Origin: a bacterium
GTDB taxonomy: Bacteria > UBP7 > UBA6624
Assembly: GCA_014384545.1 (NCBI GenBank)
Contig: JACNFQ010000089.1
Coordinates: 1-64,000 of the forward strand
DNA length: 64,000 bases
Direction: 5' to 3'
In this document: one piece after another, positions 1-64,000 of the stretch
Numbering within the stretch: the first letter of the stretch is position 1
How the letters are laid out: each line of letters starts with the position of its first letter
Program-made: the position numbers and the translations under genes
The notes under the pieces: generated by a model
What the model was told of the DNA's origin: nothing
Seen by the model: the letters and a program-made list of their open reading frames with translations, nothing else
The model's database searches: none

Positions 1-840
1 CCCATAAGCCAAGAGGAGGGCGATTCCCAAGCCCGCTGCAGTCCGAAAGACAGGTTCGAACCACGCTTCTAGCCGAGCCAACTCAAAGCCAGCATCTCGA
101 ACGACTCCTGCCTTGCTGACAAGTCGAAGACTTTCCCCTTTTTCAGCACCAAATCCCTTGAGAGCAAGAATCCCCCCCGCCATCTCTTCCACAGCTGCTG
201 AAAGTTGACTGAATGCCTCTTGAACCACCTTGAACTTCTTGTGGAATGCTGCCCCAATTACCTTGGTGAAAACGGCGATTGCTGGGAACGGAATCAGAAC
301 GGCTAATGCGAGTCTCCAATCTAATGAGAACATCAGTGAGAGAGTGAGCACCCCCCACACAACCCCATCAAAAGCAGCAACGACGAGGATGCCCGACATG
401 TTCCGTACCGCCTCAATGTCGTTGCTCGCTCGTCCCATCAAGTCTCCCACTTGTACTCCGTCATAAAAGCCCAAAGGGACGCGAGCCAACCGTTTGTAGA
501 GTTTGGCGCGCAAGTCTCTTTCTACCAATCTGGACGCCCCAAAAATCAAGATGCGCCACGCATACCTTGACAACATGACGAGGAGTCCTGCTAGGAGGAA
601 TATCCCCATCACCTCTCCCACACCCACCTCGTATCCACGGAATACAAAGGGGAAGGTTCCCCTCTCTAGATGGTCCACAACCTCTTTCACCACCAAGGGG
701 AGAAAGACCTGAATCAAATCCACAAAAAGAAGAACAGCCAATCCCTTGAAGATGGTCCCCTTATGGGGCTTCAGTAAGTCAAGCAACAAGCGTAATCTTC
801 TGTCTGGTGAACGGTTCTTATTCGTATGGGGGGCAGACAT
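1..840 (-). CDS. ABC exporter, transmembrane half (partial)
   Basis: The frame is open from an ATG at 840 down to base 1, giving 280 residues without a stop, so the gene runs off the left edge. The product has the type-1 exporter membrane domain of the MsbA/LmrA/MdlB class. Hydrophobic spans follow the start (LFVDLIQVFLPLVV) and occur near residue 80, and the conserved cytoplasmic loop reads FYDGVQVGDLMGRASNDIEA, the usual 'G-D-L-xx-R-x-x-x-D' element. A later helix pair carries the usual 'A-x-A-V-E-E' type segment near residue 225. The ATPase domain should lie outside the window. Such proteins export lipids or drugs as dimers; the substrate cannot be told. Divergent from the malic enzyme gene. 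Confidence 0.85.
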   Translation of the reverse strand, partial: MSAPHTNKNRSPDRRLRLLLDLLKPHKGTIFKGLAVLLFVDLIQVFLPLVVKEVVDHLERGTFPFVFRGYEVGVGEVMGIFLLAGLLVMLSRYAWRILIFGASRLVERDLRAKLYKRLARVPLGFYDGVQVGDLMGRASNDIEAVRNMSGILVVAAFDGVVWGVLTLSLMFSLDWRLALAVLIPFPAIAVFTKVIGAAFHKKFKVVQEAFSQLSAAVEEMAGGILALKGFGAEKGESLRLVSKAGVVRDAGFELARLEAWFEPVFRTAAGLGIALLLAYG

Positions 841-915
841 CGGTCTGGGAATCCTATAATCCCCTCTTGGGTTTCTGTGTGAACGGGCAGACCAATCTGA
901 ATCAGAATAAATAGT
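841..915 (+). promoter_or_regulatory. Divergent intergenic region with a -10-like box
   Basis: This 75-base gap separates two divergent genes and must hold promoters for both. A perfect TATAAT lies at 855-860 on the plus strand, about 55 bases before the maeB start. I see no convincing -35 element at the expected distance, so the assignment is tentative. Confidence 0.3.
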
Positions 916-3183
916 ATGTCGTTGAGAAATGAATCACTTCGTTATCACAGCCGGGCACCAGCTGGTAAGACCGAGATTAGGTCTACTAAACCTTGCCTGA
1001 CCCAAAAGGACCTCACTCTTGCCTATTCTCCCGGGGTAGCAGAGCCTTGCCTTGAGATTGCTAAGAAGAGTGGGGATGTCTACAAATACACCAACAAGGG
1101 GAATCTCGTGGCTGTTTTGTCGAATGGGTCAGCCGTTCTTGGGCTGGGGAACATCGGTCCTCTTGCTTTCAAGCCTGTTGGAGAGGGGAAAGCCGTTCTA
1201 TTCAAGAAGTTCGCAGGTGTTGACGCCTTTGACCTTGAAGTGGATGCCACTGACCCGGAAGCTATCATTGCCGTCGCCAAAGCTGTCGCCCCCACATTTG
1301 GAGGAATCAATCTGGAAGATATCAAGGCACCAGAATGCTTTGAGGTAGAAGAGCGGCTAAAAAGTGAGCTTTCCATTCCCGTTTTCCATGACGACCAATG
1401 GGGAACTGCGATTATTTCCTCTGCAGGACTTATCAACGCCTTCCACCTTACGAAACGATCCTGGGACGACACCACCACCGTCATAAACGGAGCGGGGGCA
1501 GCTGGGATTGCTATGGCGCGCCTGCTTGTCACTTTGGGACACAGAAAGGAACAGATTCTCTTGTGCGACTCTCGGGGCGTCGTTTATAAGGGTCGAAAGG
1601 AAGGTATAAACCCCTATAAGGCCTCCTTTGCGGTAGAGACAGATAAGCGGACACTTGCCGAGGCTCTACAGGGGGCAGATGTCTTCTTGGGTGTTTCAGT
1701 AGCGGATGCCGTGACCCCAGACATGGTCAAAAGCATGGCTCCCAACCCTGTTATCTTTGCGATGGCAAATCCCGATCCCGAAATCCCCTACGCTGAGGTT
1801 AAGAAAGCTCGCCCTGATGCGATTGTGGGTACGGGTCGGAGCGACCACCCAAACCAAGTTAATAATGTCCTTGGTTTCCCTTTTATTTTTCGGGGCGCTC
1901 TTGATGTCGCTGCCCGCGCTATCAACAACGAAATGATGGTGGCTGCAAGCCGAGCCCTTGCCGACTTGGCGCGAGAGCCGATTCCCGAAGAGGTCCTTGC
2001 CGACTATGGGGGCGACCCTCTCTCTTTTGGTCCCGATTATGTGATTCCCAAACCTACAGATAGACGTGTTCTGTTCCATGTGGCACCCGCTGTCGCTGAT
2101 GCCGCCATCAAGACGGGCGTCGCACGCCGCCCTGTTGATATTGATGAATACCGAGCTTCCCTAGAACGTTTGGTAGACCCGGGGCGTCGTCTTCTACGCC
2201 CCGTATTTGCTCGTGCAAGAACCTTAGCCCTCCCCGCTCGCATCCTCTTTCCAGAAGGATCTAATAAAACTGTGCTCCAAGCTGCCGAGATTCTTAGGGG
2301 TGATGGCCTTGCTCGCCCCGTCCTTGTGGGGGACCCTGCTACGATTCAAGAAGCCGCTTCGAAAGTGCGTGTTGATACGCAAGGAATGGAGATTCTTAAC
2401 CCTCCCCACCACGCCGCTCTGAAGAAGTACAGTCTCTCTTTTCACAACCTAAGAAAACGTCGGGGTATGACCCCAGCGGAAGCCCACCAACGCCTTTTGG
2501 ACCCCATAGTATTTGGGGCGATGCACTTGCGTGAGGGAGGCGTTGATGGTTTGATAGTGGGGCAAAATATACACTACAGAGATGCCTTAGTTCCCCTCCT
2601 CCAGATTCTCCCCCTTTCGGAGGGTATCTCCCATGCTATCGGTGCCTACGCTATCATTCCTCAAAACCGAGATATCTCCCCCGTTGTTTTGGGAGATGCA
2701 ACGATCGGTATCTCTCCCACTGCTGACCTTCTGGCTGAAACGGGGTATCTCTTGGCTCGTTTTGCCAAGGACTTTCTCCAATTAGACCCCATTGTGGCAT
2801 TCTTGAGCCATAGTAATTTTGGGTCGGGCAAGAGTTCCAGCGCTAGGACCATTCAAAAAGGAGTTGCCCTCTTCAAAAGTGCTTACCCTGAGATTCCTGC
2901 CGATGGAGAGATGCAAGCAGATACCGCCCTATCTCCCCTTATTCTCAAGAAAGCCTACCCCTTCTCTGTTTTGAACGAGTGTGGCCAAGCGAACGTCTTG
3001 GTTGCCCCTGATCTAGATAGCGCAAATATCGCATACAAGCTCCTTTCCAAACTGGGAGAAGCGGTTCTTGTGGGGCCCCTCTTGTTGGGCATGAAACACC
3101 CCGTACATGTCTTGCAACGACACAGCTCGGTTTCTCAAGTGGTGGAACTGGCTACTTTGTCCGCAGCGAGACTTTCTCCTTGA
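916..3183 (+). CDS. maeB: NADP-malic enzyme fused to phosphotransacetylase-like domain
   Basis: The 755-residue protein has the MaeB layout. The malic enzyme half (about 1-430) oxidatively decarboxylates malate to pyruvate. The C-terminal half (about 440-755) resembles phosphotransacetylase and is usually regulatory. Visible motifs are AYSPGVAEPC (36-45), GKAVLFKKFAG with the catalytic lysine region (91-101), metal-site LEDIKAPECFE (133-143), VINGAGAAGIA for NAD(P), and PNQVNNVLGFPFIFRGALDV. The usual FHDDQHGTA segment reads FHDDQWGTA, with Trp162 in place of a strongly conserved His. First gene of a rightward operon; its stop overlaps the TTG start of the next gene. Confidence 0.93.
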   Translation: MSLRNESLRYHSRAPAGKTEIRSTKPCLTQKDLTLAYSPGVAEPCLEIAKKSGDVYKYTNKGNLVAVLSNGSAVLGLGNIGPLAFKPVGEGKAVLFKKFAGVDAFDLEVDATDPEAIIAVAKAVAPTFGGINLEDIKAPECFEVEERLKSELSIPVFHDDQWGTAIISSAGLINAFHLTKRSWDDTTTVINGAGAAGIAMARLLVTLGHRKEQILLCDSRGVVYKGRKEGINPYKASFAVETDKRTLAEALQGADVFLGVSVADAVTPDMVKSMAPNPVIFAMANPDPEIPYAEVKKARPDAIVGTGRSDHPNQVNNVLGFPFIFRGALDVAARAINNEMMVAASRALADLAREPIPEEVLADYGGDPLSFGPDYVIPKPTDRRVLFHVAPAVADAAIKTGVARRPVDIDEYRASLERLVDPGRRLLRPVFARARTLALPARILFPEGSNKTVLQAAEILRGDGLARPVLVGDPATIQEAASKVRVDTQGMEILNPPHHAALKKYSLSFHNLRKRRGMTPAEAHQRLLDPIVFGAMHLREGGVDGLIVGQNIHYRDALVPLLQILPLSEGISHAIGAYAIIPQNRDISPVVLGDATIGISPTADLLAETGYLLARFAKDFLQLDPIVAFLSHSNFGSGKSSSARTIQKGVALFKSAYPEIPADGEMQADTALSPLILKKAYPFSVLNECGQANVLVAPDLDSANIAYKLLSKLGEAVLVGPLLLGMKHPVHVLQRHSSVSQVVELATLSAARLSP

Positions 3184-3728
3184 AAGAGGATCTTTCGTCA
3201 CAGGAGAGCGCGTTGAACAAAGAGAGTGGAGAGCGAAGCGTTGAAGATTGGTCCTCCTTGGTGGGAGGATATCTCCTCCAAACTGAATCTGGAGATGAAG
3301 ACGCCCTGAACGAAGCTCTCCTATTGACAGAGGACTTTGTAGCCGCACATCCCGACTCTCCCCAGGCATGGATGAATCGGGGTTTGGCTTTGTGGTGGGC
3401 AGGGAAGACAGGAGCGATTGACGCTTTTCTTGAGGGCGAGAGGTCTTCGGGAGAGTTAGATGGGGCGTGCCATCACTGTTGTCTCTACCACTTGGGCCGC
3501 ATTGCCCTGGGGGATGGAGATGTAGAAGAAGCAGTCATTTATCTTAGAAAAGCTCATGAAAAAGACCCCTCCCATCTCCTTACTCTCCATGATTTGGGTG
3601 TCGCTGAAGCTCGGAGGGGGAAGAGCAAAGAAGGAAAGCGCCTTCTCCAGATGGTCCTAGAAGCGGATCCTGATTTTCCTGGTGCCGCAAAGAATCTCCA
3701 GGTTCTCCTTTTTGGCGAGGGTTCCTAA
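3180..3728 (+). CDS. TPR-repeat protein
   Basis: A 182-residue soluble protein with tetratricopeptide-like helices. Examples are PDSPQAWMNRGLALWWAGK (about 60-78), CLYHLGRIALGDGDVEEAVI and LLTLHDLGVAEARRGKSKEG. The conserved W/L-G-Y-A-P spacing is recognisable in three consecutive repeats, and the last ends with LEADPDFPGAAKNL. TPR proteins act as protein-binding scaffolds; no partner can be named. The start is TTG at 3180, overlapping the maeB stop in a TTGA tetranucleotide, which suggests translational coupling. No signal peptide is seen. Confidence 0.75.
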   Translation: MKEDLSSQESALNKESGERSVEDWSSLVGGYLLQTESGDEDALNEALLLTEDFVAAHPDSPQAWMNRGLALWWAGKTGAIDAFLEGERSSGELDGACHHCCLYHLGRIALGDGDVEEAVIYLRKAHEKDPSHLLTLHDLGVAEARRGKSKEGKRLLQMVLEADPDFPGAAKNLQVLLFGEGS

Positions 3729-3730
3729 CC

Positions 3731-4057
3731 GTGTTCAAGCGCATTACATTGTCTTCTCCGCACCCTGAAAAGGCAGCGCGTTTTCTCTGTGAAGCTCTCG
3801 GTCATGAACGACCATCTGGAACGGGGCCTGTCTTGGTCAGTAGGGGGGGGGCTGAGGTTGTCCTTGTGAAGGGTCCCTCTTCAACCCCACCCATCATTTT
3901 CTCTGTGATGTCGGACAGTTTTGAAAAAACGACCGATGGAATCAACGCTGCGGGAGGAAAGTTGGTAAGGGAATTAGTCGGCAAGAGAAGAAGCCGCTTT
4001 TTTCATGCGCCAGGTGGTCTCCTCATTGAAGTCGTCCTTAGGAGAAAACAGCCTTGA
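3731..4057 (+). CDS. VOC/glyoxalase-fold small protein
   Basis: A 108-residue protein with one vicinal-oxygen-chelate-like module. It begins ITLSSPHPEKAARFLCEALG, typical of the first strand and helix of the fold, and ends FFHAPGGLLIEVVLRR, resembling the closing 'DPdGn-iEl' strand. The usual N-terminal metal-binding His/Glu pair is not obvious, so enzymatic activity is uncertain. The GTG start follows the TPR gene by two bases and the stop overlaps the next gene by four. A run of eight G lies inside the frame at 3843-3850. Confidence 0.55.
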   Translation: MFKRITLSSPHPEKAARFLCEALGHERPSGTGPVLVSRGGAEVVLVKGPSSTPPIIFSVMSDSFEKTTDGINAAGGKLVRELVGKRRSRFFHAPGGLLIEVVLRRKQP

Positions 4058-5589
4058 ACAAGTTAACCCTATTCATCCTTCCCTTTCTTTGGGGGGTTTC
4101 ATGTGTGCAAGCAGAAAAAGAGGTCTCACTACCCTCCAAGCCGTCCACTTTGCCCCCCGTTCTCTCTCTTCCCCCAGAGGGGTGTCCCACAGACCCCCTT
4201 GAACCAGGGCGTGTCACAGACGGAGATACCGCTACTGTAGCCGGGGAATCCGTTCGGTTCCTCCACATCAACACCCCTGAACTTGGAGAATCTTGGGCGT
4301 TTGAAGGCGCTGATTTTCTTGAAGAGATGATAGGAGGAAACCCCGTCTCTCTTTCTGGTGAGTGTTCCAGAGATGGGTATGGACGCCTCTTGGCTGAGGT
4401 CTTTTCTAGCGAAGGGAAGAATACGAACCTAGAACTCGTTCGGGCAGGACTAGCCCATGTCTTCCTTTTTCCCCCATACCCAGAAGGTACAGCAGAGAAA
4501 TACCTTGCTGCCGAGGCAGAAGCTCGGTCGGCACGTCTCGGGATTTGGAGTGGGGACCCTCGATACGCAGGGAGCCTCCATATCACTTCGTTCCACGCTG
4601 ATCCCGATGGTGCCGATAGCGAAGATTTGAATGGAGAATACATCCGCTTGGCAAATATCTCGGGAATGGATCTGGACCTTGAAGGGTATCGGTTGACCGA
4701 TCAAGAAGAGAAAAACAGTTATACCTTCCCCCCTGTTCTCTTGCGTGCAGGTCACCAACTGAAGATTTCGGTCGGTTCTGGGGAGAACAAAGTAGATCCC
4801 AACGCCTCCATGCAACTCTACTGGGGAAGCGACGTACCCGTCTTTAACAATGACGGAGATACCGCGACCCTTTGGGATCGTGAGGGGCACCATGTAGATA
4901 AGGTATATCACCCCGTTAGAGAGCTTCCCCATGCCGAGCAACTTCCTCCACCTGCAAGCGGAAGAATCGCTGCTGAGGATGCCATCCATTACATCGGCGA
5001 AACCTTGACGGTGGAGGGCATTGTGGTTTGGACCGAAGCGAGTGGAACGGGTAAGGTTTGTAAGGTCGCCTTTTCTGATGACAGGCGTGGTTTTTTGGTG
5101 GCGACCTTCCCCTATGCTAAATTTGCGATGCCTGGGTGCTGGGACGGTTCTCTTGTGGGCAAGGCGGTCGCCATCAGGGGCAAGATCAAGTTCTACAAAG
5201 GTGCCCCTGAAATCATCGTCAACAAGAGTAGCCAAGTCACAATGGGAGATGCCGAAGCGATAGACCCCTTTGCCGATATCGTACTAAGTGCTGGTGTTCT
5301 CACGCCCGAGCAAGCATCCGACCATATCGGCGAAACAACAACAGTTGGGGGGCGGGTGCTCTCTGTCTACATCTCCTCTTCCAAGAAAGTCTGCAAACTC
5401 AATCTAAGTGCCGACTACAAGACAGGGTTTTCTGTCACATCGTTTTCGGGTGACAAGGCGGCTCTTCCCGGCTGCTGGGATCGATCGTTAGAGGGTAAAA
5501 TCCTCGACGTTTCAGGCACTATTGAGGCTTACCAAGGTGCCACCCAGATTGTCGTGAATGAGGGGGCTCAAGTCTTCATTCACGAATGA
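4054..5589 (+). CDS. Secreted thermonuclease with lamin-tail and two OB-like repeats
   Basis: This 511-residue exported protein starts with a hydrophobic signal (LTLFILPFLWGVSC). The staphylococcal-nuclease domain spans about 48-170: GRVTDGDTATVAG, VRFLHINTPELGE with the catalytic Arg and Glu, and DGYGRLLAEVF with the second catalytic Arg. A lamin-tail-like domain follows (about 175-290; GEYIRLANISG, LEGYRLTD, TLWDREG). Two homologous about 90-residue OB-like modules then start near 303 and 413, each with an IGET-TV segment and a central P-G-C-W-D motif. It probably degrades extracellular nucleic acid; the OB modules may bind DNA or anchor the protein. TTG start in a TTGA overlap. Confidence 0.82.
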   Translation: MNKLTLFILPFLWGVSCVQAEKEVSLPSKPSTLPPVLSLPPEGCPTDPLEPGRVTDGDTATVAGESVRFLHINTPELGESWAFEGADFLEEMIGGNPVSLSGECSRDGYGRLLAEVFSSEGKNTNLELVRAGLAHVFLFPPYPEGTAEKYLAAEAEARSARLGIWSGDPRYAGSLHITSFHADPDGADSEDLNGEYIRLANISGMDLDLEGYRLTDQEEKNSYTFPPVLLRAGHQLKISVGSGENKVDPNASMQLYWGSDVPVFNNDGDTATLWDREGHHVDKVYHPVRELPHAEQLPPPASGRIAAEDAIHYIGETLTVEGIVVWTEASGTGKVCKVAFSDDRRGFLVATFPYAKFAMPGCWDGSLVGKAVAIRGKIKFYKGAPEIIVNKSSQVTMGDAEAIDPFADIVLSAGVLTPEQASDHIGETTTVGGRVLSVYISSSKKVCKLNLSADYKTGFSVTSFSGDKAALPGCWDRSLEGKILDVSGTIEAYQGATQIVVNEGAQVFIHE

Positions 5590-6230
5590 AACGAAAGAGC
5601 CACGAAGCGAAAGAGCGCTTGGAAGAATTTGCTCACCACTGGCGACGCCTTTGGGAAGTCGCCGAACCGTGGGTCTCTGCGCCGGGTCCCCACGCCCTTC
5701 CCCCCTCCAACGCTGATGATGAATCTCACTTCCTAAGGGAAAGAGAGTGGGTGGGGCGTCACCTATTACCTGTAGCGATGGATATCGGAGGCACGCCTGA
5801 ACGTGCCGCGTCGGTAGCCCAAGGCATCCGAACCCTCCTAGATATGGCTGTCAGCCTACGCGATTTGGGTACAAAAGATGCGACACGCGGACATTTCCAA
5901 GCCCAATGGAATCACACCCACAACCGTCTTTCTATCGCCCTTTCTCGCTATGAGCCTGGAGTTGACAAACGGCTTATTGCCCAACAAGAATCCACCCTTT
6001 ACCCCTCAGGAAACCCTCCTAAGGGGATACTCCCAACAGGCGACAATCCCCTAAAGCGACTCCTTTTCGGTGTCGTTTGGGTCCTCTTTGCGTGGAAAAT
6101 GCTAGATTTGGCATATATCGCTTGGCGATTTGCTGTAGAGAGTTCCTGTGCCACCCTCGCCCAGCCAGGGACTGGGGATGCCGCAGACTGTCTCCCTGGA
6201 TTCGTCCCCTTCTTCCCGTGGCCGGGCTAG
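5586..6230 (+). CDS. Hypothetical protein with one membrane helix
   Basis: I do not recognise this 214-residue protein. The first 150 residues are polar and largely helical, rich in Arg, His and Glu. A single hydrophobic span follows (about 157-180; LLFGVVWVLFAWKMLDLAYIAW). A short tail contains two cysteines (SSCATL and ADCLPG) and ends FFPWPG, compatible with a disulfide outside the membrane. The ATG start overlaps the nuclease stop (ATGA), so it belongs to the same operon. Functional assignment is not possible from sequence alone. Confidence 0.65.
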   Translation: MKRKSHEAKERLEEFAHHWRRLWEVAEPWVSAPGPHALPPSNADDESHFLREREWVGRHLLPVAMDIGGTPERAASVAQGIRTLLDMAVSLRDLGTKDATRGHFQAQWNHTHNRLSIALSRYEPGVDKRLIAQQESTLYPSGNPPKGILPTGDNPLKRLLFGVVWVLFAWKMLDLAYIAWRFAVESSCATLAQPGTGDAADCLPGFVPFFPWPG

Positions 6231-6889
6231 TCCCCGCCGAGCGCCTCGATTCGGCGTCTGTCGCCGCTGCTGCGGTGCGTGCAGCTCTACGGGGAGCCCC
6301 CTTTTCAATCACCTCTCGCTACCCACCCATCTACAAGCATGTTGCTCACCTCCTTCACCTCTTGCCCCTCCGTATGAGGAACGCTGCAGTCGCATGGGGG
6401 GCGTCATGGTCTGTGGGCACCACCTTTGAGTCCCTTCGGGAGATGGATGGCGACCTCTTGGCTCGGCACCTGCTCAAGGGGTGGCCGAAGAGACGTTTCT
6501 CTGGGATCCACATGGGAAGCCCTGCAGGAGGCGCTGCTTCGTGGGCAGCTGTGGAGTGGTCCCCTTTTCTTCCAACAAGCGTTCTCTTTTCGTTGCAATG
6601 TCGCAAAGATCCCGACGACCTTGATGCCGTTATCTCAAGGGCAAAAGCCTGGGGGAAGGAGCTCGCCCCGCGACTCCCTGATTGGGAGCTCGTATGGCAC
6701 CACGACCCCATCCACGACCGTCTTTTGGTAAGGAATGTCCTCCACCTCAGGTGCCGTCTAAAGAGGCTTCCTGCCTCGTGGTCCGATTGGATACGATCAC
6801 ACATACCCCCTAGCTCCCCGGCTCTCCTCCACCATCTTCCCGGTTACATGTGGCCCCGTTGGGGGTTGGGAGAGGCGGGGTTTTTTTAG
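6218..6889 (+). CDS. Hypothetical protein, followed in frame by a second ORF
   Basis: Unrecognised 223-residue product. I chose the GTG at 6218, which overlaps the preceding stop by 13 bases; earlier starts would lie inside the previous gene. The protein is rich in Trp, Arg and His, with AVAWGASWSVGTTFESL near residue 55 and DWELVWHHDPIHDRLLVRN near 155. It ends at a TAG (6887-6889) within a stretch of homopolymers. The next ORF starts at the following base in the same frame, so the two may be one gene interrupted by an amber codon. Confidence 0.5.
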   Translation: MAGLVPAERLDSASVAAAAVRAALRGAPFSITSRYPPIYKHVAHLLHLLPLRMRNAAVAWGASWSVGTTFESLREMDGDLLARHLLKGWPKRRFSGIHMGSPAGGAASWAAVEWSPFLPTSVLFSLQCRKDPDDLDAVISRAKAWGKELAPRLPDWELVWHHDPIHDRLLVRNVLHLRCRLKRLPASWSDWIRSHIPPSSPALLHHLPGYMWPRWGLGEAGFF

Positions 6890-7465
6890 GTGGGGGGGTT
6901 GGGGGGGATTGATCCTGAGGGTTTTCCCCAACCGGTAGGGTTTGAAGGTCCTTTCCCCGCCGTAGAGAGTGAAAGGGGGGGGGAGTCCACATTGGTCAAG
7001 GAGGTCTCGGAGGGACTTCCCCGTGTGGGCGTCAACCTCTCGGTCCACACCTATCCCACCGTGGAATCCCTCTCGATGGCTTCGTTTCGCAGGCAGGTTA
7101 TGGAGCTCCGCCTACGAGGGGAGGTGCGGGAGGGGGTCGCTGCGGTTGATTCCTTCACCCATCAAGATCCCGGATCGTGGCACCGCCTGGGTATCCCTGT
7201 CTTATGGATGCCTTTCAACACCACGGATGCCTTGTCTTGGATCCCCTCGTTCTTGGAAGAACATTCCATCCGAAAGGTGTTTTGGACTGCTGTTCCCTCT
7301 TATGACAACGCCTCCGATACCGTGACCTTTGAAGATTTGGAGGCTCTCTTCAAACCTTTTGGTGGTATCCCGGTAGGCCCCAACCCTTCCCAATGGCCCT
7401 CCGACCCCCTATGCCCCCTCCGGTACGATTCCCGAGATCTCTCCTCATTGGTAGGGGGAGGGTAG
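6890..7465 (+). CDS. Hypothetical protein, possible continuation of previous ORF
   Basis: Unrecognised 191-residue frame that begins with GTG directly after the TAG at 6887-6889, in the same reading frame as the upstream ORF and with no ribosome-binding site. The N-terminus is glycine-rich because of G tracts, and a run of nine G lies at 6975-6983. The later part looks like a normal globular protein, for example HRLGIPVLWMPFNTTDAL and RKVFWTAVPSYDNASDTV. It is either a separate coupled gene or the C-terminal half of a 415-codon protein. Last gene of the maeB operon. Confidence 0.5.
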   Translation: MGGLGGIDPEGFPQPVGFEGPFPAVESERGGESTLVKEVSEGLPRVGVNLSVHTYPTVESLSMASFRRQVMELRLRGEVREGVAAVDSFTHQDPGSWHRLGIPVLWMPFNTTDALSWIPSFLEEHSIRKVFWTAVPSYDNASDTVTFEDLEALFKPFGGIPVGPNPSQWPSDPLCPLRYDSRDLSSLVGGG

Positions 7466-7493
7466 CGATTACCATATCCGTTTTACAGTATCT

Positions 7494-8309
7494 ATGCTTG
7501 CCCGTTTTTTTGTTTTCCTATTATCCCTTTCTCCGAGAATGAAGAAGGAGGGATGGTTGTGGTGGTACCAATCTCTTGCCAAGGGGCATAGAGAAGGAAA
7601 CTGGCGGTATATGAACTATGGGTTCTCCGACCCAAATGCGCACCCTATTCCCCTTGAGGAAGAGGACGAAATAGATCGCCCATTGATTCAACTTTATCAC
7701 CACACAGCGACACAACACAACATTGAAGGGTTGCGGGTCTTGGAAGTTGGATGTGGGAGAGGTGGGGGTGCCTCATATGTCGCTCGCTACCTAAACCCAT
7801 CTTCTGTTGTAGGGTTGGACCTTTCTCCCCAGGCGATTTCTCTTTGTGAGGATTTCCACCACCACATCTCCAACCTTTCCTTCGTCCAAGGTGATGCAGA
7901 GGATCTCCCTTTTGATGATGCCTCTTTTGATGTCGTCCTGAATGTGGAGTCGTCCCATTGCTACCCCCATATGGACCGATTCCTTTCAGAGGTTCAACGC
8001 GTCCTTAGACCGGGTGGTCGATTCCTCTATTGTGACCTGCGCCTCAATGGAGCTTTGCCCCAGTTAGAGGAAGCGTTAGCCCGTATCAACCTTGAGTCTG
8101 TCCAACGGGAAGATATTACCCCCCACATTCTGAACGCCCTTGATGGTATCAACGAACGGAAAGAGGGAGCGATCACCTCCTATGTGCCCCCTTTCTTTAG
8201 GAACGCTTTCCGTGCTTTCTCTGCGACAAAGGGAACTTTCGTCTATAAGGCGCTGACGGACGGTTCAGGAATCTACATTAGTTGTATGCTCCAAAAGAAA
8301 AACCACTAG
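7494..8309 (+). CDS. SAM-dependent methyltransferase
   Basis: A 271-residue class I methyltransferase. Motif I is LEVGCGRGGGASYVA (about 83-97) and the acidic end of strand 2 is VVGLDLSPQAI. Motif II/III is QGDAEDLPFDDASFDVVLN, followed by the post-motif RVLRPGGRFLYCDLR. The N-terminus has a hydrophobic stretch (RFFVFLLSL) and the W-x-Y-M-N-Y-G-F-S-D segment seen in methyltransferases of the phthiotriol/sterol/tocopherol type, so a lipid or quinone-like substrate is possible. Separated by 28 bases from the preceding operon; it faces the deacetylase gene with a six-base gap. Confidence 0.85.
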   Translation: MLARFFVFLLSLSPRMKKEGWLWWYQSLAKGHREGNWRYMNYGFSDPNAHPIPLEEEDEIDRPLIQLYHHTATQHNIEGLRVLEVGCGRGGGASYVARYLNPSSVVGLDLSPQAISLCEDFHHHISNLSFVQGDAEDLPFDDASFDVVLNVESSHCYPHMDRFLSEVQRVLRPGGRFLYCDLRLNGALPQLEEALARINLESVQREDITPHILNALDGINERKEGAITSYVPPFFRNAFRAFSATKGTFVYKALTDGSGIYISCMLQKKNH

Positions 8310-8315
8310 GGGGTG

Positions 8316-9221
8316 TTAGAGGGAGACACTCTCAAGTGTAGAGAGATGAATCTCTACGACATCCCCCGTCTCTTTGGCATACCCCCCAGCTAGGACCACA
8401 GATAGCGGAATCCCTCGCTGCTGACACCACGCACCCACTGAATCGTCCCGTGCCCTCAACCCCTTCTTTGAGAGCGCTAGCCCTCCCAGTTGGTCCTTCA
8501 TAAAGGGATCCGCACCAGCCAGAAAGAGGACAAGGTCGGGACGGGGTTTCTTCTCTAACCACGTCAACGCCTTTCCCAGCGCCTCCAAGTAGGCGCTATC
8601 TTCCATTCCATCCGGTAGACCTATGTCCAAATCGCTGGGGGGTTTCCAAGCAGGGTAGTTGTTCTCTTGGTGGAGAGAGATTGTATGTACACGCTCTTCC
8701 TGGGCAAAGCAGACAGCCGTTCCATTACCCTGATGCACATCTAGGTCCAAGACCGCAGCCGTTGATACAGCGCCTTCGTGGAGGAGTTGTGCAAGGGAAA
8801 TGGCAACATCATTCAAGATACAGAAACCCTCGCCATGGTCGGGGAATGCATGATGAAAACCCCCTCCAATGTGAAATCCCCATCCCTGCTTCAATGCATC
8901 ACGACAAGCAGACAGCGTGCCCGCAGCAGCCCCAAGAACGCCCCTGTAGACCTCTACGGAGCACGGCGCCTCAAACTCCCACACCCCCGCTTCAGGGTTC
9001 TTGAAATACCCCTTGATTCTCTCTAGATAGGTTGCCGAATGGACTCTCTCAACAGCACCCAAAGGGAGCGGTTGGGGATGGGTTATCTCAAGGGAAGGGA
9101 AGACTGTATTGATGTGGTCAACACACCGTTGGTATTTCTCAACGGGGAAGATATGCTCCCCCCAGGGAAAAACTGATTGCTCCGCAAATCGAACCTTGCC
9201 CATCCCCCTATTCTCATTCAC
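8316..9221 (-). CDS. Histone-deacetylase-family hydrolase
   Basis: A 301-residue Zn-dependent deacetylase of the HDAC/AcuC/acetylpolyamine amidohydrolase superfamily. The active-site elements are present: paired histidines in GGGFHHAFPDHGEGFCILND, Zn ligands Asp and His in DLDVHQGNGTA, a third metal Asp in LAGADPF, and the catalytic tyrosine in VVLAGGYA. The substrate in bacteria may be acetyl-lysine or acetyl-polyamine; the sequence does not decide. The GTG at 9221 is used here; the ATG at 9203 is an alternative. Divergent from pstS. Confidence 0.9.
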   Translation of the reverse strand: MNENRGMGKVRFAEQSVFPWGEHIFPVEKYQRCVDHINTVFPSLEITHPQPLPLGAVERVHSATYLERIKGYFKNPEAGVWEFEAPCSVEVYRGVLGAAAGTLSACRDALKQGWGFHIGGGFHHAFPDHGEGFCILNDVAISLAQLLHEGAVSTAAVLDLDVHQGNGTAVCFAQEERVHTISLHQENNYPAWKPPSDLDIGLPDGMEDSAYLEALGKALTWLEKKPRPDLVLFLAGADPFMKDQLGGLALSKKGLRARDDSVGAWCQQRGIPLSVVLAGGYAKETGDVVEIHLSTLESVSL

Positions 9222-9223
9222 AC

Positions 9224-9241
9224 CTGTCTCAACACCGTCTC
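9224..9241 (+). promoter_or_regulatory. Pho-box-like repeat upstream of pstS
   Basis: Two near-identical heptamers, CTGTCTC (9224-9230) and CCGTCTC (9235-9241), are separated by four bases (AACA). This is the 7-4-7 layout of PhoB boxes (consensus near CTGTCAT repeated every 11 bases). The site lies 42 bases before the pstS start, where PhoB would act, and a PhoB homologue is encoded at 15368-16039. The heptamers deviate from the E. coli consensus, so the assignment is an inference. Confidence 0.45.
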
Positions 9242-9282
9242 AATTGAATCAACCACCATTCAAAGGGAATGAAGATACCCCT

Positions 9283-10140
9283 ATGAACAGAAAATTCTCT
9301 ATCAAACTCTTCCTAATGCCCGTCCTTCTTGTCACCTTTGTGACCAGTTGTGCCCGCCCTGTAAACGAAGAGAGTCAGATTCAAGTGACAGGTAGCGATA
9401 CGATGGTCAACCTAGGGCAAGCGTGGGCTGAGGCATACATGTTTGAAAGCCCCGAAACCTTCATTGCGGTCGGGGGGGGAGGCTCTGGGGTCGGTATCGC
9501 CGCCCTCATCAATGGCACAGCAGACTTAGCACACGCCAGCCGCTCCATGAAAGAAAAAGAGAGTGCCAAAGCGGAAGAAAACGGCATTCACCCACAAGAA
9601 CATATTGTGGGGTATGACGGGCTTGCTGTCGTCGTTCATCCCGACAATCCCGTAAACGAACTCACGCTTCTCCAATTGGCCAAGATATTCTCTGGAGAGA
9701 TTACAAACTGGAATGAACTGGGTGGTGAGGATTTGGGCATTGTGCTCCTAAGCCGGGAAGTGAACAGTGGAACCCACGTCTACTTCAAAGATAACGTCTT
9801 GGGTGTAGCAGAAGAGGGAACGGAGTTTTCTGAAAACGCCCTCCTTATGCCCTCCAGCCAATCGATCGCTGATGAGGTTGGCCAAAACACGGGTGCTATC
9901 GGCTACTACGGCATGGGGTACATTAGCCCCCAACAACGACCCGTGGCTGTGGGAACAAGTGAGGGATTTGTTTTGCCCACAGTGGCGAATGTCGTCAATA
10001 AGAGCTACCCCATCGCACGCCCCCTCTTCATCTATACGAATGGCGCCCCCGAAGGGACCATTCGTGCCTATATAGATTGGATTCTTTCCGAGAGTGGTCA
10101 AGCGGTCGTAACGGCTCAAGATTTCGTCCCGATTCTCTAG
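9283..10140 (+). CDS. pstS: Phosphate ABC transporter substrate-binding lipoprotein
   Basis: A 285-residue PstS. I start at ATG 9283 because a lipoprotein signal follows at once (LFLMPVLLVTFVTSC, lipobox VTSC). The phosphate-binding signature is GSDTMVNLGQAWAEAY, followed by GGGSGVGIAALINGTADLAHASR. GYDGLAVVVHPDNPV is the second-lobe strand, and REVNSGTHVYFKDNVLG and QNTGAIGYYGMGYI match PstS lobes. It captures phosphate outside the membrane for PstCAB. A run of eight G occurs in frame at 9472-9479. Confidence 0.95.
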   Translation: MNRKFSIKLFLMPVLLVTFVTSCARPVNEESQIQVTGSDTMVNLGQAWAEAYMFESPETFIAVGGGGSGVGIAALINGTADLAHASRSMKEKESAKAEENGIHPQEHIVGYDGLAVVVHPDNPVNELTLLQLAKIFSGEITNWNELGGEDLGIVLLSREVNSGTHVYFKDNVLGVAEEGTEFSENALLMPSSQSIADEVGQNTGAIGYYGMGYISPQQRPVAVGTSEGFVLPTVANVVNKSYPIARPLFIYTNGAPEGTIRAYIDWILSESGQAVVTAQDFVPIL

Positions 10141-10165
10141 CCACGCCCTAGACTAGACTCCCTCT

Positions 10166-11098
10166 TTGAACCCTTCTGTAAAGCGATCACCTCCCCGGGG
10201 GAAAGGACCAAGGGTCACGCTGCGGGCTACCTATAGAAAGCCGTGGTCAGAGCGTTTGTTAGAAGGAGGTGTACACCTCGCCGCGTGGTTGTGTATCCTC
10301 TTTGTGGTGCTGATTCTCTTCTTCCTTGCTAGAGAGAGTGGGGGGTTGGTCTTTAAAGATGTTTTTCAAGTAGTAGGGAGGTATTGGCGCCCCATAAGCG
10401 AGCCCCCCCAATTTGGGGTTCTACCTCTTCTTGCTGGCTCCCTCTTAGTGACCCTAACAGCGACCGCAATTGCTGTGCCTTTAGGTGTGGGTGCCGCAAT
10501 CTACATTGGCGAGTTTGCCCCTCCTCAAGTAAGAGAGATATTGAAAGTCTCCGTGGAGTTTCTTGCCGCGATACCGAGCGTCGTTATCGGTTTCTTGGGG
10601 ATGATTGTCCTTGCCCCCCTCGTAAAGTCCCTCTTCAACCTGCCCACGGGGCTTACCGCTCTCTCTGCCAGCCTGATGTTGGCTTGGATGGCGATGCCCA
10701 CGATCGTTTCGCTGACCGAAGATGCCCTTAGAAGTGTCCCCGATACGTTGCGCCATGGTGCTTACGCCCTGGGGGCTACACGATGGCAGACGATTAGGCG
10801 CGTCCTCTTACCCGCTGCGAAGCCCGGTATCTTGGCGGCAACGATGTTAGGTGTAGGACGGGTCATTGGTGAGACGATGGCTGTCTTGATGATTAGTGGC
10901 AATGCTGCACGCATACCTCACTCGGTGCTAGAGCCGATTCGCACACTCACAGCGACCATCGCCGCCGAAATGGGGGAAACCGTTCAAGGAAGCGACCATT
11001 ACCAAGCTCTCTTCTCCTTGGGGCTTGTGCTCTTTGGCATCACTCTCGTTGTAAACACCATTGCCGACCGCCTTGTGCATCGGGGAGAGACATCTTGA
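10166..11098 (+). CDS. pstC: Phosphate ABC transporter permease PstC
   Basis: A 310-residue permease with six hydrophobic spans. The binding-protein-dependent transport (EAA) loop is YALGATRWQTIRRVLLPAAKPG (about 199-220). The segment GVGAAIYIGEFAPPQVREILK and the conserved AAIPSVVIGFLGM motif of PstC/PstA are present. It forms the phosphate channel together with PstA. Starts at TTG 10166, 25 bases after pstS, and overlaps pstA by four bases (TTGA). Confidence 0.93.
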   Translation: MNPSVKRSPPRGKGPRVTLRATYRKPWSERLLEGGVHLAAWLCILFVVLILFFLARESGGLVFKDVFQVVGRYWRPISEPPQFGVLPLLAGSLLVTLTATAIAVPLGVGAAIYIGEFAPPQVREILKVSVEFLAAIPSVVIGFLGMIVLAPLVKSLFNLPTGLTALSASLMLAWMAMPTIVSLTEDALRSVPDTLRHGAYALGATRWQTIRRVLLPAAKPGILAATMLGVGRVIGETMAVLMISGNAARIPHSVLEPIRTLTATIAAEMGETVQGSDHYQALFSLGLVLFGITLVVNTIADRLVHRGETS

Positions 11099-11949
11099 GA
11101 AGGCAAGACCCCCTTGCACAAGAACGGCGCGCTCGCTTGGGGTTGCTCCTTGTAACGATTCTTGTTATCGTTCCTGTCGCACTTATTGTGGGCACTGTGA
11201 TTGTGAAAGGAATCGGTGCTGTAGATTGGGAATTCCTCTCTACAGCCCCACGCAATGGACTTCGAGAAGGGGGCATTCTCCCAGCGATCGTGGGCACCCT
11301 AGTCTTGGTTGCGGGTGCCGTGTTATGGAGCGTTCCTTTTGGTGTTGCGACGGCGATCTATTTGGTGGAGTATGCACCCCGTAGCCAGATTGCCCGTTGG
11401 GTTCGCCTTGCGATCCTTAACTTAGCCGGAATTCCTAGTGTGGTCTATGGTCTATTTGGGTTGGGTATCTTCGTCATTGGGCTTAAGTTAGGCGTAAGCA
11501 TCTTGGCGGGCACCTTAACTCTAGCTCTGATGAACCTTCCTGTGATTGTGACAAGCACAGCGGAATCCCTCAAAGCCGTTCCGGACCGGTTCCGGGTAGC
11601 AAGTTTGGCGTTGGGTGCAAGTCGTTGGCAAACGGTTCGCCACATCGTTCTTCCCAACTCTCTCCAGGGCATCCTGACGGGTATCATTCTTGAAACAAGC
11701 CGTGCTGCTGGTGAAACCGCCCCTATTCTCTTTACCGTTGCCGCTTTCTATCTTCCCCGATTGCCCCGCACTATCTACGACCAAGTCATGGCTTTGCCGA
11801 TGCACCTTTATGCCATTAGCACCCAAGTGCCCAATATTGGGATGGATGTTCGGTATGGGGTCGCTCTTGTCCTGTTGGGGCTCGTTTTGGGGGTGAATGC
11901 GATTGCGATTGCTGTCCGTTCTCGCATGAGGAGGAATCGCATATGGTAA
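11095..11949 (+). CDS. pstA: Phosphate ABC transporter permease PstA
   Basis: A 284-residue permease, partner of PstC. Diagnostic segments are GVATAIYLVEYAP (about 82-94), LAGIPSVVYGLFGLGIFVIG, and the EAA loop LALGASRWQTVRHIVLPNSL (about 171-190), which contacts the ATPase subunits. ETSRAAGETAPILFT is typical of PstA. It starts at TTG in a TTGA overlap with pstC and overlaps pstB1 by seven bases, so pstC-pstA-pstB1 are likely translationally coupled. Confidence 0.93.
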   Translation: MRRQDPLAQERRARLGLLLVTILVIVPVALIVGTVIVKGIGAVDWEFLSTAPRNGLREGGILPAIVGTLVLVAGAVLWSVPFGVATAIYLVEYAPRSQIARWVRLAILNLAGIPSVVYGLFGLGIFVIGLKLGVSILAGTLTLALMNLPVIVTSTAESLKAVPDRFRVASLALGASRWQTVRHIVLPNSLQGILTGIILETSRAAGETAPILFTVAAFYLPRLPRTIYDQVMALPMHLYAISTQVPNIGMDVRYGVALVLLGLVLGVNAIAIAVRSRMRRNRIW

Positions 11950-12707
11950 TGCCCACCACAGATGCACTTTCCATCCAAAACCTCTCTGTCAACTTTGGGA
12001 ATAAGACGGCACTTAGAGATATCTCTTTAGATATCCACAAAGGAGAACTTTTAGGCATCATTGGTCCAACAACCTCTGGAAAAACGACTTTCTTGACGGT
12101 GCTAAACCGGATGATTGACACGTTGCCCGATGCGAAAGTCCGTGGGCGTATTCGCATGGGAGACTTGAATCTGTTGGCTACGCAACAGGTTCAGTCTGTT
12201 CGGCGTCGTGTAGGGATGATCTTTGCTCTTCCCGTTGCCCTCCCCTTGACGATTCGAGGGAATGTGGAGTATGGACCTCGCCGTTCAGGGGTTCGAGATC
12301 CAGGCATCCTGGATGTTCTCGTTGAAGATAGCCTCAAAGCAGCGGGTCTTTGGGAAGAGGTAGAGACCCGCTTGGACAGCCCTGCCCTCAAGCTCTCTGG
12401 CGGGCAACAACAACGGCTCTGTATCGCTCGTGCCCTTGCCCTCAAGCCCGAAGTTCTCCTTTTGGATGAACCTTGCTCGGGGCTAGACCCCCTCTCAACA
12501 GCTCGTGTGGAAGACACATTGATTGCCCTTCGGGGAGATGTCACCATTGTCCTCGTTACGAACAACCCCTACCAAGCTTCTCGTGTCGCTGATAGAACGG
12601 CCTTTTTCTTGGGTGGCGAACTCGTTGAGTTGAACGATACCAAAGCTCTCTTTACGCTTCCGAAAGATGAGCGGACTCAAGCGTATATTGAGGGGAAGTT
12701 CGGGTAA
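11943..12707 (+). CDS. pstB: Phosphate ABC transporter ATPase 1 (non-canonical Q and H loops)
   Basis: A 254-residue ATPase with Walker A at 41-48 (GPTTSGKT), a perfect signature LSGGQQQRLCIARAL (151-165) and Walker B with catalytic Glu176 (VLLLDEPCSGLDP). Two other catalytic elements are missing. The Q-loop Gln is Ala95 (GMIFALPVALP where PstB normally has FQKPNPFP), and the switch histidine is Asn207 (VTNNPYQA for VTHNMQQA). The next gene encodes a second PstB with the reciprocal defect, so the two probably form one heterodimeric motor. Adjacent to pstB2 through a one-base overlap (TAATG). Confidence 0.92.
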   Translation: MVMPTTDALSIQNLSVNFGNKTALRDISLDIHKGELLGIIGPTTSGKTTFLTVLNRMIDTLPDAKVRGRIRMGDLNLLATQQVQSVRRRVGMIFALPVALPLTIRGNVEYGPRRSGVRDPGILDVLVEDSLKAAGLWEEVETRLDSPALKLSGGQQQRLCIARALALKPEVLLLDEPCSGLDPLSTARVEDTLIALRGDVTIVLVTNNPYQASRVADRTAFFLGGELVELNDTKALFTLPKDERTQAYIEGKFG

Positions 12708-13465
12708 TGGAACCGATTGTTCAAGCCCGAGATTTTTCGTTGTGGTATGGGGATTTTCAAGCACTTATTGATGTCAACCTCTCCGTGCCTCCCCAGCGAG
12801 TAACCGCCATTATCGGTCCTTCTGGATGTGGCAAGAGCACCTTTCTCCGCTCCGTCAATCGCCTCAACGATGCGATACCTGGAGTTACCACCTCGGGCTC
12901 GTTGTCTGTAGGTAAGACGAAGATCTACGAGCCCTCGACCGAGATTGTGGGTCTCAGAAGAGAGGTAGGAATCGTCTTCCAACGCCCCAACCCTTTTCCT
13001 CTCTCTGTTTACGACAATGTCGCGTTTGGTCTCCAAACAGGTGCGGATGTACCTGACAGAGATGAGACCTCTCAACGGGTGGTAGATGCACTAGAAGAGG
13101 TCGGTTTGATGGAGGACCTAGGTGGAGACTTAGAGAAGAAGGGGACCTCTCTTTCGTTGGAGCAACAACAACGTCTCTGTATTGCCCGATGTCTCCCCAC
13201 CCAACCGGAAGTCCTCTTGATGGACGAACCCTGTTCCGCTCTAGACCCCGAAGATACCGAGAGGGTTGAACGTCTTATCCGCAAACTGAAGAAGACCGTT
13301 ACCGTTGTGATTGTGACCCACAATCTCCAACAGGCAGGACGCATTTCCGACATCTGCTCCCTTTTCCACTTGGGACGCGTCGTTGAAACATCTAAGACAA
13401 GAGAGATTTTTCACAATCCACAAGAGAAACTTACACGAGATTTTATTACAGGAAGATATGGTTAG
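12707..13465 (+). CDS. pstB: Phosphate ABC transporter ATPase 2 (degenerate signature)
   Basis: A 252-residue ATPase with intact Walker A (GPSGCGKST, 37-45), Q-loop Gln92 (GIVFQRPNPFP), Walker B with Glu174 (LLMDEPCSALDP) and switch His205 (VTHNLQQA). Its ABC signature is LSLEQQQRLCIAR (149-161): both glycines of LSGGQ are replaced by Leu151 and Glu152. In an ABC dimer the signature of one subunit completes the ATP site of the other. This subunit's nucleotide site plus the PstB1 signature therefore make one canonical site, while the other site is degenerate. Confidence 0.92.
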   Translation: MEPIVQARDFSLWYGDFQALIDVNLSVPPQRVTAIIGPSGCGKSTFLRSVNRLNDAIPGVTTSGSLSVGKTKIYEPSTEIVGLRREVGIVFQRPNPFPLSVYDNVAFGLQTGADVPDRDETSQRVVDALEEVGLMEDLGGDLEKKGTSLSLEQQQRLCIARCLPTQPEVLLMDEPCSALDPEDTERVERLIRKLKKTVTVVIVTHNLQQAGRISDICSLFHLGRVVETSKTREIFHNPQEKLTRDFITGRYG

Positions 13466-13473
13466 GAGGAACG

Positions 13474-14124
13474 ATGAGTAAGAGACTAACACGCGTGATT
13501 ACACGCATCAAGGAGAAGACCCTTTCTTATGGTCGGATGTCCCAAGAAGCAATGGAGAAAGCACTCCTTGCCCTATTGGATGGAGATCCATTAGCCTATG
13601 AGACGATTCGCCAAGATGAGGTAGAACTTGATGCGATTGAGGTAGAGATTGAAGAATCTATCTTGGGTGCGATTGCCCTCCATCAACCCGTTGCCGATGA
13701 TCTGCGCCTCCTTGCCGCTCTCCTCAAGATTACGAACGACCTTGAGAGGATTGGTGATTATGCGGTCAAGGTTGCTAAACGTGCCCAGTCCATCGACCCC
13801 CTCCTTCTAGCAACGATTCGACCCCACTTTGAAGAGTTGGGCGACCGGAGTATCCAGATGCTCAAGGACGCTCTCCTCGCTCTATCGGCGGGAGATGGTG
13901 CATTAGCCCAGAGAGTTCGCGATGCCGACGACGAAGTTGATGACCTGAATAAGGACATTATCCAGAATCTATTGGAAGCGGGGGACGAGGATGTGTCCAG
14001 TGTCGTCTATCTCATCTCGGTCTCTCGCCGCTTTGAGCGTGCCGCCGATCACGCCACCAATATCGCTGAAGATGTGCTCTATTGGTTAGAAGGCCGCATC
14101 ATGCGTCACGGCGAGAGTTCCTAG
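13474..14124 (+). CDS. phoU: Phosphate transport regulator PhoU
   Basis: A 216-residue all-helical PhoU with two related three-helix halves. Signature acidic metal-binding helices are seen in DEVELDAIEVEIEESI (first half) and RDADDEVDDLNKDI (second half), with LLKITNDLERIGDYAVKVA and SVSRRFERAADHATNIAEDV as the matching repeats. PhoU links Pst activity to PhoR signalling and normally keeps the Pho regulon off in phosphate excess. A strong AGGAGG ribosome-binding site precedes the ATG. The stop overlaps the convergent phoR stop by four bases. Confidence 0.95.
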   Translation: MSKRLTRVITRIKEKTLSYGRMSQEAMEKALLALLDGDPLAYETIRQDEVELDAIEVEIEESILGAIALHQPVADDLRLLAALLKITNDLERIGDYAVKVAKRAQSIDPLLLATIRPHFEELGDRSIQMLKDALLALSAGDGALAQRVRDADDEVDDLNKDIIQNLLEAGDEDVSSVVYLISVSRRFERAADHATNIAEDVLYWLEGRIMRHGESS

Positions 14125-15371
14125 TCTGTTGGCGGGTTTGAAAGGGGGAGAGAAACGACGACTCTAAGCCCCCTTCCCTCCCTTGAAAGAAGACTTAGTT
14201 CCCCTCCCGCCCGTTCTATCAAGCGATGAGCGATCGCTAATCCCATACCTGAACCGCTCCCCCTTTCTGTTCCCACTCTTTCAAAGGGGCGTTTCACTCT
14301 CTCCCTGTCGGCAAGTGGAATCCCGGGACCATTATCAATGACCTCAAACCCAACCTTTCCTCCCACCAGCTTTACCCACCTTTCGCCTGATTCCACATGG
14401 TGGAGCAACCCGTTCATGACAAGTGCCTGAAGAACGACTTCCATTGCTCGCTCCTCTATGGCGAATATGGGTGTGTCCTCAATCCCTCCCTCAATGAGGG
14501 AGATTCCCTCCTGATCCGCAAGAGCTTGGCAGCGTGGAAGAACATCTGCCCACACCTCTCCCAAAGAGGATTCCCCCTCTCCTAAGCTCACTCGAAGCCT
14601 ATTTTCAACGAGCTCTGTGAGTCGGATAATCTCATCTTCAGCAACACGCTTGAGGGGAGCTTCCTCCCCCGGATTCCACGCCTCCAACGCCCCCTTTATC
14701 ACAGCCAAGGGGGTCTTCATTTCATGGGTGGCGGCGATGCGGAATGCTTCTTCTCCCTCTTCTCTTTCCTTTCTATCCGTGATATCCCGCACGACCAAGA
14801 GGCTCTTGGCTCCTTTCGTTCTCGTTGTATAGGCTTGAATCCAAATCCCTTTTCTACCCAGTCGGAGTCTCTGGCGCTCTTCTTTCCCCCCCAAGACCAT
14901 TTCCACCAAACGACGGTCGGGGAGTGCTCCTACCGATTCCACACTCTCTGCCAACCCCAACATTTCTTGTGCTGAACCGTTTAGATAGAGAGCCCTTTCA
15001 CCTTCAAAGATAAGGACGCCTTCGTCCAAACCACCCAACGCTGCCTCCATCAATCCTCTCGTGGCCTTGACCTCCCCTTTGGCTCGCCCTTCCCCCCGTC
15101 GAGCCCTTTGGAGGGCGTGGGCGATGCGGTCAAAGGGAGGTCCCAGCCTCATAGGGGGTGGGGCAGGAGGAATATCTACCATCTTTGATAGAGCTTCCAA
15201 GGGCTTTGTTACACCTTCCCTAAGTCCCCTCACAGTGCACCACCACAAGAGAACAGAGGTGCTTACAGCTCCCCACCACGGGGGGTTTTCTCTCCCTAAG
15301 TAGAGAATCCCTATTGGTACTAGAAAGATGAAGGCGAGCCCCCATTCCCATCGTGCGTAGCGTCTCTTCAT
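14121..15371 (-). CDS. phoR: Sensor histidine kinase PhoR-like
   Basis: A 416-residue membrane kinase with two hydrophobic spans at the N-terminus (about 9-50), a PAS-like region (about 105-195; EGVLIFEGERALYLNGSA) and a dimerisation/phosphoacceptor helix AATHEMKTPLAVIKG with the His. The ATP-binding boxes are VMNGLLHHV (N), DNGPGIP (G1) and GSGMGLAIAHRL (G2). There is almost no periplasmic loop, as in PhoR, which senses Pst/PhoU rather than an external ligand. It overlaps phoB by four bases and converges on phoU. Confidence 0.9.
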   Translation of the reverse strand: MKRRYARWEWGLAFIFLVPIGILYLGRENPPWWGAVSTSVLLWWCTVRGLREGVTKPLEALSKMVDIPPAPPPMRLGPPFDRIAHALQRARRGEGRAKGEVKATRGLMEAALGGLDEGVLIFEGERALYLNGSAQEMLGLAESVESVGALPDRRLVEMVLGGKEERQRLRLGRKGIWIQAYTTRTKGAKSLLVVRDITDRKEREEGEEAFRIAATHEMKTPLAVIKGALEAWNPGEEAPLKRVAEDEIIRLTELVENRLRVSLGEGESSLGEVWADVLPRCQALADQEGISLIEGGIEDTPIFAIEERAMEVVLQALVMNGLLHHVESGERWVKLVGGKVGFEVIDNGPGIPLADRERVKRPFERVGTERGSGSGMGLAIAHRLIERAGGELSLLSREGRGLRVVVSLPLSNPPTD

Positions 15372-16039
15372 TTCTCCATCAAGGCGAGCCTATATCCATA
15401 CCCTGGAACGGTCTCCAATAGGGCACTTGCCGCTCCCAGTCTCTTTCTGAGTCGGCTCATATGTTGATCCACCGCACGAGTCGCCGCCGTTTCTTTCCAC
15501 CCCAAAGCTCGGAGTAAATCGTCTCGATGGACTGCATGGGGAGCGCGCATCGCCAAAGTTCCCAATAGTGAAAGCTGGTCACCTGTAAGTTGGATCGGGA
15601 TTCCCCCCAGAGAGACTTCCCTCTTCCCCAAATCAATCTCTAACTCTCCGCACTGAACGATTCCACCTCTTTTCTTGTTTCGGCGCGTCAAGATGGCGTT
15701 GATGCGTAGAACGAGCTCTTTTCCACTGAAGGGTTTCACCATGTAATCATCACATCCCGCCAAGAAACCCTCTACTCTTTGCGCCTCCTCTCCCAGGGCG
15801 GAGAGGATAATCACGGGCAAACTATACCCTTGGCTTCTGAGCAAGGCTAGTGCCTCTTTCCCCCCCATTCCCGGAAGCATTAGGTCTAGAATCAGCAGGT
15901 CAACCCCCCCTCTTCTTATTCTCTTCAGCCCCTCTTCTGCCGTCCTCGCCTCATCCAGAGCATACCCCTCTTTCATCAGGATGTGGCGTAGAACAAGTCT
16001 TAGGTTCGCATCGTCTTCAACCAGAAGGAGTTGTATCAC
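15368..16039 (-). CDS. phoB: Response regulator PhoB-like
   Basis: A 223-residue OmpR/PhoB-family regulator. The receiver domain has the acidic pair in LLVEDDANLR, the phosphoacceptor Asp in LLILDLMLPGMGG, the switch Ser in VIILSALGEE and the Lys in YMVKPFSGKEL. The winged-helix domain ends with TRAVDQHMSRLRKRLG and VPGYGYRLAL, the DNA-recognition helix and wing. It lies directly before phoR and 14 bases after the DUF302 gene on the same strand, so all three may share a transcript. It is the natural candidate for binding the repeat at 9224-9241. Confidence 0.93.
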   Translation of the reverse strand: MIQLLLVEDDANLRLVLRHILMKEGYALDEARTAEEGLKRIRRGGVDLLILDLMLPGMGGKEALALLRSQGYSLPVIILSALGEEAQRVEGFLAGCDDYMVKPFSGKELVLRINAILTRRNKKRGGIVQCGELEIDLGKREVSLGGIPIQLTGDQLSLLGTLAMRAPHAVHRDDLLRALGWKETAATRAVDQHMSRLRKRLGAASALLETVPGYGYRLALMEK

Positions 16040-16053
16040 GTCACTTCTTTCTC

Positions 16054-16449
16054 TTAGGAAACTGCTGCGAGTGCTTTCTTGAATGCCGCAGCTGCTGTTG
16101 CCATCTCTTCACAGATGCTTACCCCTTTTTCTCCCAAGAGAGGAAGGAGGGCTACTGGATCAATGACGCCAATACGAACCCTCCCTGAAGGGAGTTCCCG
16201 AGCCAATGCGCCACAGGGAAGGAATAGACCGATGTCTGGCACCGATGTCGTCGCCTTGTGAGCAAGGGCGGGGTTGCAGACCCCCAAGAGGCGGTATCCT
16301 TCAATCTCCTCCCCTATCTTCTCTTTGAGGAGCGTACGGACATCAATGTCCACTAGGGTACCAAACCCCTCCGCCTTCATCGCAACGATAAACCTATCCA
16401 CGACATCGTCCATTGGACCATCCACTTCCACAAAAAAACCGTATTCCAT
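16054..16449 (-). CDS. DUF302 domain protein
   Basis: A 131-residue protein with the DUF302 fold. MDDVVDRFIVAMKAEGFGTLVDIDVRTLLKEK (about 13-44), then YRLLGVCNPALAHKA and IGLFLPCGALARELPSGRVRIG, closely follow the family pattern, including the two cysteines in the C-N-P and L-P-C segments. Members bind small ligands or metals; the biochemical role is poorly known. It precedes phoB by 14 bases on the same strand, which hints at co-expression with the phosphate regulators. No signal peptide. Confidence 0.85.
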   Translation of the reverse strand: MEYGFFVEVDGPMDDVVDRFIVAMKAEGFGTLVDIDVRTLLKEKIGEEIEGYRLLGVCNPALAHKATTSVPDIGLFLPCGALARELPSGRVRIGVIDPVALLPLLGEKGVSICEEMATAAAAFKKALAAVS

Positions 16450-16497
16450 AAGGACATCCTAGAACTCTTTGGGTGTTCTGAATATGATATCTTCTCA

Positions 16498-18201
16498 ATG
16501 GAACTCCTCCTCGTTGCCTCATTCCTCTTTCCGCCACCAGACAGAGAAGTGCCACCCCACCCACGACTTATGGCAACGCCCCCTACCCTAGAGGCGTTAC
16601 TGGAAGATGTTGATAGGGGGGAGATACCCGACCTGCTTGTAACGAATGTACTGTCTAGGGCCAATCAGTATCTATCAGCACCCCCCATCACTTATAGTAA
16701 GAGTAGCCGTGACAATCTCTATGGTCCTAGTCGAGAGGCGGGGTTGCGAATCTGGTCCTTGGGAATGGCATGGTGGCTAACTGGATCCGCAAAATACAGG
16801 GAGGCTGCTGTCACAATCATGCGTGATATCGCCGCCTTCCCCGATTGGAATCCCAGCCACTTCTTAGATACAGGAATGTTCTCGCTCGCTTTGGGGTTGG
16901 GCTACGATTGGTTCTACGATGATCTCTCCCTAGATGAGAGAGAGCTTATTCGGGAGGCGCTCGTAGAGAAAGGTCTCAAACCAGGTCTTGAAGCTCTAAA
17001 GGGGAAAATGACTGGTTGGTGGCGCTATGCAAACAACAACTGGAATTTAGTCTGCAATGGCGGTCTTATTGTCGCCTCGTTGGCTTTGTGGGATGAAGAG
17101 GAGAAACTTGCCTACGAAGTCTTATCTCGTTCCGTTGAGAGCCTCCAGAAACCCCTTGACCATTGGCCTGATGACGGGGGATGGCTAGAAGGTCCTGGGT
17201 ACTGGGATTACGGGACCGAGTTTCTCATATACGCCCTTGACTCGCTCTCATCGGTCTTTGGAGATGATGGAGGGCTCTCTGCCTCTCTGGGGTTTTCCAG
17301 AACAGGGAACTACAGAATGCAAGTGGTAGGTCCTTCTGGAAAACCGTTCAACTATGGAGATAGTACCGACTTGCTTAGGGAATCTCCACATATCGCTTGG
17401 CTCTCTAGACGATTCCACCGTCCCGATTGGTCATCTTGGCATCGCAACCACCTCTCCTACCTACCCCAAGACCTCCTTTGGTACGTTCCAGAGGAGGAGG
17501 GTGTGGAGAGTGAATCCCCACCCCTAACCGCTCTCTTCCCCGAAACAGGCATCGCCTTCTTGCGCTCTAGTTGGGACGAGAATGCCTTCTTTGTGGGTAT
17601 CAAAGGGGGCCAAAATGGTGTCAGCCATGGACACTTGGATTTGGGCTCTTTTGTCTTGGACTGGGAAGGAGAGCGATGGATTACCGAGTTGGGGCGAGAC
17701 AGTTACTCTCTCCCTGGATACTTCGGCATCCGTCGCAACTCTTACTACAGAAACAACACCTTCGGTCACAATACGCTCTTGGTTGATGGATTGGGGCAGA
17801 AGAGAGATGGGCTTGCCCCCCTAACCCATCAAGAAAACGATTTGATCATCGTGAATCTATCCAAAGCGTACTCCGGCTTTGAAGAACTCTTTCGGGAATG
17901 GTCTCTTGGAGAGGGGCGTGTTCTCGTTAGAACCTGGGGTCGTTCAGCCCATCCTTCCTCTGCTGTTATAAGGCTACACACCCCTGCCCATGTCCTTCGT
18001 ATACCTACGGGTATTCAGTTGTCCCTTGGAGAGAATCGCCTCTGTCTCGCTGGTGGTTCCCAACCCTTACCCCCGTGGACCCTCTCTCCTGCTGCGCCAC
18101 CCACAGAACGAGAGAATCCCAATGAGGGTATCACCCGCATTGACTTCAATACCGCCTTTGACCCTCTGGGAGAGCTCCTTCTTTCGTTTTCTCCCTGTTA
18201 G
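16498..18201 (+). CDS. Heparinase II/III-family polysaccharide lyase
   Basis: A 567-residue protein. The N-terminal alpha-toroid (about 60-290) contains NNNWNLVCNGGLIVASLAL and DDGGWLEGPGYWDYG, hallmark motifs of heparinase II/III-like lyases. A beta-sandwich follows with the family HGHLDLGSFVLDWEGERW motif and RNNTFGHNTLLVDG, where conserved His residues sit. These enzymes cleave uronic-acid polysaccharides such as alginate or heparin-like glycans; the substrate is not predictable here. The N-terminus is short and hydrophobic (MELLLVASFLF), a weak signal peptide at best. Divergent from DUF302 with a 48-base gap. Confidence 0.85.
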   Translation: MELLLVASFLFPPPDREVPPHPRLMATPPTLEALLEDVDRGEIPDLLVTNVLSRANQYLSAPPITYSKSSRDNLYGPSREAGLRIWSLGMAWWLTGSAKYREAAVTIMRDIAAFPDWNPSHFLDTGMFSLALGLGYDWFYDDLSLDERELIREALVEKGLKPGLEALKGKMTGWWRYANNNWNLVCNGGLIVASLALWDEEEKLAYEVLSRSVESLQKPLDHWPDDGGWLEGPGYWDYGTEFLIYALDSLSSVFGDDGGLSASLGFSRTGNYRMQVVGPSGKPFNYGDSTDLLRESPHIAWLSRRFHRPDWSSWHRNHLSYLPQDLLWYVPEEEGVESESPPLTALFPETGIAFLRSSWDENAFFVGIKGGQNGVSHGHLDLGSFVLDWEGERWITELGRDSYSLPGYFGIRRNSYYRNNTFGHNTLLVDGLGQKRDGLAPLTHQENDLIIVNLSKAYSGFEELFREWSLGEGRVLVRTWGRSAHPSSAVIRLHTPAHVLRIPTGIQLSLGENRLCLAGGSQPLPPWTLSPAAPPTERENPNEGITRIDFNTAFDPLGELLLSFSPC

Positions 18202-18219
18202 CTTGCTCTCCTCCATACA

Positions 18220-19404
18220 ATGCCCTTCCCGATGTATACCCTCCCCTTTGACCTTGCTTTGATTCAATCCTCTTTGCGGGAGGCCCGAAAGGATGGATGG
18301 CTCCTTTTGGGCAATAAGGAAAACAACCCCATTGCTAAGAAAGCTCTGGGGGGGGGTGCTTTTCTCTCGCGACGCTTTGCGCTTTGGATTCCTCTAGAAG
18401 GAGCTCCAACTCTCTTGGTTCATCGTATCGAGTCTCGTTCCTTGCCCCCCTTCGACATCCCAGTCCTTACATACACGGGATTTGTCCAATGGCGCAAACA
18501 TCTTTCCCAAGTCGTCGGTGGAAAGTCTCTTCTCTTGGAATGGCACCCCTTAGGGGAGATCTCCTATCTCTCTCTCATAGATGGTGGTGTCGTTGACCTC
18601 CTTCGAGAACTCGGTTGCACCCTCCACTCCAGTGCAGATCTTGCACAACACCATTTCTTGCTCTGGAACGAGAAACAGATGGAATGCCACCAACTCGTTG
18701 CTAGAGAACTTACCCATGTCGTCCACGAAACTTTCCAGAGGATTCGGCAAACCCCACCTGGTGGCGTCGATGAAAAAGGTGTCCAACAGTGGATGATGGA
18801 TTCCTTCTTGGCAAGGGGTATTGAAACAGATCACCCCCCTATCGTCGCTGTTGATGCTCATGCTGGCGACCCCCACTATGTGCCCCCCAAAGAGGGCTCC
18901 TCCCTTTTGGGAGCAGATTTTGTCCTCTTGATTGATCTTTGGGGGTGCCATCCTGGTCCCCATCAAACCTATGGAGATATTACTTGGATGGCTCGACGTG
19001 GTCAGATTCCTGAAGAGGCAGATAGGGCATTCCATACCATTCTCCAAGCCCGAGACGCTGGCATCTTAGCTCTTGAAACGAGCTTCTCCGAGAATCGTTT
19101 TCTTCCCGGGAATGAAGTGGACCGAATCGTGAGAGGGGTGGTAGAGAGATCCGGCTTTGGTTCTTCCTTTACACATAGGACCGGTCACAGCCTTGGGGTG
19201 CATGGTGGACACGGACTAGCCGCACAGATTGATAGCTATGAAGCAGAAGATAGGCGCTTGATTGAATCGGGTTGGGCAGGAACGATTGAACCTGGAATCT
19301 ACTGCCCCCAGTTGGGTTGGGGGGTGCGAACAGAGATTGATGTGGTTATGCATCCAGGACCAATCGTTACTACTCCTAGACAGACCGAATGGGTGGTCAT
19401 TTAG
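18220..19404 (+). CDS. M24 metallopeptidase (Xaa-Pro aminopeptidase-like)
   Basis: A 394-residue peptidase with a creatinase-like N-terminal domain and a pita-bread catalytic domain. The five metal ligands can be placed: Asp in VLLIDLWGCHPG, Asp in TYGDITWMA, His in RTGHSLGVHGGHG, Glu in GTIEPGIYCP and Glu in GVRTEIDVVM. It should remove N-terminal residues preceding proline or act on dipeptides. Starts at ATG 18220, 18 bases after the lyase. A run of nine G occurs in frame at 18348-18356 (ALGGGAF), a possible slippage site. Confidence 0.9.
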   Translation: MPFPMYTLPFDLALIQSSLREARKDGWLLLGNKENNPIAKKALGGGAFLSRRFALWIPLEGAPTLLVHRIESRSLPPFDIPVLTYTGFVQWRKHLSQVVGGKSLLLEWHPLGEISYLSLIDGGVVDLLRELGCTLHSSADLAQHHFLLWNEKQMECHQLVARELTHVVHETFQRIRQTPPGGVDEKGVQQWMMDSFLARGIETDHPPIVAVDAHAGDPHYVPPKEGSSLLGADFVLLIDLWGCHPGPHQTYGDITWMARRGQIPEEADRAFHTILQARDAGILALETSFSENRFLPGNEVDRIVRGVVERSGFGSSFTHRTGHSLGVHGGHGLAAQIDSYEAEDRRLIESGWAGTIEPGIYCPQLGWGVRTEIDVVMHPGPIVTTPRQTEWVVI

Positions 19405-19433
19405 AGGGTGGAAAGGTAGGATTACTGCTGATG

Positions 19434-19916
19434 GATTCAGAAAACCCCTTTCAGGACTTGCCCCCCATTATTGATGAGATCCCCCTAGGAAAAGAGCTCT
19501 TACAGGAGACTTGTCAAAGGCTAAAACTTGCTTTTGAAGACCACCTCATGGATGCCGCCGACGACCGTGTTGTCGTTGGTTATTGGACAGAGGATAACAT
19601 CCCCATCGTCTTTGGCGTCTTCAAGGAAGAAGAGTTTGCCTTGTTCCGAGTAGAAGCCCGTTGTTTCCCCCTTCCAGAAAAGCGTCATCTCTCTTTTTTC
19701 CGAGCGTTACTCAATCACGCTCACTTCTCTGAAGCGAGTCTCTCGGCACCTGGAGATGGGTGGGTATACGCTTGTCAGAATAAACCCCTTTTGGAGCTCG
19801 GTCCCGAAGAGATGGTCTTAGCGATTGAAAGTGTTGAACGCTCTGCCCAAGACGTCCAAAAAGAGATTGGGAAATCCCATGGTCTTTCGCCACCCCAACC
19901 TGACGATCTAGATTGA
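19434..19916 (+). CDS. YbjN/CesT-fold-like hypothetical protein
   Basis: A 160-residue acidic protein, probably with the secretion-chaperone-like fold of YbjN-type proteins: a helix, then strands RVVVGYWTEDNIPIVFGVF and EFALFRVEARCFPLP, a helix SFFRALLNHAHFSEASLS, and WVYACQNKPLLEL, closing with a long helix. I cannot assign a function. I chose ATG 19434, which has an AGG-rich site about nine bases upstream; GTG/ATG starts from 19389 overlap the peptidase stop. It overlaps hutU by four bases. Confidence 0.6.
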   Translation, partial: DSENPFQDLPPIIDEIPLGKELLQETCQRLKLAFEDHLMDAADDRVVVGYWTEDNIPIVFGVFKEEEFALFRVEARCFPLPEKRHLSFFRALLNHAHFSEASLSAPGDGWVYACQNKPLLELGPEEMVLAIESVERSAQDVQKEIGKSHGLSPPQPDDLD

Positions 19917-21652
19917 CCCCTCGAGGCATGGATCGTTTTGACGAAGTTCACCTTTATGGGCGACCTATGGGAATGGCTGATAAGCCGAGTCAACCGCCCT
20001 CTGCCCCCAAAGGAGCCACTAAGCGGTGTGCCACCTGGGATATCGAAGCAGCCTACCGCCTGTTGCAGAACAATCTTGACCCTCGTGTTGCACTTGATTG
20101 GGAAAACCTAGTCGTTTATGGAGGAACCGGGCGGGCAGCAAGGACTTGGACGGATTACCACCAGATTCTCAGGGCATTAGAGCGATTAGAGCCTGACGAG
20201 ACCCTCTGTATCCAAAGCGGACGACCCGTCTATGTGGGCAAGACCCACAAGCGCGCACCCCGCATCTTGATCGCAAACAGCAATCTCGTTCCCCACTGGG
20301 CAACCCCTGATGTATTCTCTGAACTTGACAGAAAAGGTCTCATGATGTATGGGCAAATGACTGCTGGTTCCTGGATCTATATCGGCACTCAGGGTATTCT
20401 TCAAGGGACTTATCAAACCTTTGTCGCTCTTGCCGAAATAGAGTATGGCACGCCAGACCTATCCCGACGATGGATTCTTACGGGGGGGATGGGGGCGATG
20501 AGCGGTGCCCAACCCTTAGCAGGCGCGATGGCAGGGGCGGCTATCTTGGTCGTTGAATCTGTGAAGGCGCGTATACAGAAAAAGTGTGACCAAGGTTTTT
20601 GTGACCGAATGACTGATAACTTGGACGAAGCGTTGGCCTGGAAGGATGAAGCTATCTTGGAGGGGAGGGGGCTTTCTATCGGTTTGGTAGGGAATATCGC
20701 CACGATTGCCCATACACTTTTAGAGCGAGATGAGATTCCAGATATCGTGACAGACCAAACGAGTGCTCATGACCTTCTTTCCTATTGGCCCGAAGGGAAC
20801 TTGGAAGCGTTGGAGAAACTCAAGAGATCAAACCCGTCCCTTTACAGGGATCGTTCGGCAGAGACGATCCTGAAACATACCCGTGCGATTCTCGGGCTCA
20901 AGGCGAGGGGGGCTATCGCTTTTGATTACGGGAATGCCCTTAGAGACCAAGCCGAGCGAGCGGGGTTATCTGAGATTCGTCTTTCGGATGGCTCTTTTGC
21001 TTATCCCGGGTTCTTGCCCGCTTATGTCCGTCCGCTATTCTGCCAAGGAATGGGACCCTTTCGTTGGGCTGCCCTGTCAGGAAACCCCGACGATATTAGA
21101 AAAACGGACGAAGCGATGTTAGCCCTCTTTCCTGAGGATTTATTCTTGCACCGATGGATTCGCTTAGCCCAAGAACGCGTTCCTTTTGAGGGAATGCCCA
21201 CGCGCATCTGTTGGTTGGGGTATGGCGACCGTGCCAAAGCGGGGCTTCTCCTGAATGAAATGGTAGCGAGTGGCGAGGTGGATGCCCCCATCGCCATCGG
21301 TCGAGACCATTTGGATACAGGTTCGGTTGCTAGCCCAAGTCGTGAAACCGAAGCGATGAAAGATGGCTCGGATGCCGTAGCCGACTGGCCCCTGCTGAAC
21401 TTTGGGTTGAACACGGCGAGTGGTGCCAGTTGGGTCTCTTTCCATAGTGGCGGGGGGGTGGGTACGGGGCTATCTATGCACGCTGGTGTCGTTGTCGTTG
21501 CTGACGGCACACCCGAAAGAAGAGAGATTTTGCAGACCGTTCTTACGAACGATCCAGGTTTGGGAGTTGCCCGCCATGCAGATGCCGGTTACAGAGAAGC
21601 GCTTGATGTTGCCCGAGAAAGAGGTGTAGATCTGGGGAAGGACCTTGTCTAA
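19913..21652 (+). CDS. hutU: Urocanate hydratase
   Basis: A 579-residue urocanase that converts urocanate to 4-imidazolone-5-propionate, the second step of histidine degradation, with tightly bound NAD+. Signature segments are ENLVVYGGTGRAARTW (about 63-78), IANSNLVPHWATPDVF, MTAGSWIYIGTQGILQGTY and GGMGAMSGAQPLAGAMAG. The active-site cysteine region is LFCQGMGPFRWAALSG, and FHSGGGVGTGLSMHAG is near the C-terminus. The TTG start overlaps the upstream stop (TTGA). Histidine ammonia-lyase is not in this window; hutI lies 2.8 kb downstream. Confidence 0.96.
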   Translation: MTPRGMDRFDEVHLYGRPMGMADKPSQPPSAPKGATKRCATWDIEAAYRLLQNNLDPRVALDWENLVVYGGTGRAARTWTDYHQILRALERLEPDETLCIQSGRPVYVGKTHKRAPRILIANSNLVPHWATPDVFSELDRKGLMMYGQMTAGSWIYIGTQGILQGTYQTFVALAEIEYGTPDLSRRWILTGGMGAMSGAQPLAGAMAGAAILVVESVKARIQKKCDQGFCDRMTDNLDEALAWKDEAILEGRGLSIGLVGNIATIAHTLLERDEIPDIVTDQTSAHDLLSYWPEGNLEALEKLKRSNPSLYRDRSAETILKHTRAILGLKARGAIAFDYGNALRDQAERAGLSEIRLSDGSFAYPGFLPAYVRPLFCQGMGPFRWAALSGNPDDIRKTDEAMLALFPEDLFLHRWIRLAQERVPFEGMPTRICWLGYGDRAKAGLLLNEMVASGEVDAPIAIGRDHLDTGSVASPSRETEAMKDGSDAVADWPLLNFGLNTASGASWVSFHSGGGVGTGLSMHAGVVVVADGTPERREILQTVLTNDPGLGVARHADAGYREALDVARERGVDLGKDLV

Positions 21653-22856
21653 CGAATCTGACGGACGGGCGCTGAATAAACTGGGGCGCCTCGTTGCCCA
21701 TCAAGATAACCCAGATCGACTCTTGTCCGAACTTGTGGCACTTGCCCGAGAGACGACGAATGCCGACGCGGGTTCGTTATACCTTATTGACCCAAGCAGA
21801 GAGGAACTTCTCTTTCGTGTTATTCAATCCCAATCCCTTTCATTAGATTGGAATCATACCCAGGGCACACCTTCTCCTCTGCCCAACCTTGCTATGGATG
21901 GATCGGATGGTTTCCACTTTGCCCTTGATGCGCTGACCGCCCACAAAGCAGTGGTGGGGATTCCTGATAAGGCACATGGGGGGACTCTGAAGAATGCCGC
22001 CATGCTTGGTTATTCTCCCAAACTGATCGCCTCAGTCGCTATCCTTGCAGAAGGAACGAGTATTGGGGTGCTTCAGGTCATCAATCCTCAAGGGGGGCGT
22101 TTTAGCAGGAAAGACCTCAATGATCTCTTTGCTCTAGCATCAGTAGCCGGGTCGGTCGTTAGGAACAGCCGCATCCTCGTTGACCTAAAAAGGGCAAATG
22201 AACTGAATCAGGCTCGTCGCACCCTGATTTCTGGTATCGCTCACGACCTCAAGTCACCTCTTGCCATTATCGCCAATGCGGGGGATGTCGTTGCCGAAGT
22301 TGAGGGAATGGCTTCTCTAGGAGAAGGGATTCGAAAAGAGGCAGAGGTTCTCCTTTCGCTGACGAACGATCTTGTAGATCTCTTGAGGATGGAGGAGGGA
22401 CTGGAATCGTCCAACCCCGTCCCTTTTGATGTCGCCGAGACCGTAGCGGGAATCACATCCGGCTTAGATTCACTGTTTGATCGAGTTGGGGCGGATTGTG
22501 AACTTCTTTTGCCCGAAGGAATCGCCGGTTTCTTTGACGGTCGCCACTTCCGTCGAATCCTACTCAACCTTATCTCAAATGCTCTCCACCACGGCAAAGG
22601 GAAATCGGTCATTGTCTCAGCAAGAACAACCCGTTCGGGGGTTGAGGTCGTTGTTCAAGACGAGGGTCCTGGTATTCCCACAAGTCAACAAACAGAACTC
22701 TTCGAGCCCAAATCTCGAAAGGGGAGTGGGGGGGCTTTTGGATCAGGATTGGGGCTATCTGTCTCTCGACGGTTGGCTCACCTAAATAATGCGGACCTCA
22801 TCCTTGCCCCTTCAAGAGTGGGTGCTCGTTTCGTTCTCTCTTTCCCTTCTGCCTAA
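21645..22856 (+). CDS. GAF-domain histidine kinase
   Basis: A 403-residue soluble sensor kinase. A GAF domain (about 20-180; TTNADAGSLYLIDPSREELLF, IGVLQVINPQGG) precedes the phosphoacceptor helix ISGIAHDLKSPLAIIANAG (about 200) and the ATPase domain. The boxes are LNLISNALHHGKG (N), VQDEGPGIPTSQQ (G1) and GSGLGLSVSRRLA (G2). No transmembrane segment, so it senses a cytoplasmic signal. It overlaps hutU by eight bases, and no response regulator is adjacent, so its partner must be encoded elsewhere. It converges on the M32 peptidase with a four-base stop overlap. Confidence 0.88.
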   Translation: MSNESDGRALNKLGRLVAHQDNPDRLLSELVALARETTNADAGSLYLIDPSREELLFRVIQSQSLSLDWNHTQGTPSPLPNLAMDGSDGFHFALDALTAHKAVVGIPDKAHGGTLKNAAMLGYSPKLIASVAILAEGTSIGVLQVINPQGGRFSRKDLNDLFALASVAGSVVRNSRILVDLKRANELNQARRTLISGIAHDLKSPLAIIANAGDVVAEVEGMASLGEGIRKEAEVLLSLTNDLVDLLRMEEGLESSNPVPFDVAETVAGITSGLDSLFDRVGADCELLLPEGIAGFFDGRHFRRILLNLISNALHHGKGKSVIVSARTTRSGVEVVVQDEGPGIPTSQQTELFEPKSRKGSGGAFGSGLGLSVSRRLAHLNNADLILAPSRVGARFVLSFPSA

Positions 22857-24361
22857 GAAAAAATACGGCGGTATTTCCTCTCTAGATAGAGAAGGAAATC
22901 ATCAGCCGTAGGCAACTTCCCTGTTGCCTCTTCCATCAGTGCCTCAGAACGGTGGAATGTCCCACGCTGGTGGATGTTATGCCGCATCCACGCCAACGGC
23001 GTAGAGCAATCTCCTCGGGCAACCTCACTCTCCCACTTGGGGTGATCTCTCGTCAACGCTTCTCCCAATTGTGCTGAATAGAGTCTCCCGAGTGCATAGG
23101 TTGGAAAATACCCCAACCCCCCCATAGACCAGTGAATATCTTGGAGAACCCCCGTCGTGTCATCTTCTGGAGAGAGGCCGACAAGCTCCTCCATTTTCTC
23201 TCTCCATACCCCCGGCAAATCATCTAGAGAAATCTCTCCACGGATGATATCTCTCTCCATCTCAAAGCGAAGAATGATATGGAGGGGATAAGTCACTTCA
23301 TCTGCTTCTACTCGGATGAGAGATCGAGAGACCCGATTGACACGTTTTTGCATCTCTTCATATCCCACTCCTTCTGCCCTTCCCGGAAAATGGGATTTGA
23401 AGAAGGGCAGTGCATAAGTCCAAAAGGCCTCGCCTTGTCCCAAGACCGACTCAAAAAAGAGAGATTGGCTTTCGTGTATTCCCAATGAGACAGCTGTCCC
23501 CCTGGGTGTCCCCTGATGCTCCGAAGGTAATCCTTGTTCGTATAGACCGTGTCCCGCTTCATGTAACGCTCCCCCAAAGGATTTGAGGGGATCATTCACA
23601 TCATATCGAGTGGTCAGGCGGATATCACCTGAGCACGTTCCTGAACAGAACGGGTGAACCGCTGTGTCCATTCTCCCGGCGTCAAAGTCAAATCCGATAT
23701 GTCTTGCTCCCCACTTGCAGAACCGAGCCTGTTCTTCCACAGAGTACTTTCCTTCCAAGGGATCTGGACCGACTTCTCCTTGCCAGTCAAGGATTCTTTC
23801 AAGAAGGGGCACCAATCTATTCCTCAATCCTGAAAAGAGGGTGTCAATGCCTTGGGTGGTCATTCCCGCTTGGTATTGGTCTAGAAGAGCGTCATAGGGT
23901 TCGTCGGTATACCCCAAGTGCTCAGCACTCTCCTTTGCAATCTCAATAAGTTCTCCTAGGTCCGTTGAAAAGAGCGAGAAGTCGTCCTTTGCTCTTGCCT
24001 CCTTCCAACTTTCGTGGGCTCTAGTCGAAGCGAGTGCCCGTCTTTCTACAAGGTCTTGGGGGATCTTCGTTGCCAATTCCCACTCTCGCCTCCATTCACG
24101 CATGTTGGCTTTACTGTTCTCGTCCACTGCCTCGTTCTCTGCTTCCCCCAACCACTCACCTATCTGGGGGTGGGTAGCTCTCTTGTGGCCTTCTATCGCC
24201 AACCACGCCATCATCTTCCCCCTGTGCTCTGTCCCCTTTGGGGGCATGTTTACTTCTTGGTCCCACCCTACCAAAGCACCAATGCTCCCCATCACATGGA
24301 GTTCTTTGCTCATCTCCTGTAGTTTTTCGTAGGCACTCTTTTTACTTGCTTTCTCTTTCAC
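22853..24361 (-). CDS. M32 carboxypeptidase (Taq family)
   Basis: A 502-residue, all-helical metallocarboxypeptidase. The Zn motif is HEAGHGLYEQG (about 268-278), with the downstream Glu in GIHESQSLFFE, both diagnostic of the M32 family. YDALLDQYQAGMTT, VHPFCSGTCSGDIRLTTRY and HIILRFEMERDIIRGE are family-typical. It trims C-terminal residues from peptides in the cytoplasm. Stand-alone gene with an AGGAGGT ribosome-binding site before the ATG at 24361, divergent from hutI. Confidence 0.94.
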   Translation of the reverse strand: MKEKASKKSAYEKLQEMSKELHVMGSIGALVGWDQEVNMPPKGTEHRGKMMAWLAIEGHKRATHPQIGEWLGEAENEAVDENSKANMREWRREWELATKIPQDLVERRALASTRAHESWKEARAKDDFSLFSTDLGELIEIAKESAEHLGYTDEPYDALLDQYQAGMTTQGIDTLFSGLRNRLVPLLERILDWQGEVGPDPLEGKYSVEEQARFCKWGARHIGFDFDAGRMDTAVHPFCSGTCSGDIRLTTRYDVNDPLKSFGGALHEAGHGLYEQGLPSEHQGTPRGTAVSLGIHESQSLFFESVLGQGEAFWTYALPFFKSHFPGRAEGVGYEEMQKRVNRVSRSLIRVEADEVTYPLHIILRFEMERDIIRGEISLDDLPGVWREKMEELVGLSPEDDTTGVLQDIHWSMGGLGYFPTYALGRLYSAQLGEALTRDHPKWESEVARGDCSTPLAWMRHNIHQRGTFHRSEALMEEATGKLPTADDFLLYLERKYRRIFS

Positions 24362-24440
24362 CCTAACACCTCCTTTTTTGAAGAGGGTAATGGTATTCGG
24401 TTTTCGGGCTTCATTGCGTGCTTCCCCGTAGGATTTCGTT

Positions 24441-25646
24441 ATGGTTCGTTCTCCCCTCCTCCTTTCGACTCAGGGGTCAGCCTGGGATGGGTTTGCTCTC
24501 AAGTTAGGTCCTATCTCCATCTTGATAGAAGAGGGGATCATTTCAGAGTTTTTGCACGGATTGGAGGCTGTAGAACTCGTTCAAGAGAACGACTTTGCTC
24601 ATCACTTAGACCTAGGCGACCGCTTTTTGACACCGGGGCTCGTTGATGCCCACACCCACCTCCTTTATGGGGGCGACCGCTCATTTGAAAGGGAGCTGAG
24701 AGAATCGGGTGCCTCTTACTTAGAGATATTGGAAGCAGGTGGAGGAATACACGCCACCGTAAACGCCACCACAGAGACAGATGACGCCACCCTTCTTTCC
24801 TTGGCGGCCCAACGCCTACAGATCATGCGCTCTTGGGGAACGACGACGGTAGAGACAAAAACGGGGTATGGGCTTCTTGCCGAAGAAGAGATGCGTCACC
24901 TTCGCCTTTACCAAGACTTGAAATCTACCAATGCCTCTACGATTGTCCCCACATATCTAGGAGCCCATGCCCTCCCCAAAGGGGAATGTAGGAAAGACCA
25001 CATCCAATCGATACTCCGTACCCTTCATCGCGTTGCAGAAGAATCTCTCTCCACCCGCTTTGACCTCTTCTTGGAACGAGGAGCTTACCGATACCAAGAG
25101 GCAGATACTCTCTTTCGTTTGGCCCGCTCGTTAGGGTTTGATCTGACCCTCCATGCAGGGCAGTTTAGCGACCAAGCCGGGGGTGACCTTGCCCTAAGAC
25201 ACCGAGCTGCTTCGCTGGACCATGGGGAGTTTCTGGGATCTCAAGATGGAGAACGGTTCGCAGAAGCGGGCGTGGCAATCGGTCTCCTCCCCACATGTAA
25301 TCTCTATCTAGAAACAGGAGTACAGCCCCAAGCCCGAAAACTCATTGATCACGGAGTATCTCTCTTCTTGGGTACCGATCACAACCCTGGTTCGTCCCCG
25401 ACACTTTCTCTCCTAGAGGTCGCCGCAATCGCCCATTCTCACTTAGAGATGAGCACCCAGGAAATCCTCCTAGCGATGACGTCTGCTCCAGCACGCGTTC
25501 TTGGGCTTCCCACGATAGGCTGTTTGACCCCCGGAGCCCAAGGAGATGTCGCTGTTTGGAACGGAGGGTCGTCCCTCTTCGGGATCTCTCACCAACACTC
25601 TCCTCTAGAGAGTCTCTTCATAGGTGGAGTGCTTTCCACAGACTAG
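24441..25646 (+). CDS. hutI: Imidazolonepropionase
   Basis: A 401-residue amidohydrolase for the third step of histidine degradation (imidazolonepropionate to formiminoglutamate). The metal-binding HTHLLYGGDRSFE (about 71-83) follows TPGLVDA. TTTVETKTGYGLLAEEEMR, PTYLGAHALP, LTLHAGQFSDQAG and LGTDHNPGSSPT contain the His and Asp ligands typical of HutI. TSAPARVLGLP is the usual C-terminal element. Functionally linked to hutU at 19913 but separated from it by the kinase and peptidase genes. Confidence 0.95.
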   Translation: MVRSPLLLSTQGSAWDGFALKLGPISILIEEGIISEFLHGLEAVELVQENDFAHHLDLGDRFLTPGLVDAHTHLLYGGDRSFERELRESGASYLEILEAGGGIHATVNATTETDDATLLSLAAQRLQIMRSWGTTTVETKTGYGLLAEEEMRHLRLYQDLKSTNASTIVPTYLGAHALPKGECRKDHIQSILRTLHRVAEESLSTRFDLFLERGAYRYQEADTLFRLARSLGFDLTLHAGQFSDQAGGDLALRHRAASLDHGEFLGSQDGERFAEAGVAIGLLPTCNLYLETGVQPQARKLIDHGVSLFLGTDHNPGSSPTLSLLEVAAIAHSHLEMSTQEILLAMTSAPARVLGLPTIGCLTPGAQGDVAVWNGGSSLFGISHQHSPLESLFIGGVLSTD

Positions 25647-25664
25647 GGCTCCTATAATAGAGAC

Positions 25665-26831
25665 GTGAAACGGCTCTCCTTCCCTCTTGCCCTTATCTTT
25701 CTCTCTTGTGGAGGGGGTGGTGGGGGTGGTACACCCGCCAATCCCATTCAGTACAACCTCTCTTCTTCTCAGATCATCATGGATGGCGTAAATGGAGTGG
25801 ATGCCGTTCCCTTTTCTCTTGCTGGGATCGCCCATCTCCTCATTTGTGATGCGACATCGGGTGAACTTCACCATTACTTGCAGGATCCCTTTACAGCCCC
25901 TCCGGGAGATAACACGGTGGACAACCAAGGCTGCTCGGGGCTCTTTGGGGTCTCTGACGAAGCGAATGGAATCTACCACGCTCTCTATGTCCGTGATCCT
26001 GGCACAGGCAAAGAGCTCGTCCATGCTTGGTGGGATGGAAGTAGCTGGGCACTCGCCCCCGTCGGCCCCGTTGGAGCTCTGGGAGGCTCGCCCCATCTCC
26101 TTCTGGGGGGAACGGCGCTCCACCTTGTCTTTCGGAATGGAACGGGGGCTTTTGCTACCCCCACTTATGCAGAGACGCCTCTAGGTGTTGGTCCTTTTGT
26201 TTGGACCACCCCTATCGATATTGGCACCCCAGGAGCCGGGATGGGAGGAACGCCCCAACTTGTTCTTTCTGGAACCAGCCTCTATCTCTTTCACTTTGAT
26301 GGAGCGGCCGGTGCCCTTCGTCTACTATCGTGTGCTTCCAGTTGTGATCTCGTTTCGAATTGGACACCCGACCCCTCTCCCCCCCTTATCCCCGATGTTG
26401 GGGCGGCTTTTTCCGTAGATGTCGTACCCAGCACAGGGAATCTTGCCCTCCTATACCGCGACACCATCAATAGCGAAGTCCGGTACCGAGCATGGTCGAC
26501 TGCGAATCCATTTACCCCCGGTTCCAACATCGTCCCCGTTTGGTCGGTATCGGGGTTGCTGACACCCCGCCTCCACCTAAAGATTGAACCGGGGGGGAGA
26601 CGTCACAACTTGGCATGGATTCAGAATGGGGCAAACCTAGAACTTCGCCACCGTTACGGATTTGGTGCCTTTATTGATGATGGAAATGACCCCTTCTATA
26701 TCCAACCTATGGATCCCTCTTTTACGCCTTCACTCCACCCCCTATTTGAGGCAGGAAGCAACCCCATCATGGTCCTTTCATGGGTTACAGGGCCCTCTGT
26801 TCGCTGGGAACGCCGTACCCCTGTCTTCTAG
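25665..26831 (+). CDS. Exported lipoprotein, beta-propeller-like, unknown function
   Basis: A 388-residue protein with a lipoprotein signal (LSFPLALIFLSC) whose cysteine is followed by seven glycines, a common lipoprotein tether. The body consists of repeating strands with recurrent G-G-S/T-P-x-L and W-T-x-P elements (for example LGGSPHLLLGGTALHLVFRN and GGTPQLVLSGTSLYLF), which suggests a beta-propeller. Two neighbouring cysteines (LLSCASSCDL) may form a disulfide. GTG start at 25665. I do not recognise a specific family. Its stop overlaps the convergent HD-GYP gene by four bases. Confidence 0.7.
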   Translation: MKRLSFPLALIFLSCGGGGGGGTPANPIQYNLSSSQIIMDGVNGVDAVPFSLAGIAHLLICDATSGELHHYLQDPFTAPPGDNTVDNQGCSGLFGVSDEANGIYHALYVRDPGTGKELVHAWWDGSSWALAPVGPVGALGGSPHLLLGGTALHLVFRNGTGAFATPTYAETPLGVGPFVWTTPIDIGTPGAGMGGTPQLVLSGTSLYLFHFDGAAGALRLLSCASSCDLVSNWTPDPSPPLIPDVGAAFSVDVVPSTGNLALLYRDTINSEVRYRAWSTANPFTPGSNIVPVWSVSGLLTPRLHLKIEPGGRRHNLAWIQNGANLELRHRYGFGAFIDDGNDPFYIQPMDPSFTPSLHPLFEAGSNPIMVLSWVTGPSVRWERRTPVF

Positions 26832-28819
26832 CCCTCTTCCGACAAGACGCCACAAAAGACCGTAACGACTTGGGGGTCAAACTGGCTTCCTCCGTTCTCT
26901 TGGAGGATACCGATTGCCTCCTCTTCTGTTCGCTTCTTTCTGTACGGTCTGTCGGTCGTAATCGCATCGAAAGTATCAACCACACTGATGATTCGGGCTC
27001 CCAAAGGAATCTCTTCTCCTTTTAGACCTTGAGGATACCCCCTTCCATCAAACCTCTCGTGATGGTGTGCCACCATCTCCACAATCTCTTTAAGTTCGCT
27101 TAGGTGGTGGAGCGCCTTGACACCAAGGTCGGGATGTTCTTTCATCTTCTCAAACTCCACCTTTGACAACGGTCCTGGCTTGAGAAGAATCTCATCAGAG
27201 ATCCCAATCTTACCTATGTCATGAATGCGGGAAGCTATTCTCAAATCTCTCCTCTCTCTATTTCCCATCCCCAAACGATCCCCCACCTTATCAGCCCAAA
27301 CGGCTAATCGTTCCGAATGCCCTTCCGTATACGCATCTCGCATTTCTAACAACTCGCTAATCACATTCAAGGTCGCCACAAATGATCTTTCCAGTTTTTC
27401 TCGCTTCTTCAAGTTTGCCAAGGCGACTGAAAGTTGAGCCACAAACGAGGGTAGTAGCCCCCCCTCTTCTTCTCCCAATCCTCCACTTGGTTCCAGAAAG
27501 ACAAGTGCTCCTAGGAGATTCCCCTCCGAGACCATGGGGCGAGCAACGAGGGGCTCTCCTTCCTTTTCATCCATGAAGAGCCCTCCGCCCGACAAGACAT
27601 CAATTGTGGGTGCACCGATGCCGTTCTTCTCTTCGGACCAAGACACTGATGGTTCCATCTTCTCTTCCCATAGATAGACCCAACCCTCCCTAAACTGAAA
27701 CTCCTCCGCAAGGTGCCCCAATGCCGCACGAAAGAGAGCCTCTTGACTGTTGAACTGAGAAAGGGCTTCCGCAAAAGCCGTAGCTCTCCCCAACCTCTTC
27801 CCCCTCCCCTCCGCTGATCGTACCGAACGCGTACGATCCACCGCTGTGCCCAAGGGTAGTGCCAATAACCTCAAAAAGGCTTCTGTGGACGGATTATAGA
27901 AATCTCCCTCTTGCGCGATTCTTAGCAATCCCACAGGCTCTTTTCCTGTCCACAACCCCAGCGCTATCTCCTTTACCTCTTCCCCCGTCACCACGAGTGC
28001 CTCCTCCACGGGGGGTAACTCCATAATCTCTGTCGATAGTTTTCCCTCTTTCCGAACCAACCGCATCTCCTCTTTTTCGCAGAGAAAGAGTGCAGCCCCC
28101 TTTATCCCCTCTAATGTTTCCGTCAAGATATCCAAGAAGCCCCTAGCCAGTTCATCCACCTTGACCGAGGCATTCAGTTGGCGCAAGATTCGTGCTTGGA
28201 GAATCTCTCTCTCCTCAAGGGCCTTTCTCTCTGTCAGGTCTCGGAGAATGAGCGAGTGGAATGTTCCATCAGCAAGAGGAAATGCACTCAGGGTAGCTTC
28301 CAGCTCTAGCCTCTTGCCTCCTTCTGTCTTTCCCTCAACCAGAGCACGGGTAATCTCCTCCCTAACACCCACACGACGGAACCACCGGGACGCCCCCTCA
28401 TCAAAGAGCTCCTCAATGACCTCACCCATGACACCCTCAAGAAGAACTTCAAAGAGGCTCTCTGCCGCCTTGTTCATATACCTAATCTCCCAACTCGGAT
28501 TCGTTACAACGATCGCATCCCCCGTGTGGTCCAAGAGGCTCTTCATCCTCTGTCTTGACCGCCTGAGTTCCCCCTCTTTTACAACACTCACTACCAAGAG
28601 GGTCGTCAAGACACCCGCCAAGATTGGTATCAAGAGAAGATGGAGTGTTTCCCACGGAAAGTTACTCCTGTCCCCCCCAAGGTAGCCTGCGATCGTCTCT
28701 CCGTGCTCCTCTAACAGAAGTTGGAGAGAGAATACGAAGACAAGAACACCTAGACCAGGAATCAACCAAGAGATAAAGGGGCGAAAGACCCTTTCCAGAT
28801 TGGCTTCCTCAGGCATCAA
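26828..28819 (-). CDS. Membrane PAS-GAF-HD-GYP protein (c-di-GMP phosphodiesterase-like)
   Basis: A 663-residue protein with two N-terminal membrane helices (about 16-33 and 52-75), a PAS domain (about 90-200; LLDHTGDAIVVTNPSWEIRYM), one or two GAF-like regions (about 205-470) and a C-terminal HD-GYP domain. That domain shows HDIGKIGISDEILLKPG, HHERFDGRGYPQGLKG and DTFDAITTDRPYR, so the HD pair and a GRGYP variant of GYP are intact. It probably hydrolyses cyclic di-GMP in response to a cytoplasmic or membrane signal. Divergent from the ECF sigma gene by 84 bases. Confidence 0.9.
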   Translation of the reverse strand: MMPEEANLERVFRPFISWLIPGLGVLVFVFSLQLLLEEHGETIAGYLGGDRSNFPWETLHLLLIPILAGVLTTLLVVSVVKEGELRRSRQRMKSLLDHTGDAIVVTNPSWEIRYMNKAAESLFEVLLEGVMGEVIEELFDEGASRWFRRVGVREEITRALVEGKTEGGKRLELEATLSAFPLADGTFHSLILRDLTERKALEEREILQARILRQLNASVKVDELARGFLDILTETLEGIKGAALFLCEKEEMRLVRKEGKLSTEIMELPPVEEALVVTGEEVKEIALGLWTGKEPVGLLRIAQEGDFYNPSTEAFLRLLALPLGTAVDRTRSVRSAEGRGKRLGRATAFAEALSQFNSQEALFRAALGHLAEEFQFREGWVYLWEEKMEPSVSWSEEKNGIGAPTIDVLSGGGLFMDEKEGEPLVARPMVSEGNLLGALVFLEPSGGLGEEEGGLLPSFVAQLSVALANLKKREKLERSFVATLNVISELLEMRDAYTEGHSERLAVWADKVGDRLGMGNRERRDLRIASRIHDIGKIGISDEILLKPGPLSKVEFEKMKEHPDLGVKALHHLSELKEIVEMVAHHHERFDGRGYPQGLKGEEIPLGARIISVVDTFDAITTDRPYRKKRTEEEAIGILQENGGSQFDPQVVTVFCGVLSEEG

Positions 28820-28903
28820 CCCGATTCTATTCTCAATATGCTCTTCTCGTGGAAACTACCCCGACCCTAACGAGGTATAGGATGGGGTTATCTCATTAGC
28901 CCC

Positions 28904-29476
28904 TTGGAAAATGAATCTTGTGATGATAATGAACTTATGGCCCGTCTCCAAGAGGGTCAAACGGACGCTCTTGACGTGCTCGTGGCACGCCACCAGAGCA
29001 GTGTCTATAACTTCCTTTTTCGATTCCTTCGGGATCCCTCTACAGCGGAATCTGCAACGGCGGAGGCTTTCTTTCGTGTTTGGAAGTTTGCCCCTAGTTT
29101 TCGCCCCTATCACGCGGGGAGTTTTCGGGCTTGGATCTTTACAATTGCGCGAAACCAAGCGATGTCCCTCCTCAAAAAACAACAGAAGCGCCCTGCCTCG
29201 GTACAGAGTATTTTCGTTTCCGACGATCTTCCTCAACCCGAACCCGAAGACCGGAGTGAACCCTCTCCAGAAAAAGCTGCCTTTGCTACGCTCAAGAGTG
29301 AAGTCTTGGGCGAAGAGATTTCGCGCCTACCACTCCGGCTTCGAGAAGCTCTTCTGTTGGGGATTCAACCCCAATTGGGCTATGAAGATATCGCTAAAAT
29401 CCTTGGTTGCACCGTTTCGGCTGTCAAGGCGAGAATCCACAAAGCTCGTGTTCGGTTGCGGAACGCTATCAAGTGA
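28904..29476 (+). CDS. ECF-family RNA polymerase sigma factor
   Basis: A 190-residue sigma-70 factor with region 2 (about 10-85; LVARHQSSVYNFLFRFLRD, AFFRVWKFAPSF, FRAWIFTIARNQAMSLLKKQ) and region 4 (about 130-188; RLPLRLREALLLGIQPQLGYEDIAKI, GCTVSAVKARIHKARVRLRN). It starts at TTG 28904. The downstream overlapping gene encodes a one-helix membrane protein that fits an anti-sigma factor, and the third gene encodes an exported LolA-like protein, so an envelope-stress role is plausible. Confidence 0.93.
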   Translation: MENESCDDNELMARLQEGQTDALDVLVARHQSSVYNFLFRFLRDPSTAESATAEAFFRVWKFAPSFRPYHAGSFRAWIFTIARNQAMSLLKKQQKRPASVQSIFVSDDLPQPEPEDRSEPSPEKAAFATLKSEVLGEEISRLPLRLREALLLGIQPQLGYEDIAKILGCTVSAVKARIHKARVRLRNAIK

Positions 29477-29898
29477 GTAACCTTGATCAATACCTTCAAC
29501 GCCTCGAAAAGGCGCTGGTCCCCGTTCAGCCACCTGAGGGGATTCTGGATCGGGTCCATTCTTTGATTCAAGAGGCTCCCCTTGTATCCGACCTTCCTGA
29601 GTTGCCCGTCGTTGACCTGCCTGCCCCTCGTCTTGCAGATGAGATTCGGCGACGTATCCAGAAAACAGAGGGTGTATGGCGTCTTCAAAAGTATATGGGA
29701 ACCTCAGCCGCTGTCGCTGCAACCCTCTTTCTTGCCGTTTCGTGGATGGGATGGGGTTATGTCAGGGACTCGTTCCAATCAGTTGCTGATCTTGGCAATC
29801 AGTCTGTCCGTATTGAGCGGTCACTCTCTACGGGAATCTCGGGGGCTCCCAGTACCCTGTTGGGAATCCTAGAAGACGACCCCTTTATGAACGGATGA
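29473..29898 (+). CDS. Probable membrane anti-sigma factor
   Basis: A 141-residue protein starting at GTG 29473, which overlaps the sigma-factor stop (GTGA). The N-terminal about 70 residues are cytoplasmic and charged, a single membrane helix follows (TSAAVAATLFLAVSWMGWGYV, about 77-97), and a short outer tail ends the protein. No zinc-binding HxxxCxxC motif is present, so it is not a ZAS-type anti-sigma. The assignment rests on position, topology and coupling. Confidence 0.65.
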   Translation: MSNLDQYLQRLEKALVPVQPPEGILDRVHSLIQEAPLVSDLPELPVVDLPAPRLADEIRRRIQKTEGVWRLQKYMGTSAAVAATLFLAVSWMGWGYVRDSFQSVADLGNQSVRIERSLSTGISGAPSTLLGILEDDPFMNG

Positions 29899-30884
29899 CT
29901 TCCCTCCCAAAGACCCCCTTTTTCCTAGCCACACCTCTTTTCTTCCTCCTTCTCTATGCTGGTACTTCCCCTTCTCTAGAAACTCTCTCTTTCCATGGAG
30001 AGGTTCTTCTTACTTTCCAGGGCGAAGCTCAACCCCCTATTCCCTTTGCTGTCGCAGAAGAGTCCGTCCGATTGGACCTTGGTGATTATTCCTATTATCT
30101 CTTCCAGCAAGGGGGGGTTCACCATGTTTTTCCCGACCACAAGTTCTTCCTTCTTCTACCCCAGACTGATGTTTTGTTGGAGAACCAAGTCCGCCTAACA
30201 CGCCTCCTCTCTCCTGGTGCCTTTTGGGAAAGTGCGCATGGACGATCTGTCCTTTCTGGGGCAGAGGAGATCGTTCAAGACGGGCAAACTCTTCTTCTTG
30301 TCACTTCCCTTGATTCCCTTTGGGAGGAGAAGGGGGTCAGAATGACTTATTGGTTAGACCCCCAAAGACGCATCCCTGTTCGTCGAATTGTAGAGCGAAA
30401 AGTCAACCCATTACCAGATATTCTCCAGGTCAATCTCGCAGAAACGCCCCCCGACGAATCGGTCTTTGAGATTCCTGATGACTACACACCCCTCCATGTA
30501 GAAAACCTCCTCCCAAGCGAAGAGTTACCCTCTTGGGTCCTAACCCACCCCTCAAACCTCTCTCTCCAATCTGTAAGACGCCTTTTCATCTCCACCACTT
30601 CATCCCCGCCATCCCCCCTTGCTTGGGTCCTCTATTATCAGGGCAAAGAGCCCGGGCGTTTCGTAGGTGTCGTGTGGTTGAGAACAGGGGATCATCCCTT
30701 TGCCCCCCTCCTAAAGGTGCTCTCTAAACCGTTCGTTCAAGAAAGTGGTCTCTCCGCACGACCCTATTCTTCTGAGGGGTGGGAGGGACGGATCATTACA
30801 AACCTCCCCTTTCCCTCTGTTTTTTCTTGGCTACTCCCACCACAGCCATCACAGCCTGATGGATTGGAGGGAGATAATCCTTAG
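29895..30884 (+). CDS. Exported LolA/RseB-like protein
   Basis: A 329-residue protein with an N-terminal hydrophobic signal (FFLATPLFFLLLYAG). The beta-rich body includes LSFHGEVLLTFQG, VRMTYWLDPQRRIPVRRIV and DESVFEIPDDYTPL, which match the pattern of outer-membrane lipoprotein-carrier (LolA) and RseB/MucB folds. RseB proteins modulate anti-sigma factors, which fits the gene order sigma, anti-sigma, LolA-like. The ATG overlaps the preceding stop (ATGA), and the stop overlaps the convergent lipoprotein gene by four bases. Confidence 0.6.
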   Translation: MTSLPKTPFFLATPLFFLLLYAGTSPSLETLSFHGEVLLTFQGEAQPPIPFAVAEESVRLDLGDYSYYLFQQGGVHHVFPDHKFFLLLPQTDVLLENQVRLTRLLSPGAFWESAHGRSVLSGAEEIVQDGQTLLLVTSLDSLWEEKGVRMTYWLDPQRRIPVRRIVERKVNPLPDILQVNLAETPPDESVFEIPDDYTPLHVENLLPSEELPSWVLTHPSNLSLQSVRRLFISTTSSPPSPLAWVLYYQGKEPGRFVGVVWLRTGDHPFAPLLKVLSKPFVQESGLSARPYSSEGWEGRIITNLPFPSVFSWLLPPQPSQPDGLEGDNP

Positions 30885-31906
30885 TTGGAGATTTCTACCA
30901 CGGGGGCACCGATCTTGATGCGCCCCTGACCGTCCCAAGAGACGATTTCAACGAAAGCGTCCGTCCCCAACCTTTGAAGTGCTAATACAATCCACGCCCC
31001 TTCCGTCCGAACATCTGTTACCTCAAGGTGATTGTCTCCCTGCGGTTCTCTTCTCCACTCCCCATTTTCTTGTCGGAGAACGACCCGCCGCTTTCCTTCC
31101 TCTAGGACGACACCGCCAGGAAGAGAGTCGGGCCCCAAAACGAGGCGGCCCGACCATGCCATTTCTTCATGGGGCGAAACCTCTTGACACCCCTCACTTC
31201 CCCCTATACCTTGACATAGCAACCAAGCCTGTCCTCTCCTAAAGAGAAGAGCTCCCCCCCTTATAGTAAGTCCCTCTTCTACACCCTCCCCATCAAGTAT
31301 CTTTGTCGCCGTTCCACCCCTGCTTGGTACTGAAGCAAGTCCTATCTCTTTCCCCTTGCGGAACTGGTGAAGCACGAATGATTCTCCCCCTTCACCCTCC
31401 CACAACAACGGTTGCCAACGCCAAGCGTCATCCGACAGCAAGATGTTCCGTTCGCTTCCATTCACACCTTTCCTAAGAAGAGCATACCCAGCGCCCTCTC
31501 TAACTCTGTAGATAAGAGCATCGCCTTCAAGAGAAAAGAGTGCATCGCCTTCGGGGCTTTTGTCGTTCGTCAAATGGGATGGTGGGGTGTGCTCGTTCCA
31601 AAGGTAAAGGTCTCGTTGTCTCGTCATTGTCGCTGCAACAGCGACGGTACCTCCATCTGGAGAAAACGCCACAGACTGAACCTCTTTCCATCCCTCGTAC
31701 CTAGCGATCTCTTCCACACCATCCTCTAGAACGGTATAGAGTATCGTTAGTGCGGGTGCAGGCGTTTTCCGTGGCCCTCCTCCCCAAACAACGACGAGCC
31801 GTTCCCCGTTGGGAGAAAATGCGATAGTTTCAACCATCCATGGAGTTGCGGGGCGATAACACCCAGCTAAGGCAAGGAGCGCTAAAAGAGGAAATACCTT
31901 TTTCAA
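30881..31906 (-). CDS. TolB/WD-like beta-propeller lipoprotein
   Basis: A 341-residue lipoprotein with lipobox LAGC (VFPLLALLALAGC). Repeated blade sequences such as TIAFSPNGERLVVVW and SVAFSPDGGTVAVAA are typical of TolB/WD40-type propellers, then DALFSLEGDALIYRV. It probably sits in the periplasm or on the outer membrane as a binding scaffold. It is 26 bases downstream of the permease gene on the same strand and may be co-transcribed with it. No enzyme motif seen. Confidence 0.75.
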   Translation of the reverse strand: MKKVFPLLALLALAGCYRPATPWMVETIAFSPNGERLVVVWGGGPRKTPAPALTILYTVLEDGVEEIARYEGWKEVQSVAFSPDGGTVAVAATMTRQRDLYLWNEHTPPSHLTNDKSPEGDALFSLEGDALIYRVREGAGYALLRKGVNGSERNILLSDDAWRWQPLLWEGEGGESFVLHQFRKGKEIGLASVPSRGGTATKILDGEGVEEGLTIRGGALLFRRGQAWLLCQGIGGSEGCQEVSPHEEMAWSGRLVLGPDSLPGGVVLEEGKRRVVLRQENGEWRREPQGDNHLEVTDVRTEGAWIVLALQRLGTDAFVEIVSWDGQGRIKIGAPVVEISN

Positions 31907-31932
31907 GGGGTCGTTATCGTATCACTCATTCC

Positions 31933-34344
31933 TTATTCTTCAAGGAGTCTGTTCACAAAGCGCCTTGCTCTTCCTTGAGCTCCGCGAATAAGGAGGACAC
32001 TTCCCGCAAATCGCCGCGAAAGATTCTCAACCAATCCGCCCATTCTCGCTTTTTCCCACACCCGACTTTCAGCGGCACCCAAGATAAGCATGTCGTGCCC
32101 CTTAGCGCCCCCTAGAAGCCCCTCAACGACCCGTGGCCCTGCAATTACAGTCTTGCCCACCTCCACGTCTGGAGCACTCACTCCAATGAGCTCTTCCGCT
32201 TTATCGAGACGCGATTGGCAGTCCTCCAGCTCCGATTCAGAGCGGGATACGCATCCCAAGGTAAGAGAGGCCTGGGACCCTTTAGCTAAGTCAGTGGCAA
32301 TCTCCAAGACAGCCCTCGTGTTGGGACCGCCACCGACCGCTACAAAGATCTTTTTCCATGGCCCCTCGCCCCGAGCCTTGAGTACCGCTACTCGGGCTGT
32401 TGCCTTGCCCAATACCCCATCCAATGTGTCGCCCAAAAAGAACCCCTTCTTTTTCCGCCCCCCCCTCCAGCCCATCAAGATAAGGTCCGATGACGACGAT
32501 ATCGCTGTTTCGGCAATCGCTGTCTCTGCTTGGTGCCCCACAACGAGTGTGGAGTTTACTCTTGCGCCCAACTCTTCAAGGACCCCCTTAGTCTCTTCTA
32601 CACATCTAGAAGCAGCCCCTAAATCTGAATAACCTACTGCAGTTAGGGGTGTCGTTTCTGGAATCACCGCTACTGAAACCGCATGGACATCCCCTTGGCG
32701 GGCTTTCGCTAATGCACTTGCTACGCGACAAAGGGGAAGAATCGTCTTTTGATAACCTGATGCCAATAGAACCCTCCAGACCTCTTTGGCATGGAAAGCC
32801 GTTTCGGAAACGACTCTTGTCTGTTCCATCGGTTGGAGTTTCCTAAATGGCCCCGCATAAAGAAGGAGCCCCAACACCATCCACCCCCCTGTTACCGCCC
32901 ATGCAATCGCTCCGGGAGAGCCATGCCCTCCCCCATGGGAAGCTAGAGGGTGTTCGGGCAAGAAGAAAACCCCAGCAGCAATCGTCAATTGGAGAACGAT
33001 AGCAATCCCGGGAACCCAAGGGACCCCTGGAAGTTTATAGGCACGAGGTACATCCGGACGGGTCTTTCTAAGACGAATCAGAGCAGCATTTACCATCGTA
33101 AACAGAAGAAGGAACATCACAGCAGCAGCAGCCGAGACAGCTGCAAGAGGAATGGCTACTGCCATAAAAACGGTCGCAATAACCGTCACGATAATGCCCA
33201 TTGCGGGCGTCTTTTTCTTGGGATGGATTCTTCCTAAGAAATGGGGAACAAGCCCTTGTCGCCCCATCGCGAAAGCGACCCTACTAGAAGAAAAGATCGT
33301 TCCGTTTAGAGCAGACAATGTCGATGTAAGACCTGCCAAAATGACCAAGAACATTCCTACTGAATAAGCTGTGCCTGGAAACTTAACGGGCAACATGAAC
33401 TGATCTGCTGCCTCCACCACAACGCATTCCCCCAAAAAAACCATCAAATTTGCGTTCGTATCTAGAACTTCTGAATGAACAGCAAGCGCTTCGCCATAAT
33501 CCTTGATTTGGCTCCCATCTAGGGCGCCCATCGTTGCTCCTCCCACCAAGAGGTAGACGGGGAGAACGACCAAGATGGAGATGAATATCGCTTTGGGTAT
33601 GTTCTTTTCGGGGTTCTTCGTCTCCTCTCCTGCTTGGACGATGACCTCATATCCTTCAAAAGCCATGTAGGTGATACCCATCGCTAAGAGGATGAGGATA
33701 GGGGCAGAGAATCCTCCACTCTCCACAAAAAAGGGCGTATAGTTCGCAGCCAAATCGGGTTGGGAAAGGACTTTAACAAAGCCAAAACCCGCAAATAGAA
33801 GGAGGATTGCAACCTTCGTTGTACTCATAATAGAGCCCAATTTGCCCGTTTCCGAAACGCCCCCAAAATTGACCCAACCCAAAACAACGGCAATGACGAC
33901 AGCACCTATCCGAATCCAGAATGGATATGCCCCCTTCATTCCTTCTACAGAAACGATGCCAAAGAAGTTGAGGAACTCAAGAAAATAGACACCAAAACCG
34001 AGAGCATATACCGAGCAGGCTACCGTGTGGCTAAACCAACCCAACCACCCCGTCAAGAAAGAGAAGACCTTGTGGAATCCTTGTGCCACCCATGTAAATG
34101 CGCCCCCTGCTTCAGGAAACGAAGAGCCCAACTCGGCATAAGCCCCCGCCGTCAACATCGCCACCACACCATTGAGTGTAAACGCCAGCAAGAAAGCCGG
34201 ACCGGCAAGCCCTGCAGCACGACCCGTTAGCACAAAAATACCTGCACCAATCATGGCGGCGACACCAATCATGGTGACGTCATATAGCCCCAAGGTTCGG
34301 GCAAGATGTGTCGTTGGTCCGCCGGCTCTCTTCTCTTGTGCCAT
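31933..34344 (-). CDS. APC-family amino-acid permease with tandem UspA domains
   Basis: An 803-residue fusion. Residues about 15-500 form a 12-helix cationic amino-acid transporter-type permease: TMIGVAAMIGAGIFVLTG is the substrate-binding helix 1, with AYAELGSSFPEAGGAFTWV and GMGITYMAFEGYEVIVQAGEE-like elements. The cytoplasmic tail carries two universal-stress-protein-like domains (about 520-650 and 660-795). The second contains ILGAAESRVWEKARMGGLVE and SVLLIRGAQ. UspA tails probably bind nucleotides and regulate transport. Substrate not determined. Confidence 0.88.
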   Translation of the reverse strand: MAQEKRAGGPTTHLARTLGLYDVTMIGVAAMIGAGIFVLTGRAAGLAGPAFLLAFTLNGVVAMLTAGAYAELGSSFPEAGGAFTWVAQGFHKVFSFLTGWLGWFSHTVACSVYALGFGVYFLEFLNFFGIVSVEGMKGAYPFWIRIGAVVIAVVLGWVNFGGVSETGKLGSIMSTTKVAILLLFAGFGFVKVLSQPDLAANYTPFFVESGGFSAPILILLAMGITYMAFEGYEVIVQAGEETKNPEKNIPKAIFISILVVLPVYLLVGGATMGALDGSQIKDYGEALAVHSEVLDTNANLMVFLGECVVVEAADQFMLPVKFPGTAYSVGMFLVILAGLTSTLSALNGTIFSSSRVAFAMGRQGLVPHFLGRIHPKKKTPAMGIIVTVIATVFMAVAIPLAAVSAAAAVMFLLLFTMVNAALIRLRKTRPDVPRAYKLPGVPWVPGIAIVLQLTIAAGVFFLPEHPLASHGGGHGSPGAIAWAVTGGWMVLGLLLYAGPFRKLQPMEQTRVVSETAFHAKEVWRVLLASGYQKTILPLCRVASALAKARQGDVHAVSVAVIPETTPLTAVGYSDLGAASRCVEETKGVLEELGARVNSTLVVGHQAETAIAETAISSSSDLILMGWRGGRKKKGFFLGDTLDGVLGKATARVAVLKARGEGPWKKIFVAVGGGPNTRAVLEIATDLAKGSQASLTLGCVSRSESELEDCQSRLDKAEELIGVSAPDVEVGKTVIAGPRVVEGLLGGAKGHDMLILGAAESRVWEKARMGGLVENLSRRFAGSVLLIRGAQGRARRFVNRLLEE

Positions 34345-34394
34345 AAGGGGTATCCTACCCCTGTGCCCTTTGCTCTGTTATCTAGAATGGGGGG

Positions 34395-34961
34395 GTGTTC
34401 TGCCCCTTTGCCTCACAACGACCCCTCCCCTTTCACGATGAAAGAGGCTGTCCCCCCCGACTTGTTGTTCTCCATTACACAGCGACCACACGGGCTGACA
34501 AAGCGTTAGAAATCCTCAAGCGTAGGGAGCTCTCAGCCCACTTCTTGTTGGGTTTACAAGGTCATCTATTTCAGATGGTCCCCATCAGTCGGCGAGCCTG
34601 GCATGCAGGTATCTCTTCTTATAGGGGCGTTTCGGGGGTAAATGCTTACTCGGTGGGTATTGAGTTGGTAAACCCTGGTCCCCTAAAGAGAAAGAATGGG
34701 GGGTGGTTTGCGGGTAATAGGCGCTGGATGGGGCGTGTGGTAAAGAAGGGGCATACTGTCTGGGCTGGGTGGTCCCATAAACAGATTTCCTCCCTCCTTT
34801 CTCTTCTCCAATGGCTCGGAGAGAAGGAGCCTGCACTTAGAGGAAAAGTCGTAGGGCACGAGACAATATCTCCCAAACGGAAGATCGATCCTGGCCCCGC
34901 CTTTCCTTGGGGTTTATTGGCTGATGCTGGGTGGCCCCCAGCAGATAACTGCTCCCGATAA
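34395..34961 (+). CDS. N-acetylmuramoyl-L-alanine amidase, AmpD-like
   Basis: A 188-residue amidase_2 domain protein. Zn ligands fit His in VVLHYTATT (about 24-32), His in VGHETISPKRKIDPGPAF and Asp in the same element. SAHFLLGLQGHLFQMVP, RRAWHAGISSY and YSVGIELVNPG are the conserved fold segments. There is no signal peptide, so it is more likely a cytoplasmic AmpD-type enzyme recycling anhydro-muropeptides than an autolysin. GTG start at 34395. Its stop abuts the stop of the convergent gene with no spacer. Confidence 0.88.
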   Translation: MFCPFASQRPLPFHDERGCPPRLVVLHYTATTRADKALEILKRRELSAHFLLGLQGHLFQMVPISRRAWHAGISSYRGVSGVNAYSVGIELVNPGPLKRKNGGWFAGNRRWMGRVVKKGHTVWAGWSHKQISSLLSLLQWLGEKEPALRGKVVGHETISPKRKIDPGPAFPWGLLADAGWPPADNCSR

Positions 34962-37856
34962 CTAGAGAATCGTCGCGCGGGCTAAGACGGCCCCCATATG
35001 TGCCTCGCTCTCAATAACTCCCGGGAGTTTGATTCTTTGACCAGGTCCCGTAAGAACGATGAGACACGCTCCTTGCCCCATTGCTGAAGGAACCTGCCCC
35101 ATCACTTCGCTACATTCCTTGGAACCTAGCGCTCTCAAGTCCACGATGGCATTTGAAAACCGATGGGTTACTGATTCTCCTAATGTCTTCCTTTGGGCTT
35201 TCCTCAGTTTTGCCAAGTACGATCTTACACCTGTCTCCTCTATCTCAATCCCCGACAACCCCTTGAGGTGAAGAGAGAGCCTTGTCATGGCTACTTGTAG
35301 TTTTCTGTGGTCAACCAATTTCCCCAAGTGCCTAAACCACCCCCTCAAGAAATCATCCACTTCTAGGGACTCCTCTCCTTCTACAATCCGCTTGATTCTC
35401 CTTTGATCAGAGACCAACCAAACCCACGGGAATAGAAACTCCCTGCCCTCTTTTCCTTTGACCGCCAAACCATCATCCGTTACGGCATAATCTGATGTTT
35501 CAAGTGTCGTTAGGAGTGTCTCAAGAACAGAAACAGCTGTCTCGCCAGAACCCGTCGGGAGAATCAGTGTGGGGGCGTCCCAAGAGATAGGTCTTTGAAT
35601 CAACCATTGGGTAAAGACCTCTGTATCCATCCTTGTTGCATCTTCGCGAGAGTAGTATTTCTCGTCCAAGATACGCTGGAAAGTCTTCCAAGTAAACTCT
35701 TTCTTCATCTGCCAAGAAAGTCCTCCCAAAGCACCCCCCATTCCTCCTTCTCCTAAGAGTAATTCAAGCTCTTGAAGATCTTGGGTTACATCTTGGTTGA
35801 TTGCAATTTCTGGTTGGAAAGAGCCAAAGGCTTTGCGGAACCCCGAGTAGATTTCGGCCTCAATAAGTCCTTCTTCTCCTTGGGCAAGAATCTCCATCAA
35901 GTCGCAGGGGTCAGCCTCCTCCCACCCCGTGGAGAGGTTCAAGTCAGCGGTCTCAATGGGGCTCCACGAAAGAACCCTTTCAACGACCATTCCCCCCTTT
36001 TTCTTCGTAGCCACGCAGGCGGCGACTGATTTCCCCGTCTCGTTGAAACAACCAATCACATCTCCTTCGTTGACCTCCATCCCCGGGGGCAGTTTGAGCT
36101 TGTCACCTTCGGCAAGAGATGAGGGGGCGGTCCAAAACCATGCCCTCCTCGGTGTCCCCATCACGGGCGCAGAATAGACCGAAAGGCGTCGTCCCAGAGA
36201 GGTCCGTCCCTCGTGGAATCGCCAGCGACCCTCTCGCGCTTCAAAAGCGAATGTACTGACAAGGGCACTTGCCAGAGCTCTTCGACTTACCCGGCGAATG
36301 AAAAGGAATCTATGGAGGAGGTCCTCAAACCCCAACCCTTCTGGATAGGCACCCAAGATCTGTCCCGCCAAGTCTGTTATCTCTTCTGCAGGAGATTCTT
36401 GGAGGCGTTGGAGTTGTTCAATCTCGGCATCCTCAAGTTGGGGAACACGAATGGGGGTCAGCACTTCCAACCTAAATCGAGATACACTACGGTACTCCAG
36501 CGTCAGAACGGAACCCAATGCCGCAGACGCATTTATCCACGCAGCCAATCCATAGAGGACGGAATGGGCAAAATCTGCCAAGACAACGAGGCTCTCCCCT
36601 CCGGGTAACTCCACTTCAAATTCCGCCCAGTTTCCTGGAGGAACCAAAACCGCATTGAGGGCGGTTGCTAACGGGGGGGGAAGAGGGGTGACTTCATCGT
36701 TTAGGAAATCATTTAGAGTGATGATGAGAAGGGGCTCCACCCCAGGAAATCCATCTTCAGCAAAATCTCCGTCTAGCCAATAGAGAACTTCACTTTGGAG
36801 GTTGAGTAATAGATCCATCGTTAGACCTGCGTCTCCTACCAATAAGCCCTCATCCATCCCACGCTTCTTGCCACCACCCACAATTCCCTTGTCCGTAGGA
36901 AGACCAGATGCCTTTCGCCAATAGGGGTTGTCTTCAGAAAAGCGAACTCTTACCAGCTCTCCCGCTCCTTCCTTGACCGACAGAACATCATCCACATCCC
37001 CAAGGTACGAGGGGCTGGCTTGGTTTCTACTGGGACCAAGAAGGTAAGAAAGGAGATTCTCTCTAGATACACTCTTTGTCGGTTCTTGTGCTTCAAAGAA
37101 CTGATCAATCTTCTCGCCTACTTCTTTTCGAAGGCGCTTCTCCCTCTTGCTGATTACAGTAGGTTCCTCTTTCTTTTTTGTCGTCTTCTTTCCCCACCTT
37201 CCACCCTCCATAGCAAATCGCTTATCAAGTTCGGGCTGGAAGAACGCTTGGAGATCCGTTCGGAGATGAGCCTTTTTCTCTGCTCTCTCAATAATATCTT
37301 TCTTCTTGATCGCACCCGCTTCTTGGACAATCTCCAAAGCGGGAGAGTTGACCAGTCTCCACCCCACTCGTCCCCACAACCTACCTCGACCCTGGACTTT
37401 CTTCGCGGGGATTTCGGTTTCTGTAGCAACGCGAAAACGCTTGTCTGCCAATAACCAGAGTTTCGTTTCTCTTACTTTTTTCCCCATACTCTTAGCCACA
37501 ATTGACCGAATCTTGGACTCAATCAAGAATCCTTGTTTCTCCTCCAAAACCCTCAAGGCTAGCTGGTGCGTGGGGAGATTCTCGGGTAAAAGTTGCCATC
37601 CACCTTTCACTTTTTCCGCAAAGTTACATTTCTCTAAGAATGGGACGGCTCTCTCTCCCACAAATTGAGCCGGTGAAACACCCGTTCGTTTAGCCAAAGG
37701 GGCAAGAACATCTTCAAGGTCCTTTTCTGGAACGGGGCTAAGAATAACCGCCCCCTCCCTATCCTGAAAATGGGCATCTGGGTCGGGCTGAGTCTGCTCT
37801 GCCAATCGACCAATAATCAACTCACTCATTGAGAGTGCTGCATCTTGTTTAGCCAT
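34962..37856 (-). CDS. Large unknown protein with winged-helix-like repeats
   Basis: A 964-residue cytoplasmic protein I do not recognise. The start at 37856 is chosen because AAGGAGG lies seven bases upstream. The first 240 residues look like successive winged-helix modules, each ending in an aromatic 'W-x-L/F' strand (GGWQLLP, KRFRVA, MEGGRWG); a further one is near 575 (FAFEAREGRWRFHEG). A Lys/Glu-rich linker follows (about 225-255). The centre is acidic and hydrophobic without membrane spans. HARE-HTH or RNA-polymerase-delta-like domains are a possible match, but this is inference. It overlaps the glycerate kinase gene by eight bases. Confidence 0.7.
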   Translation of the reverse strand: MAKQDAALSMSELIIGRLAEQTQPDPDAHFQDREGAVILSPVPEKDLEDVLAPLAKRTGVSPAQFVGERAVPFLEKCNFAEKVKGGWQLLPENLPTHQLALRVLEEKQGFLIESKIRSIVAKSMGKKVRETKLWLLADKRFRVATETEIPAKKVQGRGRLWGRVGWRLVNSPALEIVQEAGAIKKKDIIERAEKKAHLRTDLQAFFQPELDKRFAMEGGRWGKKTTKKKEEPTVISKREKRLRKEVGEKIDQFFEAQEPTKSVSRENLLSYLLGPSRNQASPSYLGDVDDVLSVKEGAGELVRVRFSEDNPYWRKASGLPTDKGIVGGGKKRGMDEGLLVGDAGLTMDLLLNLQSEVLYWLDGDFAEDGFPGVEPLLIITLNDFLNDEVTPLPPPLATALNAVLVPPGNWAEFEVELPGGESLVVLADFAHSVLYGLAAWINASAALGSVLTLEYRSVSRFRLEVLTPIRVPQLEDAEIEQLQRLQESPAEEITDLAGQILGAYPEGLGFEDLLHRFLFIRRVSRRALASALVSTFAFEAREGRWRFHEGRTSLGRRLSVYSAPVMGTPRRAWFWTAPSSLAEGDKLKLPPGMEVNEGDVIGCFNETGKSVAACVATKKKGGMVVERVLSWSPIETADLNLSTGWEEADPCDLMEILAQGEEGLIEAEIYSGFRKAFGSFQPEIAINQDVTQDLQELELLLGEGGMGGALGGLSWQMKKEFTWKTFQRILDEKYYSREDATRMDTEVFTQWLIQRPISWDAPTLILPTGSGETAVSVLETLLTTLETSDYAVTDDGLAVKGKEGREFLFPWVWLVSDQRRIKRIVEGEESLEVDDFLRGWFRHLGKLVDHRKLQVAMTRLSLHLKGLSGIEIEETGVRSYLAKLRKAQRKTLGESVTHRFSNAIVDLRALGSKECSEVMGQVPSAMGQGACLIVLTGPGQRIKLPGVIESEAHMGAVLARATIL

Positions 37857-38967
37857 TCCAACCTCCTTGGAGGGCTTTTCTTGTAGCCCGTTGAACTCTC
37901 TGACTTGCCTCAAGGGATGTGGTGGGAATATCCGTTCCCGCCGCGATGATCTTCATCCCTTTGAGCGCCTTGACCTTTGGGGGAAGCCCCGAAACATAGA
38001 GAACTCTTACCCCGTGTTGAATCGCCCGCTCTGCCAACCACCATGGTCCCTTACCCATCAAGCTCTGTTTGTCAACGATCCCTTCTCCTGTCACAAGCCA
38101 ATCTGTGTCCTCCCATTCATTGTCCAGCCCTATCTCTCGGGCGACAAATGGCGCCCCTTTCCATATCTTTCCGCCCAATACCCCCAATCCGAGGGGGAGT
38201 CCTCCAGCGGCCCCCATTCCCTCGATATCAGAGTGTGGGATCTCTTCTTGCAGGGGCAATAATGCTCTTGCAAGGTTGCCCATTCCGGCTTCCAGCCGGC
38301 GGACAGCGGACGGGTTAGCACCTTTTTGGGGTCCGTAAACCGTCGCTGCTCCCTTTTCCCCAAGTAAGGGGTTGGCAACATCGGCGATTATATCAAATTG
38401 AATGCCCCTTAGGGGATTTCCCCGAATGGGTGGAATCACCCGCCCTACTCTTTCCATCATTCCCCCTGATGGCTTGAGGGGTTTTCCATGGGAAGAGAGG
38501 AACTGATAACCAAGTGCGTGGAGCATCCCCATTCCCCCGTCCACCGTCGCTGTTCCACCAATACAGAGCCAAATACGCTTTACCCCAGCTTCACCAATCG
38601 CTTCCAACAGTTTGCCCACTCCCCCAGAATGGAGCTTGAGGGGGTTTCTTTCCTTGATAGGTACATGGGTCAACCCCACCACAGTCGCAGTCTCGGCAAT
38701 CCCGAGAGTTCCCTTTTCCGCTTGGCACCACCTTGCAGATACGGGATGACCCAAGGGGGTTTCGCAGAGAGCCTGCCTCCAAACCGCCTCCTTTGACTGG
38801 GCAAGGGCATCCATCGTTCCCTCTCCACCATCACCGAACAAGAGGACTTTACCTTTGAAATGGGGGCAAACTGACTGAATCCCTTTCCAAGCTGCTTCTC
38901 CTGCCTCCTTGGAGGTAAGCGTACCCTTGAAACTATCAAGAGCAACAAGGAACTTGGGAACAGTCAG
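37849..38967 (-). CDS. Glycerate kinase, probable CTG start
   Basis: A 372-residue kinase of the GlxK/GarK family, converting glycerate to phosphoglycerate. The N-terminus carries the family motif LVALDSFKGTLTSKEAG, then LLFGDGGEGTMDAL, LCIGGTATVDGGMGML, IADVANPLLGEKGAATVYGP and TGEGIVDKQSLMGKGP. The DSFKGT motif precedes the first ATG/GTG/TTG codon. Between the in-frame TAA upstream and this motif the only start-like codon is CTG at 38967-38965, four bases after the previous gene's stop. CTG initiation is therefore likely. Annotations from 38841 would lack the first 42 residues. Confidence 0.88.
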   Translation of the reverse strand: MTVPKFLVALDSFKGTLTSKEAGEAAWKGIQSVCPHFKGKVLLFGDGGEGTMDALAQSKEAVWRQALCETPLGHPVSARWCQAEKGTLGIAETATVVGLTHVPIKERNPLKLHSGGVGKLLEAIGEAGVKRIWLCIGGTATVDGGMGMLHALGYQFLSSHGKPLKPSGGMMERVGRVIPPIRGNPLRGIQFDIIADVANPLLGEKGAATVYGPQKGANPSAVRRLEAGMGNLARALLPLQEEIPHSDIEGMGAAGGLPLGLGVLGGKIWKGAPFVAREIGLDNEWEDTDWLVTGEGIVDKQSLMGKGPWWLAERAIQHGVRVLYVSGLPPKVKALKGMKIIAAGTDIPTTSLEASQRVQRATRKALQGGWNG

Positions 38968-38971
38968 AAGT

Positions 38972-39880
38972 CTAGAAAATCCGGATTATTTCGCCCGTTC
39001 GGGCATCAACGGGGAGGTGTATTCTTCCTCCGGGCTCTACAACGACATTCACATCCCATGCAGGGACAAGCTCTCTATCTTCTCCCCGCTTCCACGCCTC
39101 TTCAAGGGCGGACCAAGTGTAAACAAGACGAATACCCGTTACCTTGACCGTGGCATAGGGTTTCTCACCCAAGAGCTGTGTGTAAACGAACGAAACGACT
39201 TCTTGGGCTGCCGTGACTGCGGGAATCACTTGGGCGGGCTCTCCAAGGATGGAGGGCTCTGCTCCCCAGGACCAGTACATCTCAAAGACGCGGGGGCCCA
39301 CGACCGTGATTTGGATGTGGTCGGGGTGGAGTTGAACTCCATCGTGGCGTCGTCCATATTCAAAGAAATAGCCCAAAGGTAGCCCCAGTGCGTCCCGGCT
39401 AGATTGCACATCTCCACCCTTGATTTCACCAGAGCGAATCATCGTGGCATCTGGGGGAAGACCCCCCTCAATCCCCCCAAGAAAAAGATCTCTTATCTCT
39501 TCGGCTTCCTTTCGAGTTACAGGTCTAATCACAGCACTTGAGTGGTAGGGATAACGATAGGCAAATCCCCCATGTGGATAGATCTCAACTTCTTGTTCGT
39601 AGGGGTTTCTGTATCGTTGCGAGCCCTGATCAATAACCCTGCTAAAGCCCATATAGGGTACGCGTTCTCTGGTAGATCCTAAGAGAGACTCCAATAGGTT
39701 CTCTTCTTCCACTGTGGAATAGTTGATGCTGAGGTTAGAGAGTGTGGGACGGTCAACAGGTACATGGACCCCAGGAATGACATTCAGCATAATGAAAATG
39801 TCATCCGTAGAGAGTTCGTTGGTGGCTGACCCCATCGATGCCCCCAGAAAGGCAAACAGTGTTAAGACGTTTCTCTTCAT
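38972..39880 (-). CDS. Exported protein with PepSY/YycI-like C-terminal repeat
   Basis: A 302-residue protein with a signal peptide (LTLFAFLGASMGSA). The C-terminal part, VTGIRLVYTWSALEEAW then ELVPAWDVNVVVEPGGRIHLPVDARTGEI, has the 'LvY ... lvPaW ... vdA-TGEii' pattern of PepSY-like and YycH/YycI-like extracytoplasmic domains. The rest is not recognised. It leads a three-gene minus-strand set with glycerate kinase and the 964-residue protein, but no shared function is evident. Confidence 0.6.
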   Translation of the reverse strand: MKRNVLTLFAFLGASMGSATNELSTDDIFIMLNVIPGVHVPVDRPTLSNLSINYSTVEEENLLESLLGSTRERVPYMGFSRVIDQGSQRYRNPYEQEVEIYPHGGFAYRYPYHSSAVIRPVTRKEAEEIRDLFLGGIEGGLPPDATMIRSGEIKGGDVQSSRDALGLPLGYFFEYGRRHDGVQLHPDHIQITVVGPRVFEMYWSWGAEPSILGEPAQVIPAVTAAQEVVSFVYTQLLGEKPYATVKVTGIRLVYTWSALEEAWKRGEDRELVPAWDVNVVVEPGGRIHLPVDARTGEIIRIF

Positions 39881-40083
39881 CTAGGGGAGTTTACCTTATT
39901 CAGCCCCACCATAGCGATAAAGGGAAAGGGAACAATCTGGCGTCCTCCTCCAATCCGTTATTAGGCGGGGGGCTGTGGCTCTCCGTTAGCCCGAGGGTTG
40001 TGGATCTCCGAGCCACCATTTCGGGTGCTCCGGCGCAGAGCCAGACGCAAGCGTCCTTCTCTGGCCCCCGTCCCTCATGTCCA

Positions 40084-40204
40084 CGCCCCCGTTGCCCTCC
40101 CTTCGGGGTGAGAGGATTGCGTGCTTCGCACAGGACTCCACCCCTGCGGTCGGTCCCGTGGACGCTACGCGCCCCCGCTGCCCTCCCTTCGGGGTGAGAG
40201 GATT
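40084..40204. repeat. Direct repeat carrying a tRNA-Pro 3' fragment
   Basis: A 35-base sequence (CGCCCCCG-Y-TGCCCTCCCTTCGGGG... to GAGAGGATT) occurs at 40084-40118 and again at 40170-40204, 86 bases apart, with one mismatch. The second copy overlaps the 3' end of the intact minus-strand tRNA-Pro. The first is a detached duplicate of its acceptor strand and part of the T arm plus downstream sequence. The interval 39881-40083 otherwise shows G/C-rich, hairpin-prone sequence (for example the palindrome GACGCAAGCGTC) and no credible gene. Confidence 0.7.
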
Positions 40205-40263
40205 CGAACCTCCGACCTCCGCATCCCGAATGCGGCGCTCTGACCAGGCTGAGCCACACCCCG
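40189..40263 (-). tRNA. tRNA-Pro (anticodon CGG)
   Basis: A 75-base cloverleaf on the minus strand. The acceptor stem pairs CGGGGTG with CACCCCG (40257-40263 and 40190-40196), with discriminator A. The D arm lies in GGCTCAGCCTGGTCAGAGC. The anticodon stem CCGCA/TGCGG encloses the loop TTCGGGA with anticodon CGG. The T arm is GGAGG-TTCGAAT-CCTCT. The 3' CCA is not encoded. It decodes CCG proline codons. Incomplete copies of its two ends flank it. Confidence 0.93.
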
Positions 40264-40472
40264 TGGCAAGGGGTGATTCTAAAAGTAGCCGCATTCGGGG
40301 TGGAACATCCCGGACCACGGCGTAGCCGGGGTTAGCCACGCACTGCGAAGCAGGGTGTGGCAATCAGGCGCTCTGACCAGGCTCTGCCACACCCCGTGAC
40401 AAGGGGTGATTCTAAAAGTAGCCGCATTCGGGGTGGAACATCCCGGACCACGGCGTAGCCGGGGTTAGCCAC
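40234..40472. repeat. Tandem repeat containing the tRNA-Pro 5' half
   Basis: A 106-base unit occurs at 40234-40339 and 40367-40472, offset 133 bases, differing at only three or so positions (GAGCCAC versus CTGCCAC and GTGGCAAG versus GTGACAAG). Each unit contains the minus-strand 5' acceptor strand and D arm of tRNA-Pro plus about 75 bases of its upstream region. The outer copy lacks the anticodon and 3' half, so it is a decayed tRNA duplicate. The upstream part may hold a duplicated tRNA promoter. 40473-40578 shows nothing else definite. Confidence 0.8.
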
Positions 40473-40578
40473 TGTGGATACTCGGGCGACACAATGAGCT
40501 CAATCTCTTACCGCTTGGACCTTTATCTCCCAAAGAGGTTCTCTTCGTGGCACACGGATAGGGCATAGGATGGGCTTG

Positions 40579-40791
40579 ATGAAAGTAAAACACTTTATGG
40601 AATCTGGAATCGGTTATCGTGTTCCACCTCTTGATATCTCTATTAATGAGTGGCTAGAAGAGATGGGCTCATCCATTCAAATCGTTGAGGTTAAGTACTC
40701 AACCTCTACCACCACGGCCTCCCAAGAAGACTTCGTTGCCAGTGAAACGGTCGTTGTGGCGGGAGCACTTGTCCTCTACAAAGAAACCTAG
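40579..40791 (+). CDS. Cse60-like small protein
   Basis: A 70-residue protein resembling the Cse60/DUF2758 family of small proteins first seen in spore-formers: MKVKHFME at the start, INEWLEEM, then IQIVEVKYSTSTTT and a closing strand VVVAGALVLYKE. The family function is unknown. ATG 40579 is preferred over ATG 40570 because AGGA lies eight bases upstream. It overlaps the N-terminal part of rsmA. First gene after the tRNA repeat region. Confidence 0.6.
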   Translation: MKVKHFMESGIGYRVPPLDISINEWLEEMGSSIQIVEVKYSTSTTTASQEDFVASETVVVAGALVLYKET

Positions 40792-41617
40792 TCCCCGCTT
40801 TGTTCAAGAGGGTCCTTCTTTTTGGGAGGGTTTACACCAAGAAGCAAAAGGTTACTTTTCTTCTTTTGGTCGCTCACAATCATTAGGTCAGAACTTCCTC
40901 GTTGACCCCTTTGCCCTCCACGCCATCTCTCTATTGATTGAGGCTCGTCCCTCTCCTTGGACTGTAGAGGTAGGGGCTGGACTGGGGTTTTTAACACGCG
41001 GTCTCTCCCACAGACCTCACCTCACCCTCTTTGAGCTGGATCTCTCTCTATTGTCACGCCTGTCGTCCCACTTTCCAAACGCTTCCCTTTTGGGTGACTT
41101 TAGGGATTGGGACGCATCAAGTGCCCCCCCAAACGGACTCCTCGTGGGAAATATTCCCTACTCTCTTTCGGGTTCCGTTCTCTCTCTGTTGGCTCGGTAC
41201 CCATCACGCTTTATCGGTAGCATTCTTACGCTTCAGCGAGAGGTCGCCCAGCGCGTGGCGGCACCGATACATACGAAGCGCCGAGGTCTTTTATCTGGTC
41301 CTCTCCAAGCGATCTACAACGTGGAAGTCGCCCGACGACTGCCCCCTGGTGTGTTTGCACCACCTCCTCGTGTTCACTCCGCTGTTTTGGTTCTAGATAG
41401 GAACGAAATCTTTCCAGATGACAAATGGGCCCATAATCACCTTGCTCTGATGAAACTCGCTTTCTCACAGCGGCGGAAAAAGGTGGCAAACCTCTTGTCT
41501 CATGTGCTTCCGGAAAAGTGCCTCAACGAGATTCCTGATGGAGCGCGTGCCGAAGATCTTCCCACATCCCTGTCCCTCCACCTCTCCTCTTTTTTTCAGC
41601 CCAAGAAAACGTCTTAG
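40754..41617 (+). CDS. rsmA: 16S rRNA dimethyladenosine transferase
   Basis: About 287 residues of RsmA/KsgA, which dimethylates the two adenosines of the 3'-terminal 16S rRNA hairpin. Motifs are SLGQNFLVDP, VEVGAGLGFLTRGL (SAM), ELDLSLL (acidic ligand) and NIPYSLSGSVL (N-I-P-Y catalytic motif), then LQREVAQRVAA and GVFAPPPRVHSAVLVL. The start is uncertain: TTG 40754 is used; TTG 40769 or GTG 40742 are alternatives, all overlapping the Cse60-like gene. The stop overlaps the convergent FlxA-like gene by four bases. Confidence 0.88.
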   Translation: MWREHLSSTKKPSPRFVQEGPSFWEGLHQEAKGYFSSFGRSQSLGQNFLVDPFALHAISLLIEARPSPWTVEVGAGLGFLTRGLSHRPHLTLFELDLSLLSRLSSHFPNASLLGDFRDWDASSAPPNGLLVGNIPYSLSGSVLSLLARYPSRFIGSILTLQREVAQRVAAPIHTKRRGLLSGPLQAIYNVEVARRLPPGVFAPPPRVHSAVLVLDRNEIFPDDKWAHNHLALMKLAFSQRRKKVANLLSHVLPEKCLNEIPDGARAEDLPTSLSLHLSSFFQPKKTS

Positions 41618-42426
41618 TCGTTTAGCCCTAAAGCATCCTCTGAAAGGTCTCGCAAAGTCGCCAAATCAAAAACGGGGCCTCTGGTCCAAATGTTGACACC
41701 AGCCAAGAGGTCTTGGTTGCTCCACCCCAAACCCGTGGTCCAGTTCCTGTTGACGAGGAAATAGATATCCTTGTCGCGAAGTCTTGACTTTTCTAAGATG
41801 CCCATTAGAACCTTTTGGAAGGGCCTCGTTCCTCCAACGGCTGCTCCTACCATGCCCTGGAGAATCTTCTTCTTCATAATCTGATCTCTGAGAAAGGTCT
41901 CCCAAGGTTGATTCCCCCTGTCTTTACTCGCAATCAGGTGGACTTGGATGGGAGAACTTTCCTCTGAAGCTTTCTCCAGCGCTTTCGCCAAGACCGGGTT
42001 CTCCTTATCCGTTGTCAGATGAGTGATAACGACCTCTTTTCCCTGTGCCAATAGAGCATTTACCAGCCCGCGTTGGGCGGCTAGCCCCATATCCATGGAG
42101 AAGAGCCCTATCTTTCCCTCGGGCCATCCCTCTGTCGGAAGACCATTCCCATACGGTCCCCTTAGCCCTAAAGCCTGTCCCTCAGAAAGAAGGAATAGGC
42201 GATGTGTAACGCTATCCACGTCTTGGAGAGAAACCCCAAAACAGTCTTTGCTAACCTCCGAAACGACCCCTGTCGTTTCCCCCCGCCCAAAAACTGATAT
42301 CTTGAAACCTTGTCCGGGAGTGATTGGTGAAAACCCCTCTCTTGAAAAGAAGAGGGTCAGCACACCTCCCCCTTCCTCTTGTATCGACTCAATCGAATGG
42401 ATGTGAGGAATAAGGGGATCTGTCAT
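41614..42426 (-). CDS. AsrB/FlxA-like flavoprotein without [2Fe-2S] cysteines
   Basis: A 270-residue homologue of the FAD/NAD(P)-binding subunit of sulfhydrogenase, sulfite reductase (AsrB) or FlxA. The beta-barrel and the LGLRGPYGNGLPTEGW segment (86-100) are well kept. The C-terminal element that normally reads KCGIGKCGHCQ...VC-DGPVF aligns without gaps to TTGLGWSNQD...IW-RGPVF (230-253): the four cluster cysteines are Thr231, Ser236, Asp239 and Trp247. The nucleotide motif AGGIGLAP is SMDMGLAA (110-117) and CGPP is VGGT. Only one cysteine remains (Cys62). Last gene of the four-gene module, with ATGA overlap. Confidence 0.85.
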   Translation of the reverse strand: MTDPLIPHIHSIESIQEEGGGVLTLFFSREGFSPITPGQGFKISVFGRGETTGVVSEVSKDCFGVSLQDVDSVTHRLFLLSEGQALGLRGPYGNGLPTEGWPEGKIGLFSMDMGLAAQRGLVNALLAQGKEVVITHLTTDKENPVLAKALEKASEESSPIQVHLIASKDRGNQPWETFLRDQIMKKKILQGMVGAAVGGTRPFQKVLMGILEKSRLRDKDIYFLVNRNWTTGLGWSNQDLLAGVNIWTRGPVFDLATLRDLSEDALGLND

Positions 42427-43442
42427 CCGAAATCTACACCTTGAATGATCTTCCTGACATCATGTTTTGTGGGCATCGCCGCCACACATCTATGTGCACC
42501 TGAACAACCCAGAAATCCATGTCTCTTGGGGAAGTAAAGGAACATCTCCAGAAGCCAGTCTCTTATCCTCTCCTTCATCCCGGGTCGATAGTCGTCCCCA
42601 TCGGGTAGTCGAGAGTATCCTGGGGCATGAGGGTGCGTCCAAACTCTGTACCGTGTTCCTTGGTGACCTTTGGGGACATCTATAAATCGAAATTGGGTTC
42701 CCGAGTAGAAATACCGACTGATCGCTGCACTGGGAATCATCCCCAAGTAGACCTCGTCCCAGTAAGGTAATGCCAAAATCTCGGCATCCGAAAACTCTTC
42801 CCACCGCTCCAGTTCTAGAGATTGATCGGTAGATCCCCGTACCCCCGCCTTTGCTTTTCGGGCATCTTCGCGATGGTCGGATTCTGCGGGATTGAACTGG
42901 TCAGTAATCAAGGCCATCCCCCGCTCGGTCAATACTTGGACATAGTAGGTTCTACCTAAATCGGTAAGGAGCATATCTACCCCCTCTTCAGGGAAAAGAT
43001 CCACCCCGACCGACTCAGCAAAGCAACACGGTGGCGGGTTGTGGTAACCCACACAGATTATGGCACTATTCTCTCTCCTAGCCTTGTACCGTTCATCGGT
43101 CACATCCCCCATCCAATACGCATCCATAATCTCCAACCCTCTTACATCGGGTGGTCGCATGCCAAAAATAACCCTAGGAGTCGTGTCGGGCGGTTTGGGT
43201 GTAATCTCGACTTTGTCTGGAAGAATATCATAGGAGAAGATCTCTTCGCGAGGAGGAAAGAAAATCGCCTTAGGAGATTCCTTCGTATTCGTATACTCGG
43301 TAATCACTTCTTCGCCCAGAGGGTTCCGGGTAAAGTGCAAGCTACCCTCCTTACCCGTGGGTGCCCAAACCTCTTGGCTCAATCTAAGATCGTCCAACCA
43401 GTAGCGAAGTTTCGCTTTCGCAAAGATGAAATCCGCAATCAC
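42423..43442 (-). CDS. AsrA/FlxB-like protein with dismantled [4Fe-4S] sites
   Basis: A 339-residue homologue of the iron-sulfur subunit AsrA/FlxB/sulfhydrogenase beta. The non-cluster part is conserved: SPKAIFFPPREEIFSYD (56-72), IFGMRPPDVRGLEIMD (normally FGVRPCDARAL, Cys to Pro98) and MLLTDLGRTYYVQV. The first ferredoxin site around 217-245 has no cysteine. The second, normally CxxCxxCxxxCP, reads C313-xx-A316-xx-C319-xxx-M323-P, leaving two of four ligands. CFC is CFA (140-142). It presumably cannot hold normal clusters. GTGA overlap upstream, ATGA overlap downstream. Confidence 0.82.
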   Translation of the reverse strand: MIADFIFAKAKLRYWLDDLRLSQEVWAPTGKEGSLHFTRNPLGEEVITEYTNTKESPKAIFFPPREEIFSYDILPDKVEITPKPPDTTPRVIFGMRPPDVRGLEIMDAYWMGDVTDERYKARRENSAIICVGYHNPPPCCFAESVGVDLFPEEGVDMLLTDLGRTYYVQVLTERGMALITDQFNPAESDHREDARKAKAGVRGSTDQSLELERWEEFSDAEILALPYWDEVYLGMIPSAAISRYFYSGTQFRFIDVPKGHQGTRYRVWTHPHAPGYSRLPDGDDYRPGMKERIRDWLLEMFLYFPKRHGFLGCSGAHRCVAAMPTKHDVRKIIQGVDFG

Positions 43443-44329
43443 TGTTCTATCTTCCTTGAGAGTGTTAGAGGATTGTCTCCACGGTCTCCTGGACGGTAAT
43501 CAAAAATGCGTCGGAAATGGCGTGACGACCAAGCTCGGATTGCTGAAACAGGTACTTTTCCTCTTTCTGTACCCAAATCAGAAAGGTCAAAACCAGACAG
43601 CCTTCCCAATCCCTGGTAGACCCAACATAGGTGCTGAAAAAAGAGATCTTCGGGACTGTAGTCACCTCGAACAAGCCCCGTCTCGGTCAGGTGGTCCCCC
43701 CCACCATAAGTAGACGGGAAATGAGAAATAGTCTCATTTACTGGTGATGCTGAGCCAAACATCTCTAACCAATGTGCTCGTCTTTGTGGGTGGGTCATGT
43801 GGGAGAGTCTCTCTAGGTTTGTTCTTCCTAGGTCAGGTTTTTCCTTGTTCTCAAGATCAAACATCCACCGGGGTTCAACCAATAGGTCACATTCTTCGGG
43901 TTTTTCAAAAAGATCGTGCCAACTCCACTCCCAAAGAGCTTCTGGGCAATCAGGGAAGGTTATCTGATTCTCGTTACTCCTTGAAACCAAAACACGGTTG
44001 GGGTCTAGATACCCTGTAAACCGGACGCCAATAATGTGGAGGTTTTCTCTTTTAACGAGCCCATCCTTGACCAACTCCTTGATTGAACGCACCACGGCAG
44101 GGGTAGCAACAATTCCTACTTTTCCCTGAATCCCAGGAAGGTATGTAGCTAGGTTTAAGGTGGAGAAACAGTTAAAGACGAGGGATTGAACATCGTCGGG
44201 GCGGAATGCAAAACAGGGAGCCGTCGTGCCCGGGTATGGACCCACTTGATACCCAATAACGACACTCACGTAGTCTCGTTTTAGGAGACGTCTTGCCTCC
44301 CTCTGAATACTGATTCTTAGTTCGTTCAT
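43439..44329 (-). CDS. FrhB/FlxC-like protein without [4Fe-4S] cysteines
   Basis: A 296-residue relative of the coenzyme F420 hydrogenase/dehydrogenase beta-type, dicluster proteins found with HdrA. RREA-like start, VVIGYQVGPYPGTTAPCFAF and RPDDVQSLVFNCFSTLNLATYL match the N-terminal domain. The KGCDSR element is TPAVVR (76-81) and IGVPC is IGVRF. Where homologues have two CxxCxxCxxxCP sites, the first region (190-210) has Ser/Pro/Thr, and the second reads L244, F247, S250, T254 with normal spacing after GR. Its five remaining cysteines form no CxxC pair. ATGA overlap with the HdrA-like gene. Confidence 0.75.
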   Translation of the reverse strand: MNELRISIQREARRLLKRDYVSVVIGYQVGPYPGTTAPCFAFRPDDVQSLVFNCFSTLNLATYLPGIQGKVGIVATPAVVRSIKELVKDGLVKRENLHIIGVRFTGYLDPNRVLVSRSNENQITFPDCPEALWEWSWHDLFEKPEECDLLVEPRWMFDLENKEKPDLGRTNLERLSHMTHPQRRAHWLEMFGSASPVNETISHFPSTYGGGDHLTETGLVRGDYSPEDLFFQHLCWVYQGLGRLSGFDLSDLGTERGKVPVSAIRAWSSRHFRRIFDYRPGDRGDNPLTLSRKIEQ

Positions 44330-46674
44330 TCGTTAAAACCTAACGGTCCTAGCGCCTGAATACCCTTGCTGAACTCCTGGAGGGTTTCTCGGAGTTCTCT
44401 AATCTGATGAGGCCCCATAAACGCTACCTTTATTCTGTTGGGTTCGATACCTGCTCCATCCATTACGCCCTCTAAGGCACGAAATCGTCTCATAGCCAAG
44501 TAGTTATCTTGGTGGAACCTACCTTCACCGAGGGGTCCTGCTAAGATGAGAACCCCATCAGCACCTCCCAAGAGTGTCTTGAGAACGAGGAGGGGGTCTA
44601 GATGTGCCGAGGATCGAACACGTAAGAATCGATACGATGAACTGTATCCTTGTCTCTCCCTCCCCAACATCTCCAGAAGTGGATACCCGCCAAACTGCGT
44701 AGCAAAACCTGTAATCCGAGGTTTCCAGATCGTTCCCAATCCATCACTCCAAAGTGACTCTATTTCTGCAAGAGCCTTACCCATCTCCCACCCCCTTAGC
44801 TCCACATTTCTGGTGGGGCTAGCAGGAACGGATGCCCCACTCTCTGTTCCCCCCTCTCCAGCAACCCGAATGCGTTGAGACAATGTGCCCTCATTTGTCA
44901 CTTCAAATTGCTCTGGAGAAACACGAGCACAATCTCGGTCATATCGACTCTCTTCTCTCGACCTAAGAATCAGTTTGTGTGGACTCCCTTTTTTTTTTCC
45001 TAAAACCCCAAGTGCTTTGGCCGCTGCCGCTTCAGCAGAAATCACTGCAGTTCGGATATCCCCGGGAGACGTGCAGTCTCCCGCCACGAAGACACCATCA
45101 TTGTTCGTTGCGCAAGGATCCAATGCAGGGTGGGTTTCCTTCAAAAACCCACTCTTGTCAACCCCAACCTGAACAAGTTCTGACAACATCGCTGTTTCAT
45201 CGTGAGGTACAGCCTCCGTCACTAAAACCACACCATTCGCCCTAAGGCGACGTTCGCCACCCTGCAAAATATCATGAACGACCACAACGGAACCTCCCGC
45301 CTGTGGTGAAACCTGAGAAGAGGCACCTCGAATCAGTTCCACTCCATATTCTTCAACAGCGGTCCTAAGAAACTCCCTATACCCTCTTGTGTGAGCTCGA
45401 AGATCTTTGTAAACGACCGTACATGAACAATCGGGGTGATTCTTCTTGACCATAATCGCTTGCTTTGCTGCAATCATGAGGGGTATCTCGGTCGCATAGG
45501 GTACCCCCTTTTGGGGATCATCACTACCAACATCTGTTAGCCAAACAAGAGACTGAGGAGCCTTCCCCCCCAAGAGTATCTCACCTTGAGTTGGTCCACC
45601 CGAAGAGAGAATTCTTTCAAATCCTTCCGCCGAAAAACTCCCCTCCGCACTCGGGTTTAGGTGCTGTAACGAAGAAGGGTCAAATCTCTTTGATCCCACA
45701 GCAAGAATGATCGCTCCCACCCTTTCGTGTACAACCTTCTCTTTTTCGTTGGGGTCAATCGCTCCCTCTTCTAAAAGGGATGTTGCCCCAGAGAGGGCAC
45801 CTTTGATGTGGTCGGGGTCTACCAGAGGGTCGTCTGGTACCGCACCGGGAAAGGGGAGATAGAGAGCCGCCCTCATGGAAAGCCCCTCTTGATAACTATC
45901 TGGGATATTCTTAGGCAACGCCTCCATCGCTTTTTCCAACCCCTCCAACTTGTTCTTGTCAACGAATCTTGGTTTCTTATGAATATCCACTTCGTAGTTG
46001 CCCGGAACTCCCGATATCGAGCCCACTTCACTATAAGCATAAACCTCAATGTTTTCACTTTGGTGGCATTCCAACATCAACTGTCGCGCCAACCCTTGGG
46101 CTTCATCCAGTCGTGGCCACAGTCGATCTAACTGAACCAATCTACCCCCCAAAGAGGGTGCCCTCTCAACTAAGACCACCCCATACCCCCCTTTGGCTAG
46201 GCGAAGTGCTGCTGTCATCCCAGCGACCCCACCACCCACCACCAAAACCTGCTGTTCCACCCGAATGTGCTCACTCTCTATAGGTTTGCCTTGCTGTGTT
46301 CTCTTTACAGCTGTGCGCAAGAGTTGGAACGCTTTTTCTGTCGCTTCATCCTTATCTTCATGGACGAAGGCAACCATCTCTTTTAGGTTAACGACTTCCA
46401 CAAGGTGCGGGTTGATTCCTTTACTTTCTAGTGCCGCCTTGATCGTTGCCTCTCCCCTCTCTAACGACCCCCCACCCACAACGACATACGCAAGAGCTTC
46501 TTCTTGGGCAACACGCCCCATTTCCTCTAGCCCCGCTACCGTATTGATGTCGTCATGTAGGTGAACATGGTCCACTTCTTGGAGTTCGTCCTCTAGCCGG
46601 TGAGCAATCCCTTCTAAGTCCAAGACTTCAAGGTCTCCCCCTTCTCTACTAATAAACACACCTATTTTGCTCAT
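44326..46674 (-). CDS. HdrA-FlxD/MvhD fusion lacking iron-sulfur cysteines
   Basis: A 782-residue homologue of heterodisulfide reductase subunit A with a C-terminal MvhD/FlxD domain. The FAD site is intact (LVVGGGVAGM, 144-153; SLGGRLVQLD). Every cluster region is altered. The N-terminal CxCG is ISREG; DCSAC is DEAQG (190-194); the first ferredoxin CxxCxxCxxxCP is L243-L246-A249-L253-P; VPYCSRVCC is VPYATEIPL (391-399). The later ferredoxins read S576-D579-C582-S586-P and G609-S612-S615-S619-P. MvhD FCCNWC is FATQFG (657-662), with SS for CS and GPLGEGRF for GCHPGDCH. Alignment needs almost no gaps, so this is substitution, not decay. ATGA overlaps on both sides. Confidence 0.9.
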   Translation of the reverse strand: MSKIGVFISREGGDLEVLDLEGIAHRLEDELQEVDHVHLHDDINTVAGLEEMGRVAQEEALAYVVVGGGSLERGEATIKAALESKGINPHLVEVVNLKEMVAFVHEDKDEATEKAFQLLRTAVKRTQQGKPIESEHIRVEQQVLVVGGGVAGMTAALRLAKGGYGVVLVERAPSLGGRLVQLDRLWPRLDEAQGLARQLMLECHQSENIEVYAYSEVGSISGVPGNYEVDIHKKPRFVDKNKLEGLEKAMEALPKNIPDSYQEGLSMRAALYLPFPGAVPDDPLVDPDHIKGALSGATSLLEEGAIDPNEKEKVVHERVGAIILAVGSKRFDPSSLQHLNPSAEGSFSAEGFERILSSGGPTQGEILLGGKAPQSLVWLTDVGSDDPQKGVPYATEIPLMIAAKQAIMVKKNHPDCSCTVVYKDLRAHTRGYREFLRTAVEEYGVELIRGASSQVSPQAGGSVVVVHDILQGGERRLRANGVVLVTEAVPHDETAMLSELVQVGVDKSGFLKETHPALDPCATNNDGVFVAGDCTSPGDIRTAVISAEAAAAKALGVLGKKKGSPHKLILRSREESRYDRDCARVSPEQFEVTNEGTLSQRIRVAGEGGTESGASVPASPTRNVELRGWEMGKALAEIESLWSDGLGTIWKPRITGFATQFGGYPLLEMLGRERQGYSSSYRFLRVRSSAHLDPLLVLKTLLGGADGVLILAGPLGEGRFHQDNYLAMRRFRALEGVMDGAGIEPNRIKVAFMGPHQIRELRETLQEFSKGIQALGPLGFNE

Positions 46675-47399
46675 GCTGTTACCCCTCGGTGAATAGATTG
46701 AACCACTTTGTAAGAAATCCCCAACAGAAGGAGGATTGGGCCCGCCAAGAGAACTTGGCTAACCACATCCGGTGGTGTCAGGAGTGCTGCCATAACAAAT
46801 GTCAATACAATCAAGTGCCCCGCCTTCTGTTTAAAAAAGAGTGGCGTAAGTAAGCCGATTCTAGCCAATAGCCCACAAATGACGGGCAACTCAAACGCCA
46901 AAGCCGCCCCCCCGACAATGCCTTGGACAAAACCCAACCACGCTGAGAATGTCCAAACAGGCTCCAAACCATGCGATAATCCGAACCGAAAGAGAAATCC
47001 TGAGGAGACTGGAAGAAGAACAGACCACCCAAACCAAGAACCTAATACCAACATCAGAATTGCGGGCAAAAAGACCCATTTGAGTCCTGCCACCTCTTTC
47101 TCCTTTAGCCCTGGGCGAACAAAGAGGACGATTTCTCGGACCCAAACCGGAAGAGAAAGGAGGGCACCCCCCGTCAGGGCAAGTCTCACCACAGATAGGA
47201 ATGCTTCTTGGGGTGAGAGAATGTGTAAAGAGACCTCAAACTTCTCTATGGGTATCTTGAGGGCGTCCAGTAGCACCCCTGCTTTCCACCCCACAAGAAG
47301 GGTCGCAACGAGCCAAGCAAGGAGCGACCGAATTAGCCCACCCCTCAAATCCCCCAAGTGCTCAACGAGTGGTCTGGGTTGGTCCTCTTTGGAGGTCAG
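46671..47399 (-). CDS. tatC: Sec-independent translocase TatC, probable CTG start
   Basis: A 242-residue, six-helix TatC that with TatA exports folded, twin-arginine proteins. The N-terminal family motif reads PLVEHLGDLRGGLIRS (normally HLxELRxR), and FRFGLSHGLEPVWT and AFELPVI are typical of the central part. The first ATG/GTG/TTG (TTG 47357) falls inside the motif and would remove its His. The only plausible start is CTG 47399, which overlaps the tatA stop as CTGA, the same coupling geometry as elsewhere here. The stop overlaps the HdrA-like gene. Confidence 0.9.
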   Translation of the reverse strand: MTSKEDQPRPLVEHLGDLRGGLIRSLLAWLVATLLVGWKAGVLLDALKIPIEKFEVSLHILSPQEAFLSVVRLALTGGALLSLPVWVREIVLFVRPGLKEKEVAGLKWVFLPAILMLVLGSWFGWSVLLPVSSGFLFRFGLSHGLEPVWTFSAWLGFVQGIVGGAALAFELPVICGLLARIGLLTPLFFKQKAGHLIVLTFVMAALLTPPDVVSQVLLAGPILLLLGISYKVVQSIHRGVTA

Positions 47400-47617
47400 G
47401 GCAAAGGTGGTTCTTCTTCTTCTACTACAGAACCGTCCTCAACGCTCTTCTTGATCTCCTTTTCCCCCTCTTTCAGCCCCCCTTTGAACTCCCCCACAGA
47501 TGCCCCAATAGATCGGGCAAACTCCTTTATCTTTCCTGGACCAAAGAAGATGAGCGCCACAACCGCAATCACCACAATCTCTGTTGTTCCGAACCCTACA
47601 CCCAATAGAAATGGCAT
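47396..47617 (-). CDS. tatA: Sec-independent translocase TatA/TatE
   Basis: A 73-residue protein with a short N-terminal membrane helix (TTEIVVIAVVALIFFG), the hinge FGPGKIKEFARSIGASVGEF and an acidic tail, all typical of TatA. It oligomerises to form the Tat translocation site. 29 bases downstream of lpdA and overlapping tatC by four bases. No TatB is seen, as in many TatAC systems. Confidence 0.95.
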   Translation of the reverse strand: MPFLLGVGFGTTEIVVIAVVALIFFGPGKIKEFARSIGASVGEFKGGLKEGEKEIKKSVEDGSVVEEEEPPLP

Positions 47618-47646
47618 TCTTGTTCCTCCTACCCTCTTATCCTAAT

Positions 47647-49023
47647 CTAGATATGTAGTGCCCCCATATCTGTAGCCGCTAGGGCTGCTTCCTTGAGCGA
47701 TTCAGATAATGTGGGGTGGGCATGAACGAGGATGCCCATATCTTCGGCATCACCCCGAAAGCCCATTGCCATTACAGCCTCTCCAATAAGTTCAGAGGCG
47801 TGTGGGGCTAAGAGATGAACGCCAAGAATCTCTCCCCCCTCTCTTGCGGCAACGACCTTTGTCATCCCCTCCGTCTCTCCCAGAGCTGTTGCTCGCCCCG
47901 AGGCGACGAGTGGAAAAACCCCCACACGGGTCTCTATTCCCTTGTCATTTGCCTCCTTCTCTGTCATCCCCACAGCCGCGAACTCGGGGTCGGTATAGAC
48001 GACTGTCGGTATGTGGTCATATTCCATTCTTGCCCTCTTGCCAGAAATCGTCTCGGCTGCAACAACACCCTCTTCGCTCGCTTTGTGGGCCAACATCGGA
48101 CCAGGAACAAGATCTCCTATGGCATAGATTCCCTTTGTGGTCGTTTCCATCTCTTCGTTCACAAGAACAAACCCACGACCATCCGTTTCTACACCAAGAG
48201 CCGCTAGGTCAATCCCTCCATTCGAAGGCTTCCTCCCCACTGCAACTAGGACATAGTCCACTTCAACAACCCCCTCCTCTTCTCCACTTCTCCAACTTAG
48301 TTCTGCCCCTTTTTCTCCCACTTTGACCCCTGTCGCCCCCGTCCCTGTCCTTATCTGCATTCCCCCTTTTAGCAGTCTCTTTCTAAGGGCTCTTGCTAAT
48401 TCCTTGTCCATTGTAGGGAGTATTTCATCCTCCCACTCAAAAAGGGTCACTTTCGTTCCTGCTCTATGATAAACAGAACCCAACTCCAACCCGATTGCCC
48501 CTCCGCCAATCACAGCAAGTCTTTGGGGCACTTCTTTCAGTTCAAGAGCAACCGTAGAGTCAATCACCCTCTTGTTACCGAAGGGAACTGCGGGCAATGC
48601 CATGGGTGTGGATCCTGTAGCCAAGACGATTGTCCGGGTTGAAAGTCTCTCTTCTCCCACAACGACCGAACCCGGCGCTGGAATCGTTGCTGTTCCTCTA
48701 ATGACAACGACTCCCGCTTTTTTCAAGAGATGCCCCACACCACCAGATAACTTGGCAACGACCTTCGCCCGTCTCTTTTGTAATATGGTCCAATCTAGAG
48801 AAAGTCCTTTAGAGATGATTCCGTGTTTTCCGCCCTCCATTGCCCTCTGAAAAATCTCCGTAGTATCAAGAAGAGTCTTGCTGGGGATACAACCGGTATT
48901 CAAACAGACCCCACCCAGTTTCTCTCTTTCCACGAGGGCTGTCTTAAGCCCCAACTGTGCCGCCCGCAGAGCGGAGACATACCCCCCCGGACCGCCCCCC
49001 ACAATCGTGATGTCGTACGTCAA
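47647..49023 (-). CDS. lpdA: Dihydrolipoyl dehydrogenase (E3)
   Basis: A 458-residue flavoprotein that reoxidises dihydrolipoamide with NAD+. FAD site IVGGGPGGYVSALRAAQLG (7-25), redox disulfide GGVCLNTGCIPSK (about 37-49), NAD site VIGGGAIGLELGSVYHR, AIGDLVPGPMLAHKA, and the C-terminal catalytic HAHPTLSES. It completes the 2-oxoacid dehydrogenase complex encoded just upstream. TTG start in a TTGA overlap with the E2 gene. Confidence 0.96.
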   Translation of the reverse strand: MTYDITIVGGGPGGYVSALRAAQLGLKTALVEREKLGGVCLNTGCIPSKTLLDTTEIFQRAMEGGKHGIISKGLSLDWTILQKRRAKVVAKLSGGVGHLLKKAGVVVIRGTATIPAPGSVVVGEERLSTRTIVLATGSTPMALPAVPFGNKRVIDSTVALELKEVPQRLAVIGGGAIGLELGSVYHRAGTKVTLFEWEDEILPTMDKELARALRKRLLKGGMQIRTGTGATGVKVGEKGAELSWRSGEEEGVVEVDYVLVAVGRKPSNGGIDLAALGVETDGRGFVLVNEEMETTTKGIYAIGDLVPGPMLAHKASEEGVVAAETISGKRARMEYDHIPTVVYTDPEFAAVGMTEKEANDKGIETRVGVFPLVASGRATALGETEGMTKVVAAREGGEILGVHLLAPHASELIGEAVMAMGFRGDAEDMGILVHAHPTLSESLKEAALAATDMGALHI

Positions 49024-50264
49024 CGCAATGGCCCCGTGGCTAGGAATCCGGGTTGCTCCAAAATCTCCTTGACCCTAATAAGAAAGTTCACAGCTCTAAC
49101 ACCATCCACAATGCGGTGGTCACTGGCAAGGGAAAGGTAGACCATCGGCCTCGCCTCTATCCTGCCCCCTACAACAACGGCTCTCTCTTTGATGGTATGT
49201 ATGCCTAGGATGGCGACTTGGGGTTGGTTGATAATGGGGCTGGAAAAGAGAGGACCTCCAAACATCCCCGCATTCGTAATCGTGAATGTTCCCCCTGTAA
49301 TCTCATCTAGGGTTAGTTTCCCCTCTCGCGCTCTATGAGACAGTCTGTTTATCTCTTGGGATAATCCCAATAGGTCATAGTGATCTGCATCCTTAACGAC
49401 AGGAACGATTAGGTCTCCCCCCACACTCGCTGCCATCCCAATATCTCTCCCACCATGGAAAACGATTTCATCCCCCTCCACCGATGCGTTGAGACGCGGA
49501 AACTCTTGTAGCGCTTTTGCAGCTGCTCGGACAAAAAAGGGCATCAATGTCAATCGAATGCCTTCTTTTTCGTTCTTCTTCTTCAGTCTATTGTAGATAG
49601 CGAGCGTTCCACTGATATCCGCTTCGTCCACGATGTGGAAATGGGGACTTGTAGCTACCGATGAAACCATATGTTTCGCCATCGCTTTGACGGGGTTGGT
49701 CATCTTTTCTCGGTAGGTCTCATTGGGTCGCTCCGTTTCGCCACCTCCAACGCTTTTTTCTACATCGGATAACATCACTCGACCCTTCGAACCGCTACCC
49801 CTTATCAAGCGAATCTCTACCCCCATTTCTGTAGCTCTCTTGCGGGCAGCAGGGCTTGAAAGAACCCGTCCTCCTTTTGTTGGGGCACTTGGGTCTCTTC
49901 CTTTCCTTTCTCTTTTCTTCGTGGTTGGTCTCGCTTTCTCCTTCTTACCTTCGCCTTCTTCTTTTGGGGGGTCTTCTTCCTCTTTGCCTGCCCAAACTTG
50001 AGCTTCTTTTTGGGTCAGTCGCTCTCCCTTGAGTGAAATAACCCCAATCGTAGAGCCGACCTTGACGACATCCCCCTCAATAGCAAAAAGTGCTGCAATC
50101 TCTCCCGCTTTGAAGGCAGTAAGCTCCTGTGTAATCTTGTCTGTTTCCAACTCGCCAATAGGCTCATCTCTTGTGACGGTATCTCCGACGCCTTTTTTCC
50201 ATTTTCCAACGGTCGCCTCCACGACAGATTCTCCCAGTTCAGGTACGAGGATTTGGATGGGCAT
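49020..50264 (-). CDS. 2-oxoacid dehydrogenase E2 acyltransferase
   Basis: A 414-residue E2 subunit. An N-terminal lipoyl domain (1-78) carries the lipoylated lysine in ELETDKITQEL. A Lys/Glu-rich linker (about 90-125) leads to the E3/E1-binding domain (SSPAARKRATEMGVEIRLIRG). The catalytic domain ends in ASDHRIVDGVRAVNFL with the HRxxDG acyl-transfer motif. It transfers acyl groups from E1 to CoA. The substrate may be pyruvate or branched-chain 2-oxoacids. lipA and lipB for its lipoylation are in the same operon. Confidence 0.94.
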   Translation of the reverse strand: MPIQILVPELGESVVEATVGKWKKGVGDTVTRDEPIGELETDKITQELTAFKAGEIAALFAIEGDVVKVGSTIGVISLKGERLTQKEAQVWAGKEEEDPPKEEGEGKKEKARPTTKKRERKGRDPSAPTKGGRVLSSPAARKRATEMGVEIRLIRGSGSKGRVMLSDVEKSVGGGETERPNETYREKMTNPVKAMAKHMVSSVATSPHFHIVDEADISGTLAIYNRLKKKNEKEGIRLTLMPFFVRAAAKALQEFPRLNASVEGDEIVFHGGRDIGMAASVGGDLIVPVVKDADHYDLLGLSQEINRLSHRAREGKLTLDEITGGTFTITNAGMFGGPLFSSPIINQPQVAILGIHTIKERAVVVGGRIEARPMVYLSLASDHRIVDGVRAVNFLIRVKEILEQPGFLATGPLR

Positions 50265-51289
50265 TAGTCGTTTTCCATAGCCCCTTTTGCCGCCTTTAGT
50301 ATCGTCTCAACACTGGGAAGATACGCTTTTTCCATCGCAGGATCAAAGGGGTATGGTGTATCCGGCGCAGAGATCATTCGGATAGGGGAAAGTAAATTCC
50401 AGAATGCACCCTCTTGCACGCGGGCTGCTATCTCGCTAGAAAACCCATATGAAGAGTGACTCTCACTAATAACGACACATCTTCCCGTCTTACAAACCGA
50501 GTTCACAATCGTATCCAAATCAAGGGGCCAAAGGGTTCTTGGGTCTATCACCTCAACCGAAACTCCCTCTTTTTGGAGTATTCTCGTTGCCTCCATCGCT
50601 CGAATGAGCATATTTCCATAGGCGACAAAGGTGATGTCTGAACCCGATTGGTGAATGCGTGCTTTCCCGATTGGAACCATGAAATCAGGGTCTGTAGGTG
50701 CTTCTCCCTTTACGGATCGGTAAAGTTTCTTATGTTCTATAAAGAGGACGGGGTCGTCACACCGAATCGCCGTTCTAAGTAGTCCAGCAGCATCCTCCAC
50801 TGTGCTGGGGGTCATCACAATGAGTCCTGCCGCATGACAGAACCAAGCCTCGTTGCTTTGGCTATGGGTAATGCCTCCACCAATATCCCCGCCAAACGGT
50901 GTCCGTATCGTCAGCGGACAACACCAAGAACCATTCGTTTTGAACGACATCACACCTGCTTGGTTGACGATATGCCCCATGGCACAATCGATAAAATCCA
51001 TGAACTGGATTTCGGCAATGGGTCTATACCCCGCTATCGCAGAGCCAATTGCTCCCCCAATGATAGCGTTTTCTGCCAAGGGTGCGTCCAAGACACGCAA
51101 GGGACCAAACCGATCGTACATCTTCTCAGATTGGTCAGGTGAGCCATCCTCTTGACTTTTCCAGGCTGTTGCTTTGAAGACTCCACCATAACGACCACAG
51201 TCCTGCCCCAAGACAAAGACTTTTTCGTCCCTCTCCATCTCCGACCACATTGTGTCGGTAATCGCTTGGATAAGGGTCATTTCAGCCAT
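50264..51289 (-). CDS. 2-oxoacid dehydrogenase E1 beta subunit
   Basis: A 341-residue transketolase-like E1 beta. AITDTMWSEMERDEKVFVLG starts the fold, with YGGVFKATA, RVLDAPLAENAIIGGAIGSA and GYRPIAEIQFMDFI typical of PdhB/BkdB. GGGITHSQSNEAWF and EVIDPRTLWPLD are in the usual places. I start at ATG 51289, overlapping the E1 alpha stop by eight bases; ATG 51280 is possible. It binds the pyrimidine half of TPP together with E1 alpha. Confidence 0.94.
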   Translation of the reverse strand: MAEMTLIQAITDTMWSEMERDEKVFVLGQDCGRYGGVFKATAWKSQEDGSPDQSEKMYDRFGPLRVLDAPLAENAIIGGAIGSAIAGYRPIAEIQFMDFIDCAMGHIVNQAGVMSFKTNGSWCCPLTIRTPFGGDIGGGITHSQSNEAWFCHAAGLIVMTPSTVEDAAGLLRTAIRCDDPVLFIEHKKLYRSVKGEAPTDPDFMVPIGKARIHQSGSDITFVAYGNMLIRAMEATRILQKEGVSVEVIDPRTLWPLDLDTIVNSVCKTGRCVVISESHSSYGFSSEIAARVQEGAFWNLLSPIRMISAPDTPYPFDPAMEKAYLPSVETILKAAKGAMEND

Positions 51290-52382
51290 CTCTTTTCTCC
51301 CACTCTCTCCGTACCACCTCATTGAGAGAAGATGTCCGAAAAGTCACATCTAAGAACTGATCGGGTTGTGGATCTGTACTCTCTTCTTCAACCCAATCAA
51401 TCGCTTCATCTATCTCCTCGTTTATTTCTGCCTCAATCTTCGCAACAATCTCTTCGTCCCACTCACCCCTCTCTTCCATTGTCGCTCTAAAGACGAGCAG
51501 GGGGTCCCTCTCTTTCCACTTTGCCACCTCTTCCTCGGTTCTATAGTCTGCAGGATCGATTTCTGAGTGCCCATACCATCGGTAGGTCATGCACTCAATC
51601 AAGGTGGGACCACCTCCACGCCTTGCTCGGCGAACCGCTTCGCCTACAACTCTGTTTACTTCAAAGATGTCGTTCCCATCAATCGTGATGCCTGGCATTC
51701 CATAGGCAGCAGCCCTGTCACTCACCTTTTCAGTAGGCACATTCTCGGTAAGGTGGGCTGACTCTGCCCATAGGTTGTTCTCACAGACATAGACCACGGG
51801 TAGCTTATGAATCCCTGCAAAGTTCAGTGATTCGTGAAAGTCCCCTTTCGCAGTAGCCCCATCTCCGAAAAAAGAGAAGGCGCAGTTCATCTCGTGCCCT
51901 TCTTCTAGTGTCCAGTTCCCCGCCCAAACAATGCCCTCCTTATCCCAGTTAATCTTGACCTTTCCCTCTCTCCATGCATCCATGAGATAGGCGTATGCTG
52001 CCCCTGCTGCCAAGACCACTTGAATGGCGACGTGCCCCGTGGGAGAAACGATATCCAGTTGGGGGTCGCCAAAGTGGCAGGGGTGTTGTTGAGCCCCATC
52101 AGGGCTTTCAGCCTTTGAGTAGACTTGAGCCATCACCCTCTTTGCGGTAATTCCTCTGGCTACCATCGCTCCTAACTGCCTGTGTGAGGGAGCCAATATA
52201 TCTCCCTCTCTCATATGAGTTCCTGTCCCTACGTTCGTGGCTTCTTGTCCAACAGCTGAGAAATACGTCCCCTTGAAGCGCCCTTGCCGAAAGAGTTTAC
52301 GCATTCGTTCGTCAAGGAGCCGTGTCTTGAGCATCGGTCTAAAAAGAGCGTAGCTCTCCTTACTCTTTGTGGGGTCAGTCAT
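51282..52382 (-). CDS. 2-oxoacid dehydrogenase E1 alpha subunit
   Basis: A 366-residue TPP-dependent E1 alpha. The TPP/Mg motif is FFGDGATAKGDFHESLNFAG followed by LPVVYVCENN, and the phosphorylation-loop-like element TYRWYGHSEIDPADYR is present. SAVGQEATNVGTG and APSHRQLGAMVARG are typical of branched-chain/pyruvate E1 alpha. ATG 52382 lies ten bases after the lipA stop and is preferred to 52418, which is inside lipA. Substrate (pyruvate, acetoin or branched-chain 2-oxoacid) not resolved. Confidence 0.94.
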   Translation of the reverse strand: MTDPTKSKESYALFRPMLKTRLLDERMRKLFRQGRFKGTYFSAVGQEATNVGTGTHMREGDILAPSHRQLGAMVARGITAKRVMAQVYSKAESPDGAQQHPCHFGDPQLDIVSPTGHVAIQVVLAAGAAYAYLMDAWREGKVKINWDKEGIVWAGNWTLEEGHEMNCAFSFFGDGATAKGDFHESLNFAGIHKLPVVYVCENNLWAESAHLTENVPTEKVSDRAAAYGMPGITIDGNDIFEVNRVVGEAVRRARRGGGPTLIECMTYRWYGHSEIDPADYRTEEEVAKWKERDPLLVFRATMEERGEWDEEIVAKIEAEINEEIDEAIDWVEEESTDPQPDQFLDVTFRTSSLNEVVRREWEKRDG

Positions 52383-52392
52383 CCTTGGGATT

Positions 52393-53250
52393 CTAATTGG
52401 GGGTTCTTGGTGTCTCAAGTCCAGCTAGCTTCTCTGCCCGATATGAGGAACGAACGAGGGGGCCGCATAAGGCGCGCATGCCTCGTTCTTTCGCTGATTC
52501 TTCAAGAGATTTAAACCAAGAGGGTTTGTAATGTCTCACCACAGCTATTTCCCGAGGAGTGGGTTGGAGATACTGTCCAGCCGTAAACGCCCACACGCCG
52601 ACATCTCTTAGATCATCTAGTAACTCCATCACTTCGCCCCATTCTTCTCCCATCCCTGCCACAAGTGATGATTTCGTTCGAATCCCTTCTTGGGATACCC
52701 TGTCCAGAAGATCTAACGCTCCTTGGTAGTCACCTTGTGGTCGGCGATGTGGATAGAGGCGTCTTACGGTTTCAATGTTGTGGGCAAAGACATCTACCCC
52801 TGCATGAACGATCTTCATGGGCTCCTCTTCTCTTCCGCGAAAATCTCCCACCAAGACCTCAACAAAAGGGGGGGGATCCAGTCCTTTGATTCTCTCAACA
52901 GTCTCCGCTATATGGTCCGCTCCACCGTCAGGTAGGTCATCTCTATCTACCATCGTTAGAACGACATAATTCCACCCCGCTTCTCTTACCGCCTCGGCTA
53001 CCTCTCTTGGTTCGTTTCTGTCGGGGGGAAAAGGCTTTCCTTTCTGGATAGAGCAATAGGTACAACCCCGTGTACAAATCGACCCCAATACCATTATCGT
53101 AGCCGTCCCTCGCCCCCAACATGAAGGTAGATTGGGACATTGTGCCTCTTCACAAACGGTTGTCTGTTTCTTTCGGTTGAGCAACTTAGCCAATCTATCG
53201 CTTCTCTTTTCACGAACCCGTACCTTTGTCCAAGGAGGGTGTTGGCTCAT
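52393..53250 (-). CDS. lipA: Lipoyl synthase
   Basis: A 285-residue radical-SAM enzyme that inserts two sulfurs into octanoyl-lysine. The auxiliary cluster motif CX4CX5C is complete (TVCEEAQCPNLPSCW, about 31-45) and the radical-SAM CxxxCxxC is CTRGCTYC. VVLTMVDRDDLPDGGADH and ETVRRLYPHRRPQGDY are family-typical, and RSSYRAEK carries the conserved C-terminal R-S-S-Y. The intact Fe-S cysteines contrast with the Hdr-like proteins downstream. ATGA overlap with lipB. Confidence 0.97.
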   Translation of the reverse strand: MSQHPPWTKVRVREKRSDRLAKLLNRKKQTTVCEEAQCPNLPSCWGRGTATIMVLGSICTRGCTYCSIQKGKPFPPDRNEPREVAEAVREAGWNYVVLTMVDRDDLPDGGADHIAETVERIKGLDPPPFVEVLVGDFRGREEEPMKIVHAGVDVFAHNIETVRRLYPHRRPQGDYQGALDLLDRVSQEGIRTKSSLVAGMGEEWGEVMELLDDLRDVGVWAFTAGQYLQPTPREIAVVRHYKPSWFKSLEESAKERGMRALCGPLVRSSYRAEKLAGLETPRTPN

Positions 53251-53873
53251 AGTCGCCCCCTAAGGATTTCACCAATACGCCGAGCCACTAGAGAGAGATC
53301 CTCTTTCCTCTCCCCGTTGATTGAAGTCATATCTTGAGAATCTTTCCCACAGGGTCTAATCTGTGGGGGGGAATCACACCCCCTAATGTTCAAGGAAAAA
53401 CCGTGGAGTGACAGATGTCCCAACAGAGCCATCCCCACCGAGCCAACCTTCTTCCCAGATTGGAGGGTGATGGCAGGATTGTCACCCCGAAAGGTAGCAT
53501 CCGTACCCGCTTCTCTTATCCATTGAACGAGGCTTTCTCCCACAACAGACACCAGTGCGCTTGGTGACAATCTCCTTCTCTTTAGATCAATGATTGGGTA
53601 TCCCACAATCTGCCCCCTTCCATGCCACGTAGCACGCCCTCCCCTTCGTGCCCGCAGCAACGCCAGTCCATTCTTTCTTGTTTCTATTGTCTTCGGTTCC
53701 TCTCTCTGCGGGGTTGCCCGACCCAAGGTTACAACGGGTAGATGTTCAAAGAATAGAACCTCATCCATTCCCCCTACCTTTACCCGAGAAACTGCTTCGT
53801 ATTGTCTTCTTAGCCCCACACTCCACGGCGCGCTAATAAGTGGATGTATCTGGAGGTTATTCTTGGGGGCCAC
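53247..53873 (-). CDS. lipB: Lipoyl(octanoyl) transferase
   Basis: A 208-residue LipB that moves octanoate from acyl carrier protein to lipoyl domains. LLRARRGGRATWHGRGQIVGYPI contains the conserved R-G-G-x-x-T-x-H-G-P/R-G-Q element. The catalytic Lys is in SGKKVGSVGMAL and the acyl-accepting Cys in IRPCGKDSQDMTSI. GTG start at 53873 overlaps leuC by 17 bases. Together with lipA it serves the E2 subunit in the operon. Confidence 0.95.
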   Translation of the reverse strand: MAPKNNLQIHPLISAPWSVGLRRQYEAVSRVKVGGMDEVLFFEHLPVVTLGRATPQREEPKTIETRKNGLALLRARRGGRATWHGRGQIVGYPIIDLKRRRLSPSALVSVVGESLVQWIREAGTDATFRGDNPAITLQSGKKVGSVGMALLGHLSLHGFSLNIRGCDSPPQIRPCGKDSQDMTSINGERKEDLSLVARRIGEILRGRL

Positions 53874-55125
53874 AAATCGTTCCCTTAATCGCCGACAGGG
53901 CGGCGACGCGGGGAGACGCTAGATAAACGAGCGAATCGGGATGTCCCATCCTTCCGTGGAAGTTTCTGTTACTTGTAGAAAGACAAACTTCTCCTGCTGC
54001 CATCACTCCTCCATGCCCACCCAAACAGGGACCACATGTGGGCGTAGAAAAAACGCACCCTCTTTCTACAAAGAGTTTAGCCAATCCCTCTTCTACGGCT
54101 TTTAGGTACGTTTTTTGATCGCCAGGAATGATAACGACTCGAGCAGCCTTACAGGAAACTCCAGGGGCCATTCGGAAGATCTCTCCGACCTCCCGAAGAT
54201 CTCCTATCCGAGCATTTGTACAGGAGCCCACAAAGACTTGATCAATCTTGATTCTCTCTTTTTCTAGCTTCCTGACTTCGATCACATTATCTGGGCTAAA
54301 GGGTTGGGCGATTAGGGGTTCTAGTTGCCCCGTATCTATTTCAATCTCTAATGAGTAGGTTGCACCCTTGTCGGGATAAACTGCCTTGTAAGGATGTTTG
54401 ACGCGCCCCTTTACGAACTCTTCTGTTATCTTGTCAGGAACGAAAATGCCCGCCTTAGCCCCCCATTCAATCGCCATATTTGCTATCGTTAGGCGACCCT
54501 CCATGGAGATTCCACTCTCTGTTTCGTCGTGGAACTCTATCGTTTGGTAGTTAGCCCCTTGAACCGTCAGTATCCGACCCAAGGCAAGTGAGAGGTCTTT
54601 TGGAGAAACGTGCTTAGCGGGCTTACCTAAGTAGGTCACCTTTATAGATTCGGGCACCCTTAGCCAGACTTTGCCCGTAGCCAAAACAGCTGCCAAATCG
54701 GTATGCCCCACCCCAGTGGCAAGGGCGCCCAATGCACCATTTGTACATGTGTGACTGTCAGCTCCGATGATGATTTCGCCGGGGGCAACAAGACCATCTT
54801 CTGGCATCACTACATGGCAAATGCCGCCCCTTCCTTCGCCATAATAATGACCCACTTCATAATCCTCAGAAAAAACTCGGAGCTCTTTCCCTAATTTCGC
54901 TGCTGCCAAATCTTTTGCAGGCACAAAGTGGTCTGCGACCATGACGACTTTTTCTTTATCCCATACCTCATCAATCCCTGCGTCTCTTAGTACGGCGGCG
55001 GCGGCAGGCCCGGTAATATCGTGCCCCATGGCACGGTCTACATCGGCTAGGACAATCTCTCCAATCAGTACATTACCTCCTGAGCGACTCCCAATAATCT
55101 TCTGTACAAGTGTTTCGTTTTTCAT
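53857..55125 (-). CDS. leuC: 3-isopropylmalate dehydratase large subunit (LeuC/homoaconitase type)
   Basis: A 422-residue aconitase-superfamily subunit of the short LeuC2/homoaconitase class. The [4Fe-4S] ligands are in VGSCTNARIGDL and STPTCGPCLGGHGG. MGHDITGPAAAAVL, GADSHTCTNGALGALATG and NRNFHGRMGH are family motifs. It isomerises 2-isopropylmalate, or homologous tricarboxylates, together with a small subunit. No leuD lies next to it. ATG 55125 is used because the upstream extension (to 55197) falls within hbd. Confidence 0.9.
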   Translation of the reverse strand: MKNETLVQKIIGSRSGGNVLIGEIVLADVDRAMGHDITGPAAAAVLRDAGIDEVWDKEKVVMVADHFVPAKDLAAAKLGKELRVFSEDYEVGHYYGEGRGGICHVVMPEDGLVAPGEIIIGADSHTCTNGALGALATGVGHTDLAAVLATGKVWLRVPESIKVTYLGKPAKHVSPKDLSLALGRILTVQGANYQTIEFHDETESGISMEGRLTIANMAIEWGAKAGIFVPDKITEEFVKGRVKHPYKAVYPDKGATYSLEIEIDTGQLEPLIAQPFSPDNVIEVRKLEKERIKIDQVFVGSCTNARIGDLREVGEIFRMAPGVSCKAARVVIIPGDQKTYLKAVEEGLAKLFVERGCVFSTPTCGPCLGGHGGVMAAGEVCLSTSNRNFHGRMGHPDSLVYLASPRVAALSAIKGTICGPQE

Positions 55126-55129
55126 GGTA

Positions 55130-55978
55130 CTAATCGTACTCGTAAAACCCTTTGCCTGACTTTCTACCCAAATCACCTTTCTTGACCATTTCCACAAGAA
55201 GTTGTGCTGGTTGGTGTCTCTTTCCCTCTAACCCTTCATGGAGGACATTCAAGATTGCCAGACAGGTGTCCAACCCAATCAAGTCCGCCAATTTTAGGGG
55301 TCCTAAGGGGTGGCGCATACCCAACTCCATTACGGTATCAATCGCCTCCACTGTTCCTACCCCTTCTTCCCTTGCTCGAATAGCCTCGTTGATCATAGGC
55401 ATGAGAACTCGGTTGCTAATAAACCCTGGAAGGTCCTGACTAATCACTGGTTTTTTTCCGAGTTCTATCGCCAAAGAAACAATCTCATCCAAGACCTCTC
55501 TCTTTGTCTCCTTTCCAGCAATAATCTCTACTAAGGGCATGACGGGTACGGGGTTCATGAAGTGCATGCCTATCGTCTCCCCTGGTCGCCCTGAAGCACG
55601 AGCTAAGAGGTCAATAGAGAGCGAAGATGTATTTGAGGCCAGAATCGTTCCCGGATCCGCACTTTCCCCGAGGCGAGAGAATAGCTCTTCCTTGGTTCCT
55701 TGATCTTCGACAATCGCCTCCACTACAAGACCTACGCCCTTGGTGTTGCACTCTGTCTGGGGGCAAAGAAGCTCTTTGACCCTCTTAGTCGTTCCGTCAA
55801 CACACTTTCCTCTTCTTTCTCTTTTCTTGAGGCGGGCAACTGTTTTTTCTTTGGCTTCTTCTGCAGCCCCCTCTTGAACATCAAAGAGCCTAACTTCTCT
55901 GCCGCTACTTGCCATAATCTGAGCAATGCCAGCACCCATCTGCCCGGCACCCACCACAAGAACTTTCTTTCGTTTCAT
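55130..55978 (-). CDS. 3-hydroxyacyl-CoA dehydrogenase
   Basis: A 282-residue enzyme of the 3-hydroxybutyryl-CoA dehydrogenase type. The NAD site is VLVVGAGQMGAGIAQIMASSG (6-26), with NTSSLSIDLLA, the catalytic His in IGMHFMNPVPVMPLVEII, and PGFISNRVLMPMINEAI near the second Asn. The C-terminal KLADLIGLDTCLAIL and GRKSGKGFYEY are typical. It interconverts 3-hydroxyacyl-CoA and 3-ketoacyl-CoA. ATG 55978 is preferred because the motif follows at once. First gene of the long minus-strand directon. Confidence 0.94.
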   Translation of the reverse strand: MKRKKVLVVGAGQMGAGIAQIMASSGREVRLFDVQEGAAEEAKEKTVARLKKRERRGKCVDGTTKRVKELLCPQTECNTKGVGLVVEAIVEDQGTKEELFSRLGESADPGTILASNTSSLSIDLLARASGRPGETIGMHFMNPVPVMPLVEIIAGKETKREVLDEIVSLAIELGKKPVISQDLPGFISNRVLMPMINEAIRAREEGVGTVEAIDTVMELGMRHPLGPLKLADLIGLDTCLAILNVLHEGLEGKRHQPAQLLVEMVKKGDLGRKSGKGFYEYD

Positions 55979-56074
55979 AAAGGGGATGATACCTTCACCG
56001 TTGGGAGGTTTGGCGAGGTTTTCATTTTTTGATTCGTTCCCTTCTTTTCTTTTCGTCCCGTAGGATTCTCCGAT

Positions 56075-57421
56075 GTGCCACCGTCTTTCTCTACACCCCC
56101 TCCACGTCAACTCCTAGACTCCCTTCCCCCCTCTGTTGACCCACGGTTACGCCCTTTCTTGTTGCGCGTGGCTTGGACCGTTGAAGAGGGTTCAGCCTCT
56201 GTCGTCTTGCACCCTCTAAGCGAAGCGGGTTATCGTCTGGCACAAAAACATCTTTCGCTCTTGTGTCGGTTGGCTAAGGATCTTCGTTTTTGTCTTGTTC
56301 TAGGAGATTTTAAAGCGACAACTTCTCTATCTCCGTCTCAACAAACTTCCCCCCGAAAAGAAAAGACCAAAGCAACCCCTCGTTCCTCCTCTCTCGTTCA
56401 TTGGGCGGGCATTAAAGAGGCTCTTGTCTTGTTGGATTCTTTGGTTCAGGGAGACCGCCTTCCCCAACCCCTCTTATTCTTTGGACCCCCTGGTGTGGGA
56501 AAAACGCGCTTGTTACAACGGGCATCGGAGAAAGTCTTGGGGTCCCTTTATCTCTCTTCACAGGGGTTTACCGAGCGCGTCGTTCGGGCAGCAAGAACGA
56601 ACAGAATTGGGCACCTAAAGTCCGCCCTCTCTTCCCCCCCCCTTCTCTTAGTAGATGATCTCCAAGCTCTAGCGGGGAGAAAGCGGAGTTTGGAGGTGTT
56701 GTTGGTCGTCTTGACCATGCGGATTGAATCTCATCTTCCCACACTCTTTGCTCTGGACAGAACGCCTCAATCTTTACAGGATTTCCCCGCCCGTCTATCC
56801 AGTCGCCTAGGTCAAGGGCTCTCTCTTTCTATTCCTCCCCTAGACCAAGAGTCAAGGAAAAAGCTACTCCAGTCTTTTGCGCGGTCTTTTCCCGAGGTTA
56901 AATGGCCCCCAGGGGCCCTCTCTCTTGCTTCTGGTGGTTTGACAGGGGACGTTCGGGCTCTTCAGGGGTTTGTCCATCGATATCACTGGGGGTGCACCCG
57001 TGGGGGGCTCTCTCCCAAAGAAGCTCTTGCCGCGGCTTTAGGGTCCCCGAAGAAAAACCACCCCTCCCTCCCCTTTCTTGAAGAGGTGTCTCAGGCTCTC
57101 TCTTTGCTCCCATCAGCTCTTCTGTCTAAGGTTCGTCATGTGGACTTGGTGCGGGCACGGCGTATTTGGGCGATTCTTCTCTTGTGCCGGGAGGGGGGTT
57201 CTCGTTCCTCAGCTGCTCGGATTATGGGGGTTGATCCCTCTACCATCGCTTACGCTGTGAAAAAGGGGGGAGAACTCTGGAAAAAGGACCTCCTCTTTAC
57301 GAAGACCCTCTCTGCCCTTGCTACTTTCCACCACCTTTCCCTACCCTTTTCCTCCCCCGCTATTTCTTCTGAAAACCCGACTATTCCCCAGCTTTTTCCG
57401 TTGCAGGAGGAGGAGTTGTAG
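56075..57421 (+). CDS. dnaA: Chromosomal replication initiator DnaA, divergent
   Basis: A 448-residue DnaA. AAA+ Walker A is GPPGVGKT (137-144), Walker B LLLVDDLQAL (191-200), and box VII RLSSRLGQGLSLSI carries the Arg finger. Domain IV is recognisable (RRIWAILLLCREGGSRSSAARIMG), but its DNA-contact signature, normally G-x-R-D-H-T-T-V, reads GVDPSTIAYAV (385-395): His and the first Thr are replaced. A Pro/Ser-rich linker lies at about 85-108. GTG start at 56075. The coding strand is strongly C-rich, unlike dnaN. The 96-base gap to hbd holds no recognisable DnaA box. Confidence 0.9.
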   Translation: MPPSFSTPPPRQLLDSLPPSVDPRLRPFLLRVAWTVEEGSASVVLHPLSEAGYRLAQKHLSLLCRLAKDLRFCLVLGDFKATTSLSPSQQTSPRKEKTKATPRSSSLVHWAGIKEALVLLDSLVQGDRLPQPLLFFGPPGVGKTRLLQRASEKVLGSLYLSSQGFTERVVRAARTNRIGHLKSALSSPPLLLVDDLQALAGRKRSLEVLLVVLTMRIESHLPTLFALDRTPQSLQDFPARLSSRLGQGLSLSIPPLDQESRKKLLQSFARSFPEVKWPPGALSLASGGLTGDVRALQGFVHRYHWGCTRGGLSPKEALAAALGSPKKNHPSLPFLEEVSQALSLLPSALLSKVRHVDLVRARRIWAILLLCREGGSRSSAARIMGVDPSTIAYAVKKGGELWKKDLLFTKTLSALATFHHLSLPFSSPAISSENPTIPQLFPLQEEEL

Positions 57422-57467
57422 AATCTCTTATGTTAACTTATTATCCTTATCGGAGTCACTTCTTTTC
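57422..57467. other. AT-rich dnaA-dnaN gap, candidate origin region
   Basis: A 46-base AT-rich spacer with a GTTAAC palindrome and TTATTATCCTTATC, which shares TTATCC with the classical DnaA box TTATCCACA. Base composition of the coding strand changes here from C-rich (dnaA; 57301-57360 has about 30 C to 5 G) to G-rich (dnaN, gyrB; 59461-59520 has about 26 G to 5 C). It presumably also contains the dnaN promoter. Origin assignment is inference. Confidence 0.35.
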
Positions 57468-58604
57468 ATGAAACAATATCTTGATGCGAACCAGCTATAC
57501 AAAGCACTTTCTAAGTTATCAACCGCTGCTGGAGATTCGATGTTGGGAGGAGGTAGAGGCACCCCCCACGTTTCAGTCAAGCAGGAAAAAGGACAGCTAA
57601 AGTTAGAGACATTTAGTTCAGTTTCTGGGGCACAAGTTACACTTGAGACGCCCCACATTACAGAGGGAGATGGCGAAACAAGGATATATCCCTTAGTAGA
57701 GATGCGCGAACTTGTAAGAAGACTGGGCGGAAAAATGGAGTTTATGGTCGACAAGAAAGGACACCTGCTTCTTTCTTCGGGGGGGTCTCGATACAAGATA
57801 AAGAGTGTGATTCCAGATGCCCCCCTGGAGTTTCCTTTTGGCGAAGAAGAGTCTGAGGAGAGTTTTGAAGTAGATGGCCCCGTCCTGTTCAAGGCGCTAC
57901 AAGAAGTTCTCGTCGTGGCAAAGAGCCCATCGGGCAGGTCCTATTCGGGGGGGACACTCTTCGATTTTCGAGGGAAACTCCGCCTCGTAAATACAGACGG
58001 GTTTCGCATGGCGGTCATCTCACTAGAAAACCCTAGTGGGATTCAAAGGCGCATTCAAGTGGATACGGAAGCGATCAAGAACTTCGCTAAAGCGTTGGGC
58101 AACGAGGAGGGCATCGTAGAAGGAGAGATTCATGACCACTATATCCTCTTCGTAAAGGACTCCATGAGGTTTTCGGTCACTACCTTGACGGTATCTTATC
58201 CCGACTACGAAAAAATCTTGGATCGTAAACAGCCCGGAGAAATCCACTTTGACAAAGAAGAGATGCAAGGCGCACTAGAAAGATTACTACAGTTTGGGAA
58301 ATACCAAGAACAGAGCAATGCGATTCAGTTCCATTTTGAAAACGGAGAAGTGTTACTAACGATTGAAGAAACGCCCAAAGGAAAAGGGGAAGAGACATTG
58401 ACATTCCCCGTGGAGACAGAAGAAGACGCTTTTTCGGTCTCTCTCAACGGAGGTTTTCTCTTGGACTTCTTACGAGTCGCGAACGCAAATAAGATCATAC
58501 TTCTCCACGACACACCACAAGCTGCGTGTCTTTTTTACCCTGAGGGAAATGAGGATTTTTCCTATTACCTAATGACCCTAAAGCATCCAGGAATAAGAAG
58601 CTGA
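57468..58604 (+). CDS. dnaN: DNA polymerase III beta sliding clamp
   Basis: A 378-residue clamp. ATG 57468 is used; the open frame extends further back into dnaA. Three structural repeats are visible. FKALQEVLVVAKSPSGRSYSGGTLFDFRGKLRLVNTDGFRMAV matches the second-domain core (clamp homologues: 'R...GV...l..vAtDghRla'). SVTTLTVSYPDYEKIL matches the 'r-lidG-yPdY' element. The C-terminus reads DFSYYLMTLKHPGIRS where most clamps have Y-x-x-M-P-M-R-L, so the partner-binding pocket is somewhat altered. It encircles DNA and tethers polymerase. Confidence 0.9.
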   Translation: MKQYLDANQLYKALSKLSTAAGDSMLGGGRGTPHVSVKQEKGQLKLETFSSVSGAQVTLETPHITEGDGETRIYPLVEMRELVRRLGGKMEFMVDKKGHLLLSSGGSRYKIKSVIPDAPLEFPFGEEESEESFEVDGPVLFKALQEVLVVAKSPSGRSYSGGTLFDFRGKLRLVNTDGFRMAVISLENPSGIQRRIQVDTEAIKNFAKALGNEEGIVEGEIHDHYILFVKDSMRFSVTTLTVSYPDYEKILDRKQPGEIHFDKEEMQGALERLLQFGKYQEQSNAIQFHFENGEVLLTIEETPKGKGEETLTFPVETEEDAFSVSLNGGFLLDFLRVANANKIILLHDTPQAACLFYPEGNEDFSYYLMTLKHPGIRS

Positions 58605-58867
58605 GAAAAGGGGGCAAAGAGGCAAGAAGCCTCCTTGAAGGGTTGGTGAGAGAGCTTGTCCCCCAGGCAAGCAAGAATAGAGAAGTTCGGGGTGCCTTGG
58701 CAAAGGAAGCACCTGCAGAATGGTTAGAGAGGATAGAGGTTGTCTCACTGGTGAACGGCGTACTAACACTTCGCGTAGAGCACCCTGCGATGAGAGAAGA
58801 GGTAAGGAGATGTTCCCCAGGTTGGATTATCCCGATTGAAGGGGTTAGGGAGGTTCGGGTTCAATGA
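58601..58867 (+). CDS. Short DciA/DUF721-like protein, probable CTG start
   Basis: An 88-residue protein resembling DUF721 (DciA, the helicase-loading factor found next to dnaA-dnaN in many bacteria). SLLEGLVRELVPQASKN forms the first helix, and VVSLVNGVLTLRVEHPAMREEVRR matches the 'g-L-v-V-ssa-wa-ELr' core. CTG 58601 overlaps the dnaN stop as CTGA and gives the full first helix. The first conventional start (TTG 58643) would cut this helix. Short compared with typical DciA. Its stop overlaps the next gene (ATGA). Confidence 0.65.
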   Translation: MRKGGKEARSLLEGLVRELVPQASKNREVRGALAKEAPAEWLERIEVVSLVNGVLTLRVEHPAMREEVRRCSPGWIIPIEGVREVRVQ

Positions 58868-60207
58868 GAAATCTCTCTGGCTGGGGGGCAAACGGGTTTC
58901 TGTTCGGCCGTTGGGGGAGAGAGGCTACAAGTAGGAGCTTATCCGAAGCAGCACTTTGGGCTTTTAGAGAGAGCGAAAAAGAGGGTGTTCTTCTGGGTCA
59001 TGACGGATATCGGTTTATGTCTTCTGAGATTGCTGAAGCGATTCAAGAGCGGCTAGTGGGACAAGGGATACCCGTGCGAGGACTGGAAAGAGCGACGACG
59101 CCCCCAGCAATCGCACAGGAGGTGAAGAGAACGAAAGAAGTGATGGGTATTGCTGTCACGGGGGCAGGAGAGAGAGCGGGCTTTGTGGGAATCAAACTCT
59201 TTGGTAATATGGGCCACCCCATGAAACTGAAAATGCCCCCAATTGAGGAGAGAGAGCAGCCCCCCCCAGCAAGGGAGGCTGTCGAACCCCTAGTTGATCG
59301 TTCTGACCTAGGAGCAAATCTCGTAGCAAAAGTCCTAACGATAGCGGGTAAGGGGCGCGGAAGGAAGATAGGGTTGGATCTTTGTCACGGAAGCGGAAGG
59401 AGATTATGGAAGACTCTGTTTCACGAAGAAGAGCTGGTGTGGTTTAGAGAAGAGAAGAGACCGATGGCGATGGGGTTTAGAGAAGAGAGAGACTTTGGAC
59501 AAGAGATTGAGAAAGGGGGGTTCTCTTGTGGAATCCGTGTAGAAGATGGAGGAGAGAGGTTTACAGTTTGGGACGAAAAGGGAAGTGAAGTTCCCGACGC
59601 CATCGTACAGAGTATGGTTCTACAAGAGGTGGTCAAACTCAAAGGAGCTAAAGGACCACTCGTCAGATCTGTAGATACAAGCTCCACGATAGGGCAAGCG
59701 GCGAAAGAGATGGGGCTTAGTGAAGTTTTTACCTCCACAAAAGAGGGGAACATTACTGATGTCACCCACCAACACCACGGCGTAATGGCGGTAAAGAGGG
59801 GCAACTGGATTTACCTCCCCTTTGGAGCACCCTGTGGAGATGCGATGTCTTCTATCGTCCTTTTCCTAGGGCACTGGGGAAGAACAAGAGGAACACTATC
59901 GACCTTGGTAAACGAAACGTTACGCCGACTGGGAAGAAGGTATACCAGCGAAGTGAGGCTTACCCTAGACACCAATGAGTATCTGCGGGTCGACCATAGA
60001 CTAAAAGAAGAACCGATTATGGAACTAGCTAACTCCCCCCTTTCTGGAGTTCGAGATATTGAGGGCATTAGGACCGATTATGAGAATGGGACCTGGTTTT
60101 GGGCTTCTCCTCGCAAGTTTGGGCAAATCGTTCTCTTCCTAGAGTCTCCCAATGAGGCGACATTGAGGCGTAGTGAGGGAGAGTTACTAAAGAGGTTAGG
60201 ACTATAG
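58864..60207 (+). CDS. Phosphohexomutase homologue lacking catalytic motifs
   Basis: A 447-residue protein with alpha-D-phosphohexomutase (GlmM/ManB) architecture: a GYDGR-like start (LLGHDGYRFMSSE), the active-site strand GIAVTGAGERAGFVGIKLFG, and four domains. All four functional loops are changed. The phosphoserine loop TASHNPxxxNGIK is TGAGERxxxVGIK (Ser to Ala101). The metal loop DGDADR is EDGGER (227-232). The sugar loop GExSGH is lost (HQHHGV). The phosphate loop RPSGTEP is replaced around 414-420. It cannot work by the known mechanism. It lies between dciA-like and gyrB with ATGA coupling. Confidence 0.8.
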   Translation: MRNLSGWGANGFLFGRWGREATSRSLSEAALWAFRESEKEGVLLGHDGYRFMSSEIAEAIQERLVGQGIPVRGLERATTPPAIAQEVKRTKEVMGIAVTGAGERAGFVGIKLFGNMGHPMKLKMPPIEEREQPPPAREAVEPLVDRSDLGANLVAKVLTIAGKGRGRKIGLDLCHGSGRRLWKTLFHEEELVWFREEKRPMAMGFREERDFGQEIEKGGFSCGIRVEDGGERFTVWDEKGSEVPDAIVQSMVLQEVVKLKGAKGPLVRSVDTSSTIGQAAKEMGLSEVFTSTKEGNITDVTHQHHGVMAVKRGNWIYLPFGAPCGDAMSSIVLFLGHWGRTRGTLSTLVNETLRRLGRRYTSEVRLTLDTNEYLRVDHRLKEEPIMELANSPLSGVRDIEGIRTDYENGTWFWASPRKFGQIVLFLESPNEATLRRSEGELLKRLGL

Positions 60208-60223
60208 AATAACCGGAGGAAAC

Positions 60224-62293
60224 ATGGCAAAAACGAGCGGCAAGAAAGGAGAGTACACAGCGGGTCAAATCCAAGTTCTACAAGGACTTGAAGCTGTGCG
60301 CAAACGACCAGCTATGTATATTGGCGATACCTCTTCTGGTGGGCTACATCATTTGGTTTGGGAAGTGTTGGACAATGCGATTGATGAGGCAATGGCTGGG
60401 GAGTGTACCAAGATCGTTATTGAACTGATAGAAGATGGCAGTTGTCGGGTAACTGACAATGGTCGAGGAATCCCCGTGGACATACACAAAGGTGAAGGTG
60501 TCCCGGCGGTTGAACTCGTTCTAGGAAGACTCCACGCTGGTGGCAAGTTCGATGCAGAGGCTTACAAGGTTTCTGGGGGACTTCATGGTGTGGGGGTTTC
60601 TTGTGTCAACGCTCTTTCAAGTTCACTTATAGCAACGATTCACCGAGATGGTGGCAGGCACGAGATTACCTTTGAAAGAGGAAGTGTGACAAAACCCCTA
60701 AAGAAAACAGGGAAGAATAGTGGAAGGGGCACAACGATTCAGTTCATACCAGATCCTGAGATTTTTCGTGAAGGGACACGGTTCAACAGGAGAACACTCC
60801 AAAAGAGAATCAAGGAGTTGGCTTATCTCAATAAGGGGCTATCGATTCAACTTATTGATGGACGAAAAGATGAAGAAGAGGCGCTCAATGTTACTTATCT
60901 TTTTGAGGGGGGTATTTCAGAATATGTTCAAGAATTGGTTCAAAATGCTCCAACCCTCCTAAACGAACCGTTTTTCTGCCATGAAACGGTCCCCGGGAAA
61001 GGGGAGAGTAGTGGGGTAGAGGTGGAGGTTAGTTTCCAATACTTTACCCAACGCAGAGGAGAGACCCTCTCTTTTGTCAACAATATTCGCACCCATAATG
61101 GTGGAACCCATGTGACAGGATTGAATATGGCGATTACAGGTGCTATCAAGAAGTACATGACCGAGTATCGGCTTGAAGAAAAGGGACTAAAGATAGATGG
61201 AGAGTCAATTCGGTACGGGTTACAAGCTGTTTTAGCCGTTCGTCTCCACGAACCCCAGTTTGAGGGGCAAACGAAAGGGAAACTAGGAACGACGGCAGCG
61301 AAAGGAGCTGTTCAGACCGCGGTCTGGGGCACCTTTTATAGGTGGCTTGAACAGAATCCATCAGAAGCGAAGAAGATCGTACTCTTGACCGTCACAATTG
61401 CTAAAGCGACCCAAAAAGCGAAGAAGGCATTTGAGCTTGAAAGGAACAAGGAGGTTTTTGGGAGTGGGGTTCTTCCAGGTAAACTGACAGACTGTATTTT
61501 GAAAGACCCTTCTCGAACAGAGCTCTTTATTGTAGAGGGTGATTCAGCGGGTGGGAATACAAAACAGGGAAGAGAGGCAGAGTTTCAGGCCGTCCTGCCA
61601 TTGCGTGGGAAGATCCTTAATGTGGAGAAGGTAATCTCAGAAGAGAGGCTGTTGTCGAATGTGGAGATCAAGGCGTTGATTCAAGCGGTGGGCGTGGGGT
61701 ATTGCCCAGAGGCGGACTATCTCCCTGACAGAGTCTTTGAGGATCTTTACCCGACAGAAGATGCGGCCCGAGAAGCAAGGGCAATCAAGAGAACATTCCC
61801 GGTTTCCGAGATGAGCACGGTAGCGAGAGGAGGGATGGCGTTAGATAAGTTGCGGTACAACAAAATCATTATCATGACAGATGCAGATGTGGACGGAGCT
61901 CACATTACGACCCTCCTCCTCACCTTTTTCTACCGCAGGATGTACCCCTTGTTGGAGGATGGGCACATCTATGTTGCTCAACCCCCACTCTACAAAGTTC
62001 GCGCAGGTAAAGACGAAAGATATGTAGCTGACGACCGAGAAAAAGAAGCCGTGATGGAAGAGCTAGCAGATAAAAACCCTGTGGTGCAGCGATTCAAGGG
62101 GTTGGGTGAGATGGATGCGATTGAACTTTGGGACACCACGATGGATCCAGATAAGAGGACCCTTCACCGTGTTCAGATCGTGGAAGCAGAAGAGGCAGAA
62201 TCTGTATTCCAGACCCTTATGGGAAAAGATGTGGAATCTCGCAAGCGGTTTATTGAAAGGAACGCGACTAAGGTCATGAACCTCGACGTCTAG
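60224..62293 (+). CDS. gyrB: DNA gyrase subunit B
   Basis: A 689-residue GyrB. The GHKL ATPase domain has DNAIDEAMAG, TDNGRGIPVD and GGLHGVGVSCVNALS. The TOPRIM domain has EGDSAGGN, LRGKILNVEK and IIMTDADVDGAHI, and the C-terminus GLGEMDAIELWDTTMDP. It supplies ATP-driven supercoiling with GyrA (not in the window). A GGAGGA site at 60215-60220 precedes the ATG. The expected ATP-binding residues are in place, in contrast to the mutase-like gene just upstream. Confidence 0.97.
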   Translation: MAKTSGKKGEYTAGQIQVLQGLEAVRKRPAMYIGDTSSGGLHHLVWEVLDNAIDEAMAGECTKIVIELIEDGSCRVTDNGRGIPVDIHKGEGVPAVELVLGRLHAGGKFDAEAYKVSGGLHGVGVSCVNALSSSLIATIHRDGGRHEITFERGSVTKPLKKTGKNSGRGTTIQFIPDPEIFREGTRFNRRTLQKRIKELAYLNKGLSIQLIDGRKDEEEALNVTYLFEGGISEYVQELVQNAPTLLNEPFFCHETVPGKGESSGVEVEVSFQYFTQRRGETLSFVNNIRTHNGGTHVTGLNMAITGAIKKYMTEYRLEEKGLKIDGESIRYGLQAVLAVRLHEPQFEGQTKGKLGTTAAKGAVQTAVWGTFYRWLEQNPSEAKKIVLLTVTIAKATQKAKKAFELERNKEVFGSGVLPGKLTDCILKDPSRTELFIVEGDSAGGNTKQGREAEFQAVLPLRGKILNVEKVISEERLLSNVEIKALIQAVGVGYCPEADYLPDRVFEDLYPTEDAAREARAIKRTFPVSEMSTVARGGMALDKLRYNKIIIMTDADVDGAHITTLLLTFFYRRMYPLLEDGHIYVAQPPLYKVRAGKDERYVADDREKEAVMEELADKNPVVQRFKGLGEMDAIELWDTTMDPDKRTLHRVQIVEAEEAESVFQTLMGKDVESRKRFIERNATKVMNLDV

Positions 62294-62305
62294 TGTTGAG
62301 ATAAG

Positions 62306-63208
62306 GTGGACCTAGTGAGACTCGCTGGCGCGGGGGTAGCGGGTGGGCTCGTTTCTTTCTTTTCCTCAATCGTATTACCTAGACTTTTCCCCCACCTTCT
62401 ACTAGACCACCCCCAAGAGAGAAAGTCCCACGACAAACCGACCCATCTCTGGGGCGGGATGGCGATGGTTCTTGGGTTTTTCACCTTTATCACAATCTCT
62501 GACACAAGCCTACCTATGAGCTTGTGGGGGGTCTTACTAGGTGCAGCCCTCTTAGGTGTTATAGATGACCTAAGGGGAGTGTCCGCTCTCCCGAAACTAT
62601 TTTTCCAAGGCGTGTTAGGTGTGGGATTTGTAGCGACTCATGGTCACCTACCCTTTTTTGGTCCCAACTGGGTTGAAGTGTGTGGAACGATTCTCTTTTT
62701 TGTTCTTGTCCTAAACGGATACAACTTTCTAGATGGGTTGAACGGGCTATTGGGGGGACACATCTTCCTTTCCGCTCTAGCTCTCCTAATCATGGGCATC
62801 ACGATGGAAAGTCCCCTTGTGGCTGTATTGGGAGCAGGAATGGTGGCAACGACTTCGGGATTCCTAATCCCCAATTCGAAAGGGGACCTCTTTATGGGGG
62901 ATGGGGGCTCTCTTTTCTTGGGGGTGGCGATGATAAGTGGACTTCTCGCTCTTTCCTCTATTGAAACCCTAGGAAGAGGTGTGTGGTGGGTGGCACTCCC
63001 CCTTCTATTACCTCTGGGAGATCTGGGTTGGGTGACGATCCGACGCATGAGCAAAGGAAGAAGCCCTTTTGTGGCTGACAAGAAGCATCTCCACCATATA
63101 CTCGCGAAGAGATTAGGGGCAAAACGGTCTGTAGCGATTCTCTTGGTGATTACAGCCGGATTGTCCACACTTGGTGTCTTGGGGGCACTTGGTAGGATTT
63201 CCCCATGA
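62306..63208 (+). CDS. WecA/TagO-family undecaprenyl-phosphate sugar-phosphate transferase
   Basis: A 300-residue polytopic membrane enzyme of the MraY/WecA superfamily, with about nine hydrophobic spans. Catalytic Asp pair in LLGVIDDLRGVS, NGYNFLDGLNGLLGG (the conserved N-x-x-N-F-x-D-G motif), FMGDGGSLFLG and the WecA-type HxHH-like loop KHLHHILAKRLG. It probably loads a UDP-HexNAc onto undecaprenyl phosphate to start synthesis of O-antigen or another surface polymer. GTG start 62306. The stop overlaps ugd (ATGA), which supplies UDP-glucuronate, so a surface-polysaccharide operon begins here. Confidence 0.9.
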   Translation: MDLVRLAGAGVAGGLVSFFSSIVLPRLFPHLLLDHPQERKSHDKPTHLWGGMAMVLGFFTFITISDTSLPMSLWGVLLGAALLGVIDDLRGVSALPKLFFQGVLGVGFVATHGHLPFFGPNWVEVCGTILFFVLVLNGYNFLDGLNGLLGGHIFLSALALLIMGITMESPLVAVLGAGMVATTSGFLIPNSKGDLFMGDGGSLFLGVAMISGLLALSSIETLGRGVWWVALPLLLPLGDLGWVTIRRMSKGRSPFVADKKHLHHILAKRLGAKRSVAILLVITAGLSTLGVLGALGRISP

Positions 63209-64000
63209 AGGTTGTCGTTGCTGGGATGGGGTATGTGGGGCTGGTTACAGGTTTGGTGTTGGCTGAAATGGGACACGAAGTGGTGGGAATGGAGAAGGAT
63301 AAGAAGAAGAGGGAGCTTCTAAGAAGCGGCATCCCTCCTTTTTATGAACCCCACCTAGAAGAGTTGCTGGCGCGCCATACAGAGGTGGTTTATCCAGATG
63401 AATGGGGCGGGTGGGGGGCATGCGCAGATGTCATCATCGTCTCAGTAGGAACCCCCCCCCTCCCCCAAGGGGGCTCTGATTTGTCTCAAGTTCGAGCTCT
63501 TGCCCAAGAGATTGCTCGTGCAGGAATTGGGAAAGAGACGGTCATCATCAACAAGTCAACTGTCCCAATGGGAACGGGGGGGTGGCTATCACGAGAGATT
63601 CATTCTCATATGAAAGGGCAGAGGTTTCTTCCCCGTGTCGCTTCTTGTCCCGAGTTTCTTAGAGAAGGTGTCGCCTTTTATGACGCTTTCTATCCAGACC
63701 GCATCGTCATCGGTGCCGACCGTCCCACGACACGCGCGAAGGTCAGGATGTTGTTTGAGAAGATTGAGAAGCAAAACTTTGAACCCCCGCCCACCCTGGA
63801 AAGAGCGACGGGCAAGAGGGGAAGAGTTCCTGTGTTAGAGACGGGGCTAGAGAGTGCAGAGCTTATCAAATATGCTTCCAACGCATTCCTAGCTACAAAA
63901 ATCTCCTTTATCAACGAAGTGGCAAACATCTGCGATGCTGTGGGAGCAGACATTGGAGAGGTTTCTAAGGGGATGGGGTTAGATGCTCGCATAGCTGGTC
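63205..64000 (+). CDS. ugd: UDP-glucose 6-dehydrogenase (partial)
   Basis: 265 codons of an open frame that continues past the right edge. The NAD site is VVVAGMGYVGLVTGLVLAEMG (3-23), followed by VIIVSVGTPP, NKSTVPMGTG, SCPEFLREGVAFYDAFYPDR and ESAELIKYASNAFLATKISFINEVANICD, which include the conserved Glu, Lys and Asn of the active site. The family catalytic Cys lies beyond the window. It oxidises UDP-glucose to UDP-glucuronate for cell-surface glycans. A run of nine C lies in frame at 63452-63460. ATGA overlap with the upstream gene. Confidence 0.93.
   Translation, partial: MKVVVAGMGYVGLVTGLVLAEMGHEVVGMEKDKKKRELLRSGIPPFYEPHLEELLARHTEVVYPDEWGGWGACADVIIVSVGTPPLPQGGSDLSQVRALAQEIARAGIGKETVIINKSTVPMGTGGWLSREIHSHMKGQRFLPRVASCPEFLREGVAFYDAFYPDRIVIGADRPTTRAKVRMLFEKIEKQNFEPPPTLERATGKRGRVPVLETGLESAELIKYASNAFLATKISFINEVANICDAVGADIGEVSKGMGLDARIAG

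Follow-up and report, generated by a model that had tools for sequence, protein, structure and literature searches.

Fe-S relays are taken to be the reason that complexes of the heterodisulfide reductase (Hdr) and Flx type exist. FlxABCD-HdrABC is described as an NADH dehydrogenase/heterodisulfide reductase found in anaerobic bacteria (Ramos et al. 2015, as cited in PMC5296606). In HdrA2, or type Ia HdrA (PMC5296606, PMC12054007), HdrA is fused to MvhD; the M. acetivorans protein contains Fe4S4 clusters, one Fe2S2 cluster and FAD. The sHdr system, which serves sulfur oxidation, has the layout hdrC1B1A-hyp-hdrC2B2 with lbpA genes (PMC6067878). Among Fe-S folds without a cluster, the closest tested analogy is the plant complex I protein mFDX-like, an Fe-S carrier that has lost its ligands and become structural, and for which the absence of the cluster was shown biochemically (PMC10069907).

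The set of genes analysed here, from the poorly known bacterial candidate phylum UBP7, resembles FlxABCD-HdrABC in the homology of its subunits, in the order hdrA-flxD-flxC-flxB-flxA and in the presence of hdrC-hdrB in the genome; it differs in lacking cluster sites, the NAD and FAD motifs of FlxA and the CCG motifs of HdrB, in carrying hdrCB on another contig and in fusing flxD to hdrA. With HdrA2 it shares the MvhD fusion, a Glu/Lys flavin pair and a full-length match to NF040770, but it has no complete cluster site and scores far below the NCBIfam cut-off. Like the UBP7 set, sHdr is an Hdr-derived complex with a different role and lipoate genes nearby, but Flx subunits lie outside its layout, and neither lbpA nor a second hdrC2B2 stands beside the UBP7 loci that we read. 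Ligand loss with structural retention is common to mFDX-like and UBP7; mFDX-like, however, is one small subunit that has lost one Cys in many plants, whereas the UBP7 set is multisubunit and has lost 81 of 86.

An HdrA-FlxD fusion and its companion subunits

The window, by which we mean the whole 64,000-nucleotide stretch of DNA analysed, is contig G000:C16 of a 1.39-Mb UBP7 metagenome-assembled genome (MAG). Its minus strand encodes a 782-aa HdrA-FlxD(MvhD) fusion (44326..46674), identified by family matches and alignments. The protein matches NF040770, the model for HdrA2 (HdrA-MvhD fusion), over residues 3-779 (E 2.6e-134), with 449 bits against a curated NCBIfam cut-off of 1100. Pfam recovers FAD domains and FlpD/MvhD (residues 654-776, E 1.7e-22), with no ferredoxin domain among the matches, and the closest solved structure is 5odc_A, HdrA of the Hdr-Mvh complex (E 3.8e-91). 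Aligned with canonical HdrA and MvhD, the fusion has lost 25 of 27 family-conserved HdrA cysteines and all five of the MvhD part. Ferredoxin-type sites read L243-L246-A249-L253 and G609-S612-S615-S619 in place of Cys, the DCSxC pair has become E191 and G194, the C...C...CC site D381, A394, P398 and L399, and the MvhD positions T659, G662, S688, G713 and G718. Cys582 alone still occupies a ferredoxin-type ligand position, and both sister genomes have Ala there; Cys534 falls in a column where Cys is mostly conserved but which belongs to no canonical cluster motif. AlphaFold2 models built from 3-row alignments were unusable (pLDDT 41 for HdrA-FlxD, 29 for FlxB).

The flavin site has fared differently: family-invariant residues other than Cys are retained at 47 of 89 positions in the FAD halves versus 4 of 17 in the ferredoxin domains. 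The window HdrA keeps the G147-G152 motif, E170, E353, K404 and D533, and the FAD motifs, E353 and K404 do not vary among the three UBP7 HdrA sequences. By positions counted in the 5odc_A search alignment, E353 and K404 correspond to E356 and K409 of M. thermolithotrophicus HdrA, which hold or stabilise FADH- and have been proposed as a mark of bifurcating HdrA (PMC12054007). The SGPTxG loop directly after the flavin Glu is missing from the sister genus, which makes flavin binding less certain in those proteins. FAD binding by UBP7 HdrA is a prediction, with no biochemistry behind it. A preliminary description of this gene had reported HdrA and MvhD/FlxD homology along the whole protein, an intact FAD motif and a list of substitutions; the searches and alignments bear out all of these, the substitutions exactly, and extend the second to the Glu/Lys pair. 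Its statement that Cys582 is the only canonical ligand Cys left holds for ferredoxin-type positions.

As a separate observation, canonical HdrA matches in four genomes (G003, G008, G026 and G057; L008-L011) run through one in-frame TGA, and these HdrA proteins probably contain selenocysteine.

Three further genes follow on the same strand, each starting inside the preceding gene's stop codon (ATGA overlap). The first (43439..44329) encodes a 296-aa FlxC-like protein without Pfam or NCBIfam match, assigned by BLAST and synteny, in which 16 of 16 conserved Cys are gone. The second (42423..43442) encodes a 339-aa FlxB-like protein of the HydB/ShyB/AsrA family, and the third (41614..42426) a 270-aa FlxA-like protein of the PyrK/AsrB/HydG family, both assigned by family match and alignment. 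FlxB has lost 12 of 15 conserved Cys, and the three that are left (C140, C313, C319) complete no site; these and C139 are present in all three UBP7 genomes. FlxA has lost all five, namely the four of the [2Fe-2S] site (CxxxxCxxC...C) and the CGP Cys, along with its GES..SS FAD motif and GGIGxAP NAD motif.

Upstream, tatC (46671..47357, minus strand), the one copy detected in the genome, shares 4 bases with the start of hdrA and is preceded by a tatA-like small ORF of 73 aa (MPFLLGVGFGTTEIVVIAVVALIFFGPGKIKEFARSIG...; 47396..47617, minus strand; identified by eye in a translation, along which the coordinates were counted). The window thus reads tatA-tatC, then translationally coupled hdrA/flxD-flxC-flxB-flxA. 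Elsewhere the canonical order is hdrC-hdrB-hdrA-flxD-flxC-flxB-flxA (locus L027, and L026 with flxD read from a gap); because the gene order matches, we identify the window set as the hdrA-flxDCBA part of that operon. The block lpd-tatC-hdrA-flxC-flxB-flxA-ksgA is common to all three UBP7 genomes, and lipB-lipA-pdh genes join it in the window genome and one relative. All three genomes also encode a 302-aa protein (window:38972-39880) with no Pfam or NCBIfam match, 36% identity between genera and a dN/dS of about 0.1.

The remaining subunits are encoded on another contig of the window genome, where L066:4723-6218 (G000:C44) carries hdrC-like and hdrB-like genes, the latter with a BLAST match to canonical HdrB. 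The HdrC-like protein has lost 8 of 8 conserved Cys and matches no family, so that its identification rests on alignment and gene order; the HdrB-like protein has lost 10 of 10, CCG motifs included, and matches TIGR03288 (E 3.1e-17) but not the CCG Pfam family PF02754. Neighbouring genes encode a metallo-beta-lactamase-fold protein and glcD/glcF. Orthologues of the pair lie beside moaA-like and NUDIX genes in one relative (G001:C9; hdrB 50% identity), and none was found in the other (G002, 62% complete). By homology, all seven subunits (HdrA, HdrB, HdrC, FlxA, FlxB, FlxC and FlxD) are therefore encoded in G000 and G001.

Ligand loss and constraint across two genera

We compared the window genome with these two relatives (G001 and G002), which belong to its family in UBP7 and to a different genus; all three genomes are incomplete MAGs, and genome-wide statements on UBP7 rest on family searches. 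For each subunit, conserved-Cys columns were defined from 5 to 12 canonical relatives. Over HdrA, FlxD, FlxC, FlxB, FlxA, HdrC and HdrB, seven subunits from six genes, 86 cysteines are family-conserved; 81 are lost and 5 remain in the window genome, 4 remain in the sister genus, and no complete cluster site is left in any subunit. The loss is selective: over HdrA, FlxA, FlxB, FlxC and HdrB, 4 of 73 conserved Cys persist in every UBP7 row, whereas for family-invariant residues other than Cys the figure is 131 of 295 (Fisher p 1.4e-11). Leu, Ala, Gly, Phe, Ser, Met and Pro make up most of the replacements. Both sister genomes share the Cys-poor state, their fusion homologues (50-51% identity to the window protein) lacking the same cysteines. 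Between genera, 52 of the 81 former ligand positions carry the same residue (other positions, 1031 of 2057), which indicates that the loss predates the genus split and that the replacements have been held.

Identity between G000 and G001 is 51% for HdrA-FlxD, 60% for FlxC, 56% for FlxB and 37% for FlxA. Within the fusion, the inserted and C-terminal ferredoxin domains diverge fastest between genera (32% and 41% identity), and FlxD (65%) and the first FAD half (62%) slowest. Reading frames are intact in the three MAGs of two genera. Between G001 and G002, dN/dS is 0.040 for HdrA-FlxD, 0.020 for FlxC, 0.033 for FlxB and 0.036 for FlxA; the controls lpd, tatC, ksgA and a hypothetical gene give 0.038, 0.031, 0.070 and 0.105. 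These ratios are rough, since dS (0.8-2.5) is near or past saturation.

In the same genomes, Cys are intact in a two-cluster ferredoxin and in SdhB-like, NuoI-like and molybdoenzyme beta subunits, as well as in the GlcF-like protein beside the stripped hdrCB and the window's LipA. Organism-wide Fe-S loss is thereby ruled out; codon recoding is excluded by the diversity of the replacement residues and by the Cys that neighbouring genes keep.

Across 386 genomes of many families, the FlxB model matched 130 and the FlxC model 33. The 9 best FlxB matches and the 22 retrieved FlxC matches outside UBP7 have two CxxCxxCxxxC motifs each, and no homologue checked there lacked the cysteines. When 84,980 species genomes were scanned for motifs with the FlxB alignment, only two UBP7 contigs were returned, although such a scan would miss diverged relatives; a contig scan with a single protein as query gave no match.

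The preliminary description had proposed a maintained, Fe-S-free protein derived from a bifurcating enzyme, and had held that sister genomes with the cysteines, or relaxed dN/dS and frameshifts, would point to decay. Neither was encountered: G001 and G002 lack the same cysteines, and the genes carry no disruptions and show dN/dS values (0.020-0.040) no higher than those of neighbouring housekeeping genes. The proposal is supported to that extent, with the FAD and iron status of the protein still predictions. Its view of a single stripped protein was correct for HdrA-FlxD and too narrow for the set, having missed that three downstream genes and the unlinked hdrC-hdrB pair share the loss. It knew of no described example, and our search of open-licence PMC papers likewise found no published cluster-free Hdr/Flx complex.

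Readings of a complex without complete cluster sites

The comparisons demonstrate subunit homology, ligand loss in all subunits, operon structure, conservation in two genera and constraint. By descent the set belongs to the Hdr/Flx family; on the evidence of cluster ligands, NAD site and CCG motifs, it does not count as a functional member. Loss of catalytic ligands under continued purifying selection fits a pseudoenzyme or structural remnant, the loss of activity itself being inferred. Because nearly all conserved Cys have been replaced in proteins that are kept under strong selection, the complex must now have some role other than electron transfer through Fe-S wires.

We interpret the set as probably an exapted Fe-S-free complex in which one HdrA flavin sits on a redox-silent scaffold. 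That the window gene encodes a subunit of such a conserved UBP7 complex, derived from FlxABCD-HdrABC by removal of the Fe-S relay, is a proposal that we hold with evenly divided confidence. The stripped subunits are assumed still to assemble; the only cofactor left would be the FAD of the HdrA part, and electrons could not pass between subunits. Without clusters, a FlxA NAD site or HdrB CCG sites, the flavin would be limited to local two-electron reactions with whatever partner docks onto HdrA itself, and the remaining subunits would form a redox-silent platform that holds or regulates the flavin subunit. For HdrA2-type enzymes it has been proposed that F420 can reach the flavin (PMC12054007), which makes direct access by a partner plausible. 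Absence of iron from the complex is a biochemical prediction. The reading is weakened by the lack of biochemistry, expression data and a known partner, by the location of hdrCB on another contig and the failure to find it in the 62%-complete G002, and by the loop deletion beside the flavin Glu in the sister genus.

A wholly non-redox pseudoenzyme complex, with FAD lost or merely structural and the proteins serving as scaffold, sensor or assembly platform, remains a serious possibility, to which we give about a third of our confidence. FlxA has neither its FAD nor its NAD motif, every active-site Cys is gone from HdrB and HdrC, identity between genera is highest in FlxC and the FlxD part, which are flavin-free (60 and 65%), the loop adjoining the flavin Glu is deleted in the sister genus, and mFDX-like provides a precedent (PMC10069907). 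What this leaves unaccounted for is the invariance of the HdrA FAD motifs, E353 and K404 in three UBP7 sequences, together with the 62% identity of the first FAD half.

Service to neighbouring genes, either pyruvate dehydrogenase and lipoate (lipB-lipA-pdhABCD upstream) or Tat export (tatA-tatC, same operon), appears unlikely. Several features invite it: lpd, tatC and hdrA are neighbours in each of the three UBP7 genomes, G001 shares lipB-lipA-pdh with the window genome, tatC overlaps hdrA in the window, and Hdr-like sulfur oxidation needs lipoate-binding proteins (PMC6067878). But the whole block is syntenic, ksgA and a kinase included, so adjacency says little; moreover, no lipoate-binding protein gene adjoins hdr, and 69 bp separate tatC from hdrA in G001. 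A functional link between tatC and the hdrA/flx set is unproven.

Clusters still bound through non-Cys ligands, or through leftover Cys of several subunits such as C139, C140, C313 and C319 of FlxB, kept in all three genomes, would be very surprising, as no site is complete and the replacements are mostly residues (Leu, Ala, Gly, Phe, Ser, Met, Pro) that do not hold clusters in quartets. Decaying genes or an assembly artefact, which the exclusive reliance on MAGs and the fast-diverging inserted ferredoxin domain (32% identity) might suggest, is in the main refuted, and we hold it least credible of all, by three MAGs of two genera with intact frames and dN/dS of 0.02-0.04.

Metabolic setting and significance

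All three genomes carry a complex I operon with NuoD, NuoH and membrane subunits (L120 on G000:C21, G001:C3 and G002:C27), and NuoF was not found in any of these incomplete assemblies. The window genome also encodes a type II DMSO-reductase-family operon (L107, G000:C28) of alpha, beta, heme b gamma and delta-like chaperone genes; its beta subunit presumably resembles the NxrB/EbdB group, and a nitrite, chlorate or hydrocarbon enzyme of UBP7 is possible. At L108:10076-13666 (G000:C74), oah (TIGR03200, above cut-off) lies with had-like and dch-like genes of the benzoyl-CoA pathway, near a PhsA/ArrA-like molybdoenzyme operon; the L108 genes suggest anaerobic aromatic degradation in UBP7. A simple account in which these bacteria became aerobic is weakened by POR-family ferredoxin-type oxidoreductases in all three genomes and by the benzoyl-CoA pathway enzymes in G000. 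A link of the stripped complex to these oxidoreductases and to the NuoF-less complex I is only an idea.

We lean towards the conclusion that UBP7 has turned an entire multisubunit bifurcating-type Fe-S oxidoreductase into a conserved Fe-S-free machine with a new function, the first case involving a whole complex. Homology-based annotation can evidently name a bioenergetic complex that is unable to work as named, and a natural cluster-free HdrA with FAD would be a test case for the cluster dependence of flavin bifurcation. Since no NuoF was detected alongside the complex I core, whatever the stripped complex does may also be relevant to NADH handling in these bacteria; and if all of its proteins have been kept while the relay was lost, the scaffold itself would have selectable value.
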